Shown here: positions 1-51,359 of the stretch, one piece after another | How positions within the stretch are numbered: position 1 is the stretch's first letter | Layout of the letters: each line of letters begins with the position of its first letter | From: Lachnospiraceae bacterium | GTDB lineage: Bacteria > Bacillota > Clostridia > Lachnospirales > Lachnospiraceae | NCBI GenBank assembly: GCA_016291405.1 | Contig: JAEEXG010000014.1 | Span: forward strand, 1 to 51,359 | Length of the DNA stretch: 51,359 bases | Reading direction: 5' to 3' | Notes under the pieces: model-generated | What the model was told of the DNA's origin: nothing | Seen by the model: only the letters and a program-made list of their open reading frames with translations | Database searches by the model: none | Translations under genes and position numbers: made by a program

Positions 1-2
1 AA

Positions 3-209
3 ATCATCGCTGTAGAAAATGACGACGCTTTTGCGGCAGCAAAGCTTTTGGCAAAGAAGGAAGGCATCCTTGTAGGCATTTCTTCAGGCGCAGCCCTTCA
101 CGCAGCGTTCGAACTTGCAAACAAGCCAGAAAACAAGGGAAAGACAATCGTAGCTCTTCTTCCCGACTCAGGCGACAGATACTATTCAACAGCATTATTT
201 ACAGACTAA
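3..209 (+). CDS. cysK: Cysteine synthase (O-acetylserine sulfhydrylase), C-terminal end only
   Basis: The open frame runs in from the left edge and stops at 207-209, giving the last 68 residues. It reads [21 protein letters not shown], then GISSGAA, and ends [13 protein letters not shown]. The SGAA loop and the PDSG-RYYST end are typical of the PLP-dependent CysK/CysM family, which makes cysteine from O-acetylserine and sulfide in the cytoplasm. The N-terminal half with the catalytic lysine lies outside the window, so CysK cannot be separated from cystathionine-beta-synthase-like paralogs with certainty. A strong hairpin follows the stop, so this is the last gene of its transcript. Confidence 0.85.
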
Positions 210-232
210 TAGCAAACACCAATACACAAATC

Positions 233-278
233 TTTAAACAGCCCTTTGTATGTGCCTCCATACAGGGGGCTGTTTAAA
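233..278 (+). terminator. Rho-independent terminator after cysK
   Basis: A stem of about 20 bp (TTTAAACAGCCC on the left, GGGGGCTGTTTAAA on the right, two G-U pairs) closes a short TGCC-type loop 24 bases after the cysK stop. The T-run is short, so termination may rely on the stem's length. Confidence 0.8.
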
Positions 279-402
279 TTTCGCGCATAAATTTAGGTAA
301 ATCTCTATTTTTATGATAGAATGTGAAAGAAGATTTTTATGGGACCTTTAATTGAGTTTTTCAATGTAAAAGTCGCAAGGCCGGTGCTTAAGGGAAAGAA
401 AA

Positions 403-1092
403 ATGAGTAAAGCAATTCAGATAGTAATAGTTGAAGATGACAAAGATTTAAATAGCGGGCTTTGCAAGGCACTTAAAAGCGAAGGAAGAAACATTGTATC
501 TTGCGATAGCATAAAAGCGGCGAAAGAGCAGATTTTTTTATCAACTCCAAGTCTAGTGCTTTTAGATATTAATCTTCCGGACGGAAGCGGCCTTGACCTT
601 TTAAAGAAGATAAAAGAAGAAGGCCTTAAAGTGCCTGTAATTATGCTTTCTGCCAATGACACCGACGCAGACGTGGTAACGGGCCTTGATTTAGGGGCTG
701 ATGACTATGTCACAAAGCCTTTTTCTTTAAACGTTTTAAGGGCAAGAGTGAATGCACAGCTTCGAAAGGTTGAAGAAACCGGTTCAAAGGAAGATATAGT
801 TAAAATCGATAAGTTTTCTTTTGACTTTGATAAAATGATATTTACGGTTGGCGGAAGCGAAGTGAGCCTTAGTAAGACAGAGCAGCGCTTGCTTAAGATG
901 CTTGTTTTAAATAAAGGCATCACACTTTCAAGGGATGACCTTATAGACAGGCTTTGGACAGACGGCGCAGAGTTTGTGGATGAAAACGCTCTTTCCGTTG
1001 CCATAAAGAGGCTAAGAGATAAGCTTGAAGCCAAAGACTACATTAAGACAATCTACGGGCTTGGATATCAGTGGGTGAAGAGCGATGAGTGA
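403..1092 (+). CDS. OmpR/PhoB-family response regulator
   Basis: A 229-residue two-domain regulator. The receiver domain (about 1-120) carries the acidic pocket E11-D12-D13, the phospho-acceptor D55 in LLDINLPDGSG, S83 and K105 in DDYVTKPF. The C-terminal winged-helix domain (about 130-226) ends with the usual GLGYQW strand. It should bind DNA when phosphorylated by the kinase encoded next, whose start overlaps this stop by 8 bases. The two-component pair followed by an ABC exporter is the arrangement seen in Bce/Vra-type peptide-antibiotic sensing, so control of the exporter genes is likely. That link is inferred from order only. A GGGAAAG ribosome site precedes the ATG. Confidence 0.93.
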   Translation: MSKAIQIVIVEDDKDLNSGLCKALKSEGRNIVSCDSIKAAKEQIFLSTPSLVLLDINLPDGSGLDLLKKIKEEGLKVPVIMLSANDTDADVVTGLDLGADDYVTKPFSLNVLRARVNAQLRKVEETGSKEDIVKIDKFSFDFDKMIFTVGGSEVSLSKTEQRLLKMLVLNKGITLSRDDLIDRLWTDGAEFVDENALSVAIKRLRDKLEAKDYIKTIYGLGYQWVKSDE

Positions 1093-1993
1093 TTGGATGC
1101 TGTATGTATTGATTCCCCTATGCGTTTTAATGGTTCTTACGATTGCTTTTTGCATTTATAAAACCATCAAGGCAAATAAAACAATTGAAGGCATCGAAGA
1201 AATGCTTGATAGCGCCATAAAGGGAGAGTTTAGCGAAAAGGAATTTAGCGAAGAAAAGATTTCAAAGCTTGAGTCAAGGTTCTCAGATTTCTTAAATTCT
1301 TCTTCTTTGTCTGCATTAAACATAAAAAAAGACAGAGATAAAATAAAGACTTTAATTTCCGATATTTCCCATCAAACAAAGACTCCCATCGCAAACTTGC
1401 TTTTACATAGCGAGCTTTTGATGGAATCTGATTTAACGGCTGAGCAAAGAGAAAGCCTTGATGCCATATCATCTGAAGCTGAGAAATTAAGGTTCTTGGT
1501 GGATGCACTTGTTAAATTATCAAGACTTGAAAACGGAATCTTGACCCTTAGCCCCGAAAAAGAAGACGTAGGGCGCTTAATAAAAGAAATCGCTTTATCC
1601 ATGCGAAAGAAAGCTGAAGCAAAGGGGCTTTACTTAAATGTGACGGAAGATAGCGCAGAGGCTTCTTTTGACTATAAATGGACCCTTGAAGCTGTTAGTA
1701 ACATTGTGGATAACGCAATAAAATATACAGAGGCCGGTGGAATAACTATCTCTTTACAAGCCTCTGAAATGTTTGTGTGCATCATCGTTAAAGATACAGG
1801 CATCGGCATTTTGGAAGAAGATATTCCCAAAATCTTTGCCCGCTTTGAGCGCTTACAATCTTCCAAAGAAAAAGAAGGCGTAGGAATCGGCCTTTATCTT
1901 GCCCGCGAAATCCTTCAAAAAGAAGGTGGCTATATTAAGGTTAAATCCAAGAAGGGCGAAGGATCTGAATTCTTTATATACATTAAAAGGTAA
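1085..1993 (+). CDS. Membrane sensor histidine kinase
   Basis: A 302-residue kinase. One clear N-terminal membrane segment is seen (about residues 5-25) with almost no extracellular loop. The H-box is ISHQTKTP with H96, the N-box NIVDNAIKY lies around 206-214, G1 is DTGIGI at about 237-242, the F-box is FARF, and G2 is GVGIGL near 265-270. The small sensory part resembles intramembrane-sensing kinases, which usually take their signal from a partner transporter. The ABC exporter genes downstream would fit that role. The gene overlaps the regulator by 8 bases, so translation is probably coupled. Its stop codon sits at the very start of palindromic element A1. Confidence 0.93.
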   Translation: MSDWMLYVLIPLCVLMVLTIAFCIYKTIKANKTIEGIEEMLDSAIKGEFSEKEFSEEKISKLESRFSDFLNSSSLSALNIKKDRDKIKTLISDISHQTKTPIANLLLHSELLMESDLTAEQRESLDAISSEAEKLRFLVDALVKLSRLENGILTLSPEKEDVGRLIKEIALSMRKKAEAKGLYLNVTEDSAEASFDYKWTLEAVSNIVDNAIKYTEAGGITISLQASEMFVCIIVKDTGIGILEEDIPKIFARFERLQSSKEKEGVGIGLYLAREILQKEGGYIKVKSKKGEGSEFFIYIKR

Positions 1994-2235
1994 ATTCTTT
2001 CAGTTTTGCTTTAAAGGATGTTTACTGGGGGGCGAAGATACATTTATATTCCCAAAACACTTTAGAAGCGTTCTTAACGGAGTTGAAATCCACCCCGAAA
2101 CCCTTAGGCGCGAAGACATTTCTGAGCGTCTTAGCGTTTCGTGGGTTAGTTCAACGGAGTGTTGCTTCGTTTTGGGAATATAAATGTATCTTCGCCCCCC
2201 AAAAAAATACAAATCTTTCAAAACTGAAAGAATTT
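1992..2235. repeat. Long palindromic element A1
   Basis: A nested inverted repeat fills the gap between the kinase and the ABC genes. Outer 17-base arms (1992-2008 and 2219-2235, starting AAATTCTTTCAG) are perfectly complementary. Inner 32-base arms (2027-2058 and 2169-2200, starting GGGGGGCGAAG) are also perfectly complementary. The 110-base core 2059-2168 is about four-fifths identical by eye to the reverse complement of the core at 47965-48072. No credible coding frame lies inside. As RNA it would form one very long hairpin right after the kinase stop codon. Confidence 0.9.
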
Positions 2236-2280
2236 AGCATGTAACCGGAAAGATTCTTGAAAGATTTAAATGAGATACTA

Positions 2281-2311
2281 AGTGCGTGGAAAGAAAACCA
2301 CGCACTTTTTT
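2281..2311 (+). terminator. Hairpin terminator or attenuator before the ABC genes
   Basis: AGTGCGTGG (2281-2289) pairs perfectly with CCACGCACT (2298-2306) around an A-rich loop and is followed by a T-run. It separates the two-component genes from the ABC operon, either ending the first transcript or attenuating read-through. It also rules out the upstream in-frame start at 2282 for the next gene. Confidence 0.8.
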
Positions 2312-2335
2312 ATTGAAATAGTAGAGGGAGAGAAA

Positions 2336-3016
2336 ATGAGTATTTTAAAAGCAGTAGATTTAAAGAAAGTTTACGGACAAGGCGAGAGCGAAGTAAAGGC
2401 CTTAGACGGAGTAAACTTGGAAGTTAAAAAAGGAGAATTTGTGGCTATTGTCGGTACGTCGGGTAGCGGCAAGTCTACGCTTCTTCATATGCTTGGAGGC
2501 TTGGACCGCCCCACGGCCGGAAAGGTGGAAATTGACGGAAAAGACATTTTTTCTTTAAAAGATGATGCACTTACGATTTTTAGACGAAGAAAGATCGGAT
2601 TTGTGTTTCAGGCCTATAATTTGGTGCCTGTTTTAAACGTCTATGAAAACATCGTGCTTCCAATGGAGCTTGACGGAGAGAAGATTGATAAAGCCTATGT
2701 GGATGAAATAATCGATACTTTGATGCTTACATCGAAAAAAGAATCACTTCCCAATCAATTGTCAGGGGGCCAGCAGCAAAGAGTGGCAATTGCAAGAGCT
2801 TTGGCTTTTAGACCTGCCATTATATTGGCGGATGAACCTACCGGAAACCTTGATTCTAAGACAGGTCAGGACGTTTTGAGTCTGCTTAAAGTATCTGCCG
2901 AGAAGTTTTCTCAGACCATTGTAATGATCACTCACAACGATGAAATTGCCCAGCTTGCCGACAGAATCATAAGAATCGAAGACGGAAAGATTGTTTCGGA
3001 AAGAGAGGTTAAATAG
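2336..3016 (+). CDS. ABC transporter ATP-binding protein (MacB/LolD/BceA type)
   Basis: A 226-residue ATPase. Visible motifs are Walker [10 protein letters not shown], the Q-loop in [11 protein letters not shown], the signature LSGGQQQR, Walker [14 protein letters not shown] and the H-loop ITHNDEI. The GNLDSKTG stretch after Walker B is typical of the MacB/LolD/BceA group, whose members power export or release of peptides and lipoproteins. I chose the ATG at 2336 because it follows GAGGGAGAG, whereas the earlier in-frame ATG at 2282 lies inside a terminator hairpin. The permease gene starts 5 bases after the stop. Confidence 0.93.
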
Positions 3017-3021
3017 GCGCC

Positions 3022-5661
3022 ATGAAGGTTAACAACAAAAAGTGCGTTCGAAAGATCGCAAAACGGTGCCTTTTTTCAAACAAAAGGCGAAACGTCATCA
3101 CGATGGCGGCGATTGTCTTAACGGCAGTCCTTTTTACCACCCTTTTCACAATCACCCTTTCAATTAATGCTTCTTATGAAACAAGCATTTTTAGACAGCT
3201 TGGGGGCAAGAACCACGGTACCTTTAAAGAGGTATCAGACGATAAGCTTGATATTTTAAAAGAAAACAAGCACATAAAAGAATATGGTGAGAGAAGAGTG
3301 GCGGGCGTTTGTGCAGATGTGCCTTTCACAAAGCAGTCTGCGGAAGTAAGCTACATGGATAAAAACTGCACCAAATGGAGCTTTGTGGAGCTTAAAGAGG
3401 GAAGGCTTCCCGAAGCTTTCAATGAAGTAATAATGGACACCGAAGCCTTGAGGCTTTTGGGCAAAGAACCTATCCTGGGGGAAGAGATAGAGATTTCATT
3501 TAATATAAACGGTTTAACCGAAGAGAAGGCAAAGGTTACTGACACCTTTGTGCTTGTAGGATACTGGGATTATGATGCCATAAGTCCCGTTCACTACATA
3601 AATGTGTCAAAAGAATATGTTGATGCATTCAATGATACCATTGTCAAAAATGGCTACAACCCTATAAGAACAGACTTAAACGTAATGTTTTCTTCATCCT
3701 TAAACGTGGTATCTAAGATGGAGAAAATCGAGGCAGAATGCGGATTCCAGCCTGTTGATGCAAGAGAAGACAATTATGTCAGATTCGGTGTAAACCCGGG
3801 CTTTATGCTATCAGATGCTTCAAGCAGCCTTAATTTAGACACAATTTTACCTGTTCTTGCTTTTGCGCTTTTGGTGGTATTTACGGGATATTTGATCATT
3901 TATAATGTTTTCCAGATTTCCGTTGCCTCAGATATTCGCTTTTACGGCCTTTTAAAGACCATCGGTACCACAAAGAAACAGCTTAAAAGAATAATCAGAA
4001 ACCAGGCCTTGCTTTTGTGCGTAGTGGCAGTTCCTGTAGGGCTTCTTCTTGGCTACGGCCTTGGGGCGCTTCTTACACCCGCTGTTTTAAAGACAAGCAC
4101 CATTTCTTTAAATTCACTCACCATAAGCACATCACCCTTGATATTCATAGGTGCTGCGATTTTTGAAGTGTTCACGGTGCTTATATCCGTATCAAAGCCC
4201 GGTCGAATGGCTGCAAAGGTGTCTCCCGTTGAGGCTACAAGATACACGGAAAATACGGGAGTTACCAAAAAGAAAAAGGCCACAAAGGGCGCAAAAGTCA
4301 CGAAGATGGCCTTTGCAAATATGGAAAGAAACAAAAAGAAAACAGTCCTTGTGTTTGTATCCATAGCTCTTTCTTTGGTCATATTAAATGTGGTTAACCT
4401 TTTTGTAGGAGGCTTTGACTCTGAAAAATGGCTTAACTCAATGGTGGCTTCTGACTTTGTGGTGGGAAATGTCAGATACTTTAAGTATCAAGGCTCAACC
4501 TTTGACTCCCTTCCTGTAGAGACTGTTGATTATATTAAAGAAAACGTAAATGCATCCGCGGGAGGCTTTGGCTACGATGTGGCAGCGATTCCTCTTATAA
4601 AAGTGGGGGATGATCTGTTTCAAAAATACATTGAAAGAAGCGGAGACACCATAGATTTTTCGAAAAATGAAGGTGACGGACTTCACTACATGGGCTGTGT
4701 GGCCGAAGGCTTGGATGAAGACTTAATAGATAAGCTTGTGGTGTTTGAAGGTGACGTATCTTTACTTAACGATCCAAGCAAACAATATGTTGCCATAATG
4801 ACGGATGAGGATGAATACGGTAATTTGTACCTTGATGAAAATGTGCCTAAGGTAGGGGAGACGGTTTCTTTTTCCATAGCGGACGGTGTTGAATTTATAG
4901 ATAAAACTACAGGAAAAGTGCCTGATGACATGGTGTATTCAAACCCTGAAAACATAAAGGGTAGATACTTGGGATTAAGAGAAAAGGAATACACGGTCTG
5001 TGCATACGTTGGCGTGCCCATGGGAATAAGCCCCAGAAGAGGAACATGGGCCTATGACCTTGTGTTTGGAAGAGACACATTAAAAGATATTGCCGGGGAT
5101 GCAATGGTGCCTATGTTTTATGCCTTTGACACAGATTCGCCTGAAGATGAAGAGGCGGCCGAAGCCTTTGTTAGCAAGGTTATAGCCGATTCAAACGGAA
5201 TCCTTGAATACGAAAGCAAGGCTGTAAAGAGAGCGGAGTTTGACAACTTTAAAAATATGTTCACCCTTCTTGGAGGTGTGCTTTGCTTAATCATCGGATT
5301 TGTAGGCGTGCTTAACTTCTTTAACACCATTATGGCAAGCATTATTTCAAGAAAGAACGAGCTTGCGATTTTGCAGGCGATCGGCATGACGGGAAAGCAG
5401 GTAAAGAAGATGCTTATGACGGAGGGCCTTATTTATACGGTGGGCTCCGGAGCTATCGCTTTGATTCTATCAATTGCTTTTGCACCCTTAATAAATCTAG
5501 CCTGTGAAGAAATGTTTTGGTTTTATTCAGGCCACTTTTCAATAATGCCCTTTGCGTATGTGATGCCTGTGATTGCGATACTTGGCTTTTTGGTGCCTTT
5601 AATGGCTTACGGAAAGTTATCAAAAGCAAGCATTGTTGAAAGAATAAGAGAAATAGGTTAA
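3022..5661 (+). CDS. FtsX-like ABC transporter permease
   Basis: An 879-residue permease with two FtsX-type halves. After a first membrane segment (about 27-50) comes an extracellular region of about 220 residues, then three membrane segments (about 272-297, 327-350 and 365-390). A second half repeats the plan: one segment at about 437-460, a large outside domain of about 280 residues, and three C-terminal segments (about 747-768, 801-828 and 843-864). This duplicated form with large ectodomains fits transporters that move or remove peptides or lipids at the outer membrane face. With the adjacent ATPase it should form one complex. The substrate is unknown; antimicrobial-peptide resistance is a guess from the linked two-component system. 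Confidence 0.9.
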   Translation: MKVNNKKCVRKIAKRCLFSNKRRNVITMAAIVLTAVLFTTLFTITLSINASYETSIFRQLGGKNHGTFKEVSDDKLDILKENKHIKEYGERRVAGVCADVPFTKQSAEVSYMDKNCTKWSFVELKEGRLPEAFNEVIMDTEALRLLGKEPILGEEIEISFNINGLTEEKAKVTDTFVLVGYWDYDAISPVHYINVSKEYVDAFNDTIVKNGYNPIRTDLNVMFSSSLNVVSKMEKIEAECGFQPVDAREDNYVRFGVNPGFMLSDASSSLNLDTILPVLAFALLVVFTGYLIIYNVFQISVASDIRFYGLLKTIGTTKKQLKRIIRNQALLLCVVAVPVGLLLGYGLGALLTPAVLKTSTISLNSLTISTSPLIFIGAAIFEVFTVLISVSKPGRMAAKVSPVEATRYTENTGVTKKKKATKGAKVTKMAFANMERNKKKTVLVFVSIALSLVILNVVNLFVGGFDSEKWLNSMVASDFVVGNVRYFKYQGSTFDSLPVETVDYIKENVNASAGGFGYDVAAIPLIKVGDDLFQKYIERSGDTIDFSKNEGDGLHYMGCVAEGLDEDLIDKLVVFEGDVSLLNDPSKQYVAIMTDEDEYGNLYLDENVPKVGETVSFSIADGVEFIDKTTGKVPDDMVYSNPENIKGRYLGLREKEYTVCAYVGVPMGISPRRGTWAYDLVFGRDTLKDIAGDAMVPMFYAFDTDSPEDEEAAEAFVSKVIADSNGILEYESKAVKRAEFDNFKNMFTLLGGVLCLIIGFVGVLNFFNTIMASIISRKNELAILQAIGMTGKQVKKMLMTEGLIYTVGSGAIALILSIAFAPLINLACEEMFWFYSGHFSIMPFAYVMPVIAILGFLVPLMAYGKLSKASIVERIREIG

Positions 5662-5692
5662 AAAAGGCCGGTCCTTTGTGGACCGGCTTTTA
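5661..5692. terminator. Bidirectional terminator between permease and cls
   Basis: GCCGGTCC (5667-5674) pairs with GGACCGGC (5680-5687), with A-runs on the left and T-runs on the right. The same hairpin can end the plus-strand ABC operon and the minus-strand cls gene. Confidence 0.85.
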
Positions 5693-5694
5693 AA

Positions 5695-7254
5695 TTACAT
5701 TAACGGTGCTAAGAACTTAAGTAAGTTACCTGCTACCTTATAAAAGAACTTTTCGTTCTTTATGGTTTCGGGAGTGACGGTTGAGCAAACCTGCAAGGTA
5801 TCTTCATAGTCTTTCTCGATATCTTTTATGCAGCTGCATTCGTAAAGGTATGTGGCGCATTCAAAGTGGTGATATAAGCTTCTGTAGTCTAAGTTTATGG
5901 TGCCAACAACCGCTGTTTTATCATCGCTTACAAAGACTTTTGAATGGATAAATCCGGGAGTGTATTCAAAAATCTTTACGCCTGCCTCTGTAAGGCGTCT
6001 GTAGTGAGCCTTTGCAAAGGCGTAGGCAAGCTTTTTATCGGGAATGCCGGGTAAAATAAGCTTTACGTCCACTCCGCGAAGTGCCGCATATTTAAGGGCA
6101 TTTTCAAGTTCTCCATCAAGAATTAAGTATGGAGTCATGATGTGCACGTAATGTTCTGCCCTGTTTATAATGTCTAAATAAACGGTTTCCGCAACTTTTT
6201 CTTCATCCAAAGGAGAGTCTGCATAAGGCATCACAAAACCTTTGCTTTTTACTTTATCTGCTGACTGAAGATAGTAGTGATACTCAGGCGCCGGCTCATC
6301 CACGTTCCACATCTGAAGGAACAAAAGCGTGAAACTTAAAGTGGCGCTTCCTTCAAGGCGAAGGCCCGCATCCTTCCAGTGTCCGAAGAGAACCTTTCTG
6401 TTTATGTATTCATCCGCAAAGTTTGTGCTTGCGTTATAAGAAATCTTTGAGTCAATAACCACAATCTTTCGGTGGTCTCTGTAATTATAGTGAGAAGAAA
6501 GCACGGGCTTAATGGGAGAAAAGGGCTTTGCCTTAATGCCTTGCTTTCTTAAAAGCACGTCGTAGTTCATGGGAAGAGAACGGATCTCGTTGGTGCCATC
6601 GTATAGCACGCGAACGTCTACCCCTTCTTCTACCTTTTTAATCAAAATCTTTAAAACTTCGCCCCACATGTAGCTTTCTTCGATAATGAAGGACTCTATG
6701 AAAATAAACTCTTTGGCTTTTTTAAGGTCTTTAAGAAGATCTTCAAAGAGCTCTTCTCCGCCTTTATAATACTTAAGCTTTGTGTCTTCATATACAGGGA
6801 AACATCCGAAATTGTTTATGTATTTATAAAGGTTGTAGGCACCTAAGTCTTTCTTTTCAAATTTCTCTATGGTTTCTTTGTCCTGTTCAAGGATGTCTTT
6901 TGTGTCTAAATAAACGGAATTTACCCGGTCTGAAAGGCGTCTGTTTATAAAGTTCTTTCTTGTAAACCAAAGGATAAAGGCTCCGGGAATGGGAAATACT
7001 GCGATTAAAAGCATCCAGGTAAGCTTCGCCGTCGCATCCATGGAGCAGTTAAAAAGGTATAACACCATCACAAATGTGAAGGCTGTTAAGATACCCGAAA
7101 TCCATGGAAAATAGTGGCGAAGCAAGGTATATGAGAGCACCGCCAGTGCGATTTGAAGCACAAATAATAAGAATAAAAATAGGAATCTACTGAAAATTAG
7201 TGGCAGAATGCCTTTTCTTTTAGGCTTTGCCAAGTGAAAAAATGATTCGTTCAT
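5695..7254 (-). CDS. cls: Cardiolipin synthase, phospholipase D family
   Basis: A 519-residue enzyme, the usual length for bacterial ClsA-like proteins. Two to three hydrophobic segments lie in the first 100 residues, followed by two PLD half-sites: HRKIVVID (H261, K263, D268) and HSKVFVSD (H437, K439, D444). These HxKx4D motifs form the active site that condenses two phosphatidylglycerols into cardiolipin at the membrane. It is transcribed alone and converges on the ABC operon. The upstream AGGGAGGGGTCC stretch gives a good ribosome site. Confidence 0.95.
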   Translation of the reverse strand: MNESFFHLAKPKRKGILPLIFSRFLFLFLLFVLQIALAVLSYTLLRHYFPWISGILTAFTFVMVLYLFNCSMDATAKLTWMLLIAVFPIPGAFILWFTRKNFINRRLSDRVNSVYLDTKDILEQDKETIEKFEKKDLGAYNLYKYINNFGCFPVYEDTKLKYYKGGEELFEDLLKDLKKAKEFIFIESFIIEESYMWGEVLKILIKKVEEGVDVRVLYDGTNEIRSLPMNYDVLLRKQGIKAKPFSPIKPVLSSHYNYRDHRKIVVIDSKISYNASTNFADEYINRKVLFGHWKDAGLRLEGSATLSFTLLFLQMWNVDEPAPEYHYYLQSADKVKSKGFVMPYADSPLDEEKVAETVYLDIINRAEHYVHIMTPYLILDGELENALKYAALRGVDVKLILPGIPDKKLAYAFAKAHYRRLTEAGVKIFEYTPGFIHSKVFVSDDKTAVVGTINLDYRSLYHHFECATYLYECSCIKDIEKDYEDTLQVCSTVTPETIKNEKFFYKVAGNLLKFLAPLM

Positions 7255-7363
7255 AAGGACCCCTCCCTAGTACTGTTCACTTAATTATACATTATAAGTC
7301 AAGTTTTTCCTAAATTTGCAGGGATTTCTTACAAAAATGTAAGGAAAAAGTAAGCAAAAACAA

Positions 7364-7392
7364 TTGAGATTGAGCCTTTAGCGTGCTAAAGT
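7364..7392 (+). promoter_or_regulatory. Sigma-A-type promoter for the DUF4003 gene
   Basis: TTGAGA (7364-7369), a 17-base spacer and TAAAGT (7387-7392), placed 34 bases before the chosen ATG. Confidence 0.6.
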
Positions 7393-7426
7393 ATTCATAT
7401 CAAAACAATCTATGAGGAGGAACGTT

Positions 7427-8404
7427 ATGAATGAGGCTTTAAAGGCAAGAGTTGAGCTTCTTGCAAAGAACAGAGAGGTTTTTTCAAAGAATTTTAAATG
7501 GAGCCACGCTCTTGTTTATCCGGTGGCAGGTCTTATTTACACAGGAGAGGATAAGCTTGCGGACAAGGTAAAGCTTAGCGAGAGTAAAAAGATTTTAACT
7601 AAGAATGCAGGTTGCTTTTCTTCTTTTAGAAACAACTTATATGCAGCGGTTGTTTCAAAGATGTCTTTATCAGAAAATCCCGCTGAATACCTTGAAAGAG
7701 CAAAGAAAGCATACGATGAGTTAAAGAGAGGAAGAGTCTTTGGAACAGACTACATTGCTTTAACAGCCCTCGGTCTTGCTGATTTAAAAGAAGGAATCAG
7801 GGTGGAAGAAATCATCGATAAGACAAAGAAAATCATGCACGACATGAATAAGATTCATCCCATTTTGACAGATGATGACGATATGGTGCTTGTAAGCTTA
7901 CTTGCAATGACCACAGACCCTGTAGAAAAGATCGTTGAAGATACTGAAAGCTGCTATCTTATCATGAAGAACAAATTCCATGATTTAAACGCAGTTCAGT
8001 CTTTAAGCCACGTAATGGCTTTGCAGGAAGGCACTTCAATTGAAAAGTGTGAAAAGGTTGAAGCTTTATTTGACGCCTTCAAGGCTTTAAAGAGAAGATT
8101 CCCCACCGATATGTCACTTCCTACTTTGGGAGCTCTCCTTGGAATCGATATGGATCCTCAAACACTTGCAAAGGAAATCGTTGAAGCTGCAGACTACTTA
8201 AAGACCTTTAAGGGCTTTGGAAGCTTCTCAATGGGAAACAGAACAAGACTTGTACTTGCTTCTTTACTTGCATCCGAGTGCTTCGCAACTGACAAGCGTC
8301 CTGCAAGATATGTAACTTTAACAAACATTCTTACAATGCTTATTGTCTCTGAAATTGTTATTTTAACAACCATCGCAACCACAGCTACTTCTGCAAGTCA
8401 TTAA
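7427..8404 (+). CDS. DUF4003 family protein
   Basis: A 325-residue protein, mostly alpha-helical by composition, with a pattern resembling DUF4003: an N-terminal region around SHALVYPVAGLIY, a middle IHPILTDDDDMV stretch and a C-terminal GSFSMGNRTRLVLASLLA segment. The last 25 residues are hydrophobic (TLTNILTMLIVSEIVILTTI), which could be a tail anchor or buried helix. Function of the family is unknown to me. The ATG at 7427 is preferred because it sits 6 bases after GAGGAGG; the earlier ATG at 7412 overlaps that ribosome site. It appears monocistronic, with its own promoter and terminator. Confidence 0.8.
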   Translation: MNEALKARVELLAKNREVFSKNFKWSHALVYPVAGLIYTGEDKLADKVKLSESKKILTKNAGCFSSFRNNLYAAVVSKMSLSENPAEYLERAKKAYDELKRGRVFGTDYIALTALGLADLKEGIRVEEIIDKTKKIMHDMNKIHPILTDDDDMVLVSLLAMTTDPVEKIVEDTESCYLIMKNKFHDLNAVQSLSHVMALQEGTSIEKCEKVEALFDAFKALKRRFPTDMSLPTLGALLGIDMDPQTLAKEIVEAADYLKTFKGFGSFSMGNRTRLVLASLLASECFATDKRPARYVTLTNILTMLIVSEIVILTTIATTATSASH

Positions 8405-8408
8405 TAAA

Positions 8409-8442
8409 TGAAATGGACGAAGCGTAAGCTTCGTCCATTGTT
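8409..8442. terminator. Bidirectional terminator
   Basis: AATGGACGAAGC (8412-8423) pairs perfectly with GCTTCGTCCATT (8428-8439) around a 4-base loop. It lies between convergent genes and can serve both. Confidence 0.85.
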
Positions 8443-8444
8443 GT

Positions 8445-8966
8445 TTACTTAATCTTTCTGATAAAATCCATCAATTCTTCCGAACAGTATTCTTTTATTA
8501 CAGGTATGAATCTATTTTTCGAAATGTACAGGTAAAAATAGTCTTTCTTTTCCTTAATCTTATAAAGCTCGCTGTAAGGTGTGATTCTGTTTCCCCTTGG
8601 AGTTTCAATTACAAGCCTATCACTGTAAAACTTAAGGTGTCTTTCAGAGTTGTAAAGACTTTTGTCTTGTCTAAAATTCTTCAAATTTCTTCTTAGTGCG
8701 ATGAATATAGTCAGAGGCATAACGATAGTTACTATTATAAGCGAAGGCCATAGTGTGTCTGTTCTATTTTTGTTTGCAAGTGAGAGTAAAAAACATGCCG
8801 CTACCAGCAATGCCCATGAAATTAGTAGTCTTAGCCATGGGCGAGCTCTTAGAATCAGCTTTTTATACACTTCTTCAGTTAATACGTAGTTTGCTTCATA
8901 GAGCGGAGATTCATTTTCAACCTCCGGCGTGGTTTCATTCTGAATTGTTGATGTTTCTGTGTCCAT
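8445..8966 (-). CDS. YcxB-like small membrane protein
   Basis: A 173-residue protein with two adjacent membrane segments in the middle (around residues 48-66 and 73-92). A C-terminal cytosolic part reads YNSERHLKFYSDRLVIETPRG and then PYSELYKIKEKKDYFYLYIS. This layout and the C-terminal pattern resemble the YcxB-like family, whose role is not established. It stands alone and converges on the DUF4003 gene. The start is supported by a GGAGG site (GGAGGCT on the coding strand) just upstream. Confidence 0.6.
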   Translation of the reverse strand: MDTETSTIQNETTPEVENESPLYEANYVLTEEVYKKLILRARPWLRLLISWALLVAACFLLSLANKNRTDTLWPSLIIVTIVMPLTIFIALRRNLKNFRQDKSLYNSERHLKFYSDRLVIETPRGNRITPYSELYKIKEKKDYFYLYISKNRFIPVIKEYCSEELMDFIRKIK

Positions 8967-9062
8967 TCTAGCCTCCTTATAAAGGAATTATGTGAATTCA
9001 ACTTTTTTCAGTTTATCATGTAATGTGTCTTCGGTCAAAGCTTCAAGTCCGCAAAGTAACAG

Positions 9063-9096
9063 AAAAAGAGCCTCGGAAAATCCGAGGCCTTTTCTG
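9063..9096 (-). terminator. Terminator after the beta-helix lipoprotein gene
   Basis: GCCTCGGA (9070-9077) pairs with TCCGAGGC (9081-9088). On the minus strand a T-run follows, so it ends transcription of the gene to its right. Confidence 0.8.
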
Positions 9097-9136
9097 TATC
9101 AAAAAACTATATCTATAGTGGAGGATGTAGATATGT

Positions 9137-10513
9137 TTATTGCTCAATTGTGATGGTGCGAGTAGCTTCATCTACGGTAACGGATTTGACTGTGATTTGA
9201 GTGTTATCGGGATAGCCAAACTCGTTCATGTCGATTGTGAAGGAGTTGCCTTTAATGGTGTTTCCGCGGCTAAGCTCTTCAAATTCATCTCCGTAAGCGA
9301 TGCCGTCTTTTTCGGCTACAAAGGTATTTCCTTCTATTACGTTTGATTCATCGCAAGCGTACTGAACTACAAGGCAATATAAGTCGGTGTTGTACACGAT
9401 GTTATTTTTAATAGTGCAGCCCTTAGCTGTGCCTGTTTCTTCGGGATCGTAACCGCCGATGCAGATGCCTGCCCAGTCGTTGTTAAAGGCAAGGCTGTTG
9501 TCGTGAACGTTTATGCCTGAAGTAACTTTTCCTTGGTGTTCGCTTGCAACTTCGATACCGATGTTACAGCTTATAACAAAGTTATCGTAAATTTCTATGT
9601 CTCTTCCGCCGTCAACGTAGATTCCGTCCGCGCAGGCTGAATCATAGGTGGGATTTATGGAAGGGTCCGAGTTAATGTTCTTAACAAAGTTTCCGTGAAT
9701 CTTACCGTTTCTTGCGCTGTCATTTTCATTATCTTCATCCTGCTCGTAGCCGATAGCATCGATACCGATGTTATCGCAATCATGGATGTAGTTATTGGAA
9801 GCTTCAAAGCCTACTACATTTCCGTTAAATACTAAAGATTCAGAGCTTCCAAGATGTAAGTTATAAAGCTCGCATCCGTCAACTAAAATGTTTGTGGTTT
9901 CCTTGTCCACACCGCCGCTTACGTAAATGCCGTGAGCGTTGTAGTTATCATCGTCCGAACTAAAATCATATATAAATCCAAGGTCGTGAACCTTACAATT
10001 CTTAATTGTTATATCTTTAGAACCCTTGTCTACCTTAATACCGATGGGGCACACATCAGAAGGACCTTCAATCAAAAGATTCTTTACTTCGATTCCTTCA
10101 ACTCTTATGCCGGTACCGCTTACTTCAATTGCTACGCTTTCATCATCCGAAAGCTCTTTTCCCGAAGCGTCAATAACGGTTCCCTCTTCGCCCATTAATG
10201 TAACGCCGTCTTTATCAAGATAAACAAATTCCTCGTATGTTCCCTTTGGAAGAAAAATTACAGTGCCTTCCCCTGCCTTGTTTACAGCTTCTTCGATAGT
10301 GGAAACATCACTTCCCACGATTATCTTGCCGCCTACAATAAGTTCTTCTTCTTTAGTTTCTTCTTCTGCGGAAGCTTCAGTTTCAACTGCATTTGTTTCT
10401 TTTACTTCCGGTTCTTTGTTGCTTACGGTTTGTGTGTTTACATTTGCACCGCAAGCACAAAGGAAACAACTTGCAAGTATCGCACTTGCAAAAATACCCA
10501 TCATTTTTTTCAT
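9137..10513 (-). CDS. Secreted right-handed beta-helix lipoprotein
   Basis: A 458-residue protein with a lipoprotein signal (hydrophobic stretch, then LCAC at about residue 21) and an acidic, Glu/Thr-rich linker to about residue 60. The rest is a series of strand turns of the PbH1 type: repeated patterns such as DGVTLMGEEGTVID, IKNCKVHDLG, VDGCELYNLH, IEIYDNFVISCNIGIEV and VIEGNTFVAE. This is the parallel beta-helix fold of pectate-lyase-like and NosD-like proteins. It should be anchored outside the membrane and act on or bind a polysaccharide. No catalytic residues can be assigned, so binding protein or lyase are both possible. It is divergent from the DUF4832 gene. Confidence 0.8.
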   Translation of the reverse strand: MKKMMGIFASAILASCFLCACGANVNTQTVSNKEPEVKETNAVETEASAEEETKEEELIVGGKIIVGSDVSTIEEAVNKAGEGTVIFLPKGTYEEFVYLDKDGVTLMGEEGTVIDASGKELSDDESVAIEVSGTGIRVEGIEVKNLLIEGPSDVCPIGIKVDKGSKDITIKNCKVHDLGFIYDFSSDDDNYNAHGIYVSGGVDKETTNILVDGCELYNLHLGSSESLVFNGNVVGFEASNNYIHDCDNIGIDAIGYEQDEDNENDSARNGKIHGNFVKNINSDPSINPTYDSACADGIYVDGGRDIEIYDNFVISCNIGIEVASEHQGKVTSGINVHDNSLAFNNDWAGICIGGYDPEETGTAKGCTIKNNIVYNTDLYCLVVQYACDESNVIEGNTFVAEKDGIAYGDEFEELSRGNTIKGNSFTIDMNEFGYPDNTQITVKSVTVDEATRTITIEQ

Positions 10514-10543
10514 TTTTTCACCCCTAAAGTTTTATGCTGTTTT

Positions 10544-10799
10544 GTGGACCTGCGGGACGTGGTTTGCGGTCCGTTCATACTTAGAATTGTGGTCCGGGAA
10601 CATATATTACTTTTGAGACCCTCCTGAGCCTCGGCACTTAACGAGGCGGACTATTGTCCGGCGAGTTTAGTGAGCAGGCTTCTTTATAGCCTGCGGCCGC
10701 TAGTGCGAGGGTCGAGCGAGAGCGTGTCGAAAAAGTAATATATGTTCCCGGGCCCCTGTCAAAAGAAAATGGACCACTAACCCCGTCCCACGGGTCCAC
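10544..10799. repeat. Long palindromic element B1
   Basis: Imperfect arms of about 70 bases pair from GTGGACC (10544) to GGTCCAC (10793-10799). The best part is CGGGAACATATATTACTTTT (from 10595) against AAAAGTAATATATGTTCCCG. The core contains small hairpins: CCTCG/CGAGG, GGAC/GTCC, GCAGGCT/AGCCTGC, and GACCCTC (10617-10623) pairing with GAGGGTC. Bases 10659-10699 are identical to 26710-26750 in element B3. It fills most of the 520-base divergent gap between the lipoprotein and DUF4832 genes and is non-coding. Confidence 0.9.
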
Positions 10800-10886
10800 C
10801 TCGCTAGTCTACGTAACTACTATACCACATTAACGTAAATAGTAAAACGTTTCGTAAACAAATACGAAAAATTTACGTAAAATTCG

Positions 10887-10915
10887 TTTACAACCCCGTA
10901 GGGAAGTGTTATAGT
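10887..10915 (+). promoter_or_regulatory. Strong promoter for the DUF4832 gene, with CGTAAA-type motifs
   Basis: TTTACA (10887-10892), an exact 17-base spacer and TATAGT (10910-10915). Just upstream (10830-10892) lies a cluster of CGTAAA/TTTACG words, including the palindrome TTTACGTAAA and the near-palindrome GTTTCGTAAAC, overlapping the -35 box. This looks like a multi-site operator. The 5' leader would be about 110 bases. Confidence 0.65.
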
Positions 10916-11033
10916 TTACTCGTAATCTTTGTGCAGGATTACAAGAAACTTATTAATATGACTAGAGAGTTTGGCAAAAACAACCAAACCAGGGAGAGAA
11001 GTCACGTAACAACTTAATTAAGGGGGTATTGCA

Positions 11034-13907
11034 ATGCGCAATCGACGTAGCTTGTTTCGTAAAGTTGCGGCCAAAGTATTGGCAGGTGCCTTAGCGGGGG
11101 TTTTGGCACTCAGCATCTTTAGCAGTGGAACGAACTTAAGTGCCGTTGAAGCAGAAGAGGCGGAAGAAGCTTCTTTTGTGCTTGACGGTAACACAGACGA
11201 CTGGAAAGACATCGTAGATATTCTTGAAGAGCCCGAAGGGGTGTTTGACAGAGTAGCCGCATACTGCGATGAAGAAACATTTAACATAATGTTTGCTGTA
11301 AACGACCTTTCCAAGTGGTGCTATTTCCAGATTTATTTGGATATAGACAATGATCCTTCGACCGGTTACGACACAGACGGTGGCGGATATGAATTTTTGG
11401 TAGAGAATGGATTTTTATATGTGTCATATGCGGGTGAATGGCCCGGAACAGAAGTCGACTACATCGACTTTGGACAGTCAGAAGATGGCTCAGTCATCGA
11501 AGTGGCTGTTCCCTACGAGCTTATAAGCCCTAAAACTGAGGAAATCGGATTCCACATCGTGTTACTTAACGATTCTTGGGAAAGTATTTATAAATACACC
11601 GAAGAAGACGAGGTGATTGCACAGCCTAAAGAAAAAGTAACCATCGTATCCGATGAACCTTACATTAGCGATTTTGAATTAAATCAGGAAGAAACACTTG
11701 CTTTATCCGAAGCTTCTATGCAGGATGGCGTTATCGCCACATTCTCTGCAAAGGGCGGTGACTCAAAGGATTACAAATACACATTTGTAACAAGTGAAAA
11801 GAACGGTCCCGACAATAAAGCATTTAAGCTTGACGGAAACAAACTTATTACAAATAAGAAACTTTTGGCGCCGGGAGAATATACCGTGAATGTTAAGGTT
11901 AAAAGCGGTGTAAGAAGCGAGATCAAGTCATTTAAAGTAGAGGTTAAAGACCCTGCACCCGGATCAATCACAGATGATATTTTCACAGGTGACATGGGAG
12001 AATGGTTTGTGGTTGATAATGCGGAAGCAAAGGATACTAGCGAGAACTACACATTGGTGGCTGCTTCTTCACAGGATAAGCTTTTCGCAATGGTTTCTTC
12101 TTTAAATAAAGACTTAAATACAAGAACCTCGTTTGTGCTTGATACTGACAATAAGAAGGGCTTTAAGTATTTAGGCTTGGAGGGAGCGGACTTCGTTGTA
12201 AGACAGCAAAAGCTCTATCCCGTAATTGCGGACAATAAGCTTGGAGCATCAATCATTACCGTCGACGAAGATTATTATCCCGATTACGCAACCGTAAGCG
12301 TGTATCTTGAAGATATCGGAAATCCTAAGACTGTGGGCGTGCATGCATTTGCTTTAAACAGAGCGGTATCGATTCCTGAAACAGGATATCTTACCACAAA
12401 AGATGCATTTGAAATGACCTACGAAGAAGGCTTTGCTTATCCTAAGGCAGGCTTTGATGCCTTCGCTAATCCCGGAACCGGCTGGGCTTGCTGGACCACA
12501 ATCGGCGAAGAGGGCGCAAAGAAAATAGCATTTGACTATGATCTTGCTTACCTTCCTTTGACCTGGTCTAACTTAGAACTTTCAAAGGGCACCTTCGATT
12601 GGGAAAACGTTGAAAAAGAATACCATGTTTCTTTCTGGGAAGAAAATGATGTAAACTTCATCATCAGATTCGTTATCGACACACCTGAACCTTTAACAGG
12701 CTCACGTAAGGATGAAACCTACGGAGAGTTCGTTGACAAGGCCTTCATTGAAAAGAACAATCTTTTGGATGACGGTAAGGTGACTGAAGATACAGTTAAG
12801 AAACTTGTTGCCACAGGTAATTACAGAATGGACATCCCCGCTTGGCTTTTCGCAGAACTTTGTAATGACGTGGTAAGTGAAAAAATTGAAAACGCAGGAA
12901 CATTCTACAACTGGCCCGACTTTGATGTTTTGGGCGGTGCAGGATTTTCACCTAACTATTACTCAGAATCCTTTATCAAATATCACGCAGCATGCATTAA
13001 AGCAATTGCCGGTGAATTTGACGGTTCTGCAGCATACATCGAAATGGGTTCACTCGGACACTGGGGCGAGATGCACACTTGGCCTACCGAAGAATCCTTC
13101 GAAGAATATGATTTTGGATCAGGCGAATGGCCCGATGATGAAACTGTAGCAAAGTATGCAAAGGCATACACTGACAACTTTAAGAAAACAAAGGTTGGTA
13201 TCCGTTCTTCCTATGATTTCTCAATCGAGAATAAGTTTGGTATGTTTAACGACGTATTCGGACAGGAAGAAGGAACGGAAGACTTCCTTGTAGACTGCTC
13301 AAAGGCTCCCGATTTTTGGAAGTCAAACTATTCGGGCGGTGAATTCGCAAGCGGAGACGTGCTTGCTTGGACTCACAACGACACCATTATGAGATCCATT
13401 TCTTACTTAAGAGATTCTCATACATCATGGCTCGGACCCTGCTCCCCTTGCGATATTGAAAAGGGTAGCAAAGAGGCTTCTTCTTACAGAGGAAACATTG
13501 AGTACTTACAAAAGCTCATGGGTTATCGCTTACGTGTAAGCAAGGTAAATGCTGTTGAAACGGCAAAGGCCGGCAGCAGACTTAACTTAGACCTTACATT
13601 TGTTAACGACGGTATCGCTCCTTCCTATAACGATTATCAGGTAGAAGTGTTTGTGCTTCCTGAAAACGCTGAGTCTATCGAAGATAATTTAGGAACGGCA
13701 ACCGCTGATTTTGCGGCATCAAAGATAATGCCCGGCGATAAGTCAAGCGTTAAAGTGCCCGTTACAATCGGCGCAAAGGCTGAAGGCAAGGTTAAGGTGG
13801 CAGTAGCTGTAATTGATAAGGGCACCAAGAAACCTGTCATGAACCTTGGCATGGCAAATAAGATTTTTGATAAAGTTTACGAACTTTACACAATAGAAAT
13901 TGAATAA
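11034..13907 (+). CDS. Exported DUF4832 protein with glycoside-hydrolase-like barrel
   Basis: A 957-residue exported protein. Residues 1-40 form a signal peptide (basic start, LAGALAGVLALS core, cleavage near AVEA). An N-terminal carbohydrate-binding-like domain follows (LDGNTDDWKDI, CBM9-like pattern), then a beta-sandwich segment. The second half begins NPGTGW at about 479 and contains SNLELSKGTFDWENVE, a barrel pattern found in GH42-like enzymes. GSLGHWGEMHTWP at about 671 is the hallmark of DUF4832; E678 is a plausible acid/base. A C-terminal Ig-like domain closes it. It likely degrades or binds polysaccharide at the surface; the substrate is unknown. The phosphatase gene follows after 14 bases. 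Confidence 0.8.
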   Translation: MRNRRSLFRKVAAKVLAGALAGVLALSIFSSGTNLSAVEAEEAEEASFVLDGNTDDWKDIVDILEEPEGVFDRVAAYCDEETFNIMFAVNDLSKWCYFQIYLDIDNDPSTGYDTDGGGYEFLVENGFLYVSYAGEWPGTEVDYIDFGQSEDGSVIEVAVPYELISPKTEEIGFHIVLLNDSWESIYKYTEEDEVIAQPKEKVTIVSDEPYISDFELNQEETLALSEASMQDGVIATFSAKGGDSKDYKYTFVTSEKNGPDNKAFKLDGNKLITNKKLLAPGEYTVNVKVKSGVRSEIKSFKVEVKDPAPGSITDDIFTGDMGEWFVVDNAEAKDTSENYTLVAASSQDKLFAMVSSLNKDLNTRTSFVLDTDNKKGFKYLGLEGADFVVRQQKLYPVIADNKLGASIITVDEDYYPDYATVSVYLEDIGNPKTVGVHAFALNRAVSIPETGYLTTKDAFEMTYEEGFAYPKAGFDAFANPGTGWACWTTIGEEGAKKIAFDYDLAYLPLTWSNLELSKGTFDWENVEKEYHVSFWEENDVNFIIRFVIDTPEPLTGSRKDETYGEFVDKAFIEKNNLLDDGKVTEDTVKKLVATGNYRMDIPAWLFAELCNDVVSEKIENAGTFYNWPDFDVLGGAGFSPNYYSESFIKYHAACIKAIAGEFDGSAAYIEMGSLGHWGEMHTWPTEESFEEYDFGSGEWPDDETVAKYAKAYTDNFKKTKVGIRSSYDFSIENKFGMFNDVFGQEEGTEDFLVDCSKAPDFWKSNYSGGEFASGDVLAWTHNDTIMRSISYLRDSHTSWLGPCSPCDIEKGSKEASSYRGNIEYLQKLMGYRLRVSKVNAVETAKAGSRLNLDLTFVNDGIAPSYNDYQVEVFVLPENAESIEDNLGTATADFAASKIMPGDKSSVKVPVTIGAKAEGKVKVAVAVIDKGTKKPVMNLGMANKIFDKVYELYTIEIE

Positions 13908-13921
13908 GGAGGAGTAGGCAG

Positions 13922-16375
13922 ATGAAGAAAAAGACTATTTTAAAGCAGTTTGCCGCAGTTCTCCTTACGGCTGCTGTAGTGCTTTCGGGATGTGGCGGAT
14001 GCGGTAAAAAGACTGAAGCATCAAGCACACCTACAGAAGTTAAGGCAGAAGAAACTGTAGCAGAAAATGTTTACGAAGTCGGAAGCAAGGTTACTTGCGC
14101 AGGATACTCAGGCACCATCACAGGAATGGTTAAGATGGACAACGATAACTTCTTTGAAGAATCGGGAAGTGTGTTGTTTGATTCCGTAGATTCCGATGGA
14201 AATGTAGTATTTATAACCGATGACAAAGAAGATAACGTGCGCGTGCGCTGTGTTTTTCAGGAAGGTGAAGGCGTAAAGGTTAAAGAAGGCGACTATCTTG
14301 TATTTAAGTATGAGCCGAAGAAAGATTTTCCTTTCAGAACCCTTTACATTGAAGGTGTTATAGACGATCCCGAGGGATGGGACAGCTTATACATCGGAGA
14401 CTTAAACTACACAGACGGATTTGCATTAATGGAAATCACAGAAGATTTCTTTGACCAGAACCTTGCATGCTTAAGAATCAAAGGTGACGGAGCTCCTGAA
14501 GGTACAGAGCTTGACTTTAGCGAAGTTTTTGTGATGACGGATGTTGAAGCTCCCGTAGCAAAGACATACTCCTATGAAATATCAGACGTTGTAGCCGGTG
14601 TTTCAACCACATTCTATAACGATGTTTATTCAAGAGGTGTGGCTTGGAGAACAGTTGACGTAGAAGGAAAAGACACAGGCCTTCAGTATGTTGACAAAAA
14701 AGAAGTTAAAGATATTTACACATACGATTGGGATAAGGGAATTGAGAGCGGAAAGGTCATAACCGTTCCCGATTACTTTAACACAGCAATCGAAAATTCC
14801 GATGAATCCGCAACTTACTACTGCCACAAGGCTCACGTAGAGAACCTTCCCGAAGGCTCTGAATACTACTACCGTGTGGGAAGCGACAGCGTTGGTTACT
14901 CACGTCCCGGTCTTTGGACCATTAAGGGAGATTTGGATGATTTCTTCTTTATCTACGTAACCGACCCTCAGGCAGAAAACGAGTCACAGTACCGCCAGTA
15001 TGAAGCAATGATGAGAGAAGCCTTTAAGACTGCAAGAACAGTGGAAGATTCAAAACTTGTTGCTTACATCGACTGCGGTGATATCACAAATGAGTGTCAC
15101 GACGATAACTACTTTATCGATGAATACAACATGGCGGTTGACTTTGATGCGGAAGATATGATGGATACTGTTCATATCCCGATTGCAGGTAACCACGATA
15201 ACTCTGTGGACGGTTTCTTCTCCATGTACGATATTGACTTTGCAAATTATTGTACCGACGGAAAGCACAATCCTCACTCAAGCGGTGGCTGCTCAAGCAT
15301 TCAGATCGGAAATGTATACCTTATTTCCACAAACTCAAATGAGTCAACCTACCTTACGGGCGCAGGAAACGGTGAATACGATCCTCACTGTGATTACAGA
15401 GAGCAGTACGCATGGATTGTTTCAGAGCTTGAAAATGCGCAGAAGTTAAGAGAAGAAGGAAAGGTTAAGTGGACAATCGTGCTTACTCACGCAGGCATGA
15501 TGAGCGTTGGCTATCACACAATGGACGGAGGCTCCAGAGCATTAAGAGCTAACCTTTGCCCCTTGTTTGCAAAGTATTCTGTAGACCTTATTTTGCAGGG
15601 CCACGACCACGCATACACAAGAACCAACCCTTACTACTACGGAAAAGATGTTAACGGCGATTTCTTCTCAGGCTATGTTTCAAATGAAAGAGAAACAGGC
15701 GAAGGCCACGGAGAAATCACTTACGATAACCCTTACACCGAAGCTGTTGAAACAGAGGGAAGAATGTATAACATCGAGCCTGAAGGAACACACTATGTAA
15801 CCATGAACTTTGCGGGTGAAAAGTCACTTGATATTTCCAAAGAAAACGCTGAGTCTCGTTACGCAGTTCCCGATGAGTATATCGAAGAAGGATGCGCTAC
15901 AAGCGTAGTTAACGACATGCTTTGCGGCCAGAGAGTAAGAAAGCAGTTCTTTGGTTTTGTACGAGTTAAGGGCGATGTGCTTTCTTTGGACACATACGCA
16001 TACAACGGTATAAATTCAGAGCTCTTTGATACCTTCACAGTAAAGAAGGACGGCTCTTGCGTACCCGATATTGCAAAGAGAGACATCGATTTTGAAGGCG
16101 TTTACGCATTTGATAAGACCTATGATGGCGAAGAAGCCGAAATGGATGTATTTGACATCACAGCTTACAAGCGCGGAAGTGCCGAAGTTGAGAAGTTGTT
16201 TAAAGAATACGATGACATTGAATACACTGTAACCGGTAAGACTGCTGACGGAAAAGATTATTCTTCCGACAAGATGCCTTCAGAGGCAGGTTCTTACACC
16301 TTACACGCAAAGGTATCCGATGATTCAATCTTCTTTAAAGGAGAGACCACTGTAGACTTTGAAATTACAAAGTAA
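13922..16375 (+). CDS. Purple-acid-phosphatase-like metallophosphoesterase lipoprotein
   Basis: An 817-residue lipoprotein (lipobox LSGC, Cys24). An acidic linker and an N-terminal region come first, then a fibronectin-like PAP domain (YYCHKAHVENLPEGSEYYYRVGS). The calcineurin-type metal site follows: YVTDPQ at about 344, DCGDIT at about 383, GNHDNS at about 422, LTHAG at about 520 and GHDHAY at about 559. These supply the usual Asp, Asn and His ligands for a two-metal centre. It should hydrolyse phosphate esters outside the cell. The C-terminal 80 residues look like a beta domain. The ribosome site is AAGGAGGAG, 10 bases from the ATG. It is in an operon with the DUF4832 gene, suggesting surface processing of a phosphorylated or complex glycan. 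Confidence 0.87.
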   Translation: MKKKTILKQFAAVLLTAAVVLSGCGGCGKKTEASSTPTEVKAEETVAENVYEVGSKVTCAGYSGTITGMVKMDNDNFFEESGSVLFDSVDSDGNVVFITDDKEDNVRVRCVFQEGEGVKVKEGDYLVFKYEPKKDFPFRTLYIEGVIDDPEGWDSLYIGDLNYTDGFALMEITEDFFDQNLACLRIKGDGAPEGTELDFSEVFVMTDVEAPVAKTYSYEISDVVAGVSTTFYNDVYSRGVAWRTVDVEGKDTGLQYVDKKEVKDIYTYDWDKGIESGKVITVPDYFNTAIENSDESATYYCHKAHVENLPEGSEYYYRVGSDSVGYSRPGLWTIKGDLDDFFFIYVTDPQAENESQYRQYEAMMREAFKTARTVEDSKLVAYIDCGDITNECHDDNYFIDEYNMAVDFDAEDMMDTVHIPIAGNHDNSVDGFFSMYDIDFANYCTDGKHNPHSSGGCSSIQIGNVYLISTNSNESTYLTGAGNGEYDPHCDYREQYAWIVSELENAQKLREEGKVKWTIVLTHAGMMSVGYHTMDGGSRALRANLCPLFAKYSVDLILQGHDHAYTRTNPYYYGKDVNGDFFSGYVSNERETGEGHGEITYDNPYTEAVETEGRMYNIEPEGTHYVTMNFAGEKSLDISKENAESRYAVPDEYIEEGCATSVVNDMLCGQRVRKQFFGFVRVKGDVLSLDTYAYNGINSELFDTFTVKKDGSCVPDIAKRDIDFEGVYAFDKTYDGEEAEMDVFDITAYKRGSAEVEKLFKEYDDIEYTVTGKTADGKDYSSDKMPSEAGSYTLHAKVSDDSIFFKGETTVDFEITK

Positions 16376-16396
16376 ATAGGGGAAACTTTATTTAGG

Positions 16397-16432
16397 CCGC
16401 GGGCAGATCCTAGTGATTTGCTCGCGGTTTTA
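16397..16432 (+). terminator. Terminator after the metallophosphatase gene
   Basis: CCGCGGGCAGATC (16397-16409) pairs with GATTTGCTCGCGG (16415-16427), with two G-U pairs, and is followed by TTTTAT. Confidence 0.8.
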
Positions 16433-16434
16433 TG

Positions 16435-16463
16435 TTGAAAGAAACCTCTATTTTTGCTAAAGT
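16435..16463 (+). promoter_or_regulatory. Promoter for the 16495 gene
   Basis: TTGAAA (16435-16440), a 17-base spacer and TAAAGT (16458-16463), with the ATG 32 bases further on behind GAGGAGGAG. Confidence 0.6.
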
Positions 16464-16494
16464 TTTCTTTGTACTAACCTTTTGAGGAGGAGAC

Positions 16495-17466
16495 ATGAAA
16501 GATATTAGTTCAAAGATTCAAAAAGAGATTAACGACACAAGGACCGGATTTATCGTAGGAATCGTAATTTTATTAATTGCAGGTGCACTTTTCTTTTTTG
16601 GCATTTCATCGGGAAATAAGTCAAAAGAAGATGCAATTTACTTCGGACAGGCTTATAACGACGGCCTTTTGGAAGAGGACATTTGCGTATACGTACCGAT
16701 TTCCGATGAGCCCTGGGAGTTTGGAAGCTATGATAACAGCGAATATTATAGCTATATTTGGGATGATAACGATTTATACATTTTAAAGAGCACAAAATCG
16801 GAGCTTGATAAAATCAAGAAAGAAGTGGCTACAAAGGGAAGCTACATTGTAATGGGTACCATTACCAAGCTAAATGATGAAGTCATGGACTTTGCTTTGG
16901 AAGCATACAACGAGGGAGAAGATCCTGAAAATCAGTTCACAAAAGAAAACTTTGAAGGCTACATGCAGGGCGTTGGCCTTAATTATAAGGCTCAAACAAG
17001 CAAAAGTTCAGGGCTTTATGTACTGGCATTGATAGTAGGTTTGTTTGCACTCTTGATTGGAGGCCTATACGGACTTAGATTCTTTGGATATTCAAACGTA
17101 ATAAAGAAGTTATCCGATGCGGAAGCTATGCAGATTTCAGGTGAAATTGACAGCCCTCAGACCGAATACATAAAGAAAGCCCGCACTTATCTTACTCCCA
17201 GATATATCATGAGCTTTGGTAACAAGCTTGTGTTTGTAAGGTATGAAGACATTGTTTGGGCATATGAGTTTGTACAAAGAACCAATTTTGTGCCCACATC
17301 ATCAAATATAAGGCTTAGAACCAGAGACGGACAAAATCTTATAATCTCTGATATGGCAGCAGCCGGAAGAAAAGAAGTAATAAGAAAGATTTTTGAAACA
17401 ATCTACAACAGAAACCCTGAAGTTGACTTTGGATATTCTCAGGATTTAATTCAAAAGTATAGATAA
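16495..17466 (+). CDS. Membrane protein of unknown function, two membrane segments
   Basis: A 323-residue protein that I do not recognise. The first 20 residues are charged, followed by a membrane segment (about 21-42). Then comes an outside domain of about 130 residues, rich in Tyr, Asp and Glu, with an SYIVMGTITKLNDEVMDFALE stretch. A second membrane segment lies at about 179-200. The C-terminal cytosolic part (about 120 residues) has a strand pattern ending VRYEDIVWAYEFVQRTNFV and IRLRTRDGQNLIISD, which resembles a PH-like beta fold; that is an impression only. It has its own promoter and terminator. Confidence 0.7.
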   Translation: MKDISSKIQKEINDTRTGFIVGIVILLIAGALFFFGISSGNKSKEDAIYFGQAYNDGLLEEDICVYVPISDEPWEFGSYDNSEYYSYIWDDNDLYILKSTKSELDKIKKEVATKGSYIVMGTITKLNDEVMDFALEAYNEGEDPENQFTKENFEGYMQGVGLNYKAQTSKSSGLYVLALIVGLFALLIGGLYGLRFFGYSNVIKKLSDAEAMQISGEIDSPQTEYIKKARTYLTPRYIMSFGNKLVFVRYEDIVWAYEFVQRTNFVPTSSNIRLRTRDGQNLIISDMAAAGRKEVIRKIFETIYNRNPEVDFGYSQDLIQKYR

Positions 17467-17470
17467 TTAA

Positions 17471-17498
17471 GAGGGCTCCCGTTTTCGGGGGCCCTTTA
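17471..17498 (+). terminator. Terminator
   Basis: AGGGCTCCCG (17472-17481) pairs with CGGGGGCCCT (17486-17495) and is followed by a short T-run. Confidence 0.75.
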
Positions 17499-17533
17499 AC
17501 AATCATTGTTTCTTTTTATTGTATAATAATCTT

Positions 17534-19027
17534 ATGAAACCAATAAATATTTACACTCTTACAAGAATATCTGATCCGGAGAGGCTATCGCGATTAGAAA
17601 GACAGCTTTCGGGGAGAAAAACATTTTTAAAGATAAAAGAATGGGAAATGCAGGGATTAAAGGCCCTTACCGATAACCTTTGTAAGGTGTCGGGAGATGC
17701 TACCTCCATTGAGTTCTTTTATTCTTTTACCATGCCAAAACTCGGAAAAGAGTTTGATTTAATAAGGGTTTCTTCTGACTCACTTGTAAATGTGGAGCTT
17801 AAAAGCGGAGGTGTATCGGACGATGCCATTAAGGCGCAGCTGATTTCAAACAGATACTATCTTTCTTCCCTTGGTAAGCCCATGCATTTTTACACTTACA
17901 TAAGCAAAGAAAACAGATTGGTGCGGCTTTCAAACACGGGAAAGCTTGTGGAAACTGACTTTGCCGATTTAGAAAGAGCCTTAAGCCGACAGACTGAAAT
18001 ATATGACGGAGACATAGAAGATCTTTTTAAAGAAGAATCTTATTTGATATCTCCCCTTACCGATTCGGCCCGGTTTCTTCGCGGAGAATATTTCTTAACA
18101 TCTCAGCAAAGAGACATAAAGAAACAGATTTTAAGGGACGTATGCGACAGAGAAAAGGGTGCGCGTGCTCCCATTCAAGGATTTACGGGGCTTCCGGGAA
18201 CAGGAAAAACCATTCTTTTATTTGATATAGCAATGACTCTTTCCAAAAATGAAAAGGTTTGTGTGCTTCACTTTGGCCCCAGGGCAAAGGAGCTTGATAA
18301 GCTTGATGAAAGGCTTAAACGAGTCGATTTCTTTTATTGTAACGAGGGCACAAGGCCGATTATCGCCGATATATATTCTTTTATCTTAATAGACGAAGGC
18401 CACAGAATCGATGAGGACACCCTTTCCTGGATTCTGGCATTATCCAAAGAGTGGGATGCGCCCATAATAATTTCTTATGACAGAGAAGATGCCATTTCCG
18501 AGGAAGAAAGAATCGGCTACGGCTCTTGCCTCATTGAAGAAATCCCTGACTTTGTGCAGTACAGGCTTACCAATAAGATTCGTATAAACGCCGAGCTTTC
18601 AACTTTTATTAACTGCGTTATGAGCTTTAAAACCAGGGCTCAAAGAAAAGACTATCCATCAATTTCCGTAGCCTACGCAAACAATTCAAAAGAAGCCGGC
18701 GAGCTTATCTGCGAGTACGAAAAGCGGGGGTATGTATACATTAAAGATCCGGATTTATCAATGGTCACATTTCCAAAGAGACTTTCTGAGTATAAAGATA
18801 AATTCGAGACGGAAGACACAGAGTCTGAGTGCAAGGAATTTGACAAGGTCGTGATGATGCTTGACGAAGACTTTTACTACGACGACGAAGGCGACCTTCG
18901 CCACCCCGGAGAATCAAGCGTAAGACGCCTTTTCCACGGCATGAGCCGCGCCAAGAAAGACATTGCCCTAGTCATAAAGGCAAATGAGCAGGTGTTTGAT
19001 GTGATGTTGTTTATATTGCAAAGATAA
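17534..19027 (+). CDS. Nuclease-helicase fusion, DUF2075/SF1-like ATPase
   Basis: A 497-residue protein. The N-terminal part carries a PD-(D/E)XK-like core: EFDLIRVSSDSLVNVELKSG at about 73-92, giving a D...ExK arrangement. The ATPase half has Walker A GLPGTGKT at about 219, Walker B FILIDEGHR at about 283, and a C-terminal MSRAKKDIALVI resembling motif VI of superfamily 1 helicases. It probably processes DNA or RNA; its cellular role is unknown and could be housekeeping or defence. The ATG at 17534 is chosen over the in-frame TTG at 17519 because the TATAAT at 17522-17527 looks like the -10 box. The message may therefore be leaderless. No ribosome site is visible. Confidence 0.75.
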   Translation: MKPINIYTLTRISDPERLSRLERQLSGRKTFLKIKEWEMQGLKALTDNLCKVSGDATSIEFFYSFTMPKLGKEFDLIRVSSDSLVNVELKSGGVSDDAIKAQLISNRYYLSSLGKPMHFYTYISKENRLVRLSNTGKLVETDFADLERALSRQTEIYDGDIEDLFKEESYLISPLTDSARFLRGEYFLTSQQRDIKKQILRDVCDREKGARAPIQGFTGLPGTGKTILLFDIAMTLSKNEKVCVLHFGPRAKELDKLDERLKRVDFFYCNEGTRPIIADIYSFILIDEGHRIDEDTLSWILALSKEWDAPIIISYDREDAISEEERIGYGSCLIEEIPDFVQYRLTNKIRINAELSTFINCVMSFKTRAQRKDYPSISVAYANNSKEAGELICEYEKRGYVYIKDPDLSMVTFPKRLSEYKDKFETEDTESECKEFDKVVMMLDEDFYYDDEGDLRHPGESSVRRLFHGMSRAKKDIALVIKANEQVFDVMLFILQR

Positions 19028-19036
19028 CTAAAAATA

Positions 19037-19093
19037 TTGACACAAGGCAATGATATAGATACACTATATATGACAAGTATAGTGTATCTATAT
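19037..19093 (+). promoter_or_regulatory. Promoter with embedded 16-bp palindromic operator
   Basis: TTGACA (19037-19042), a 17-base spacer and TACACT (19060-19065). Perfect 16-base inverted repeats (19053-19068 and 19078-19093, ATATAGATACACTATA and its complement) around a 9-base centre cover the -10 box and start site. This fits autorepression by the DNA-binding-like product of the next gene. Confidence 0.8.
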
Positions 19094-19110
19094 TTTATTT
19101 GGAGGAAAAT

Positions 19111-19530
19111 ATGGGCGCAACATATACAAAAGCTCAACGAGAAGCAAGTTTAAGATACGTAAATTCAACAGATCAGATTCGAGTACGAACCGAAAAAGGG
19201 AATCTCGATTTTATAAAATCACATGCCGATGAGATGGGCGAATCCTTTGGTGAGTTTGTGAATAGAGCGATTATGGAAGCTATTTACAGAGACCGCGGAG
19301 AAACGCTGGTGGAGCAAGCTAAGAGCGAGGAATATGGCATAAAAGGAAATCTTCTTGCTTCAAAAGACGGGTACTATGAGATTGATTATATGGTTGATGG
19401 TGAGAGAATGATAACCAGACTTGATCCGATTGCTAGTGTTCCCCAAAAGTTTCTTTCTGATTATGCATGGATGATGCTTGAGAATGCTTATGAAGATTGT
19501 TTGTTGGAGAAGGAAAAGGACAGAAAATAG
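19111..19530 (+). CDS. Ribbon-helix-helix-like (Arc/antitoxin type) protein
   Basis: A 139-residue protein. Its N-terminal 60 residues read TDQIRVRTEKGNLDFIKSHADEMGESFGEFVNRAIMEAI. That is a strand with alternating residues followed by two helices, as in Arc/MetJ-type ribbon-helix-helix domains. The rest (about 80 residues) contains a short beta segment (YYEIDYMVDGERMITRLDP) and an acidic C-terminal helix. GGAGG sits 6 bases before the ATG at 19111, so the in-frame TTG at 19099 is not used. A large palindrome covers its promoter. RHH proteins are often antitoxins, but no toxin gene accompanies this one on the same strand. Confidence 0.65.
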   Translation: MGATYTKAQREASLRYVNSTDQIRVRTEKGNLDFIKSHADEMGESFGEFVNRAIMEAIYRDRGETLVEQAKSEEYGIKGNLLASKDGYYEIDYMVDGERMITRLDPIASVPQKFLSDYAWMMLENAYEDCLLEKEKDRK

Positions 19531-19533
19531 AAT

Positions 19534-19573
19534 TAATAATCGGCCGCGAATTTCTCGCGGCCGATTATTTTTG
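19534..19573. terminator. Bidirectional terminator, copy 1 of a 26-bp repeat
   Basis: CGGCCGCGA pairs with TCGCGGCCG around an ATT loop, flanked by AATAAT/ATTATT. Bases 19538-19563 are identical to 21529-21554, in the same orientation. It ends the RHH-like gene and, on the other strand, the TOPRIM-like gene. Confidence 0.85.
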
Positions 19574-19589
19574 AATCATGAACAAAATG

Positions 19590-20108
19590 TCATCTTCTTT
19601 TTCGCTTTAGATATTTGTCAAATATGTTTAAAACGTTACTGTGGTATTTGGAGAGTTTATTTGACATTAACCTCTTAGTGTCAACATTACATATCTCCTT
19701 GTTTTTGACGAATCTAACGGCAGTATCTCTTTTATTATCATCATGAACATGCTGCCCCCAGTAAACTTCTTCGACGTCGTGACAAAACAGTATCAAATCA
19801 TAGCCATTTTTTCCGGTAAAAGCAGTAATATCATCTAATTCTTTCTTCTGAGTATTGTTTGTTTCGAAAGAGTCGGTATCTATACAATAAACAACCGATG
19901 TTTCACCGAGTTTATAATCAGAAGAAAGCTCTTTAATTTTTTTCAATACTTCACGACTGTTGTACTTTGACTTGCCACCCATATTAATATAGTTTATGTT
20001 TATGTCATTTGTTATCTCGTAATAATGGCGCAATGTCTGATTTATGTAGTTGTTGTCTGTACGTGAGCGCTTATCAGCTTCGACGCAAATTATTATTTGT
20101 AATCCCAT
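19590..20108 (-). CDS. RloB/AbiL-like TOPRIM-fold protein, candidate defence effector
   Basis: A 172-residue protein. The N-terminal strand IIICVEADKRSRTDNNYI has an acidic residue (E10) where TOPRIM nucleases keep the catalytic Glu. The middle VVYCIDTDSF gives a DxD (D77, D79), and LILFCHDVEEVYWGQ corresponds in place to the FExW-type segment of RloB proteins. The match is distant, so the family call is tentative. It lies 2 bases after the ATPase gene on the same strand, with a GGAGAG ribosome site inside the ATPase end. ATPase plus small TOPRIM-like protein is the plan of AbiL (AbiLi-AbiLii) and PARIS (AriA-AriB), where the second protein is the toxic nuclease released on infection. The C-terminus is very basic (KYLKRKRR). 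Confidence 0.6.
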   Translation of the reverse strand: MGLQIIICVEADKRSRTDNNYINQTLRHYYEITNDININYINMGGKSKYNSREVLKKIKELSSDYKLGETSVVYCIDTDSFETNNTQKKELDDITAFTGKNGYDLILFCHDVEEVYWGQHVHDDNKRDTAVRFVKNKEICNVDTKRLMSNKLSKYHSNVLNIFDKYLKRKRR

Positions 20109-20110
20109 GC

Positions 20111-21427
20111 CTACTCTCCGAACATTCCGATGAAATCGTCTGCTTCTATATTAAACGGAGAGTTCTCTATCATACCGTTTCTGTAATATCTGTCGGGGGC
20201 GGCGTTTCCGGTTACTTTCCATGATGTAATTGTATTGTTGCTGGACAAAAAATCTATAGAGTTTCTGTTATTCTTTAGGATAGTCATGGGGTCGAGATTG
20301 TGTGTGGTAAAACACAATTGTCCTTTGCTGTAATACATGAAATACTCAATCAGTTTGCATAAGTAGATATCGTTTAAATTTGAGTCCATTTCGTCGATAA
20401 AGGAAATACCTCCATTATCTGCATTGGAAAGGCTGTCGTATAGCTTTATTAGTTTCTTTACGCCGGTACTTTCAAACTCTCTGTTAACAGAATAATGTCC
20501 ATAGTTAAGAATAAGTTCGCACTTGTATTGGCTTCCGTTGTCTAGTTTTTCTATGCTAATCGATTTCAAATCATTTTTAAATAGTTTAAGGAAGCGTTCC
20601 ATTCGCTTTATCTTACCTTTGTATGAATCAAAATTAGCCTTGTCTACGATATCTCTTCCTTTTGAATCTAAATAATAGATTTGTTTATCAATGTATGAGT
20701 CAAAGATGGGGTTCTGCTTGCTATTTTCATCAGGGAAATTGTTTTTTAAAAGCTTGGTAATCAGATACATTTCATGCATATCTTCCTCTTCTAGATAGAC
20801 TTTTAGATTGAGGAAGAGTAGAAGCACTGAGGAGGGTTCAAAAGAAAAATCGCTGTATACTTTTTCCTTAAAGTAATACTTTGCAAGCTCTATTACAAAC
20901 ACCCTTTTATTCAGCAGATTGAAAGTCTCCCTTTCGATAGCTAAGCGGACATCATCAGATGCGGTTAAATTAGTAATCTTTCCCTCATTTATTTCGAAAA
21001 CGTTTTTAAACTTTTTATTTTTAGTATAGCTATGTATTACATCCAGCTTCTCGCCTGATATTACATAAGATTCATTTGATTGGGTTAATGTAATTGAATA
21101 CTTATAGACATCGAAAATAGCGGGAGCATGAAATACGTATTCGATTTCTACGAATAGCTCTTTGCTTTTTTTATTAACTATTTCGTTCAACAAAGATTGG
21201 TTTTCTTGCTGAGATAAATAATCGGGATTTAAAACAATTTTTTTCACGATATTTAAAGCTGTAACAATTCCTGTCTTTCCGGAACCATTCTCGCCATAGA
21301 TAGCTTTAACTCGATATAATTCAGGATCAAAATTTTCCATAGTTTTATTATAAAAATCTAACTGTATTTCTTTGGAAATGCTTTTTATGCCGTTAACGCG
21401 CATACGTAACAAGAAAAATTCACTCAT
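20111..21427 (-). CDS. AAA15/OLD-like ABC-type ATPase of a putative defence module
   Basis: A 438-residue cytosolic ATPase. Walker A is GENGSGKT (45-52). A signature-like ESTGVKKL lies at 319-326, Walker B is ISFIDEMDS (D345, E346) and the switch His is in TTHNLDP (H376). The large insert between the ATPase lobes (about 150-300) is helical and poorly conserved in such proteins. This is the plan of SMC/Rad50-like single-chain ATPases of the AAA15/RloA/AbiLi/AriA group, which sense phage proteins or DNA and hold a partner effector. It is the first gene of a two-gene transcript with its own promoter, is visibly AT-richer than its neighbours and has a different codon feel, consistent with transfer. 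Confidence 0.75.
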   Translation of the reverse strand: MSEFFLLRMRVNGIKSISKEIQLDFYNKTMENFDPELYRVKAIYGENGSGKTGIVTALNIVKKIVLNPDYLSQQENQSLLNEIVNKKSKELFVEIEYVFHAPAIFDVYKYSITLTQSNESYVISGEKLDVIHSYTKNKKFKNVFEINEGKITNLTASDDVRLAIERETFNLLNKRVFVIELAKYYFKEKVYSDFSFEPSSVLLLFLNLKVYLEEEDMHEMYLITKLLKNNFPDENSKQNPIFDSYIDKQIYYLDSKGRDIVDKANFDSYKGKIKRMERFLKLFKNDLKSISIEKLDNGSQYKCELILNYGHYSVNREFESTGVKKLIKLYDSLSNADNGGISFIDEMDSNLNDIYLCKLIEYFMYYSKGQLCFTTHNLDPMTILKNNRNSIDFLSSNNTITSWKVTGNAAPDRYYRNGMIENSPFNIEADDFIGMFGE

Positions 21428-21449
21428 ATAATCACCATCCTATAGAAAA

Positions 21450-21491
21450 ATAATATTACAAAAGTTTACGCGTTTCAATACATAATGTATT
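21450..21491 (-). promoter_or_regulatory. Promoter and palindrome upstream of the ATPase-TOPRIM pair
   Basis: On the minus strand TTGAAA (21473-21478), a 17-base spacer and TATTAT (21450-21455). A perfect 7-1-7 palindrome AATACATAATGTATT (21477-21491) abuts the -35 box and could bind a repressor. Confidence 0.65.
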
Positions 21492-21524
21492 AATTTTCTT
21501 TTAACTGTACGCGACATGATTGAT

Positions 21525-21562
21525 AAAAAATCGGCCGCGAATTTCTCGCGGCCGGTTTTTTT
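21525..21562. terminator. Bidirectional terminator, copy 2 of a 26-bp repeat
   Basis: The same hairpin as at 19534-19573, here followed by GGTTTTTTT. It overlaps the end of the 21561 gene and separates it from the ATPase promoter. Confidence 0.85.
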
Positions 21563-22220
21563 ATTCTTCTGTGTTGGTTTCTTCGTAAGTTTCTACCGAG
21601 TTTGCATTAGCGGTGATATCATTTCCGCCAAAGGAAGTGTTGGGACCTCTGAAGGTGTTATCTGTAGCGGGCTTTCCAACTCTGAAGGCTTCGCCTGCGA
21701 AGGGCTTTGAAACATCTTCGGGCTTTCTTTTGCTAAATTCCTTAATCTTTGGAACGGCTCCGAGGGCTGTAAATCCATAAAGCATCAAGATGTTCACAAG
21801 GAAACTTCTAAGGATTTCAGGTTCACCAAGGAAAATGTAAAACTGAAGGAAAATATCGAGGAAATAGTAATCATATTTTGACAGCTCTTTATATACAGCA
21901 ATGGAATAAAGAGTCCATTCTGTTAAAAACACTGTAATAACCATGATTACGACGCAGATGATAATGCCTTTCTTTGAAAGGGTACCTGCAAATTTTGCAT
22001 AAAGAAAAAGTGATAAATAAGCCATCACTACACCGCTTATGGATGCAACAAAACCAATCTTGTCTAAGAGGGCAATCAAAAGTGCGCCTGCCAAAGCTCC
22101 AAGGATGGCTCCAATAGTGCCAAGGAACACTTTTTCTTTGTTTTCATCAGCCGGAAGATTGCTGTAAAAACTGGGATTTACGCCGGCTCCGTATCTTTGT
22201 TCATTGTTTGAGTCTGCCAT
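21561..22220 (-). CDS. Multi-pass membrane protein of unknown function
   Basis: A 219-residue protein with four to five hydrophobic segments: FLGTIGAILGALAGALLIAL, FVASISGVVMAYLSLFLYA, IIICVVIMVITVFLTEW, a weaker DIFLQFYIFL, and FLVNILMLYGFTALGAV. The C-terminal 60 residues are hydrophilic and low in complexity, rich in Asn, Thr and Glu. The N-terminal 28 residues are also polar. I do not recognise a family. It has a GGAGC ribosome site and shares its terminator with the cassette to its left. Confidence 0.65.
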   Translation of the reverse strand: MADSNNEQRYGAGVNPSFYSNLPADENKEKVFLGTIGAILGALAGALLIALLDKIGFVASISGVVMAYLSLFLYAKFAGTLSKKGIIICVVIMVITVFLTEWTLYSIAVYKELSKYDYYFLDIFLQFYIFLGEPEILRSFLVNILMLYGFTALGAVPKIKEFSKRKPEDVSKPFAGEAFRVGKPATDNTFRGPNTSFGGNDITANANSVETYEETNTEE

Positions 22221-22387
22221 GTTAGCTCCTTTGTGTATTTAATATTTGAATAGTTATACACATCAGGTTTGATTTTAGCATAGAGATATGCACTAAATCC
22301 ATAGTTTTTGTAAATATATTCAAACCTTGAAAAATAGGCAAAAATAATGTGTTGCTAAACTAGACAAAGTATGTTAAAACATATAAG

Positions 22388-22845
22388 AAATATCCCGTAA
22401 TACAGGATATCGACCGCTTTCTTTTTACAAAGAAAGAAATGCCCGGACGGACAGGCGGGTCGAAAGCCGACTGCGAGAAATCGCAATTTATTGATTGAGA
22501 AGGCCGAAAGGTCAGGCTCAAATTTTATAAGATGATACTATTCACGGTTGGATAGGCGATTTATCGGATTTGATATGCTTGCATAATCAAAGACGATTAT
22601 ATCGACTAGACAATACTGCGAAGCAGTACCTACACCAAAATGAGTAATCGTAGTGCGAAGCACAGAGAAGCTTATGAAATAAGCGGATTACGAATGAAGG
22701 TGGAGCGTGAATGAAGCATCAAAATCACTTGTGAAACGGTCAATAATATTCGGTAACCCCTGTAATGGTAAGACGGGAGCATATGGAAGAAGACTATTTG
22801 CAGGTGTATATGAAGCATGATGCTTCTATGCACCTGTTTTGTTTA
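22388..22845 (+). ncRNA. Large structured non-coding RNA, unidentified (about 450 bases)
   Basis: No long open frame on either strand, but dense local hairpins: ATATCC/GGATAT (22390-22410), CTTTCTTT/AAAGAAAG with a TTAC loop, TGCGA-GAAA-TCGCA, GGCC-GAAA-GGTC, TACTGC-GAA-GCAGTA, GTGC-GAA-GCAC and GCTTAT-GAA-ATAAGC. The last two sit inside a longer GTAATC/GATTAC stem, itself enclosed by CACC/GGTG, giving a multi-branch domain. Repeated GNRA and GAA loops are typical of large folded RNAs. It ends in a clear terminator. Possible promoter boxes are TTGCTA/TAAAAC (22352-22380) or TAGACA/TATAAG (22361-22387). It lacks RNase P, tmRNA, SRP and 6S hallmarks and a group II domain V. It could be a free RNA or a leader of the polyamine operon. 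Confidence 0.7.
22800..22845 (+). terminator. Terminator ending the structured RNA
   Basis: CAGGTG (22801-22806) ... CACCTG (22831-22836), with an inner GAAGCAT/ATGCTTC stem, followed by TTTTGTTT. Confidence 0.85.
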
Positions 22846-22862
22846 CAAGAGAATCTTAAAAA

Positions 22863-22996
22863 GCTTGGTGAATGTGTTGTTTGTTTGAAGACTATATGAA
22901 GCCCCGGTGCTTAGCGAGGTTTTTTCGAGCTTAGCATCCGTTGGGCGGAGTCCTAAGCGAGAGCGTGTCTGAGAACGAACAACACATTTGCCAAGC
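22863..22996. repeat. Palindromic element B2 upstream of speA
   Basis: Arms of about 26 bases: GCTTGG (22863) with AATGTGTTGTT inside, against AACAACACATT and CCAAGC (to 22996). The short core has CCCCGGTGCTTAGCGAGG, GAGCTTAGCATCCG and CCTAAGCGAGAGCGTGTC, all with counterparts in B1, B3 or B4. It lies between the RNA terminator and the speA ribosome site, so it probably forms a hairpin in the 5' leader of the polyamine mRNA. Confidence 0.85.
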
Positions 22997-23017
22997 ATAG
23001 TATAGTATGGAGTAGCT

Positions 23018-24466
23018 ATGAACTTAGAAAAGCAAAAATCCGCGCCGGTATATGAGGCGCTTGAAAGATTCAGGAAGCAAAGAGTGGTGCCCTTTGATGT
23101 GCCGGGGCATAAAAGAGGAAGAGGTAACCCGGAGCTTGTGACGCTGCTTGGCGAAAAGTGTGTGGGCCTTGATGTAAATTCCATGAAGCCCCTTGATAAC
23201 CTGTGCCACCCCGTTTCCGTTATTTTGGATGCGGAAAATCTGGCGGCGGAAGCATTCGGCGCAGCTCATGCTTACTTTATGGTGGGAGGCACCACATCGG
23301 CAGTGCAAAGCATGGTTCTTACAGCCTGCAAGGCTGGAGATAAAATCATTCTTCCAAGAAACGTACATAGAAGCGTGATAAATGCCCTGGTTCTTTGCGG
23401 AGCAGAGCCTGTGTATGTAAATCCTGAGGTTGATAATCACATAGGAATCGCTCTTGGAATGGAACTTTCAAAAATAGAAGAAGCGATCAATAAACATCCC
23501 GATGCAAAGGCGATTTTGGTAAATAACCCCACATATTACGGCGTGTGCTCGGACATTAAATCAATCGTAGAGCTTGCCCATAGCCATAACATGATGGTGC
23601 TTGCGGACGAAGCTCACGGCACTCACCTTTACTTTAACGAAAACCTTCCCATGAGTGCCATGGAAGCAGGGGCCGACATGGCGGCGGTGAGCATGCATAA
23701 GTCCGGCGGAAGCTTAACTCAAAGTTCGATTTTGCTTCTTGGTGAAAACGTAAATCCAAGGTATGTGGAGCAGATAATTAACTTAACTCAGACTACAAGC
23801 GCAAGTTATCTTTTATTATCAAGCCTTGATATTTCAAGAAGAAACCTGGCGCTAAGAGGCCGTGAATCCTTTGAAAAAGTTAAAAACATGGCCGAATACG
23901 CAAGAAGCGAAATTAACTCTATCGGCGGCTACTACGCATACGGAAAAGAGCTTGTAAACAAAACAAGCATTTACGACTACGACGTTACAAAGCTTTCCGT
24001 TTACACAAGGGACATAGGCCTTACAGGAATCGAGGTTTACGACCTTTTAAGAGACGAATACGACATTCAGATTGAATTCGGTGACATCGGAAATATCTTA
24101 GCCTACATTTCAATCGGCGACAGAATGCAGGATATAGAGCGCTTGGTTGGTGCGCTTGAAGATATAAAGAGACTTTATTCTAAGCCTACGTCCAAACTTC
24201 ACAATGCAGAGTACATAGCTCCCATTGTTGCGGCCACCCCTCAAAAGGCCTTTTATGCGGACAAAGAACTTGTCCCGATAAAAGAAACCGCAGGGCGTAT
24301 CTGCGGAGAATTTGTTATGTGCTATCCTCCCGGAATCCCGATTTTGGCACCGGGTGAAATGATTACAAAGGAAATCATTGATTATACTTTGTATGCCAAA
24401 GAAAAAGGCTGCTCAATGCAGGGCCCTGAAGACGGAACACTTGAAAAACTAAACGTTTTAAAATAA
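23018..24466 (+). CDS. speA: Arginine decarboxylase-type PLP enzyme (Orn/Lys/Arg decarboxylase family)
   Basis: A 482-residue enzyme of the short aspartate-aminotransferase-fold class found in Firmicutes (YaaO/SpeA-like). DEAHGTH (197-203) supports the cofactor and SMHKSGGSLTQSS carries the PLP lysine K228. The C-terminal ACYPPGIPILAPGE-type segment is present (MCYPPGIPILAPGE). The family includes arginine, lysine and ornithine decarboxylases. Arginine is the likely substrate because agmatine-using genes (aguA, aguB) are in the same operon. First gene of the cluster; speE follows 12 bases after the stop. Confidence 0.88.
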   Translation: MNLEKQKSAPVYEALERFRKQRVVPFDVPGHKRGRGNPELVTLLGEKCVGLDVNSMKPLDNLCHPVSVILDAENLAAEAFGAAHAYFMVGGTTSAVQSMVLTACKAGDKIILPRNVHRSVINALVLCGAEPVYVNPEVDNHIGIALGMELSKIEEAINKHPDAKAILVNNPTYYGVCSDIKSIVELAHSHNMMVLADEAHGTHLYFNENLPMSAMEAGADMAAVSMHKSGGSLTQSSILLLGENVNPRYVEQIINLTQTTSASYLLLSSLDISRRNLALRGRESFEKVKNMAEYARSEINSIGGYYAYGKELVNKTSIYDYDVTKLSVYTRDIGLTGIEVYDLLRDEYDIQIEFGDIGNILAYISIGDRMQDIERLVGALEDIKRLYSKPTSKLHNAEYIAPIVAATPQKAFYADKELVPIKETAGRICGEFVMCYPPGIPILAPGEMITKEIIDYTLYAKEKGCSMQGPEDGTLEKLNVLK

Positions 24467-24478
24467 AGGAAAAAGAAA

Positions 24479-25351
24479 ATGGAATTTTGGTTTTCTGAAA
24501 TGCATACAGACAATGTAAAGATGTCTGTAAGAGTTGAAAAACAGCTGTTTAGCGGCACAAGCGACTACCAAAGAATCGATGTTTTTGAATCGGCAGAGTT
24601 TGGAAGATTCTTAACTTCCGACGGTAGCGTAATCTTTTCTGAAAAGGATGAATTTACCTACGATGAAATGATAGTTCATGTGCCCATGGCGGTTCACCCC
24701 AATGTAAAGAAAGTGCTTGTTATCGGTGGCGGTGACGGCGGCGTGGCAAGAGAGCTTTCTTATTACAAGGAAATCGAAGAAATCGATGTGGTGGAGCCCG
24801 ACGAAATGTTTGTGGACGTTTGCCGTAAGTTCTTCCCCGACAACGCCTGCGGACTTGACGATGAAAGAGTGAAGCTTCATAACAGAGACGGCCTTAGATT
24901 TTTAAGAGGAAAAACAGATCAATACGACCTTATAATAAACGATTCCACAGATCCACTGGGCCATACGGCAGGTTTATTTACAAAGGAGTTTTACGGATCC
25001 TGCTTTAAGGCATTAAAAGAAGACGGAATCATGGTTTATCAGCACGGAAGCCCCTTCTTTGATGAGGACGAAGAAACCTGCAGAGCCATGCACAGAAAGG
25101 CTTTCAAGAGCTTTCCCATAAGCCGTGTTTACCAGGCCCACATTCCCACGTGTCCTTCGGGCTACTGGCTCTTTGGATTTGCCAGCAAAAAGTATCATCC
25201 CGTCAAGGATTTAAACGCGAAGCGCTGGAACGAAAGAGGTATCAAAACCTGGTATTACACCACAAATCTTCACACCGGAGCTTTCATGCTTCCAAAGTAT
25301 GTTGAAGACCTTTTAAAAGAAGAAGAAGGAAGAAAGAAACAAGAGTCATAA
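24479..25351 (+). CDS. speE: Spermidine synthase-like aminopropyltransferase
   Basis: A 290-residue protein of normal SpeE length. The nucleotide-binding motif GGGDGGVARELSYY and the acidic VEPDE downstream match the decarboxylated-SAM site. NDSTDPLGHTAGLFTKEFY is the polyamine-side catalytic stretch (Asp in NDSTDP). Known SpeE enzymes add an aminopropyl group from decarboxylated SAM to putrescine or another polyamine. No speD is in the window, and the operon already encodes the carboxyspermidine route. The true role may therefore be different, for example making a longer or branched polyamine. Twelve bases separate it from each neighbour. Confidence 0.9.
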   Translation: MEFWFSEMHTDNVKMSVRVEKQLFSGTSDYQRIDVFESAEFGRFLTSDGSVIFSEKDEFTYDEMIVHVPMAVHPNVKKVLVIGGGDGGVARELSYYKEIEEIDVVEPDEMFVDVCRKFFPDNACGLDDERVKLHNRDGLRFLRGKTDQYDLIINDSTDPLGHTAGLFTKEFYGSCFKALKEDGIMVYQHGSPFFDEDEETCRAMHRKAFKSFPISRVYQAHIPTCPSGYWLFGFASKKYHPVKDLNAKRWNERGIKTWYYTTNLHTGAFMLPKYVEDLLKEEEGRKKQES

Positions 25352-25363
25352 AGGAGATAAAAA

Positions 25364-26617
25364 ATGAAATTAATGGTAATAGGATGTGGCGGTGTTGCCA
25401 CAGTTGCAATTTATAAGTGTTGCGAAAACCCGATTTTTACGGAGATTTTGCTTGCATCAAGAACAGTATCAAAGTGTGATGCGTTAAAAGAAAAATTACA
25501 GAGTAAAACCAAGGCAAAGATTACTACCGCTACTGTCGATGCGGATTCTTTTGACTCATTGGTTTCTTTGATGAAAGAATTTAAGCCTCACACCGTATTA
25601 AACGTAGCCCTTCCTTATCAGGATTTAACCATCATGGATGCCTGCCTTGAATGCGGCGCAAACTATGTAGACACAGCAAACTACGAAGCTGAAGACACAG
25701 AGGATCCTGTTTGGAGAGCTCAGTACGAAAAGCGCTGCAAAGAAAAAGGCTTCACAGCTTACTTTGATTACAGCTACCAGTGGGCATATGATGAAAAGTT
25801 TAAAAAGGCAGGCCTTACAGCCCTCTTAGGAACAGGCTTTGACCCCGGCGTAACTCAGGTTTTTTCAGCCTATGCGCTTAAGCACTATTTTGATGAAATA
25901 AACTATATCGACATTTTGGACTGTAACGGTGGCGACCACGGTTATGCTTTTGCCACAAACTTTAACCCCGAAATCAACCTTCGTGAGGTTTCCGCAAACG
26001 GTTCTTACTGGGAAGACGGCCACTGGGTAGAGACTAAGCCCATGGAAATTAAGCGTGAATACGACTTTGCGGAAGTTGGCAAGAAAGACATGTATCTTCT
26101 TCACCACGAAGAAATCGAATCTTTAGCAAAGAACATTCCGGGAATAAAGAGAATTCGTTTCTTTATGACTTTTGGACAAAGCTACTTAACCCACATGAAA
26201 TGCCTTGAAAACGTGGGAATGTTAAGAACCGACCCCGTTATGTTTGAAGGAAGAGAAATCGTGCCCATTAAATTTTTAAAGGCCCTTCTTCCCGACCCTG
26301 CATCCCTCGGCCCCAGAACAGTCGGCAAGACAAACATTGGCTGTATCTTTAAGGGCATCAAGGATGGCAAAGAAAAAACTATTTACATCTACAACGTCTG
26401 CGACCACCAGGAAAGCTACAAAGAAACCGGCGCGCAGGCCATCAGTTACACCACCGGCGTACCCGCAATGATCGGAACCGCTATGGTGGCAAGCGGCACT
26501 TGGGCAAAGCCTGGCGTCTTCAACGTTGAGGAGTTCGATCCCGATCCTTATATGGAAGCCCTCAATAAATATGGTTTGCCTTGGGTTGTGGATGAAAATC
26601 CAAAGACAGTAGAGTAA
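25364..26617 (+). CDS. Carboxyspermidine (carboxynorspermidine) dehydrogenase, saccharopine dehydrogenase family
   Basis: A 417-residue protein. The N-terminal Rossmann site MVIGCGGVATVAIYKC is that of the saccharopine-dehydrogenase family; LGTGFDPGVTQVFSAYA follows at about 152-168. Together with the nspC gene just downstream this identifies CASDH, which condenses aspartate semialdehyde with putrescine (or diaminopropane) using NADPH to give carboxyspermidine. The ribosome site is AAGGAGATA. Between this gene and nspC the 262-base gap is almost entirely element B3. Confidence 0.88.
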   Translation: MKLMVIGCGGVATVAIYKCCENPIFTEILLASRTVSKCDALKEKLQSKTKAKITTATVDADSFDSLVSLMKEFKPHTVLNVALPYQDLTIMDACLECGANYVDTANYEAEDTEDPVWRAQYEKRCKEKGFTAYFDYSYQWAYDEKFKKAGLTALLGTGFDPGVTQVFSAYALKHYFDEINYIDILDCNGGDHGYAFATNFNPEINLREVSANGSYWEDGHWVETKPMEIKREYDFAEVGKKDMYLLHHEEIESLAKNIPGIKRIRFFMTFGQSYLTHMKCLENVGMLRTDPVMFEGREIVPIKFLKALLPDPASLGPRTVGKTNIGCIFKGIKDGKEKTIYIYNVCDHQESYKETGAQAISYTTGVPAMIGTAMVASGTWAKPGVFNVEEFDPDPYMEALNKYGLPWVVDENPKTVE

Positions 26618-26630
26618 ATTTCAATATTCT

Positions 26631-26866
26631 GTCGGCCACGTACAGCGATAATATATTATGTCCGAGAATTTATGGAGCCCCGGCACTTAACGAGCCGGAC
26701 ACTAAGGAACGGCGAGTTTAGTGAGCAGGCTTCTTTATAGCCTGCGGCCGTTGGTGCGGAGGGGAACAAGGTCCGGGGGACCTTGGTTCTGACCCGACCG
26801 AAGCGAAGCGTAGATCCTAAGCGAGAGCGGTTCGAGGACAAATGTATTATCGTGTACGCGGCCGAC
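26631..26866. repeat. Palindromic element B3 inside the polyamine operon
   Basis: Left arm GTCGGCCACGTACAG... (26631-26667) pairs imperfectly with the right arm ending GTACGCGGCCGAC (to 26866). The core shares 41 identical bases (26710-26750) with B1 (10659-10699), including GCAGGC-TTCTTTATA-GCCTGC, and has an extra hairpin CCAAGGTCC-type insert near 26766-26788 (AACAAGGTCC/GGACCTTGGTT). It starts 14 bases after the CASDH stop and ends 13 bases before the nspC ATG. Confidence 0.9.
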
Positions 26867-26879
26867 GCGAGGTATATAA

Positions 26880-28019
26880 ATGACAGTTAATCATTCTGTA
26901 TTTGATTTCATCCACACCCCGGCATATGTGGTGGATGAGAGCTCCCTTATAAGGAATCTGGAAATACTTCGGGACGTTAAAGACGCCGCGGGGTGCAAGA
27001 TACTGCTTGCGCAGAAGGCGTTTTCGATGTTTGCGGTTTATCCGTTGATAGAGAAATACCTTGATGGAACTACGGCGAGCGGTTTGTTTGAGGCGAAGCT
27101 TGGAAGAGAAGAGTTTAAGGGTGAGGTGCATGTTTTTGCGCCTGCCTTTAGAGATGATGAGTTTGAAGAGATTTCAGATATTGCCGACCATATCGTCTTT
27201 AATTCAATCAGCCAGCTTAACAAGTTTAAGGACATTGCAAAGGCGAAGGGTAAAAGCATTGGTTTAAGAGTGAATCCTGAATGTTCCACCCAGGAGCATG
27301 GGATTTACGATCCTTGCGCTAAGGGTTCAAGACTTGGAGTAACCTTAAAAAGCTTTGATGAGAACGTCTTAAAAGACATAGACGGCCTTCATTTTCACAC
27401 ACTTTGCGAGCAGGGTTCCGATGCTTTGGAAATAACCCTTAAGGCTTTTGAAGAAAAGTTTGGAAAGTATTTAAAGGGCTTAAAGTGGGTTAACTTCGGA
27501 GGCGGTCATCACATCACAAGGGATGACTATGACAGAGACCTTTTAATTAAGCTTATTAAAGATTTTAAAGATAAATACGGCGTGGAAGTTTATTTAGAGC
27601 CGGGAGAAGCAATTGCTTTAAACGCAGGATATTTGGTCACTAAGGTAATGGACATTGTAGATAACGATATTAAGACTTTGGTGCTTGATGCATCCGCTGC
27701 ATGCCATATGCCTGACGTTTTGGAAATGCCCTATAGGCCTCCGCTTTTTGCTTCGGGAGAGCCTAATGAAAAGAAGTTTACCTATAGGCTTTCTTCCTGC
27801 ACCTGCCTAGCGGGAGATATAATCGGAGACTATTCTTTTGACGAAGAAATCAAGGTGGGAGATACCTTGGTGTTTGAAGACATGGCCATTTATTCAATGG
27901 TTAAAAACAACACCTTTAACGGAATGGCCCTTCCCGACATTGACCTTTACACAAAAGAAGGCGAAGTTAAGGTGATTAAGACCTTTGGCTATCAGGATTT
28001 TAAGGAGAGGCTTTCATGA
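26880..28019 (+). CDS. nspC: Carboxynorspermidine/carboxyspermidine decarboxylase
   Basis: A 379-residue PLP enzyme of the alanine-racemase-fold group. The cofactor lysine is K46 in LLAQKAFSMF; GGGHHITR and LEPGEAIALNAGYL form the phosphate and substrate pockets, and SCTCLAGDIIGDY contains the conserved Cys-Asp pair at the dimer interface. It removes CO2 from carboxyspermidine to give spermidine. The ribosome site GAGGTA lies just outside element B3. Its stop overlaps the aguA start by 4 bases (ATGA), so the two are translationally coupled. Confidence 0.92.
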   Translation: MTVNHSVFDFIHTPAYVVDESSLIRNLEILRDVKDAAGCKILLAQKAFSMFAVYPLIEKYLDGTTASGLFEAKLGREEFKGEVHVFAPAFRDDEFEEISDIADHIVFNSISQLNKFKDIAKAKGKSIGLRVNPECSTQEHGIYDPCAKGSRLGVTLKSFDENVLKDIDGLHFHTLCEQGSDALEITLKAFEEKFGKYLKGLKWVNFGGGHHITRDDYDRDLLIKLIKDFKDKYGVEVYLEPGEAIALNAGYLVTKVMDIVDNDIKTLVLDASAACHMPDVLEMPYRPPLFASGEPNEKKFTYRLSSCTCLAGDIIGDYSFDEEIKVGDTLVFEDMAIYSMVKNNTFNGMALPDIDLYTKEGEVKVIKTFGYQDFKERLS

Positions 28020-29116
28020 TTATAAATTCAACTCCTGTGAAGGACGGTTTCTTTATGCCCGCTGAGTTTGAAAAGCATGAAGGGACAATAATGGCTTTTC
28101 CTTACAGAAGCGGTTCGTGGCCCTACGGCGCGAAGGCTGCAAGGAAGGCTTTTTGCGAGATAATTTTAAAAATTGCAGAGTGCGAAAAGATATATGTAGC
28201 CTACGAAGATGCCACAAAAGAAGCTGCATTCTCGGCGCTTTCAGGTAAAGAAAACGTTGAGCTTATAAAGATTAAGACAGACGATGCCTGGGCAAGAGAC
28301 ATAGGCCCCACCTTTGTTAAAAGCAAAGAGGGCGTTGTGCGAGGCATTAACTGGCGCTTTAACGCTTGGGGCGGCGACTTTGACGGCCTTTATAAAGACT
28401 ATGAAAACGACGATGCCTTTGCAAAAGAGTTTTTAAACAAAGCAGGTTACGACTGTTATGATGCAGGTGACTTCGTGTTAGAGGGTGGCTCTATTCACTC
28501 AAACGGCGCCGGCACAATTTTAGTGACTGAAACCTGCTTATTAAGTAAGGGAAGAAACCCTAAACTTTCAAAACTTGAAATTGAAGAAATGTTAAAAGAA
28601 TATTTGGGAGCAAAAAGGATTATCTGGCTTCCAAAAGGAATTTACAACGATGAAACCAACGAGCACGTAGACAATGTATGTGCTTTTATAAGTGAAAACG
28701 AAGTGGTGCTTGCCTGGACCGATGATGAAAATGACCCTCAATATGAAATGTCATTAGCATGTTTAAAGGTGCTTGAAGAAGAGGGAATTAAAGTCCACAA
28801 GCTTCCCATTCCAAAGATTCCAATAACCGTTAAGGAAGAAGACCTTAAAGGATATGTGTTTGAAGAGGGGGAAGACGTAAGAGAAGTAGGCGAGAGGCTT
28901 GCCGCAAGCTACGTAAACTTTTATTTTTGCAATGATTATGTGCTTCTTCCTCAATTTGGAGGAGAAAATAAAGAAAGCGACAAAGAAGCGGTTGAGATTA
29001 TGGTTTCTTTGTGCAAAGACAGAAAAGTAGTGCCTATAAGCGCAAGGGACATCCTGCTTGGAGGCGGAAACATTCACTGTATCACCCAACAGATACCTAA
29101 GGGAGAGAAAAGATGA
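28016..29116 (+). CDS. aguA: Agmatine deiminase
   Basis: A 366-residue enzyme of the guanidino-group-modifying family. Motifs include FMPAEFEKHEGTIMAFPYR at the start, DDAWARDIGPTFV, GGSIHSNG and the catalytic cysteine near the end in GGGNIHCITQQ. It converts agmatine to N-carbamoylputrescine plus ammonia, the step between SpeA and AguB. It overlaps both nspC and aguB by 4 bases. Confidence 0.95.
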   Translation: MIINSTPVKDGFFMPAEFEKHEGTIMAFPYRSGSWPYGAKAARKAFCEIILKIAECEKIYVAYEDATKEAAFSALSGKENVELIKIKTDDAWARDIGPTFVKSKEGVVRGINWRFNAWGGDFDGLYKDYENDDAFAKEFLNKAGYDCYDAGDFVLEGGSIHSNGAGTILVTETCLLSKGRNPKLSKLEIEEMLKEYLGAKRIIWLPKGIYNDETNEHVDNVCAFISENEVVLAWTDDENDPQYEMSLACLKVLEEEGIKVHKLPIPKIPITVKEEDLKGYVFEEGEDVREVGERLAASYVNFYFCNDYVLLPQFGGENKESDKEAVEIMVSLCKDRKVVPISARDILLGGGNIHCITQQIPKGEKR

Positions 29117-29988
29117 GAAATGTGAAGGTAAGTGCACTTCAGTTTAGCTGCACAAGAAACGTAGAAGAAAACATAAAGAAAGCGGACGAAATGGTAAGGG
29201 AAGCTGCAAAGAAGGGGGCAAATATTATCCTTCTTCCGGAGCTTTTTGAAAGACAGTACTTTTGCCAGGAAAGAGTCTATGAATATTATGACTTTGCAAA
29301 GTCTGTAGAAGAAAACGATGCCGTAAATCACTTTAAAAAAGTAGCTAAGGAATTAGGCGTTGTTGTAATTGTTAGCTTCTATGAAAAGGATGTAAACGTC
29401 TTATACAATAGCGTGGCAGTAATTGATTCTGACGGTAAAAACCTTGGCGTTTACAGAAAAACTCATATCCCCGATGACCATTTCTATCAGGAAAAGTTTT
29501 ATTTTACGCCCGGGAACACAGGATTTAAAGTGTTTGAAACAGCTTACGGAAAAATCGGTGTTGGCATATGCTGGGATCAGTGGTTCCCCGAAACCGCGAG
29601 ATGCTTAGCTCTTAACGGCGCTGAACTAATCTTCTATCCCACAGCCATCGGCTCAGAGCCAATCTTAGACGGAGACAGTAGCGGCCACTGGAGACGCACA
29701 ATGCAGGGACACGCCGCAGCTAACATGGTGCCTGTTATTGCAGCTAACAGATATGGAATCGAAACAGTTGAACCTTCTAAAGAAAATGGCGGACAGAAGT
29801 CTTCTCTTAAGTTTTTCGGTTCATCCTTCATTGCAGACGAAACCGGAGCTATCGTTGAATCCGCTCAAAAAGAAGGCGATGAAATCCTCATTCACGAGTT
29901 TGATTTAGACGAAGTACACACAAACAGAATGTGCTGGGGCTTATTTAGAGACCGTCGCCCCGAAACATATTCCGATATATGTAAGTAA
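29113..29988 (+). CDS. aguB: N-carbamoylputrescine amidase
   Basis: A 291-residue nitrilase-family enzyme. The catalytic triad is visible: E43 in LLPELFERQYF, K116 in YRKTHIPD and C153 in GICWDQWFPE. The substrate-side signature YRKTHIPDDHFYQEKFYFTP matches AguB-type amidases. It hydrolyses N-carbamoylputrescine to putrescine, CO2 and ammonia, feeding CASDH upstream. Last gene of the polyamine operon; a weak hairpin (TTGTCAG/CTGACAA, 29995-30018) and element B4 follow. Confidence 0.95.
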   Translation: MRNVKVSALQFSCTRNVEENIKKADEMVREAAKKGANIILLPELFERQYFCQERVYEYYDFAKSVEENDAVNHFKKVAKELGVVVIVSFYEKDVNVLYNSVAVIDSDGKNLGVYRKTHIPDDHFYQEKFYFTPGNTGFKVFETAYGKIGVGICWDQWFPETARCLALNGAELIFYPTAIGSEPILDGDSSGHWRRTMQGHAAANMVPVIAANRYGIETVEPSKENGGQKSSLKFFGSSFIADETGAIVESAQKEGDEILIHEFDLDEVHTNRMCWGLFRDRRPETYSDICK

Positions 29989-30033
29989 TCATTTTGTCAG
30001 CGAATTACCCACTGACAAGCATATATTAAAGCA

Positions 30034-30182
30034 AGGAGCAGGGGATTATATAATGAATTTGAGCAGCCTCTTTTGCATCGGTACTTAGTGAAAACAAGCG
30101 AAGCGAAGTTTGAACTTAGTATCCGCTATGCAAAAGAAGAAGTGCGAACGGTGCGAAAATCATTATATAATCCCCTGCTCCT
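30034..30182. repeat. Palindromic element B4 after aguB
   Basis: Arms AGGAGCAGGGGATTATATAA (from 30034) and its complement (to 30182) match perfectly over 22 bases. CTTTTGCAT/ATGCAAAAG forms an inner stem, and the core has CGGTACTTAGTGA and GAACTTAGTATCCG, the counterparts of the B2 motifs. The gap 29989-30310 otherwise holds only the next gene's promoter region (extended -10 TGGTAAAAT near 30260). Confidence 0.9.
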
Positions 30183-30310
30183 ATTCGTTTTTCATAATTA
30201 TTCCCCGAATGACTCGCGAGACACAATGAAATTCTGTTATTAATCCGCAAACAATCGGATGGTAAAATAAACTGTCTCAATAATTTCCCTATCGGAAGGA
30301 GAAGAATGTT

Positions 30311-31801
30311 ATGGCTGAACAAGAGAAAAGACATGATACATCCAGAGAAGAGTGGATAGCTGCCAATAAAGTGGCGACACTTACACTCACAATTTTGTGC
30401 TCGATTATTTCGCTTGCATATATCTTAGAAGTGGTGAAAAAAACACGTACTGTGGGATATACGATTGTAGTCATTGCACTGGCGATGATCCCTGTAATCT
30501 TGGCTCATGTGTTTAGGGCTAAAGACCCTGCATCACGATATATAAAGACCATTGTGGGAATAGGATATGCCGCAATGTATGCTTTTGTAATCTTAACAAC
30601 CACAAATCCCTTGGTGTTTACCTACGTGTTCCCCATGCTTATCGTTATCACACTTTATGATGATGTTGGCTACATAATGAGAATCGGTATCGGCGTAATC
30701 ATTGTAAACATCGCAGCAATCATAGGAATGTTTGCAACAGGCACTATGACAGATACAGCGGTGGCTGAAATCCAGGGACTGGTAGTAGTTGTTATAGTGG
30801 CTTACCTTATTTTGGTAAGTAGGACAAACAACAGATTCCAGATAATGCGTGCTCAAAGAATGCAGGAGCAAAACGATAAGACAGAGAAGCTTCTTGAAGA
30901 AATACTTGAAATATCAGGAAGAGTAACAGAAACTGCTGAAACTCTTACAGGAGAAATGGGCACCTTAAAAGAATCCATTGAGTCTACCGTAAGTTCAATG
31001 GAACAGGTTACTCAGGGAACGGCTGAATCTGCAGATGCGGCTCAAAGCCAGTTAGAGCAGACCAATCAGATTTCTTCACACATTACAGAAGTTGAAGAAG
31101 CCAGCTCCACAATCACAAAGAATGTGGGCGTTACATCCCAGGCTATTGCTACAGGTCAAAACAATATTAAGCGAATGACAAAGCTTACGGAGGAAGTTGA
31201 TTCTGCCGGTAAAGACGTTGCAAGTGCTCTTGATACTTTCAAGCAGACGGCAGCAGAAATGAACTCAATTACAGATATAATCACAAGCGTTGCATCACAG
31301 ACAAGTCTTCTTGCACTTAATGCTTCAATCGAAGCTGCAAGAGCAGGCGAAGCAGGTAGAGGATTTGCGGTAGTTGCAACGGAAATTTCAAATCTTGCGG
31401 GACAGACAACATCCGCTACAGAAAACATCACAGATCTTATCAACCAGGTTACTTCACAGGTAGGCTCAATGGTTGAAAGAATCGAAGCCCTTTTAAAGGC
31501 CGGCGAAGAAGAAAGTCAGTGCGCAGGTGAAACGGCAGAAAGCTTCAACCAGATTTCTGAAAGCGTTGTTCAAATTGAACATCACTCAAAAGAACTTGAC
31601 GGCGTTGTTACAAAGCTTTCGGATGCCAATGCAGAAATCGTTAACAGCATTCAGACCGCATCGGCGGTTACCGAAGAAGTTACGGCTCATGCAACGGAAA
31701 CTCTTAACACAAGTAAAGATAATCAGGCAATCGTTGAAAAGATCAATAACCTTGTTAACGACCTAAACGAAGATGCAGAAAAGCTAAAAGCAAATTCATA
31801 G
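30311..31801 (+). CDS. Methyl-accepting chemotaxis protein-like receptor
   Basis: A 496-residue protein. The N-terminal 170 residues hold about six membrane segments in hydrophobic pairs with short loops and no large extracellular domain. The rest is a long coiled coil with the MCP signalling tip TSLLALNASIEAARAGEAGRGFAVVATEISNLA (around 331-363), which binds CheA/CheW. No HAMP domain is obvious. It should signal from the membrane, sensing something within or near the bilayer. No chemotaxis genes lie nearby. The ribosome site is GGAAGGAGAAG, and the gene ends at its own terminator. Confidence 0.9.
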   Translation: MAEQEKRHDTSREEWIAANKVATLTLTILCSIISLAYILEVVKKTRTVGYTIVVIALAMIPVILAHVFRAKDPASRYIKTIVGIGYAAMYAFVILTTTNPLVFTYVFPMLIVITLYDDVGYIMRIGIGVIIVNIAAIIGMFATGTMTDTAVAEIQGLVVVVIVAYLILVSRTNNRFQIMRAQRMQEQNDKTEKLLEEILEISGRVTETAETLTGEMGTLKESIESTVSSMEQVTQGTAESADAAQSQLEQTNQISSHITEVEEASSTITKNVGVTSQAIATGQNNIKRMTKLTEEVDSAGKDVASALDTFKQTAAEMNSITDIITSVASQTSLLALNASIEAARAGEAGRGFAVVATEISNLAGQTTSATENITDLINQVTSQVGSMVERIEALLKAGEEESQCAGETAESFNQISESVVQIEHHSKELDGVVTKLSDANAEIVNSIQTASAVTEEVTAHATETLNTSKDNQAIVEKINNLVNDLNEDAEKLKANS

Positions 31802-31811
31802 TAAGTTTCTT

Positions 31812-31848
31812 AAATCCCGTTTGGAATAAACCAAGCGGGATTTTTTTG
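31812..31848 (+). terminator. Terminator after the chemoreceptor gene
   Basis: AAATCCCGTTTGG (31812-31824) pairs with CCAAGCGGGATTT (31831-31843), followed by a seven-T run. Confidence 0.9.
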
Positions 31849-31932
31849 TGTGTGAAAATGTGTTATAGTTATTGAAAATGATGCTAAATATATGGGGAAA
31901 GCATTAAACTTAAAAATGTGGAGGAATCGTAG

Positions 31933-32775
31933 ATGAGCATTAGAATTTTGGCGGACAGTACTTGCGATTTATCTAAGGATTTACTTGATAGATTTGGTGT
32001 TAAGATAGTTCCTTTAAGCATTATCATGGGGGATAAATCCTACTATGACGGCGAAGAAACTACACCGGATCAGATTTTTGAATGGTCCGATGCCAATAAG
32101 ACTACACCAAAAACCGCTGCGGTAAGTCAGGAAAGAGCAACCGAAGCTCTTACCCCCTTAATCGAAGCAGGGGATGACATCATTTTCTTTTGCATCTCAA
32201 GCAAAATGAGCTCAACCGTAAACGTTATTAATTTAGCGGGAGACGGTTACGCTAAGCTTTACGTAATCGATTCTTTTAACCTTTCAACAGGCATCGGCCT
32301 TCAGGTTTTAAGAGCGGCGGAACTTGCAAAAGAAGGCATGAGCGCAGAAGACATTGCAAAGAAGATTAACGATGACAGAAGTAAAGTTCGCGCAAGCTTT
32401 GTAATAGACACTCTTACATACCTTGCAAGAGGCGGAAGGTGCTCTGCAGTTACGGCACTTCTTGCAAACACTTTAAAAATCCATCCCATTATCGAAGTTA
32501 AGGACGGCGCCATGGGAGTGGCAAAGAAACTTCGCGGTGAAGTGGGACATGCCATTATGAATTATGTTCGCTCCTTGGAAGATGATTTAAGAAACGCAGA
32601 TCCAAAGCGCGTATTCATCACTCATTCAGGATGCAAGAAAGAACTTGTGGATGAAGTGAGAGCCTTCTTAGAAAGCCTTAACACCTTCGATGAAGTGCTT
32701 GAGACAAGAGCTGGCGGCGTTATTTCAAGCCACTGCGGCCCCAACACTTTGGGCGTTTTGTTCTACGAAAAATAA
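31933..32775 (+). CDS. DegV family fatty-acid-binding protein
   Basis: A 280-residue protein of usual DegV length. It begins IRILADSTCDLS, has VPLSIIMGDKSYYDGEE, then TAAVSQERATEA, SSKMSSTVNVI and IDTLTYLARGGRCS, and ends SHCGPNTLGVLFY. These are the recurrent DegV motifs; family members bind a single fatty acid and supply it to fatty acid kinase for phospholipid synthesis. The ribosome site is GTGGAGGAA. It is monocistronic, ending at a hairpin. Confidence 0.93.
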   Translation: MSIRILADSTCDLSKDLLDRFGVKIVPLSIIMGDKSYYDGEETTPDQIFEWSDANKTTPKTAAVSQERATEALTPLIEAGDDIIFFCISSKMSSTVNVINLAGDGYAKLYVIDSFNLSTGIGLQVLRAAELAKEGMSAEDIAKKINDDRSKVRASFVIDTLTYLARGGRCSAVTALLANTLKIHPIIEVKDGAMGVAKKLRGEVGHAIMNYVRSLEDDLRNADPKRVFITHSGCKKELVDEVRAFLESLNTFDEVLETRAGGVISSHCGPNTLGVLFYEK

Positions 32776-32790
32776 AAGAAACCGATACAA

Positions 32791-32829
32791 GGCCTTCTTA
32801 CCAAGAAATTGGTAGGAAGGTCTTTTTTT
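32791..32829 (+). terminator. Terminator after degV
   Basis: GGCCTTCTTACCAA (32791-32804), a GAAA loop and TTGGTAGGAAGGTC (32809-32822), then a seven-T run. Confidence 0.9.
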
Positions 32830-32897
32830 AAAGTATCGTTAATCATAAAGTCATAGAATAGTCCTATATTATATATGCTTTGAAAGCGAGAGCAAGG

Positions 32898-34049
32898 ATG
32901 TACTATCGAAGTATTAACTATTACGGCTACGATAAGAATCGTTACGATGACTGTAAAGACCTTATCAACGAAGCAAACTTTAGACATCTGAGAATCTTAA
33001 ACACATGGCTATTGGGACTTACAGTAGTCTTTCTTTTCTTGTCTAAAATGAACCTTTTTGGCGTAACCGGAAGAAGCTTCAATATGTATTTATCCTTCTT
33101 TGTTTTGTCTTTGATTCCGGAAGTGCTTCTTTTTGCATTTAAAGATTTTACAAGAAAGCATTCGGGAATTTTCCTTCATTTAAATGCTGTCACCATGGTC
33201 ACATTCGGAATTTATTCATCCATTAAGCAGCCATACCTTACAGCCACCATGTACTTGGTTCTCCTTGTACTTTTGGCGGTAACTTACATAGGCACCATGG
33301 TAAGCGTAACCGTTATCATGATTCTTTATAGTGCCCTGTTTCTTTATACATCTTACAAGTATAAATCCCATTCTTTGTTTGAACTTGACAGCTACAACGT
33401 AACTGTATTTTTGATACTGGCGATTGTCCTTCACTACACTTTCCAGCACACAAAAATGGAGCAGTTTACCACTCTTCAAAGAAACATTCAGATTCAAAGG
33501 GATTTGGAGATAAGGTCAAGTTTTGATACCCTTACGGATTTATTTAACCGCGCAAGGTTTTTCTCGATTGCGGGAGAAATCGTCGGAAAATACACTCAAA
33601 TCGATGAATACATTGCAATCGCACTTTTAGACTTGGATAAGTTTAAGCAAATTAACGATACTCTCGGCCATCAAATGGGCGATAAGGCAATCCAGACAAC
33701 CGCCACCATTATTGCGGAAGAATTGAACCTAGATCTTTTAGAAAAGTGGTCTTTTGCAAATAAAGTGGTGAAAGAACGCATTAGCTTTGCGGGGCGCCTT
33801 GGAGGAGATGAATACATTCTCTTTATAAGAGGCCTTAAAAACGACGAAGAAGCGATTGCACTACTGAATCGAATCTTAGATAGATTAAAAGCTGTTAAAA
33901 TCGGTGAATTAAAGGGCATTCGAGGTTCTTTTGGCGTAACTGCCCTTAAAGAAAGCGATGAAGACATAGACACCGCTTATCAAAGAGCGGACGCAGCTTT
34001 ATATACATCAAAGAGTTCGGAGACCGAAAAGGTAACCTTTAACAAATAG
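32898..34049 (+). CDS. Membrane GGDEF-domain protein (diguanylate cyclase)
   Basis: A 383-residue protein. About six membrane segments occupy residues 30-190, followed by a short coiled stretch and a GGDEF domain (about 215-380). The catalytic loop reads GRLGGDEYILFIRG, an active GGDE(F/Y) form. DLDKFKQINDTLGHQMGDKAI is the metal- and GTP-binding part. It should make cyclic di-GMP. The ATG at 32898 is preferred over the in-frame TTG at 32880, though both have weak ribosome sites. It heads a three-gene set with an HD-GYP-like protein 14 bases on. Confidence 0.9.
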   Translation: MYYRSINYYGYDKNRYDDCKDLINEANFRHLRILNTWLLGLTVVFLFLSKMNLFGVTGRSFNMYLSFFVLSLIPEVLLFAFKDFTRKHSGIFLHLNAVTMVTFGIYSSIKQPYLTATMYLVLLVLLAVTYIGTMVSVTVIMILYSALFLYTSYKYKSHSLFELDSYNVTVFLILAIVLHYTFQHTKMEQFTTLQRNIQIQRDLEIRSSFDTLTDLFNRARFFSIAGEIVGKYTQIDEYIAIALLDLDKFKQINDTLGHQMGDKAIQTTATIIAEELNLDLLEKWSFANKVVKERISFAGRLGGDEYILFIRGLKNDEEAIALLNRILDRLKAVKIGELKGIRGSFGVTALKESDEDIDTAYQRADAALYTSKSSETEKVTFNK

Positions 34050-34063
34050 AAAAGGATGAGACA

Positions 34064-34990
34064 ATGAGTATTGTGGTAAGGGCGATAGTGTTATGCGCAC
34101 TCATAATTATGGTCTATAACACTTCGGAATGCATAAAATTTTTTAGCATAAACAACGACATCATCACTCGATTTGGGAAAAAAGAAACCATAAGGCTTTA
34201 CGTGGTGTATGTAATTTCCATACTTATGTGCATAGGAGACGTGGTGGCAATAATCACCTGCGATGACAACATCTGGATCGGACTATCCGCCATTATTTCT
34301 TCTTTGTTCTTTACGGTTATTTATAAGTGGCTGTTTTCTGTTGTTAGCGGCGTAAAGAAACGCGCAAACGAAATTTCTGAAACCTTAATTGGGCTTATTG
34401 AAGCCTGTGACACAAACCTAGACGGCCATTCCCTTTTGGTAATGGACCTTGTAATGCTGATTTATGACTACATGCCTGTTGAATATAAAAGAAAGATTCA
34501 GCCTGAAAACCTTCGCTATGCGGCGCTGTTTCTTGATATAGGAAAGTTGGGCGTTCCGGGAAAAGTGTTAAACAAGCCTGCAAAGCTTGAAGATGAGGAA
34601 TGGAGCCTTATGAAGAGGCATCCCGAAATTGCGGTCAAGGTTTTAGGAAACATGGAATCCTTTAAGGAAATATCTGATTGGATTGTGTATCACCACGAGC
34701 GAATCGATGGTAAAGGATATTATAAATTACGCGGCGAAGAAATTCCTTTGGCTTCAAGAATAATTGCGGTGGCTGATACTTATGCAGCAATCGTAATGGT
34801 GCGTTCTTACAAGCCTTCCCGTTCTTACGATGACGCAATCTCCACTTTGAAGGTTTCCGCAGGCACTCAGCTTGACGAAGAAATTGTTGAAATCTTTTTA
34901 TCTGTTCCAAGAGAAAAGGTGGAAAGCGCCACAAGAGAAGTAATTAATAAAATGAAACTATATTCAGAAGAAAAGTTTAGAGATGAATAG
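34064..34990 (+). CDS. Membrane HD-GYP-like protein with degenerate metal site
   Basis: A 308-residue protein with three membrane segments (about 1-20, 44-65 and 72-95) and an HD-GYP-type domain. The domain follows the family order: H122 in DGHSLLV; the HD pair replaced by L157-D158 in ALFLDIGKLGVP; H186 in KRHPEIAV; HHERIDGKGYY (H210, H211); and D238 in VADTYAAI. Active c-di-GMP phosphodiesterases need the missing His, and the name-giving GYP reads GYY. It may therefore bind c-di-GMP, or act as a regulatory partner, rather than cleave it. It sits between the cyclase gene and a sugar-binding protein gene. Confidence 0.85.
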   Translation: MSIVVRAIVLCALIIMVYNTSECIKFFSINNDIITRFGKKETIRLYVVYVISILMCIGDVVAIITCDDNIWIGLSAIISSLFFTVIYKWLFSVVSGVKKRANEISETLIGLIEACDTNLDGHSLLVMDLVMLIYDYMPVEYKRKIQPENLRYAALFLDIGKLGVPGKVLNKPAKLEDEEWSLMKRHPEIAVKVLGNMESFKEISDWIVYHHERIDGKGYYKLRGEEIPLASRIIAVADTYAAIVMVRSYKPSRSYDDAISTLKVSAGTQLDEEIVEIFLSVPREKVESATREVINKMKLYSEEKFRDE

Positions 34991-35008
34991 ATTTAAAGGG
35001 GAATTTAT

Positions 35009-36262
35009 ATGGCAAAAAGAAAGCTTTTAGCAGTTTTTTTAAGCATATGCATGACGGTTTCTTTTGCCGGATGCGGCTCAATGGATGGCGAATCTCCAAA
35101 GGTTGAAAACGTAGAAAAGCCGGTTGTGTGGTTTAACAGGCAGCCTTCGGACCCTGAAACCGGGGCAATCGATTATGAGGCTGTAAAGTTTAACGAAAAG
35201 ACTTATTACGTTGGAACCGACATGCATCAGGGCGCCGACCTTCAGGGGCGAATGATTTTTGAATACATAAACGAGCACGGGGAAAACCTTGATAGAAACG
35301 GGGACGGAGTCATCGGATATGTGCTTGCGATAGGCGATACGGGCCACAACTATTCAATCGCAAGAACCCGTGGCATAAGGTCCGCCCTTGGCACATCGAA
35401 AGTAAATAACGGAGAAGTGGTGGCAGACCCTGTGGTTTTAAACCTTGGGGGAGCTGCTTTAGCGGTTAAAGACGGAAGCGCAAATGTAAACGGAAAGACC
35501 TACAAAATCAGGGAACTTGCGTCAAGAGAAATGATTTCAAAGGACGGAGCAACCTGGGATGCGGGAGCTGCAAAAGACGCAATCCTTGAGTGGGTGGCAG
35601 ATTTTGGAGACAGCATCGATTTGATAGTTTCAAACAACGACGGCATGGCCATGGCTATGTTTGATACCTGGGGCTATAAAAATCACATCCCTACATTCGG
35701 ATACGATGCAAACGGCGATTGCGTGGCGGCAATGCTTGACGGCTTTTGCGGTTCAATCAGTCAAAGAGCCGACGTGCAGGCTTATTTGACCCTTCGTGTT
35801 ATCAGAAACGGCCTTGATAACGTTGATGTAAACACAGGCATCGGAATCCCTGATGATGCGGGAAATGTGCTGGAAGAAACAGACTTTTACTACGGAGAAT
35901 CCGAAAGAGCCTTCTATGCGCTAAACGAAGCCGTGACAAAGGATAATTACAAAGAGTTTCTTGATCCTAAAAAGACATATGCAAAGGTATCTCATCAGTT
36001 AAGCAAAGAAACTCATCCCACAAGGAAGGTATTTTTAAATATCTATAACGGAAAAGATGATTTCATGAGCCAGACCTATTTGCCGCTTTTACAGCAATAC
36101 GCTTACATTCTTAACCTGGATGTAACCTTTGTAAGCGGTAACGGTCACGACGAAGCAAGCGTAACACAAGAGCTTATGCCAAATGCATACGATGCTTTTG
36201 CTTTTAACATGGTTAAAACCGATAACGCAGACGAATACATCTACATTTTGTCGGATAAATAA
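35009..36262 (+). CDS. Galactose/glucose-binding-like lipoprotein (MglB type)
   Basis: A 417-residue lipoprotein (lipobox FAGC at about residue 21). The body has the periplasmic-binding-protein type 1 fold of MglB/RbsB. A calcium loop DRNGDGVIGY lies at about 91-100, and DLIVSNNDGMAMAMFDTW and FGYDANGDCVAAM line the sugar cleft. A C-terminal extension of about 90 residues (TRKVFLNIYNGKDDFMSQ onwards) looks like the start of a second binding-protein repeat and is unusual. No transporter permease is nearby; its partners are the GGDEF and HD-GYP-like genes, so it may sense rather than import. A GGGG-type ribosome site is present. Confidence 0.8.
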   Translation: MAKRKLLAVFLSICMTVSFAGCGSMDGESPKVENVEKPVVWFNRQPSDPETGAIDYEAVKFNEKTYYVGTDMHQGADLQGRMIFEYINEHGENLDRNGDGVIGYVLAIGDTGHNYSIARTRGIRSALGTSKVNNGEVVADPVVLNLGGAALAVKDGSANVNGKTYKIRELASREMISKDGATWDAGAAKDAILEWVADFGDSIDLIVSNNDGMAMAMFDTWGYKNHIPTFGYDANGDCVAAMLDGFCGSISQRADVQAYLTLRVIRNGLDNVDVNTGIGIPDDAGNVLEETDFYYGESERAFYALNEAVTKDNYKEFLDPKKTYAKVSHQLSKETHPTRKVFLNIYNGKDDFMSQTYLPLLQQYAYILNLDVTFVSGNGHDEASVTQELMPNAYDAFAFNMVKTDNADEYIYILSDK

Positions 36263-36270
36263 GAAATTTC

Positions 36271-36297
36271 GCCCGAAGGAAGCTTCGGGCTTTTTCT
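36271..36297 (+). terminator. Terminator after the binding-protein gene
   Basis: GCCCGAAG (36271-36278) pairs with CTTCGGGC (36283-36290), followed by TTTTTCTTT. Confidence 0.9.
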
Positions 36298-36348
36298 TTG
36301 CTCCAAATGCGGATATAATCTAATCAAAAGATTGATTAGAGGTAACAC

Positions 36349-37050
36349 ATGATAAAGACGCTTCTTTGGGACCTAGACGGCACCATACTTGATTTTAACG
36401 CTGCAGAATATAACGCCATAAAGGCCTTGTTTAAAGAGTTTGGCTTTGGTGAAATAAGCGATGACGATATTAAAAGATACTCTGTTTTAAACGAGGGCTT
36501 CTGGGAAAGGCTTGAGCGGTGCGAAATCACCAAGGAAGAAGTTTTGGTGGGAAGATTCAGAGAGTTTTTTAAGACAATGGGCATTGACCCTGGGTTTGCA
36601 AAAGAGTTTAACGATAGATACCAGCTTGCACTTGGAGATACCATCATTTTTAGAGACGATAGCCTAAACATCCTTAAAAGCTTAAAGGGTAAGGTACCCC
36701 AGTTTCTTGTTACAAACGGGACTTTAAAGGCGCAGGAAAAGAAAGTGGGAAGGTCCGGTATCGGCGAAGTGCTTGACGATGTGTTTGTGTCTGAAAAGAT
36801 AGGGGCCGATAAGCCAAATAAAGGTTTTTTTGATGCTGTATTTGAAAAAATCGGACCTGTAAACAAAGACGAGGTCGTGATCATCGGAGATTCTTTATCA
36901 AGCGATATTTTGGGCGGCATGAATGCGGGGATTAAGACCTGCTGGTACAATCCCAAGGGGTTAAAAATGAAACCTGAATATAAAGTTGACTATGAAATAA
37001 AGGATTTACACGAAATCTACCACATTTTAGAGGAGGAAACCAATGCTTAA
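36349..37050 (+). CDS. YjjG-type HAD nucleotidase
   Basis: A 233-residue HAD hydrolase. Motif I is LLWDLDGTILDF (nucleophile Asp in DLDGT), motif II is FLVTNGT, motif III has a Lys in GADKPNKGFF, and motif IV is VIIGDSLSSDILGG. Length and the cap region match YjjG/YfnB house-cleaning 5'-nucleotidases, which dephosphorylate non-canonical pyrimidine nucleotides. The exact substrate cannot be read. The next gene starts 8 bases before this stop. Confidence 0.87.
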   Translation: MIKTLLWDLDGTILDFNAAEYNAIKALFKEFGFGEISDDDIKRYSVLNEGFWERLERCEITKEEVLVGRFREFFKTMGIDPGFAKEFNDRYQLALGDTIIFRDDSLNILKSLKGKVPQFLVTNGTLKAQEKKVGRSGIGEVLDDVFVSEKIGADKPNKGFFDAVFEKIGPVNKDEVVIIGDSLSSDILGGMNAGIKTCWYNPKGLKMKPEYKVDYEIKDLHEIYHILEEETNA

Positions 37051-38227
37051 TTTTAATTATTTTGCGCCCACAAAGGTAGTGTTTGGAAAAGGCGCTGAAT
37101 TAGAGACCGCCAATCTTTTAAAGGAATTTGGCGCAAAAAGAGTGCTTGTGCACTATGGCACCGGAAGCGTGGTTAAGAGCGGATTACTTGATAAGATTAC
37201 AGAATGCATGGAAGATGCGGGGATTTACTATGTAAAACTTGGGGGCGCAGTTCCGAATCCAAGACTCAGCCTTGTGTATGAAGGAATCAAACTTGCAAAG
37301 AAAGAAAAGATAGATTTTATTTTGGCAGTAGGCGGCGGAAGCGCCATCGACTCCGCAAAGGGAATCGGCTACGGAGTTGCAAACGACGGAGACGTTTGGG
37401 ACTTTTATGAAGGAAAAAGAAAAGCGAAGGCTTGCTTACCTGTAGGTGTGGTGCTTACTTTATCAGCAACGGGAAGCGAAATGAGTTCTTCTTCCGTAAT
37501 CACAAAAGAGGAAGGATGGCTTAAGAGAGGATACAATTCAGACCTTTCAAGACCTAAGTTCGCGGTAATGAATCCTGAGCTTACAATGACTCTTCCCGAC
37601 TATCAGACAGCCTGCGGATGTGCAGATATTTGCATGCACACAATGGAAAGATATTTTACAAATGAGCCCGGCTTAGAGTTAACCGATGCATTGGCAGAAG
37701 GGCTTCTTAGAACAGTTATGGAAAATGCTCTTATATTGGTTAAAGACCCTAAAAACTATGATGCAAGAGCAGAAATCATGTGGGCCGGAAGCTTATCCCA
37801 CAATGGTTTAACAGGCCTTGGAAACGACGGCGGAGACTGGATGACACACAAAATGGAGCATGAAATCGGAGGTATTTTCGATGTGGCTCACGGAGCAGGA
37901 CTTGCCGCAATATGGGGAAGCTGGGCAAGATACGTTTACAAAGAATGCTTACCCAGATTTAAAAAGTACGCAATAAACGTAATGGGCATTAAAGATGCAG
38001 GAAGCGATGAAGAAATCGCTTTAAAGGGAATCGAAGCTATGGAAGATTTCTTTAGAAAAATAAAGATGCCCACAAACTTAAAAGAGCTTGGCATTAAGCC
38101 TACCGATGAAGACCTTCGCACCATGGCAAGAAAGTGCGCCGAAGGTGTTGGCGGAGCAAAGGGTGCCGCAAAACTTTTAAGAGAAGAAGACATGTATAAG
38201 ATTTACAAAGCAAGCGCCGGCGAATAA
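37043..38227 (+). CDS. Iron-containing alcohol dehydrogenase
   Basis: A 394-residue group III alcohol dehydrogenase. NAD(P) binding is shown by AVGGGSAIDSAKGI. THKMEHEIGGIFDVAHGAGLAAIWGSWARY carries the metal-ligand histidines typical of the butanol/lactaldehyde dehydrogenase group (BDH, FucO-like). It likely reduces an aldehyde in fermentation; the substrate is not visible. It overlaps the nucleotidase gene by 8 bases and has a GAGGAGG ribosome site. Confidence 0.93.
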   Translation: MLNFNYFAPTKVVFGKGAELETANLLKEFGAKRVLVHYGTGSVVKSGLLDKITECMEDAGIYYVKLGGAVPNPRLSLVYEGIKLAKKEKIDFILAVGGGSAIDSAKGIGYGVANDGDVWDFYEGKRKAKACLPVGVVLTLSATGSEMSSSSVITKEEGWLKRGYNSDLSRPKFAVMNPELTMTLPDYQTACGCADICMHTMERYFTNEPGLELTDALAEGLLRTVMENALILVKDPKNYDARAEIMWAGSLSHNGLTGLGNDGGDWMTHKMEHEIGGIFDVAHGAGLAAIWGSWARYVYKECLPRFKKYAINVMGIKDAGSDEEIALKGIEAMEDFFRKIKMPTNLKELGIKPTDEDLRTMARKCAEGVGGAKGAAKLLREEDMYKIYKASAGE

Positions 38228-38242
38228 GCCGGTGCTTTTTTG
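38213..38242 (+). terminator. Terminator overlapping the alcohol dehydrogenase stop
   Basis: AGCGCCGGC (38213-38221) pairs with GCCGGTGCT (38228-38236), followed by a six-T run; the loop includes the stop codon. Confidence 0.9.
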
Positions 38243-38268
38243 TTTGAAAAAAATTTTTTAAAATGTTG

Positions 38269-38323
38269 TTGACACGGGAAGGCGCGTATGTTACTATTCT
38301 TTTGCGGTTAGCGATGGCTAACT
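38269..38323 (+). promoter_or_regulatory. Promoter P1 of flavodoxin with DtxR-like box 1
   Basis: TTGACA (38269-38274), a 17-base spacer and TACTAT (38292-38297). About 10 bases downstream lies GTTAGC-GATG-GCTAAC (38307-38322), close to the DtxR/IdeR half-site GGTTAGC. Confidence 0.75.
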
Positions 38324-38388
38324 AGAAACAATAAACAAAAGTGCTTGACTTCCTAAATCTGTAGCCATGCTCCTCCTAGAGAATGGCT

Positions 38389-38421
38389 TTTACATGGCAT
38401 ACAGGTTAGCATATGCTAACC
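38389..38421 (+). promoter_or_regulatory. Second flavodoxin promoter P2 with DtxR-like box 2
   Basis: TTTACA (38389-38394), a 17-base spacer and TATGCT (38412-38417). The perfect 18-base palindrome GGTTAGCATATGCTAACC (38404-38421) covers the -10 box. Confidence 0.7.
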
Positions 38422-38461
38422 GCAATGAGCTAAAATGTAATTCTAAAAAATGGAGGGTAAT

Positions 38462-38884
38462 ATGAGTAAAGTTGCAGTAGTGTTCTGGAGCGGAACAGGA
38501 AATACAGAAGCTATGGCAGAGGCTGTAGCAGACGGAGCAAAGGCAGCAGGAGCAGACGTTACCGTTTTTGCTTCTCATGAATTCGGAGTAGGAAATGTTT
38601 CCGAATTTGATGCCATCGCATTCGGTTGTCCCGCAATGGGCGCAGAAGTTTTGGAAGAAACAGAATTCGAGCCCATGTTTACTGAAGTTGAAAGCTCTCT
38701 TTCAGGCAAGAAGGTTGCTTTGTTCGGATCTTACGGATGGGGCGACGGCCAGTGGATGAGAGATTGGGAAGAGCGCACACGTATGAGGGGCGCAAACCTC
38801 ATTGCAGACGGTCTTATGGCAAATAATGCACCTGATGCAAACGTACTTGATGAGTGCAAATCACTTGGAAGAGCACTCGCTTAA
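38462..38884 (+). CDS. Flavodoxin
   Basis: A 140-residue short-chain flavodoxin. The FMN phosphate loop is VFWSGTGNTEAMAEA at the start, followed by FGCPAMGAEVLEETEFEPM and the isoalloxazine-side LFGSYGWGDGQWM. It carries electrons in the cytoplasm and typically replaces ferredoxin when iron is scarce. That fits two DtxR-like boxes in its control region and a DtxR-family gene 196 bases downstream. The ATG at 38462 follows GGAGGG; the in-frame ATG at 38450 overlaps that site. Confidence 0.95.
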   Translation: MSKVAVVFWSGTGNTEAMAEAVADGAKAAGADVTVFASHEFGVGNVSEFDAIAFGCPAMGAEVLEETEFEPMFTEVESSLSGKKVALFGSYGWGDGQWMRDWEERTRMRGANLIADGLMANNAPDANVLDECKSLGRALA

Positions 38885-38965
38885 TTAATTTGGTAGCAAT
38901 ACACATATCATAAATAATAATCGCAAAACTCATCCTGACGGTGGGAACACCCTAAGGGGGAATCA

Positions 38966-38997
38966 GAGCAAAGACAGCCACTTTGCTCTTTTTCTTT
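38966..38997 (+). terminator. Terminator after the flavodoxin gene
   Basis: GAGCAAAG (38966-38973) pairs with CTTTGCTC (38981-38988), followed by TTTTTC. Upstream, GGTG-GGAA-CACC (38940-38951) is a further small hairpin in the 3' region. Confidence 0.85.
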
Positions 38998-39079
38998 ATA
39001 TTGGGAGTAAGGCTAGACGATTGCGCTGTTTTCGTGGTATGTTTAAAGAGGAATAATAATAGCCGATGAGGTATAAAAA

Positions 39080-39439
39080 ATGAACTTATATGAATCAGGG
39101 GAAATGTATTTAGAGACAATTCTCGTTCTTTTAAACGAGAAGACAAATGTAAGATCCATAGACGTTGCGGAGCACATGAATTTTTCAAAGCCTTCCGTAA
39201 GCCGTGCAATGGGAAAACTTAAAGAAGACAAATTAATTTCTATCGACAAAGATGGTTACATTACACTCACAAAGAAGGGCCAGGAGGTAGCCGGCAAAGT
39301 ATATGATCGCCACAAGCTCTTAACCGGCCTTCTTAAGCAGGTCGGCGTCTCCGACGAAGTAGCCGAAGCCGATGCCTGCCGCATGGAACACGTCGTAAGC
39401 GACGAAACCATCGACGCCCTCAGGAAGTATCTGAAATAA
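39080..39439 (+). CDS. DtxR/MntR-family metal-dependent repressor
   Basis: A 119-residue regulator. The start SGEMYLETILVLL and the winged helix RSIDVAEHMNFSKPSVSRAMGKLKEDKLI are typical of DtxR/MntR. The metal-binding dimerisation part has HKLLTGLLKQVGV, ADACRMEHVVSDETIDAL, with Glu and His ligands of the usual pattern. It lacks the C-terminal SH3-like FeoA domain. It is a good candidate to bind the GGTTAGC palindromes before flavodoxin when iron (or manganese) is ample. The last codons differ from earlier ones in being GC-richer. The solo repeat end B5 follows just after its stop. Confidence 0.93.
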   Translation: MNLYESGEMYLETILVLLNEKTNVRSIDVAEHMNFSKPSVSRAMGKLKEDKLISIDKDGYITLTKKGQEVAGKVYDRHKLLTGLLKQVGVSDEVAEADACRMEHVVSDETIDALRKYLK

Positions 39440-39446
39440 CTATTAA

Positions 39447-39490
39447 AGAAAGAAGAAGTGCGAACGGTGCGAAAATCATAATATAAACCC
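39447..39490 (+). repeat. Solo right end of a B-type element (B5)
   Basis: AAGAAGAAGTGCGAACGGTG and the next bases up to ATATAA match the right half of B4 (from about 30136) with one or two differences. No left half is present, so it is a truncated copy. Confidence 0.75.
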
Positions 39491-39528
39491 GCTGAATCAG
39501 GGTAGAAATATTTTCGCAGTTTAAAGCG

Positions 39529-39557
39529 TTGACGTATAGAGGGCGATGTGGTATTAT
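39529..39557 (+). promoter_or_regulatory. Promoter for the 46-residue protein gene
   Basis: TTGACG (39529-39534), a 17-base spacer and TATTAT (39552-39557). Confidence 0.7.
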
Positions 39558-39582
39558 GGCTCTAGCGATACGGAGAAAGACT

Positions 39583-39723
39583 ATGAAAAATAAATTCCAG
39601 AAGCAACTTAATAAGGAATATTATTTTGGTAAGGCTTGTTTATATGCAGGCCTTTTTGCAATGTATTTCTTTTTCTTTTACTTTAATAAGAAGAAAGTAA
39701 GCAAACCCCTAAGTATCGTATAG
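39583..39723 (+). CDS. Small membrane protein (46 residues), unknown
   Basis: A 46-residue protein: basic start MKNKFQKQLNKEYYFGK, one membrane segment (ACLYAGLFAMYFFFFYF) and a basic tail NKKKVSKPLSIV. The ATG at 39583 is supported by GGAGAAAG 7 bases before it and by a promoter whose -35 box lies over the longer frame's start at 39529. A hairpin follows the stop, so it may be its own short transcript before pheA. I know no family for it. Confidence 0.6.
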   Translation: MKNKFQKQLNKEYYFGKACLYAGLFAMYFFFFYFNKKKVSKPLSIV

Positions 39724-39739
39724 CAGTTGAGAGAAAGTC

Positions 39740-39778
39740 AAAGCGCTATTCCTTACAGGGGGATGGCGCTTGTTTTAT
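39740..39778 (+). terminator. Terminator or attenuator between the small gene and pheA
   Basis: CAAGCGCTA (39740-39748) pairs with TGGCGCTTG (39764-39772) with one G-U pair, followed by TTTTAT. It could control read-through into the aromatic operon. Confidence 0.65.
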
Positions 39779-39789
39779 ATGGAGGACAC

Positions 39790-40884
39790 ATGAGCAATCT
39801 TGATGAGGCGAGAAAAGAAATAGAAGCCATAGATAAAGAGATGATACGCCTTTTTAAAAGACGTATGGAGTGCTCGGCCGAAGTGGCGATGTATAAAAAA
39901 GAACATGGCCTTCCGGTGCTTGATAAAAAAAGAGAAAAAGAACTTATAGAGAAGAACGCAAAAGCTGTTAAGGACGGAGAAATAGAGGGCTATTACAGAG
40001 AATTCTTTGATACCATGCTTTCTGTTTCAAAGAAATATCAGCATAGACTTTTGTATGGAGTGAAGGTAGCTTACAGCGGAATCGAAGGTTCGTTTGCTGC
40101 AATATCCGCAGGAAAGATTCTTCCCGATGCTAAGAGAGTGCCTTACAAAAACTTTAAAGAAGCCTATGAAGCTACAGAACGCGGCGAATGCGATTTGTGC
40201 GTGCTTCCCATTGAAAATAGTTACGCAGGTGAAGTGGGACAGGTTAACGACCTTATGGTGACAGGAAGCTTGTTTATAAACGGAGTTTATGAACTTAGCG
40301 TATCCCAGAACCTTTTGGGGGTAAAAGGAGCCACACTTAAGGATATAAAAACCGTAGTTAGTCATCCTCAGGCTCTTGAACAGTGTAATGAATATATCTA
40401 CGATCACGGATTTGGAGTAATTCAATCTGAAAATACAGCAAGAGCTGCAAAAGAAGTGGCAGAGAACAACGATATTCATGTTGCGGCCATTGCAAGCAAA
40501 GAAAGCGCTAAACTTTACGGATTAAAAGTTTTGGACCACGACATAAATAAGAGCGGACAAAACACCACAAGATTTGCGGTATTTTCAAGAAGCGGAGAGT
40601 TTGTAAACAACACAAGCGATTGCGATTCCTTTATCCTTATGTTTACTCTTAAAAACGAAGCCGGAGCTTTGGCGAAAGCTGTATCCACCATCGGAGCATA
40701 CGGATACAACATGCACGTTATAAAGAGCCGCCCTTTGAAAGAAAGAAACTGGGAGTATTATTTCTACACAGAGATAGCGGGAAAGATAAATACCAGAGAG
40801 GGAAGAGACATGCTTAAGGCTCTCGCAATTGTATGTGAAGATTACAAGGTAATCGGTAGTTATAAATCAGGAACGAAGCTTTAA
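39790..40884 (+). CDS. pheA: Bifunctional chorismate mutase / prephenate dehydratase
   Basis: A 364-residue fusion. Chorismate mutase (about 1-85) has the AroQ-type pattern LDEARKEIEAIDKEMIRLFKRRMECSAEVA. The dehydratase domain (about 90-270) starts VAYSGIEGSFAAISA and has the catalytic NTTRFAVFS. The ACT domain (about 280-355) reads LKNEAGALAKAVSTIGAYGYNMHVIKSRP, the phenylalanine-sensing part. It converts chorismate to phenylpyruvate with feedback by phenylalanine. The ATG at 39790 follows TGGAGGAC; the upstream in-frame start at 39727 lies within the attenuator region. Confidence 0.95.
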   Translation: MSNLDEARKEIEAIDKEMIRLFKRRMECSAEVAMYKKEHGLPVLDKKREKELIEKNAKAVKDGEIEGYYREFFDTMLSVSKKYQHRLLYGVKVAYSGIEGSFAAISAGKILPDAKRVPYKNFKEAYEATERGECDLCVLPIENSYAGEVGQVNDLMVTGSLFINGVYELSVSQNLLGVKGATLKDIKTVVSHPQALEQCNEYIYDHGFGVIQSENTARAAKEVAENNDIHVAAIASKESAKLYGLKVLDHDINKSGQNTTRFAVFSRSGEFVNNTSDCDSFILMFTLKNEAGALAKAVSTIGAYGYNMHVIKSRPLKERNWEYYFYTEIAGKINTREGRDMLKALAIVCEDYKVIGSYKSGTKL

Positions 40885-40903
40885 AACAAGATTTAACTTT
40901 TCT

Positions 40904-40950
40904 TAGAAGCCTTATAAACAGTGGATTATGCGAAAATAATCCGAGGCTAA
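40904..40950 (+). other. Nested RNA hairpin in the pheA-aroC gap
   Basis: AGCCT (40908-40912) pairs with AGGCT (40944-40948), and inside it GGATTAT (40923-40929) pairs with ATAATCC (40936-40942) around GCGAAA. No T-run follows, so it is a stem in the mRNA rather than a terminator. Confidence 0.5.
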
Positions 40951-41000
40951 CCAAAATAAAAGTGTAAGTTATCCACATCACAAAAAGAGAGGACGATTTC

Positions 41001-42101
41001 ATGAAAAACACCTTCGGCTCAAGCCTTCAGGTAACAATATTTGGTGAAAGCCACGGCCCTTATATCGGAGCTGTGCTTGATGGATTGGCACCGGGAATTG
41101 AAATTGATGATGAACTAATAAAGCACGAGCTTAAGTTAAGACGCCCAAGCGGAGATATTTCCACAAAGAGAGTGGAAGAAGATAACTATCAGATCGTTAG
41201 CGGCGTTTATAAAGGAAAAACAACAGGCACACCTTTGTGCATTTTAATTCCTAACACAAAGCAGCATAGCGACGACTACGAAGCGGCTGAGAGAATCGCT
41301 CGTCCGGGGCATGCAGACTACACTGCTTTTTGTAAGTATCACGGCTTTGAAGATTATCACGGAGGCGGACACTTTAGCGGAAGAATTACGGCGGCTTTGG
41401 TGGCTGCAGGTGCAATTGCAATGAGCGCTCTTTCAGAAAAAGGAATTTATGTTGGCACTCATATAAAGAAATTGGCAGATATCGAAGACAGAGATTTTAA
41501 TGAATTAGAAAAAGACGTAAAAGCCCTTTCTCAAAAAGAATTTCCGGCTCTTGATTCTAAGGCAGAAGAAAAAATGAAAGAAGAAATTCTTAAAGTAAGA
41601 GAAGATGGAGATAGCGTCGGAGGAATTCTTGAAACCGTTATTACGGGAGTACCTGCGGGAGTGGGAGAACCCTTCTTTGACAGTGTGGAAAGCATAATAT
41701 CACACATGTTATTTTCAGTTCCCGGGGTAAAGGGAGTTGAATTTGGCGCAGGTTTTGAGGGCGTTTGCAAAAGAGGAAGCGAGTTTAACGATCCCTTCAG
41801 AGTAGAAGGAGAAAAGGTAGTTACAACATCAAATAATAACGGCGGAATAAACGGCGGTATCACAAACGGAATGCCGATTTTGTTTAGAACAGCGGTTAAG
41901 CCCACTCCTTCAATCTACAAAGAACAGGACAGTATCGATATAAATTCAAACAAGAACGCAACCCTTAAGGTTAAGGGAAGACACGACCCTGCAATCATTC
42001 ACAGAGCCAAAGTTGTGGTGGACGCAGTGACCTGTTTATTAATTTACGATTTAATAAGTGGACGTTTTGGAACGGATTTTTTCCTTGGAGGTAAGGAATA
42101 A
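41001..42101 (+). CDS. aroC: Chorismate synthase
   Basis: A 366-residue FMN-dependent enzyme. Signature stretches are TIFGESHGPYIGAVLDGLAPG, RRPSGDISTKR, SDDYEAAERIARPGHADY and GRHDPAIIHRAKVV near the end. It removes phosphate from EPSP to make chorismate, the branch point to the aromatic amino acids. Its stop shares one base with the next start. The ribosome site is AGAGAGGAC. Confidence 0.97.
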   Translation: MKNTFGSSLQVTIFGESHGPYIGAVLDGLAPGIEIDDELIKHELKLRRPSGDISTKRVEEDNYQIVSGVYKGKTTGTPLCILIPNTKQHSDDYEAAERIARPGHADYTAFCKYHGFEDYHGGGHFSGRITAALVAAGAIAMSALSEKGIYVGTHIKKLADIEDRDFNELEKDVKALSQKEFPALDSKAEEKMKEEILKVREDGDSVGGILETVITGVPAGVGEPFFDSVESIISHMLFSVPGVKGVEFGAGFEGVCKRGSEFNDPFRVEGEKVVTTSNNNGGINGGITNGMPILFRTAVKPTPSIYKEQDSIDINSNKNATLKVKGRHDPAIIHRAKVVVDAVTCLLIYDLISGRFGTDFFLGGKE

Positions 42102-43357
42102 TGCAGTATGGCCTTATAGGTGAAAAGCTGGGGCATAGCTACTCAAAAGAAATTCATACAGCCTTCGGGAAATACGATTACGAGCTTAAAGAACTCCCAA
42201 AAGATCAGGTAAAATCTTTTATCCTTGGAAAGCAGTTTAAGGGCTTAAACGTTACCATTCCTTACAAAGAAACCGTAATGGAATTTTTAGATTTCATCGA
42301 TGATGAAGCTAAGGCAATCGGAGCCGTAAATACCGTTGTAAATAAGGACGGGAAACTTTACGGATACAACACCGACTTTTACGGAATGCTTGAAGTGTTA
42401 AAAGATACAGGCTTTGATTTTACGAATAAAAAGGTTTTGATTCTTGGAGTCGGAGCAACGGCAAAGACCGCAACCGCAGTAATGAATCATTTACGAGTTA
42501 AGGAAATTTATTACGCAGCAAGAAACAAGGCTAAGTCTTTTAACATAGAAAAGACGGTTTCTTTTGACGAAGCTAAAGAAAAGTTAACTGATGTAGACTT
42601 TATAGTTAACACAACGCCTTGCGGAATGTATCCAAACTTCGATGATCAGGCGATTGATTTAACACCCTTTAAAAACATTTACGGAGTGTTTGATGTAATC
42701 TTTAACCCAGGCCGCACAAAGCTTATGCTTCAGGCAGAAAGCCTCGGGAAAAAGGCTTACGGCGGATTAAAGATGCTTGTATATCAGGCGGTTTACGCAG
42801 CAGAAAAGTTTACAGGCGAATCTGTTGAAAGAAACCTTTCTGAAAAAGTTTTAAAAGATTTAAGAAGCAAAAACGAAAATATAGTTTTAATCGGAATGCC
42901 GGCATCGGGAAAGAGTACGGTTGGAAAAATCCTTTCAAAAGAACTTAAAAAAGATTTTTTTGATACTGACAATCTTATTGTAGAAAAGGCCGGATGCGAG
43001 ATTACAGACATATTTAAAGATAAAGGCGAAACCTATTTTAGAGACCTTGAATCTGAAGTCATAAAAGAAGTTTCTTTAAAGAAAAACGTTATCATTGCAA
43101 CAGGCGGAGGCGCTGTTTTAAGAAAAGAAAACGTAGAGGCTTTAAAAGCCTATGGAAGACTTTACTTTATAGACAGAGCTTTAGAAAACCTTCTTCCTAC
43201 TGATGATAGACCACTAGCCAACGATGCAGAAAAGATTAAAAAGCTTTATGAAACAAGACTTCCCATTTATAGAGAGGCCGCGGATGTAATCGTTGAATGC
43301 GATAACGTTTTAGAACACAAGGTTGAAAAAATAAAGAGGGACCATTATGAACATTAG
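42101..43357 (+). CDS. Shikimate dehydrogenase - shikimate kinase fusion
   Basis: A 418-residue two-domain enzyme. The AroE part (about 1-245) begins YGLIGEKLGHSYSKEIH and has GLNVTIPYKETVM (catalytic Lys), YGYNTDFYG and the NADP site ILGVGATAKTA. The AroK part (about 265-418) has Walker A GMPASGKST, DTDNLIVE, GETYFRDLE and ATGGGAV. It would reduce dehydroshikimate and phosphorylate shikimate in one protein. The fusion order AroE-AroK is seen in some Clostridia. Both halves keep their key residues. It overlaps aroQ by 11 bases. Confidence 0.95.
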   Translation: MQYGLIGEKLGHSYSKEIHTAFGKYDYELKELPKDQVKSFILGKQFKGLNVTIPYKETVMEFLDFIDDEAKAIGAVNTVVNKDGKLYGYNTDFYGMLEVLKDTGFDFTNKKVLILGVGATAKTATAVMNHLRVKEIYYAARNKAKSFNIEKTVSFDEAKEKLTDVDFIVNTTPCGMYPNFDDQAIDLTPFKNIYGVFDVIFNPGRTKLMLQAESLGKKAYGGLKMLVYQAVYAAEKFTGESVERNLSEKVLKDLRSKNENIVLIGMPASGKSTVGKILSKELKKDFFDTDNLIVEKAGCEITDIFKDKGETYFRDLESEVIKEVSLKKNVIIATGGGAVLRKENVEALKAYGRLYFIDRALENLLPTDDRPLANDAEKIKKLYETRLPIYREAADVIVECDNVLEHKVEKIKRDHYEH

Positions 43358-43778
43358 AGTTATAAACGGACCAAACCTTAACATGCTTGGAATAAGAGAG
43401 CCGGGAATCTACGGAAACACAGGATATAAGGCCCTCTGCGATAAAATAAAGAAACATGCAAAAGAAAAAGGCGTGAAGGTAAAGCTTCTTCAAAGCAATC
43501 ACGAAGGCGATCTGGTTTCTTTTATCCAGAAAGCATACAAAAAAGATGATGCAATCGTGATTAACCCAGGAGCCTACACTCACACAAGCATCGCCATACT
43601 TGATGCGGCAAAGGCAGTGGGATTGCCTATTGTGGAAGTACATATTTCAGACGTTTCGAAAAGAGAAGACTTTAGGCAGGTAAGTTACATTAGAAGTGCC
43701 TGTGTAAAGACAATAACAGGTCATGGAACGGACGGATATTTGGAAGCAATCGACTACTTAATTGAGACGGAGAAATAG
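43347..43778 (+). CDS. aroQ: Type II 3-dehydroquinate dehydratase
   Basis: A 143-residue enzyme of usual length. It starts IRVINGPNLNMLGIREP and contains the active-site tyrosine in IYGNTGY, QSNHEGDLVSFIQ, INPGAYTHTSIAILDA and the histidine in VEVHISDVSKRE. It dehydrates 3-dehydroquinate to 3-dehydroshikimate. It begins inside the end of the upstream fusion gene and aroA starts directly after its stop. Confidence 0.97.
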   Translation: MNIRVINGPNLNMLGIREPGIYGNTGYKALCDKIKKHAKEKGVKVKLLQSNHEGDLVSFIQKAYKKDDAIVINPGAYTHTSIAILDAAKAVGLPIVEVHISDVSKREDFRQVSYIRSACVKTITGHGTDGYLEAIDYLIETEK

Positions 43779-44975
43779 ATGCAGGTTACCATCAATAAAT
43801 CAACTGCAAAAGGAATAGTGAAAGCGCCTGCTTCAAAGAGCATGGCTCACAGATATATTGTGTGCGCAGGGTTATCTAAAGGGGTAAGTAAGGTCACAAA
43901 TGTGGACTTTTCGGAAGACATTAAGGCTACCTTATCCTGCATAGAATCTTTGGGCTCAAAAGTGGAAAAAGGCGTAAATTATGTAAAGGTAACAGGTGTT
44001 ACTGAATTTCCAAAGGAAGCAACGTTTAATTGTAATGAAAGCGGAAGCACCATGAGATTCTTTATGGGCATCGCTTTGGGCCTTGGAATAAAGGCAAAGT
44101 TTTACGGAAGCAAAACCCTTCTCACCCGTCCCTTTTCAATCTATGAAGAGATAATAAAAAACGAGGGCGGAGTGTTTGAACGGCACGAAGATTACATCTA
44201 TGTGGATGCAAAATTAAAGCCCGGCACTTTTAAAATTCAGGCAAACATAAGCAGCCAGTTTATTTCGGGACTTTTGTTTATACTTCCATTGCTTGATGGG
44301 GATTCAAAGATAGAGCTCATTCCTCCTGTTGAAAGCAGGTCATACATAAACTTAACCCTTGAAGCTCTTGATTCTTTTGGCGTAAAGGTTTCTTGGGACA
44401 AAGATACCGATTTGATAATAAAGGGTAACAGCGAATATCTTCCAAAAGAAATCGAAGTTGAAGGCGATTATTCAAACGCGGCCTTTCTTGACGCGTTTAA
44501 CTTCCTTGGGGGAAGCGTAGAAGTAACGGGGCTTAAAGAAACAAGCCTTCAGGGAGATAAGGTATATAAAGAGTGCTTTGAAAAGCTTTCTAAAGAGAAC
44601 GCTACCATCGATATTTCCGATTGTCCTGATTTAGGCCCTGTACTTATGGCCATGGCGGCTGCACTTAACGGAGCTACTTTTATTGGCACAAAGCGATTAA
44701 AGATAAAAGAAAGCGACAGAGGAAGCGTGATGTGCGCAGAGCTTTCTAAGTTTTCAATCGATTCAGAGATATTTGATAATGAGATAATAATAAAAAAGGG
44801 AGATTTAAAAGCTCCTAAAGAAACCCTTCTTGGCCACAACGATCATAGAATCGTGATGTCTTTAAGTTTGCTTTTATCAAAAACAGGCGGAAAGATAGAT
44901 GAAGCCGAGGCGGTAAGAAAAAGCTATCCCGGATTTTTTGAGGACATAAAAAAACTTGGAATTGAGGTTTTATAA
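43779..44975 (+). CDS. aroA: EPSP synthase (3-phosphoshikimate 1-carboxyvinyltransferase)
   Basis: A 398-residue enzyme. KAPASKSMAHRYIV carries the catalytic Lys-Ser pair; CNESGSTMRFFMGIALG and YGSKTLLTRPF form the substrate site; IKESDRGSVMCAEL and GHNDHRIVMSLSLL lie in the C-terminal half. It transfers enolpyruvate to shikimate-3-phosphate. The motif NESGSTMRF differs from the common NAGTATR form, suggesting a class II-like, glyphosate-tolerant type; that is inference. The next gene begins 2 bases after the stop. Confidence 0.95.
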   Translation: MQVTINKSTAKGIVKAPASKSMAHRYIVCAGLSKGVSKVTNVDFSEDIKATLSCIESLGSKVEKGVNYVKVTGVTEFPKEATFNCNESGSTMRFFMGIALGLGIKAKFYGSKTLLTRPFSIYEEIIKNEGGVFERHEDYIYVDAKLKPGTFKIQANISSQFISGLLFILPLLDGDSKIELIPPVESRSYINLTLEALDSFGVKVSWDKDTDLIIKGNSEYLPKEIEVEGDYSNAAFLDAFNFLGGSVEVTGLKETSLQGDKVYKECFEKLSKENATIDISDCPDLGPVLMAMAAALNGATFIGTKRLKIKESDRGSVMCAELSKFSIDSEIFDNEIIIKKGDLKAPKETLLGHNDHRIVMSLSLLLSKTGGKIDEAEAVRKSYPGFFEDIKKLGIEVL

Positions 44976-44977
44976 AA

Positions 44978-45832
44978 ATGGAATGGATAAGTAAAAGTAA
45001 CGTATTGATAGTTGGTCTTGGCCTTATGGGCGGAAGCTACGCTAAAGCCTTTAAGCGATTTGGATACCATGTAATGGCTATCGATAAAAAGAAAGAAAGC
45101 ATCGAGTTTGCTTTGGAAAACAAAATAATCGACGAAGGCTCCACAGAAGTAAAGAAAGAATTTGTGGGAAAGGCCGATACCGTTATTTTTGCTTTGTATC
45201 CGGAAGTCTTTAAAAAGTGGATTAAAGATTACCAGAACTTTTTTAAGAAAGATATTTTTATTACGGACGTAACCGGTGTTAAAAGCGCCGTTGTATACGA
45301 TATACAGGATATTTTAAGACCTGATGTTGAATTTATCGCATCTCACCCCATGGCAGGTAGAGAAGTCTACGGCGTGCAAAATTCAGATGACAGAATTTTC
45401 TTAAACGCTAACTTTATTGTGACACCTACAGAAAAGAACACAAAGAAAGCAATCGAATGGTGCTCAAGCCTTGGAAGAGTGCTTGGATGCAGAAAGATTT
45501 CAATTCTTTCTCCTAAAGAGCACGATGAAATGATCGGATACGTATCACAGCTTACCCACGTTATTGCGGTATCACTGATGACATGTAAAGATAACAGACA
45601 TCTTGTTGATTACACCGGCGACTCTTTCAGAGACTTAACAAGAATTGCCCGCATCAATGAAAAAATGTGGAGCGAACTTTTCCTTATGAACAAAGACGTT
45701 TTGCTTAAAGAAATGGATGAGTTTATAGCGGAAATGGGCACAATGAGAGACCTTCTTGCAAAGGAAGATGCGGAAGGCATGAAAGAAAAAATGAAAATAT
45801 CTACCAAACGACGCGGTTGGTTTGATAAATAA
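44978..45832 (+). CDS. tyrA: Prephenate dehydrogenase
   Basis: A 284-residue NAD-dependent enzyme. The Rossmann motif is VGLGLMGGSYAKAFKRFGYHV with an Asp at its end (AIDKK). SHPMAGREVYG is the catalytic His stretch, and LTHVIAVSLM matches the helix below the site. It oxidatively decarboxylates prephenate to 4-hydroxyphenylpyruvate for tyrosine. No ACT domain is present, so tyrosine feedback would be weak or act elsewhere. Confidence 0.95.
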   Translation: MEWISKSNVLIVGLGLMGGSYAKAFKRFGYHVMAIDKKKESIEFALENKIIDEGSTEVKKEFVGKADTVIFALYPEVFKKWIKDYQNFFKKDIFITDVTGVKSAVVYDIQDILRPDVEFIASHPMAGREVYGVQNSDDRIFLNANFIVTPTEKNTKKAIEWCSSLGRVLGCRKISILSPKEHDEMIGYVSQLTHVIAVSLMTCKDNRHLVDYTGDSFRDLTRIARINEKMWSELFLMNKDVLLKEMDEFIAEMGTMRDLLAKEDAEGMKEKMKISTKRRGWFDK

Positions 45833-45846
45833 AGGGAGATACTACT

Positions 45847-46875
45847 ATGAATATGGATTTTGAAAGAAAACTGGCCATTCCCATGGAAGTTAAGGAAATG
45901 TTCCCAATCACCATGAAGGTCAGTGAGACGGTTGATAAAAGAAGAGCGGAAATTATTTCTGTTTTTGAAGGAAAAGATGACAGGCTCTTACTTATAATCG
46001 GCCCCTGCTCTGCAGATAATGAGGACAGCGTGCTTGATTACATCGGAAGGCTTAAAAAGGTATCTGAAAAGGTATCCGATAAGATTTTAATCGTACCTAG
46101 AATTTACACAAACAAGCCCCGCACCACAGGCGCAGGCTACAAAGGCCTTCTTCATCAGCCTAATCCCAATGCAAAGCCCGATATGTTTGAAGGAATCATC
46201 GCCACAAGACGCCTTCACATGAGAGCTGCGGAAGAATTTGAATTTTCAAGCGCGGATGAAATGTTATATCCCGAAAATCATAAATACTTGGATGATTTGT
46301 TGGGTTACGTAGCAGTTGGCGCAAGAAGCGTTGAAGACCAGCAGCATAGACTTACAGCCAGCGGTATCGAAGTTCCCGTAGGTATGAAGAACCCTACTTC
46401 CGGTGTATATTCCGTTATGATGAACGCTATAAGCGCAGCTCAAAGCCCTCATACCTTTATTTACAGAGGATGGCAGGCTCACTCTCACGGAAACCCTTAT
46501 GCGCACGCAATATTAAGAGGTTACAGTTCAAAGTCAGGTGATTCAAAGGTTAATTACCACTACGAAGATTTGATTCAGCTTTGTGAGTTCTATCAAAAGG
46601 GAGAATACAAAAATCCTGCGGTTATCGTGGATACAAACCATGCAAACTCCGGAAAGAACCCCTTCGAACAGCCCAGAATCATCAAAGAAGTGCTTCACTC
46701 AGCCCGTCACAACGACGATATAAAGAAGCTTCTTAAAGGCTTTATGGTTGAAAGCTACATTGAAGACGGCGCTCAGAAGATAGGAGAGGGCGTATACGGA
46801 AAATCAATCACCGACCCTTGCCTTGGCTGGGAAAAGACTGAAAAGCTTATTTTGGAAATTGCGGATTTACTCTAA
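45847..46875 (+). CDS. aroF: DAHP synthase, class I (AroF/G/H type)
   Basis: A 342-residue enzyme. IIGPCSADNEDSVLDYI, IVPRIYTNKPRTTGAGYKGL, GARSVEDQQHRLTASG, GMKNPTSG and VDTNHANSGKNPFEQ are the PEP, Mn and erythrose-4-phosphate sites of the AroFGH family. It makes DAHP, the first step of the shikimate pathway, and is the last gene of this operon. Which amino acid inhibits it cannot be read. The ribosome site is AAAGGGAGA. Confidence 0.95.
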   Translation: MNMDFERKLAIPMEVKEMFPITMKVSETVDKRRAEIISVFEGKDDRLLLIIGPCSADNEDSVLDYIGRLKKVSEKVSDKILIVPRIYTNKPRTTGAGYKGLLHQPNPNAKPDMFEGIIATRRLHMRAAEEFEFSSADEMLYPENHKYLDDLLGYVAVGARSVEDQQHRLTASGIEVPVGMKNPTSGVYSVMMNAISAAQSPHTFIYRGWQAHSHGNPYAHAILRGYSSKSGDSKVNYHYEDLIQLCEFYQKGEYKNPAVIVDTNHANSGKNPFEQPRIIKEVLHSARHNDDIKKLLKGFMVESYIEDGAQKIGEGVYGKSITDPCLGWEKTEKLILEIADLL

Positions 46876-46887
46876 TATGGATTATAC

Positions 46888-46917
46888 TAAAAGCGGGCCT
46901 TAAAAAGGCTCGCTTTA
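46888..46917 (+). terminator. Weak hairpin after aroF
   Basis: AAAGCGGGCCT (46890-46900) pairs with AGGCTCGCTTT (46906-46916); only A-rich sequence follows, so termination is uncertain. Confidence 0.5.
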
Positions 46918-46941
46918 AAAATGTAAATAAGGGGATTTTAC

Positions 46942-47910
46942 ATGAATACAAAGGCTCTTACCAAGAAAGAGAAGCTTTTTAAAATTATAACAATCGGAAG
47001 CAGAGAAGACATTCCAAGCAGGATTTTTGACCTATTCTTAGTGGTGCTAATCTTAACAAATGTCTTACTTACTTTCCTTATGACATTTAAATACTTTGAT
47101 CCGTATTACGGCATTTTCCATCAAATAGAAATTGCCACTTTGATTCTTTTTACCATTGAATACATTTTAAGAATCTACACATCAGACCTTTTATATCCCG
47201 ACAAAACAAAGGGAAAGGCCGTCATTAAGTTTTTGCTTTCTTTTGACGGTATTGTTGATTTGCTTACAATTTTGCCGCTTGTGCCATTTGCGGGATTTGT
47301 GGCCTTTAGAATATTAAGAGTCGTAAGAATCTTTCATTTATTCAGAATCAACGCAACCTACGATTCCTTTAATGTAATTGCCCAGGTTATAAGCGAAAAG
47401 AAAAAGCAGATAGCATCTTCAGTTTTAATCATATTTATTTTCATGCTTGCTTCTTCTTTAGGAATGTATTCCGCAGAGCATGACACACAGCCTGAAGCCT
47501 TCGCAAATGCTTTTTCCGGAATCTGGTGGAGCGTATCGGCGTTACTCACCGTAGGATACGGAGACATATATCCCATGACCGTCTGGGGCAAAATCCTAGG
47601 CATATTCGTAGCCTTCCTCGGCGTAGGGCTCGTAGCTATCCCTACAGGTATCATAAGCGCCGGATTTGTGGAGCAATATAATTTAAGTACATCGATGGGA
47701 AAGAAGATGATTGATACAGGTTCAATCGGTGAAACTCTTATCGATAATAAATCCGAATTTGCGGGCAAATCCATTCGAGAGATTACAAAGGATAAAACTG
47801 TTGAAGTTTTGTTAGTTATAAGAGACGATCTTCACATTGTGCCGACTCCAACTCTTGTTTTAAAGCCGAAAGATATAGTTGTAATTAAAAGTGACAGAGT
47901 TGAAAAATAG
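46942..47910 (+). CDS. Voltage-gated-type potassium channel with RCK C-like tail
   Basis: A 322-residue channel. Four hydrophobic segments come first; the fourth (AFRILRVVRIFHLFRI, about 121-136) has arginines every third place, as in an S4 voltage sensor. The pore follows with selectivity filter TVGYGD (203-208) and a last membrane segment. The C-terminal 65 residues (GETLIDNKSEFAGKSIREI to VVIKSDRVEK) resemble a TrkA-C/RCK C domain, which usually binds nucleotides or ions. It should pass K ions under voltage or ligand control. It converges on trkA, with element A2 between. Confidence 0.88.
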   Translation: MNTKALTKKEKLFKIITIGSREDIPSRIFDLFLVVLILTNVLLTFLMTFKYFDPYYGIFHQIEIATLILFTIEYILRIYTSDLLYPDKTKGKAVIKFLLSFDGIVDLLTILPLVPFAGFVAFRILRVVRIFHLFRINATYDSFNVIAQVISEKKKQIASSVLIIFIFMLASSLGMYSAEHDTQPEAFANAFSGIWWSVSALLTVGYGDIYPMTVWGKILGIFVAFLGVGLVAIPTGIISAGFVEQYNLSTSMGKKMIDTGSIGETLIDNKSEFAGKSIREITKDKTVEVLLVIRDDLHIVPTPTLVLKPKDIVVIKSDRVEK

Positions 47911-47929
47911 ATAAGATCAGATGATTAAC

Positions 47930-48107
47930 GGGGCTGTCCGAAGAGACACTCTATGTTTCAAAACGAAGCAACGCTCCGACGAACTAATCCACGAAAAACT
48001 AAGACGCGAAGTTACCTTCGCGCCTAAGATTTTCGGGATGGATTTCGTCTGCGCTAAGAGCGCTTCTAAAGTGTTTTGAAACATAGAGTGTCTCTTCGGA
48101 CAGCCCC
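47930..48107. repeat. Long palindromic element A2
   Basis: Perfect 35-base arms (47930-47964 and 48073-48107, GGGGCTGTCCGAAGAG... and its complement) surround a 108-base core. The core folds further: GACGAA pairs with TTCGTC, CGAAAA with TTTTCG, and GCGAAG with CTTCGC. It is homologous, in inverted orientation, to A1 at 1992-2235. It sits between convergent genes and could act as a bidirectional terminator. Non-coding. Confidence 0.9.
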
Positions 48108-48117
48108 TCTTTTATCT

Positions 48118-49485
48118 TTACCTAAATATTTCGTTTAAGTTTTTAATTTTATTCTTGCTTGAAGAAACAATAATCACTTTATCGCCAACTGTAAGCTTTG
48201 AAGAACCGCTGGGAACGGCTAACTTGCCGTCTTTTATGATGGCTGCTACTAAGGTATCTTTCTTTAACTTAAACGCTTTATCTCTAAATTCGACATCCAA
48301 ATGCTCACACTTATCTGTAACATCAAACTCCATAAGCTCTGCCATCGAATCACAGATACTGTAGAATTTAAGGATATCGTTCTTTTCATCCTCCATCTGA
48401 GCGCTTCTTGCATACTTGTAAAGTTTGGTTGCAGCAATTTCACTGGGAGATACGGTGATATCCATGTTTACTTTGTGAAGCATCTTTGCGTGTGCCACCG
48501 TATCGATTCTTGTGATGATTGATTCAACACCCGATGCCCAGGCATACATGCTGACAACTAAGTTTGCTTCGTCTCTGTCTGTGACTGAGACAACCACATC
48601 CTTCTTTGAAATGGCTTCTTCGTCAAGCACCTCAACAGATTCTGCATTGCCAAAAGAAACCTTTGCTTTGGGATACTTTTCCATAAGCTTTTTGCAGTTT
48701 TGAATGCTTTCTTCAACAATCGTTACGTCTTTTCCGGCTTCGATAAGTTTTTTTGTTAAGTAATCGCCTGTAAAGCCACCGCCAACAACAAGTACTTTCT
48801 TTGCACTTGTCTTGATGATTCCCATCTTTTTAAAGGTGTCGGCAACACCTTTTTGATCGGAAATGATTAAAACGTCGTCCCCTTCTTTACACACAAAAGT
48901 ACCATCAGGAATATGGAGCTTACCTTCTCTTACAACAGCCACAATAAGGAAGTTTCCGTTTAATTCTTTTCTTAAATCGATAAGGTTCTTATCATTGAAC
49001 GGAGAATCCTTTAAAACAACGATTGAAAGCATTTCGATGGTATCATCGAAGAAGGAATCAAGACGAACATTACCGGGAAGACCGACATTGTTAAAAATGA
49101 AATCTGCAACGTCAATCTTTGGACGCACGATGTAATCAATGTTGTATTCTTTTATAAGGGCATCTTTCTCAAGAGCAAGGTCCGGAAGCACCAAACGTGC
49201 TGCGGTTCTCTTTGCGCCGAGGTTTTTTGCCTGAAGGCAGCTAAGCAAATTGATTTCATCGACAGCCGTTGTGGCAATAAGCATATCGGCTGTGTCTGCG
49301 CCAGCTTTTAAAAGAGTTTCTCTGGAAGCACCGCTTCCTTCAACTCCCGACACATTGTATTTATCCGTAACCGAATCGATGATTTCTTTTGAACAATCGA
49401 TGACGGTCACATCAATGCCTTCCTTTGTGAGCATTTCAATCAAATTAAGTCCGGTTTTACCGATTCCAACAACTATAACTTTCAT
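48118..49485 (-). CDS. trkA: TrkA, K+ uptake regulatory subunit
   Basis: A 455-residue protein with two RCK halves. Each has a Rossmann nucleotide site: VVGIGKTGLNLIEMLTKEGIDVTVID near the start and VVGGGFTGDYLTKKLIEAGKDVTIVEE near 230. Each half ends with a TrkA-C-like domain (around 135-215 and 375-455). It normally gates the TrkH channel, but no trkH is in the window. Its ATG directly follows the stop of the antiporter gene, so the two are translationally coupled; its ribosome site lies inside that gene's end (AAAGGGGAGAG). Confidence 0.95.
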   Translation of the reverse strand: MKVIVVGIGKTGLNLIEMLTKEGIDVTVIDCSKEIIDSVTDKYNVSGVEGSGASRETLLKAGADTADMLIATTAVDEINLLSCLQAKNLGAKRTAARLVLPDLALEKDALIKEYNIDYIVRPKIDVADFIFNNVGLPGNVRLDSFFDDTIEMLSIVVLKDSPFNDKNLIDLRKELNGNFLIVAVVREGKLHIPDGTFVCKEGDDVLIISDQKGVADTFKKMGIIKTSAKKVLVVGGGFTGDYLTKKLIEAGKDVTIVEESIQNCKKLMEKYPKAKVSFGNAESVEVLDEEAISKKDVVVSVTDRDEANLVVSMYAWASGVESIITRIDTVAHAKMLHKVNMDITVSPSEIAATKLYKYARSAQMEDEKNDILKFYSICDSMAELMEFDVTDKCEHLDVEFRDKAFKLKKDTLVAAIIKDGKLAVPSGSSKLTVGDKVIIVSSSKNKIKNLNEIFR

Positions 49486-50769
49486 TTATCTCTCCCCTTT
49501 AAGTCTTTCTACTTTATGTTTTTCAAGTGCAAAGTAGACTTTCTTTATACTTAATCCCTGCACCAAAACCGTAAAGAAAATGGTGATGTAGGTTACATTT
49601 AAGAAAATAAGATATACGTTTTCGGGTAAGAACTCCTTTGTGCCAAGAGCAAGGGCTAAGGAAAGACCTCCCTTAAGAGCCGACCAGGTCATAAGGGCCA
49701 CATATTCTTTTAGTGAATAGTTGCCGGGCATTTTCTTGCCGGTTAGCAAACTGCTTATAAACACGCCGAAAGCTCTTGATAAAACGATTAAAATAATGGA
49801 TGCCGGCAAAAGCAAAAGCGCATATTCGCTAAGCTTTAAATTCAAAACAAGGAGCGCAATCATTACAAACAAGACTGCGTTAAGCATTGATTCAAGGATT
49901 TCCCAAAAGTCTTTGTAATAATCTCTTTGGTCGATAACTTCGACTCTTCTTTTGATTTTTCCCATAGCGTAAGAAAAGTACATACCGCACACAACGGAAG
50001 CGATAACTCCGGAAAAACCAAGGTGTTCGCAGACTATATAAACAAGTGAAACATTAAGAAGCGAAATCAAAATGTACTTAATGGGATCTCTTGTAAGCTT
50101 TAAAAGTGAAAAGAAAAGGAATGAGAAAACCAAAGCAACTGCGATGGCACCAAGTATTTCTTTTAAGAAAAGCACAAAGAAATTGGCCTGAGAGCTTTTG
50201 GTTATTAGGCTGCGCACAAATATAAAGAGCGTTACGCCCGTTCCGTCGTTAAACAAAGATTCATTTTCAATGATTGAGCAAACATTCTTTGATAAGCCTA
50301 TTTTGTTTAGAATACCCGTTGCCGCAATAGGGTCTGTGGGAGACACAACGCAACCCAATAAAATGCAGGCCGTTAAATCAAGCGGGAGCTTAAAGAGTAA
50401 GCTTACAAGGTAAAAAAGCACTCCGTAGAATACGGAAGAAATCACCGTCGTAAGCAAAGCAAGCAAAGAAATAGGCCTTATGTTTTGCTTAAATTTACTC
50501 ATGTTTACTTTGCTTGCCCCGGCAAAGAGCATAAAGCAAAGCACTCCGTCCATTAAGTATTCTTCGAATCCGAAGTCCCCTAACTTATCGATGAAACTGT
50601 TTAAAGATTCAAGGCTTGAAAAGTTTCTTACTGCCAGTAACACTAAGGCAATGATTAAAGAAAAAAGTATCAAAGCGATATCGCTTTGAAGATGAAACAC
50701 CCGCTCGTTTAAGAGCCCGATGCCTACAATAAAGACTAGTACGATAATTAAAAATAAAAGTATATTCAT
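49486..50769 (-). CDS. CPA1-family cation:proton antiporter (NhaP-like)
   Basis: A 427-residue membrane protein with about 12 segments. The core motif GCVVSPTDPIAATGIL is the PTDP site of CPA1 exchangers and FNDGTGVTLFIFV is the ND-containing ion-binding helix. The C-terminus is short with no regulatory domain. It exchanges Na or K for protons across the membrane. Coupling to trkA suggests K or pH homeostasis and a possible RCK-regulated exchanger. A GAGGGG ribosome site precedes the ATG. Confidence 0.93.
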   Translation of the reverse strand: MNILLFLIIVLVFIVGIGLLNERVFHLQSDIALILFSLIIALVLLAVRNFSSLESLNSFIDKLGDFGFEEYLMDGVLCFMLFAGASKVNMSKFKQNIRPISLLALLTTVISSVFYGVLFYLVSLLFKLPLDLTACILLGCVVSPTDPIAATGILNKIGLSKNVCSIIENESLFNDGTGVTLFIFVRSLITKSSQANFFVLFLKEILGAIAVALVFSFLFFSLLKLTRDPIKYILISLLNVSLVYIVCEHLGFSGVIASVVCGMYFSYAMGKIKRRVEVIDQRDYYKDFWEILESMLNAVLFVMIALLVLNLKLSEYALLLLPASIILIVLSRAFGVFISSLLTGKKMPGNYSLKEYVALMTWSALKGGLSLALALGTKEFLPENVYLIFLNVTYITIFFTVLVQGLSIKKVYFALEKHKVERLKGER

Positions 50770-50835
50770 ATGCCCCTCTACATATTTTTATTTTAGAAAT
50801 AGTATAGCTCTAAATGATAAAACCCTCAACTTTAT

Positions 50836-50865
50836 TTGACAAATTGGCAGTTAGCGGTGGATAAT
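50836..50865 (+). promoter_or_regulatory. Promoter for the right-edge gene
   Basis: TTGACA (50836-50841), an 18-base spacer and GATAAT (50860-50865), with the ATG 29 bases later. Confidence 0.7.
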
Positions 50866-50893
50866 CGAAATGTGAGTGAAGAAAAGGAATACT

Positions 50894-51359
50894 ATGAGCG
50901 ATAAAAAAATAAACAGGATAGAGCCCGAATCCCGCCTTACAGACTATTTGGGAGGAAGAAAAACCTTTCCGAAAGAAATAGGAAGCTTTAGGCTTGAGGG
51001 TGAAAAATCCGACAGTGAAATTGCATATTACAGCTGGGACCTTTCTTTTACAGAGGTTACGGATGCACAAAGGCCCAATAACTCAGGCATTGACGAAGTG
51101 CAGATTATGTTTAACCTTTCAAGGGACATAGAGTGGGAAATCTTGTCAGACAAAACCGGAACCTTTAAAAACAAAAAGGTTTCTTTAAAAAAAGGTGAGC
51201 TCTGTGTAGTAAGAAACAACGACGCTTGCACCGGCATGCGCTATGAAAAGGACTGTGACTTTAAGTTTAAGAGCCTTCAGATGCCCACGGAACGCTTCGA
51301 AGATTTGATAAATCGTTTCTTTAAAAGAGAAGATTCTTTTCACATTAAAGACATGATTT
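50894..51359 (+). CDS. Probable AraC-type regulator, N-terminal part only
   Basis: The first 155 residues of a gene cut by the right edge. The start is supported by GAAAAGGAAT upstream and a promoter. The sequence is cupin-like in its strand spacing (VQIMFNLSRDIEWEI, KVSLKKGELCVVRNND, FKFKSLQMPTERFEDL). The sentence 'F..L.MP...FE.L...F' is found just before the helix-turn-helix part in AraC-type sensors, but that part is beyond the edge. The call is therefore tentative; a stand-alone sensor protein is possible. Confidence 0.5.
   Translation, partial: MSDKKINRIEPESRLTDYLGGRKTFPKEIGSFRLEGEKSDSEIAYYSWDLSFTEVTDAQRPNNSGIDEVQIMFNLSRDIEWEILSDKTGTFKNKKVSLKKGELCVVRNNDACTGMRYEKDCDFKFKSLQMPTERFEDLINRFFKREDSFHIKDMI

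Follow-up and report, generated by a model that had tools for sequence, protein, structure and literature searches.

Small mobile hairpin elements of a Lachnospiraceae genus carry copy-specific palindromic arms that may be maintained by template switching

The window analysed here, a 51,359-nucleotide stretch of DNA from a Lachnospiraceae genome, contains two copies, A1 and A2, of an element built from a structured core between long palindromic arms. The core of A1 (2059-2168, 110 nt, read on the minus strand) is enclosed by inner arms at 2026-2058 and 2169-2201, which are perfectly complementary over 33 bp; the core of A2 (47965-48072, 108 nt, plus strand) stands between arms at 47930-47964 and 48073-48107, perfectly complementary over 35 bp. 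Perfect inverted repeats of 33-35 bp are far beyond chance. As the initial annotation had proposed, the two elements are homologous in opposite orientation (80% identity over about 160 nt by blastn; repeat finding pairs them as I1 and I2), and the perfect complementarity that it had reported for their arms is borne out. It had put the differences between the arms of A1 and A2 at about six; we count nine in the 20-nt stretches it quoted, and every one has its match on the opposite arm, since all nine sit inside perfect arms. The core stem that it had singled out, GTTGAA/TTCAAC in one copy and GACGAA/TTCGTC in the other, does covary, and this helix varies in concert in further copies too (47 of 48 cells paired, with double changes in five of the six pairs). 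The A2 arm at 48073-48107 is GC-rich at its end and runs into TCTTTTATCTTT, much as an intrinsic terminator finishes.

The span 1992-2235 holds, in addition to the inner arms of A1 and distinct from them, an outer palindrome, in which 1992-2008 (AAATTCTTTCAGTTTTG), directly 3' of a histidine-kinase gene, is the partner of 2219-2235 (CAAAACTGAAAGAATTT). The right outer copy seems to be the native one because element-free relatives have similar sequence just after the kinase stop: AATCTTTCAAAACTGACA stands a few bases past it in loci L043 and L045 (genomes G003 and G013). Thus 2219-2235 is probably native, and 1992-2008 probably repeats the right flank in inverted form. A second haplotype of the A1 locus (G000:C62, L002), 91-95% identical, has most of the core and one arm deleted.

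Two further hairpin families in the window, B and C/D, have the same architecture of a conserved structured core and copy-specific palindromic arms. B1 (10594-10751, plus strand) consists of a core with 21-bp perfect inner arms and is surrounded by an outer palindrome (10544-10572 with 10771-10799). B2 (26631-26866, plus strand) has a long core and an imperfect outer palindrome (26577-26623 with 26881-26924), whose left arm overlaps the 3' end of the open reading frame at 25364-26617. Family C/D is represented by C1 (30034-30182, plus strand, 23-bp perfect arms), in place of which a second genome, G016, has a short terminator-like hairpin (contig C198), and by the right half of a family C element at 39449-39490 (plus strand), where G016 carries a full C element and an adjoining B element. 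By eye, the cores of families A, B and C/D contain a CTAAG-type motif that pairs with itself and has an A.A mismatch at its centre. In family B, the inner repeat GGRNTTATATAATGTTTT is semi-conserved, and copies that are nearly alike in the core differ in their arms. Combinations of elements also occur. At L111 (260-830), G016 has a pair of oppositely oriented elements of family B type in the interval from a stop codon to the start of the following gene, a site that lacks them in the window's own genome; elsewhere (L098/L172), G016 has a C/D element beside a B element, and the own genome has the C/D element in the opposite orientation and, on its other side, another B-type element, which differs from the first and has an outer palindrome to itself.

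The families A, B and C/D are carried by rumen bacteria of one Lachnospiraceae genus. Copies were collected, along the lines that the initial annotation had recommended, with blastn and a covariance model (R1). Family A occupies eight places in the own genome (G000), namely A1, A2, C67, C24a, C24b, C93, C6 and the internally deleted C107, and one in G016, which is Lachnospiraceae bacterium RUI583 (4 of 4 compared loci are identical to named contigs of that strain). A related subfamily has two copies in each of genomes G011 and G005. With A2 as the blastn query, the own genome and 1 of 59 relatives were matched; under stricter filters, model R1 matches 4 of 60 genomes, the own genome, RUI583, G011 and G005. 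For family B, blastn finds 17 matching pieces in G000 and 14 in RUI583, as well as short partial matches in G005, G012 and G004 (39-68 nt, E 8e-6 to 7e-4). A pattern search of genome contigs with family B gave 10 stretches, nine from RUI583 and one from a Burkholderiaceae record; the last has no blastn likeness to B1 and was taken as chance. Both the own assembly and that of RUI583 are fragmented and contain second haplotypes (C62, C19, r118).

Eight full copies of family A could be aligned to a structure of 41 pairs, in which 97.6% of 327 cells are paired, 54 cells are altered on both sides and 3 are altered on one side to G-U. The paired percentage, the double changes and the covariation score were each reached in 0 of 500 shuffles, and pairing is destroyed when the partners are slid along; the number of further pair types, reached in 181 of 500 shuffles, is not in excess. 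Covarying helices, as expected of a structured RNA, are therefore present, and tolerance of G-U on a transcribed strand, likewise expected, is not apparent, with 3 G-U cells against 54 double changes. The low G-U count is unusual for an RNA yet suggestive at most, because cells count sequences and not events and the independent events are few.

Arms are alike within a copy and differ between copies. The two arms of a copy share a mean identity of 0.957 over the 8 loci of family A, 0.865 over the 14 of B and 0.885 over the 3 of C/D. Between copies the values are 0.59, 0.57 and 0.71, and shuffled arms give 0.41-0.47; random arm mismatches in other copies, which the initial annotation had named as evidence against its reading, were not seen. 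The mismatches that do occur over 29 loci (17 G.T, 16 A.C and 41 of transversion type) show no bias towards wobble pairs. In three of 22 family B rows (r84, C105, r306), the likeness of the two arms extends into the GAGAC edge of the core. The elements are intergenic in 28 of the 29 loci, the exception being C24a, which overlaps an open frame of 106 codons, and where both neighbouring genes are seen (20 of the 29) they show no clear preference for orientation (eight 3'/5', six 5'/3', four 3'/3' and two 5'/5'). A run of at least four T lies within 10 nt outside the arm in 9 of 29 loci, compared with 3.3 expected from a background that includes coding DNA. On account of this excess some copies may act as terminators; as it is only modest, terminator function was rejected as an account of the elements.

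Orthologous sites that lack the element show that it is mobile. Pieces of nine copies from the own genome were used as queries against RUI583, and two of the nine found a match: C42, whose counterpart (G016:C49) is empty, and C6, where the contig ends before the element. In the reverse direction, all eight RUI583 copies queried found a match in the own genome (1265 of the 1595 nt served as query; the left pieces of r337 and r360 and the r103 piece were dropped). The counterparts are element-free for r84/r118 (one place), r187 and r14, diverged and element-free for r306 and r363, differently arranged for r360, and, for r337, a related element with a deletion. The empty site of C42 reads GGCAGGCATGGAGACATAATGG, and the native GGCAGGC(A/G)TGGA stands there without an element. 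In the occupied site, the left arm starts within the native GGCAGGCGTGGA, and an inverted copy, TCTACGCCTGCC, lies beyond the core, so that relative to the empty site the native 12-nt flank has gained an inverted copy. There the order is inner arm, inverted left-flank copy, 16 further bases, a repeated TGGA and the right flank. TGGA is thus present at both ends of C42 and could mark a target-site duplication of fixed length; the junctions at the other element-free sites are not clear. The outer arms of r118 and r187 are absent from their empty sites. We accordingly rejected the idea that arms are pure copies of the target, which fits C42 and fails for r118 and r187.

Inverted copies of host flank are not confined to C42. 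We compared the 70 nt outside 26-nt inner arms on the left with the reverse complement of those on the right. Of the 31 loci on our list, 29 entered the comparison (all but C37 and the L172 B-type element), and 27 of these are independent. The mean mirror score is 26.3, against 15.2 for mismatched pairs, and 0 of 50000 permutations reach this mean. Eight of 27 loci (A1, C6, B1, B2, C113, C57, r360 and D16) exceed the maximum of 696 cross pairs, and 11 lie at or above the 99th percentile; the count of loci above the maximum stays at eight with a skip of 22, 30 or 34 nt in place of 26. In a first version of the test, the mean was reached by 1 of 20000 permutations, and 15 of the 27 loci rose no higher than the 95th percentile of the cross pairs. 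The copied DNA can be part of a host gene: at the locus of C57, C19 and r309, the 3' coding end of a gene, putatively one for aspartate-ammonia ligase, is mirrored across the element, and at r187 a native terminator stem has an inverted copy beyond the element. Flank copies reach about 45 nt. In C42 and A1 the native flank stands 5' of the core, in C57 and r187 it stands 3', which fits a process without polarity. A stretch of about 15-22 nt on each side, between the outer and inner palindromes, is unpaired in A1, B1, C113, C57, r187, r360 and the L172 B-type element.

Eight ortholog comparisons, covering six independent loci, reveal how elements change in place. Orientation is kept at three of the six (C113/r234; C57/r309 with C19; C24b/G016A), and at two the element is inverted between conserved flanks. 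One of these is r84/r118, whose cores agree at 122 of 127 positions and whose arms agree at 16/22 and 15/23 between the copies and at 23/23 and, with one gap, 23/23 within them; the other is G011/G005, with 132 of 142 core positions, 16/25 and 16/24 between the copies and 21/24 with one gap within each. The D16/D00 element is also opposite relative to its outer flanks, and since a neighbouring element stands on the other side in each genome, we regard this as a rearranged locus and not as a clean in-place inversion. Over the three opposite-orientation pairs, cores are 93-96% identical, and arms are 64-86% identical between copies and 88-100% within them (ungapped positions). At the same-orientation loci, core and arms are nearly alike, except that C19 differs from C57 and r309 in the core (111/127 positions alike) and both arms (17/21 alike) together. 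At r84/r118, G011/G005 and C19/C57, we infer that both arms changed in one step. Correction of the arms is not continuous, because the mismatched arms of C113/r234 (matching 20/25 plus two gaps) are identical in two species and C24b/G016A have an arm indel in common; continuous gene conversion is argued against by the unchanged mismatches of C113/r234.

Where orientation is kept, elements can be more conserved than their flanks: C57/r309 differ at 0 of 171 positions in the element and 60 of 596 in the flanks, C113/r234 at 0 of 174 and 15 of 577, and C24b/G016A at 2 of 175 and 19 of 289. This suggests constraint in place, which is compatible with a role as RNA or terminator and is not explained by copying alone. 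According to the available text of one study, proteobacterial non-coding DNA that contains short inverted repeats is better conserved than the sequence around it (PMC8604942).

With moderate confidence, we regard A1 and A2 as copies of a mobile hairpin element that belongs to one Lachnospiraceae genus and is small, non-coding and presumably non-autonomous. That its arms are kept palindromic by copying at the DNA level, through template switching between the arms of the inverted repeat, seems to us somewhat probable. A nascent 3' end within one arm would switch template, or fold back, and copy the other arm; a single event of this kind would make both arms alike and could invert the core, and copying past the end of an arm would write an inverted copy of host flank on the far side. 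We infer that a replication polymerase performs the copying. Concerted change of arms, inversion between them and reverse-complement copies of adjoining DNA, which template switching leads one to expect, were all found. Against it stand the unpaired stretch of 15-22 nt between outer and inner palindromes, which a single copying event does not explain, the outer arms of r118 and r187 that are missing from the empty sites, and the 15 of 27 loci in which no outer palindrome rises above the 95th percentile. The initial annotation had offered selection on an RNA hairpin or copying across the hairpin as alternatives. Copying is favoured for the arms, because G-U intermediates are few, there is no wobble bias, arms are replaced as cores invert and host DNA is mirrored; the core helices still need a conserved fold. 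As arm copying cannot rewrite these helices, selection is needed to hold the family A core to a branched fold, of RNA or of single-stranded DNA, and both halves of the alternative may hold, one for the core and the other for the arms. A functional RNA is usually taken as proven when Watson-Crick partners change together. In these elements, the covariation of the arms seems to be a product of DNA copying, as empty sites, inversions and mirrored host flanks indicate; paired changes here need not mean functional RNA, which is a warning for RNA discovery based on covariation. For the question of how long bacterial palindromes are built and kept by template switching, the elements are a natural test set.

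Among the alternatives, a process within insertion itself is doubtful: a single strand would enter, its 3' arm would fold on the 5' arm and prime synthesis into the host flank, and the second junction would be closed only afterwards. Each insertion would then make its own palindrome, so that no fixed terminal repeat would be needed. C42 has the product expected of such an event, and family B copies with near-alike cores differ in their arms, as they should; against this, native flank is found on either side of the core, one place can carry different arms (r84/r118, G011/G005), and the outer arms of r118 and r187 are missing from their empty sites. Rather unlikely is an ordinary MITE with drifting terminal repeats, moved by a DDE transposase. 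The size of the elements, their intergenic position in 28 of 29 loci, the TGGA at both ends of C42 and the semi-conserved inner repeat of family B would suit a MITE, but its termini should not vary between copies (0.57-0.71) while the repeats of one copy match (0.87-0.96), and it explains neither the mirrored flanks nor inversion. Because the arms vary between copies, as those of an ordinary MITE do not, we rate the element as a MITE-like mobile hairpin and attribute the rewriting of its arms to a known mutational process.

That the elements are transcribed and that selection on an RNA hairpin keeps their arms paired is unlikely. The strong covariation of helices, the three same-orientation ortholog pairs with elements more conserved than flanks and the excess of T-runs outside the arms (9 of 29 against 3.3) speak for a functional RNA; they are countered by the 3 one-sided G-U cells beside 54 double changes, by wobble mismatches that do not exceed A.C, by the lack of a clear orientation to neighbouring genes at 20 of 29 loci, and by the Rfam search, which gave no match over the elements. 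Inversion of the core would, moreover, reverse the transcript, and mirrored host coding DNA would go unexplained. Site-specific invertible DNA with copy-specific repeats is very improbable. Both core orientations do occur at two conserved places, and at a third, rearranged one, but an invertase needs a conserved recombination site, and here the arms vary between copies and even between the two orientations of one element, and the cores are multicopy and mobile.

Template switching, the reading we favour, has been described elsewhere. Homogenisation of arms, inversion of the spacer or loop, reverse-complement copies and double Watson-Crick changes are among its outcomes in the available text of two papers, and all four have a parallel in our elements (PMC8604942, PMC8794818). 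The same text describes inverted spacers that are short (loops of 4 to 8 nt; substitutions of 2-5 bp in yeast) and arm change coupled with spacer inversion as rare (1 of 10 yeast events) (PMC8604942, PMC8794818). In contrast, a core of 127-143 nt inverts here, within a mobile multicopy family, and flank copies extend to about 45 nt. The initial annotation knew of no described repeat family that matched; this held in searches of Rfam, plasmids, phages and viral contigs, although the behaviour of the arms has, as just outlined, already been published as template switching. Over the elements, Rfam gave no match in the window at gathering thresholds or at six loci searched at E up to 3, other than, at those loci, matches far below gathering scores to models of microRNAs and to one of a sodium riboswitch, the latter 20 bits short of its threshold. 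A2 and B1 matched none of the plasmids and phages searched; in viral contigs, the family B pattern was absent and the 15-base family A pattern occurred in 24 stretches, none of which matches model R1. Among the literature matches listed, as far as their available text extends, none describes a bacterial repeat family with copy-specific palindromic arms.

Several known systems share parts of the architecture. The Correia, RUP, ERIC and Rickettsia palindromic elements have terminal repeats that are family-wide, unlike the copy-specific arms around a conserved core seen here. They are likewise short, intergenic, hairpin-forming and mobile, according to the available text of a review (PMC2229807). 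Our elements also differ from integron attC sites, in that the symmetric attC box pair, RYYYAAC and GTTRRRY, occurs in 0 of 29 loci, and attC was rejected as a candidate. REP and REPIN elements, which are mobile hairpins between genes moved by RAYT (Y1) transposases, are alike in being mobile intergenic hairpins and unlike in that the four bearer genomes of family A have no Y1 match: the Y1 transposase domain (PF01797) has 0 matches in the own genome (99% complete), RUI583 (89%), G005 (85%) and G011 (62%). It is present in 4 of 18 genomes of the genus, none of them a bearer of family A. An IS200/IS605 or RAYT mobiliser was rejected because Y1_Tnp is missing from the four bearers, three of which are incomplete assemblies.

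Other repeats and RNAs were seen beside the elements. The RUI583 contig G016:C89 (L120, 16115-16510, corresponding to window position 38999) has about 390 bp of repeat-rich DNA with GGGACGCGGTGGGC-like units that is missing at the window ortholog. Adjoining the family A copy C93, locus L012 matches a T-box leader and a Clostridiales-1 RNA (1151-1405 and 930-1099), below gathering scores. The one match in the window at the Rfam gathering level, away from the elements at 22411-22470, is to SpF59, a small RNA described from Streptococcus (RF02440). Finally, two near-identical GC-rich hairpins of the TCGGCCGCGAATTTCTCGCGGCCGA type, about 2 kb apart at 19532-19571 and 21523-21562, are probably terminators.
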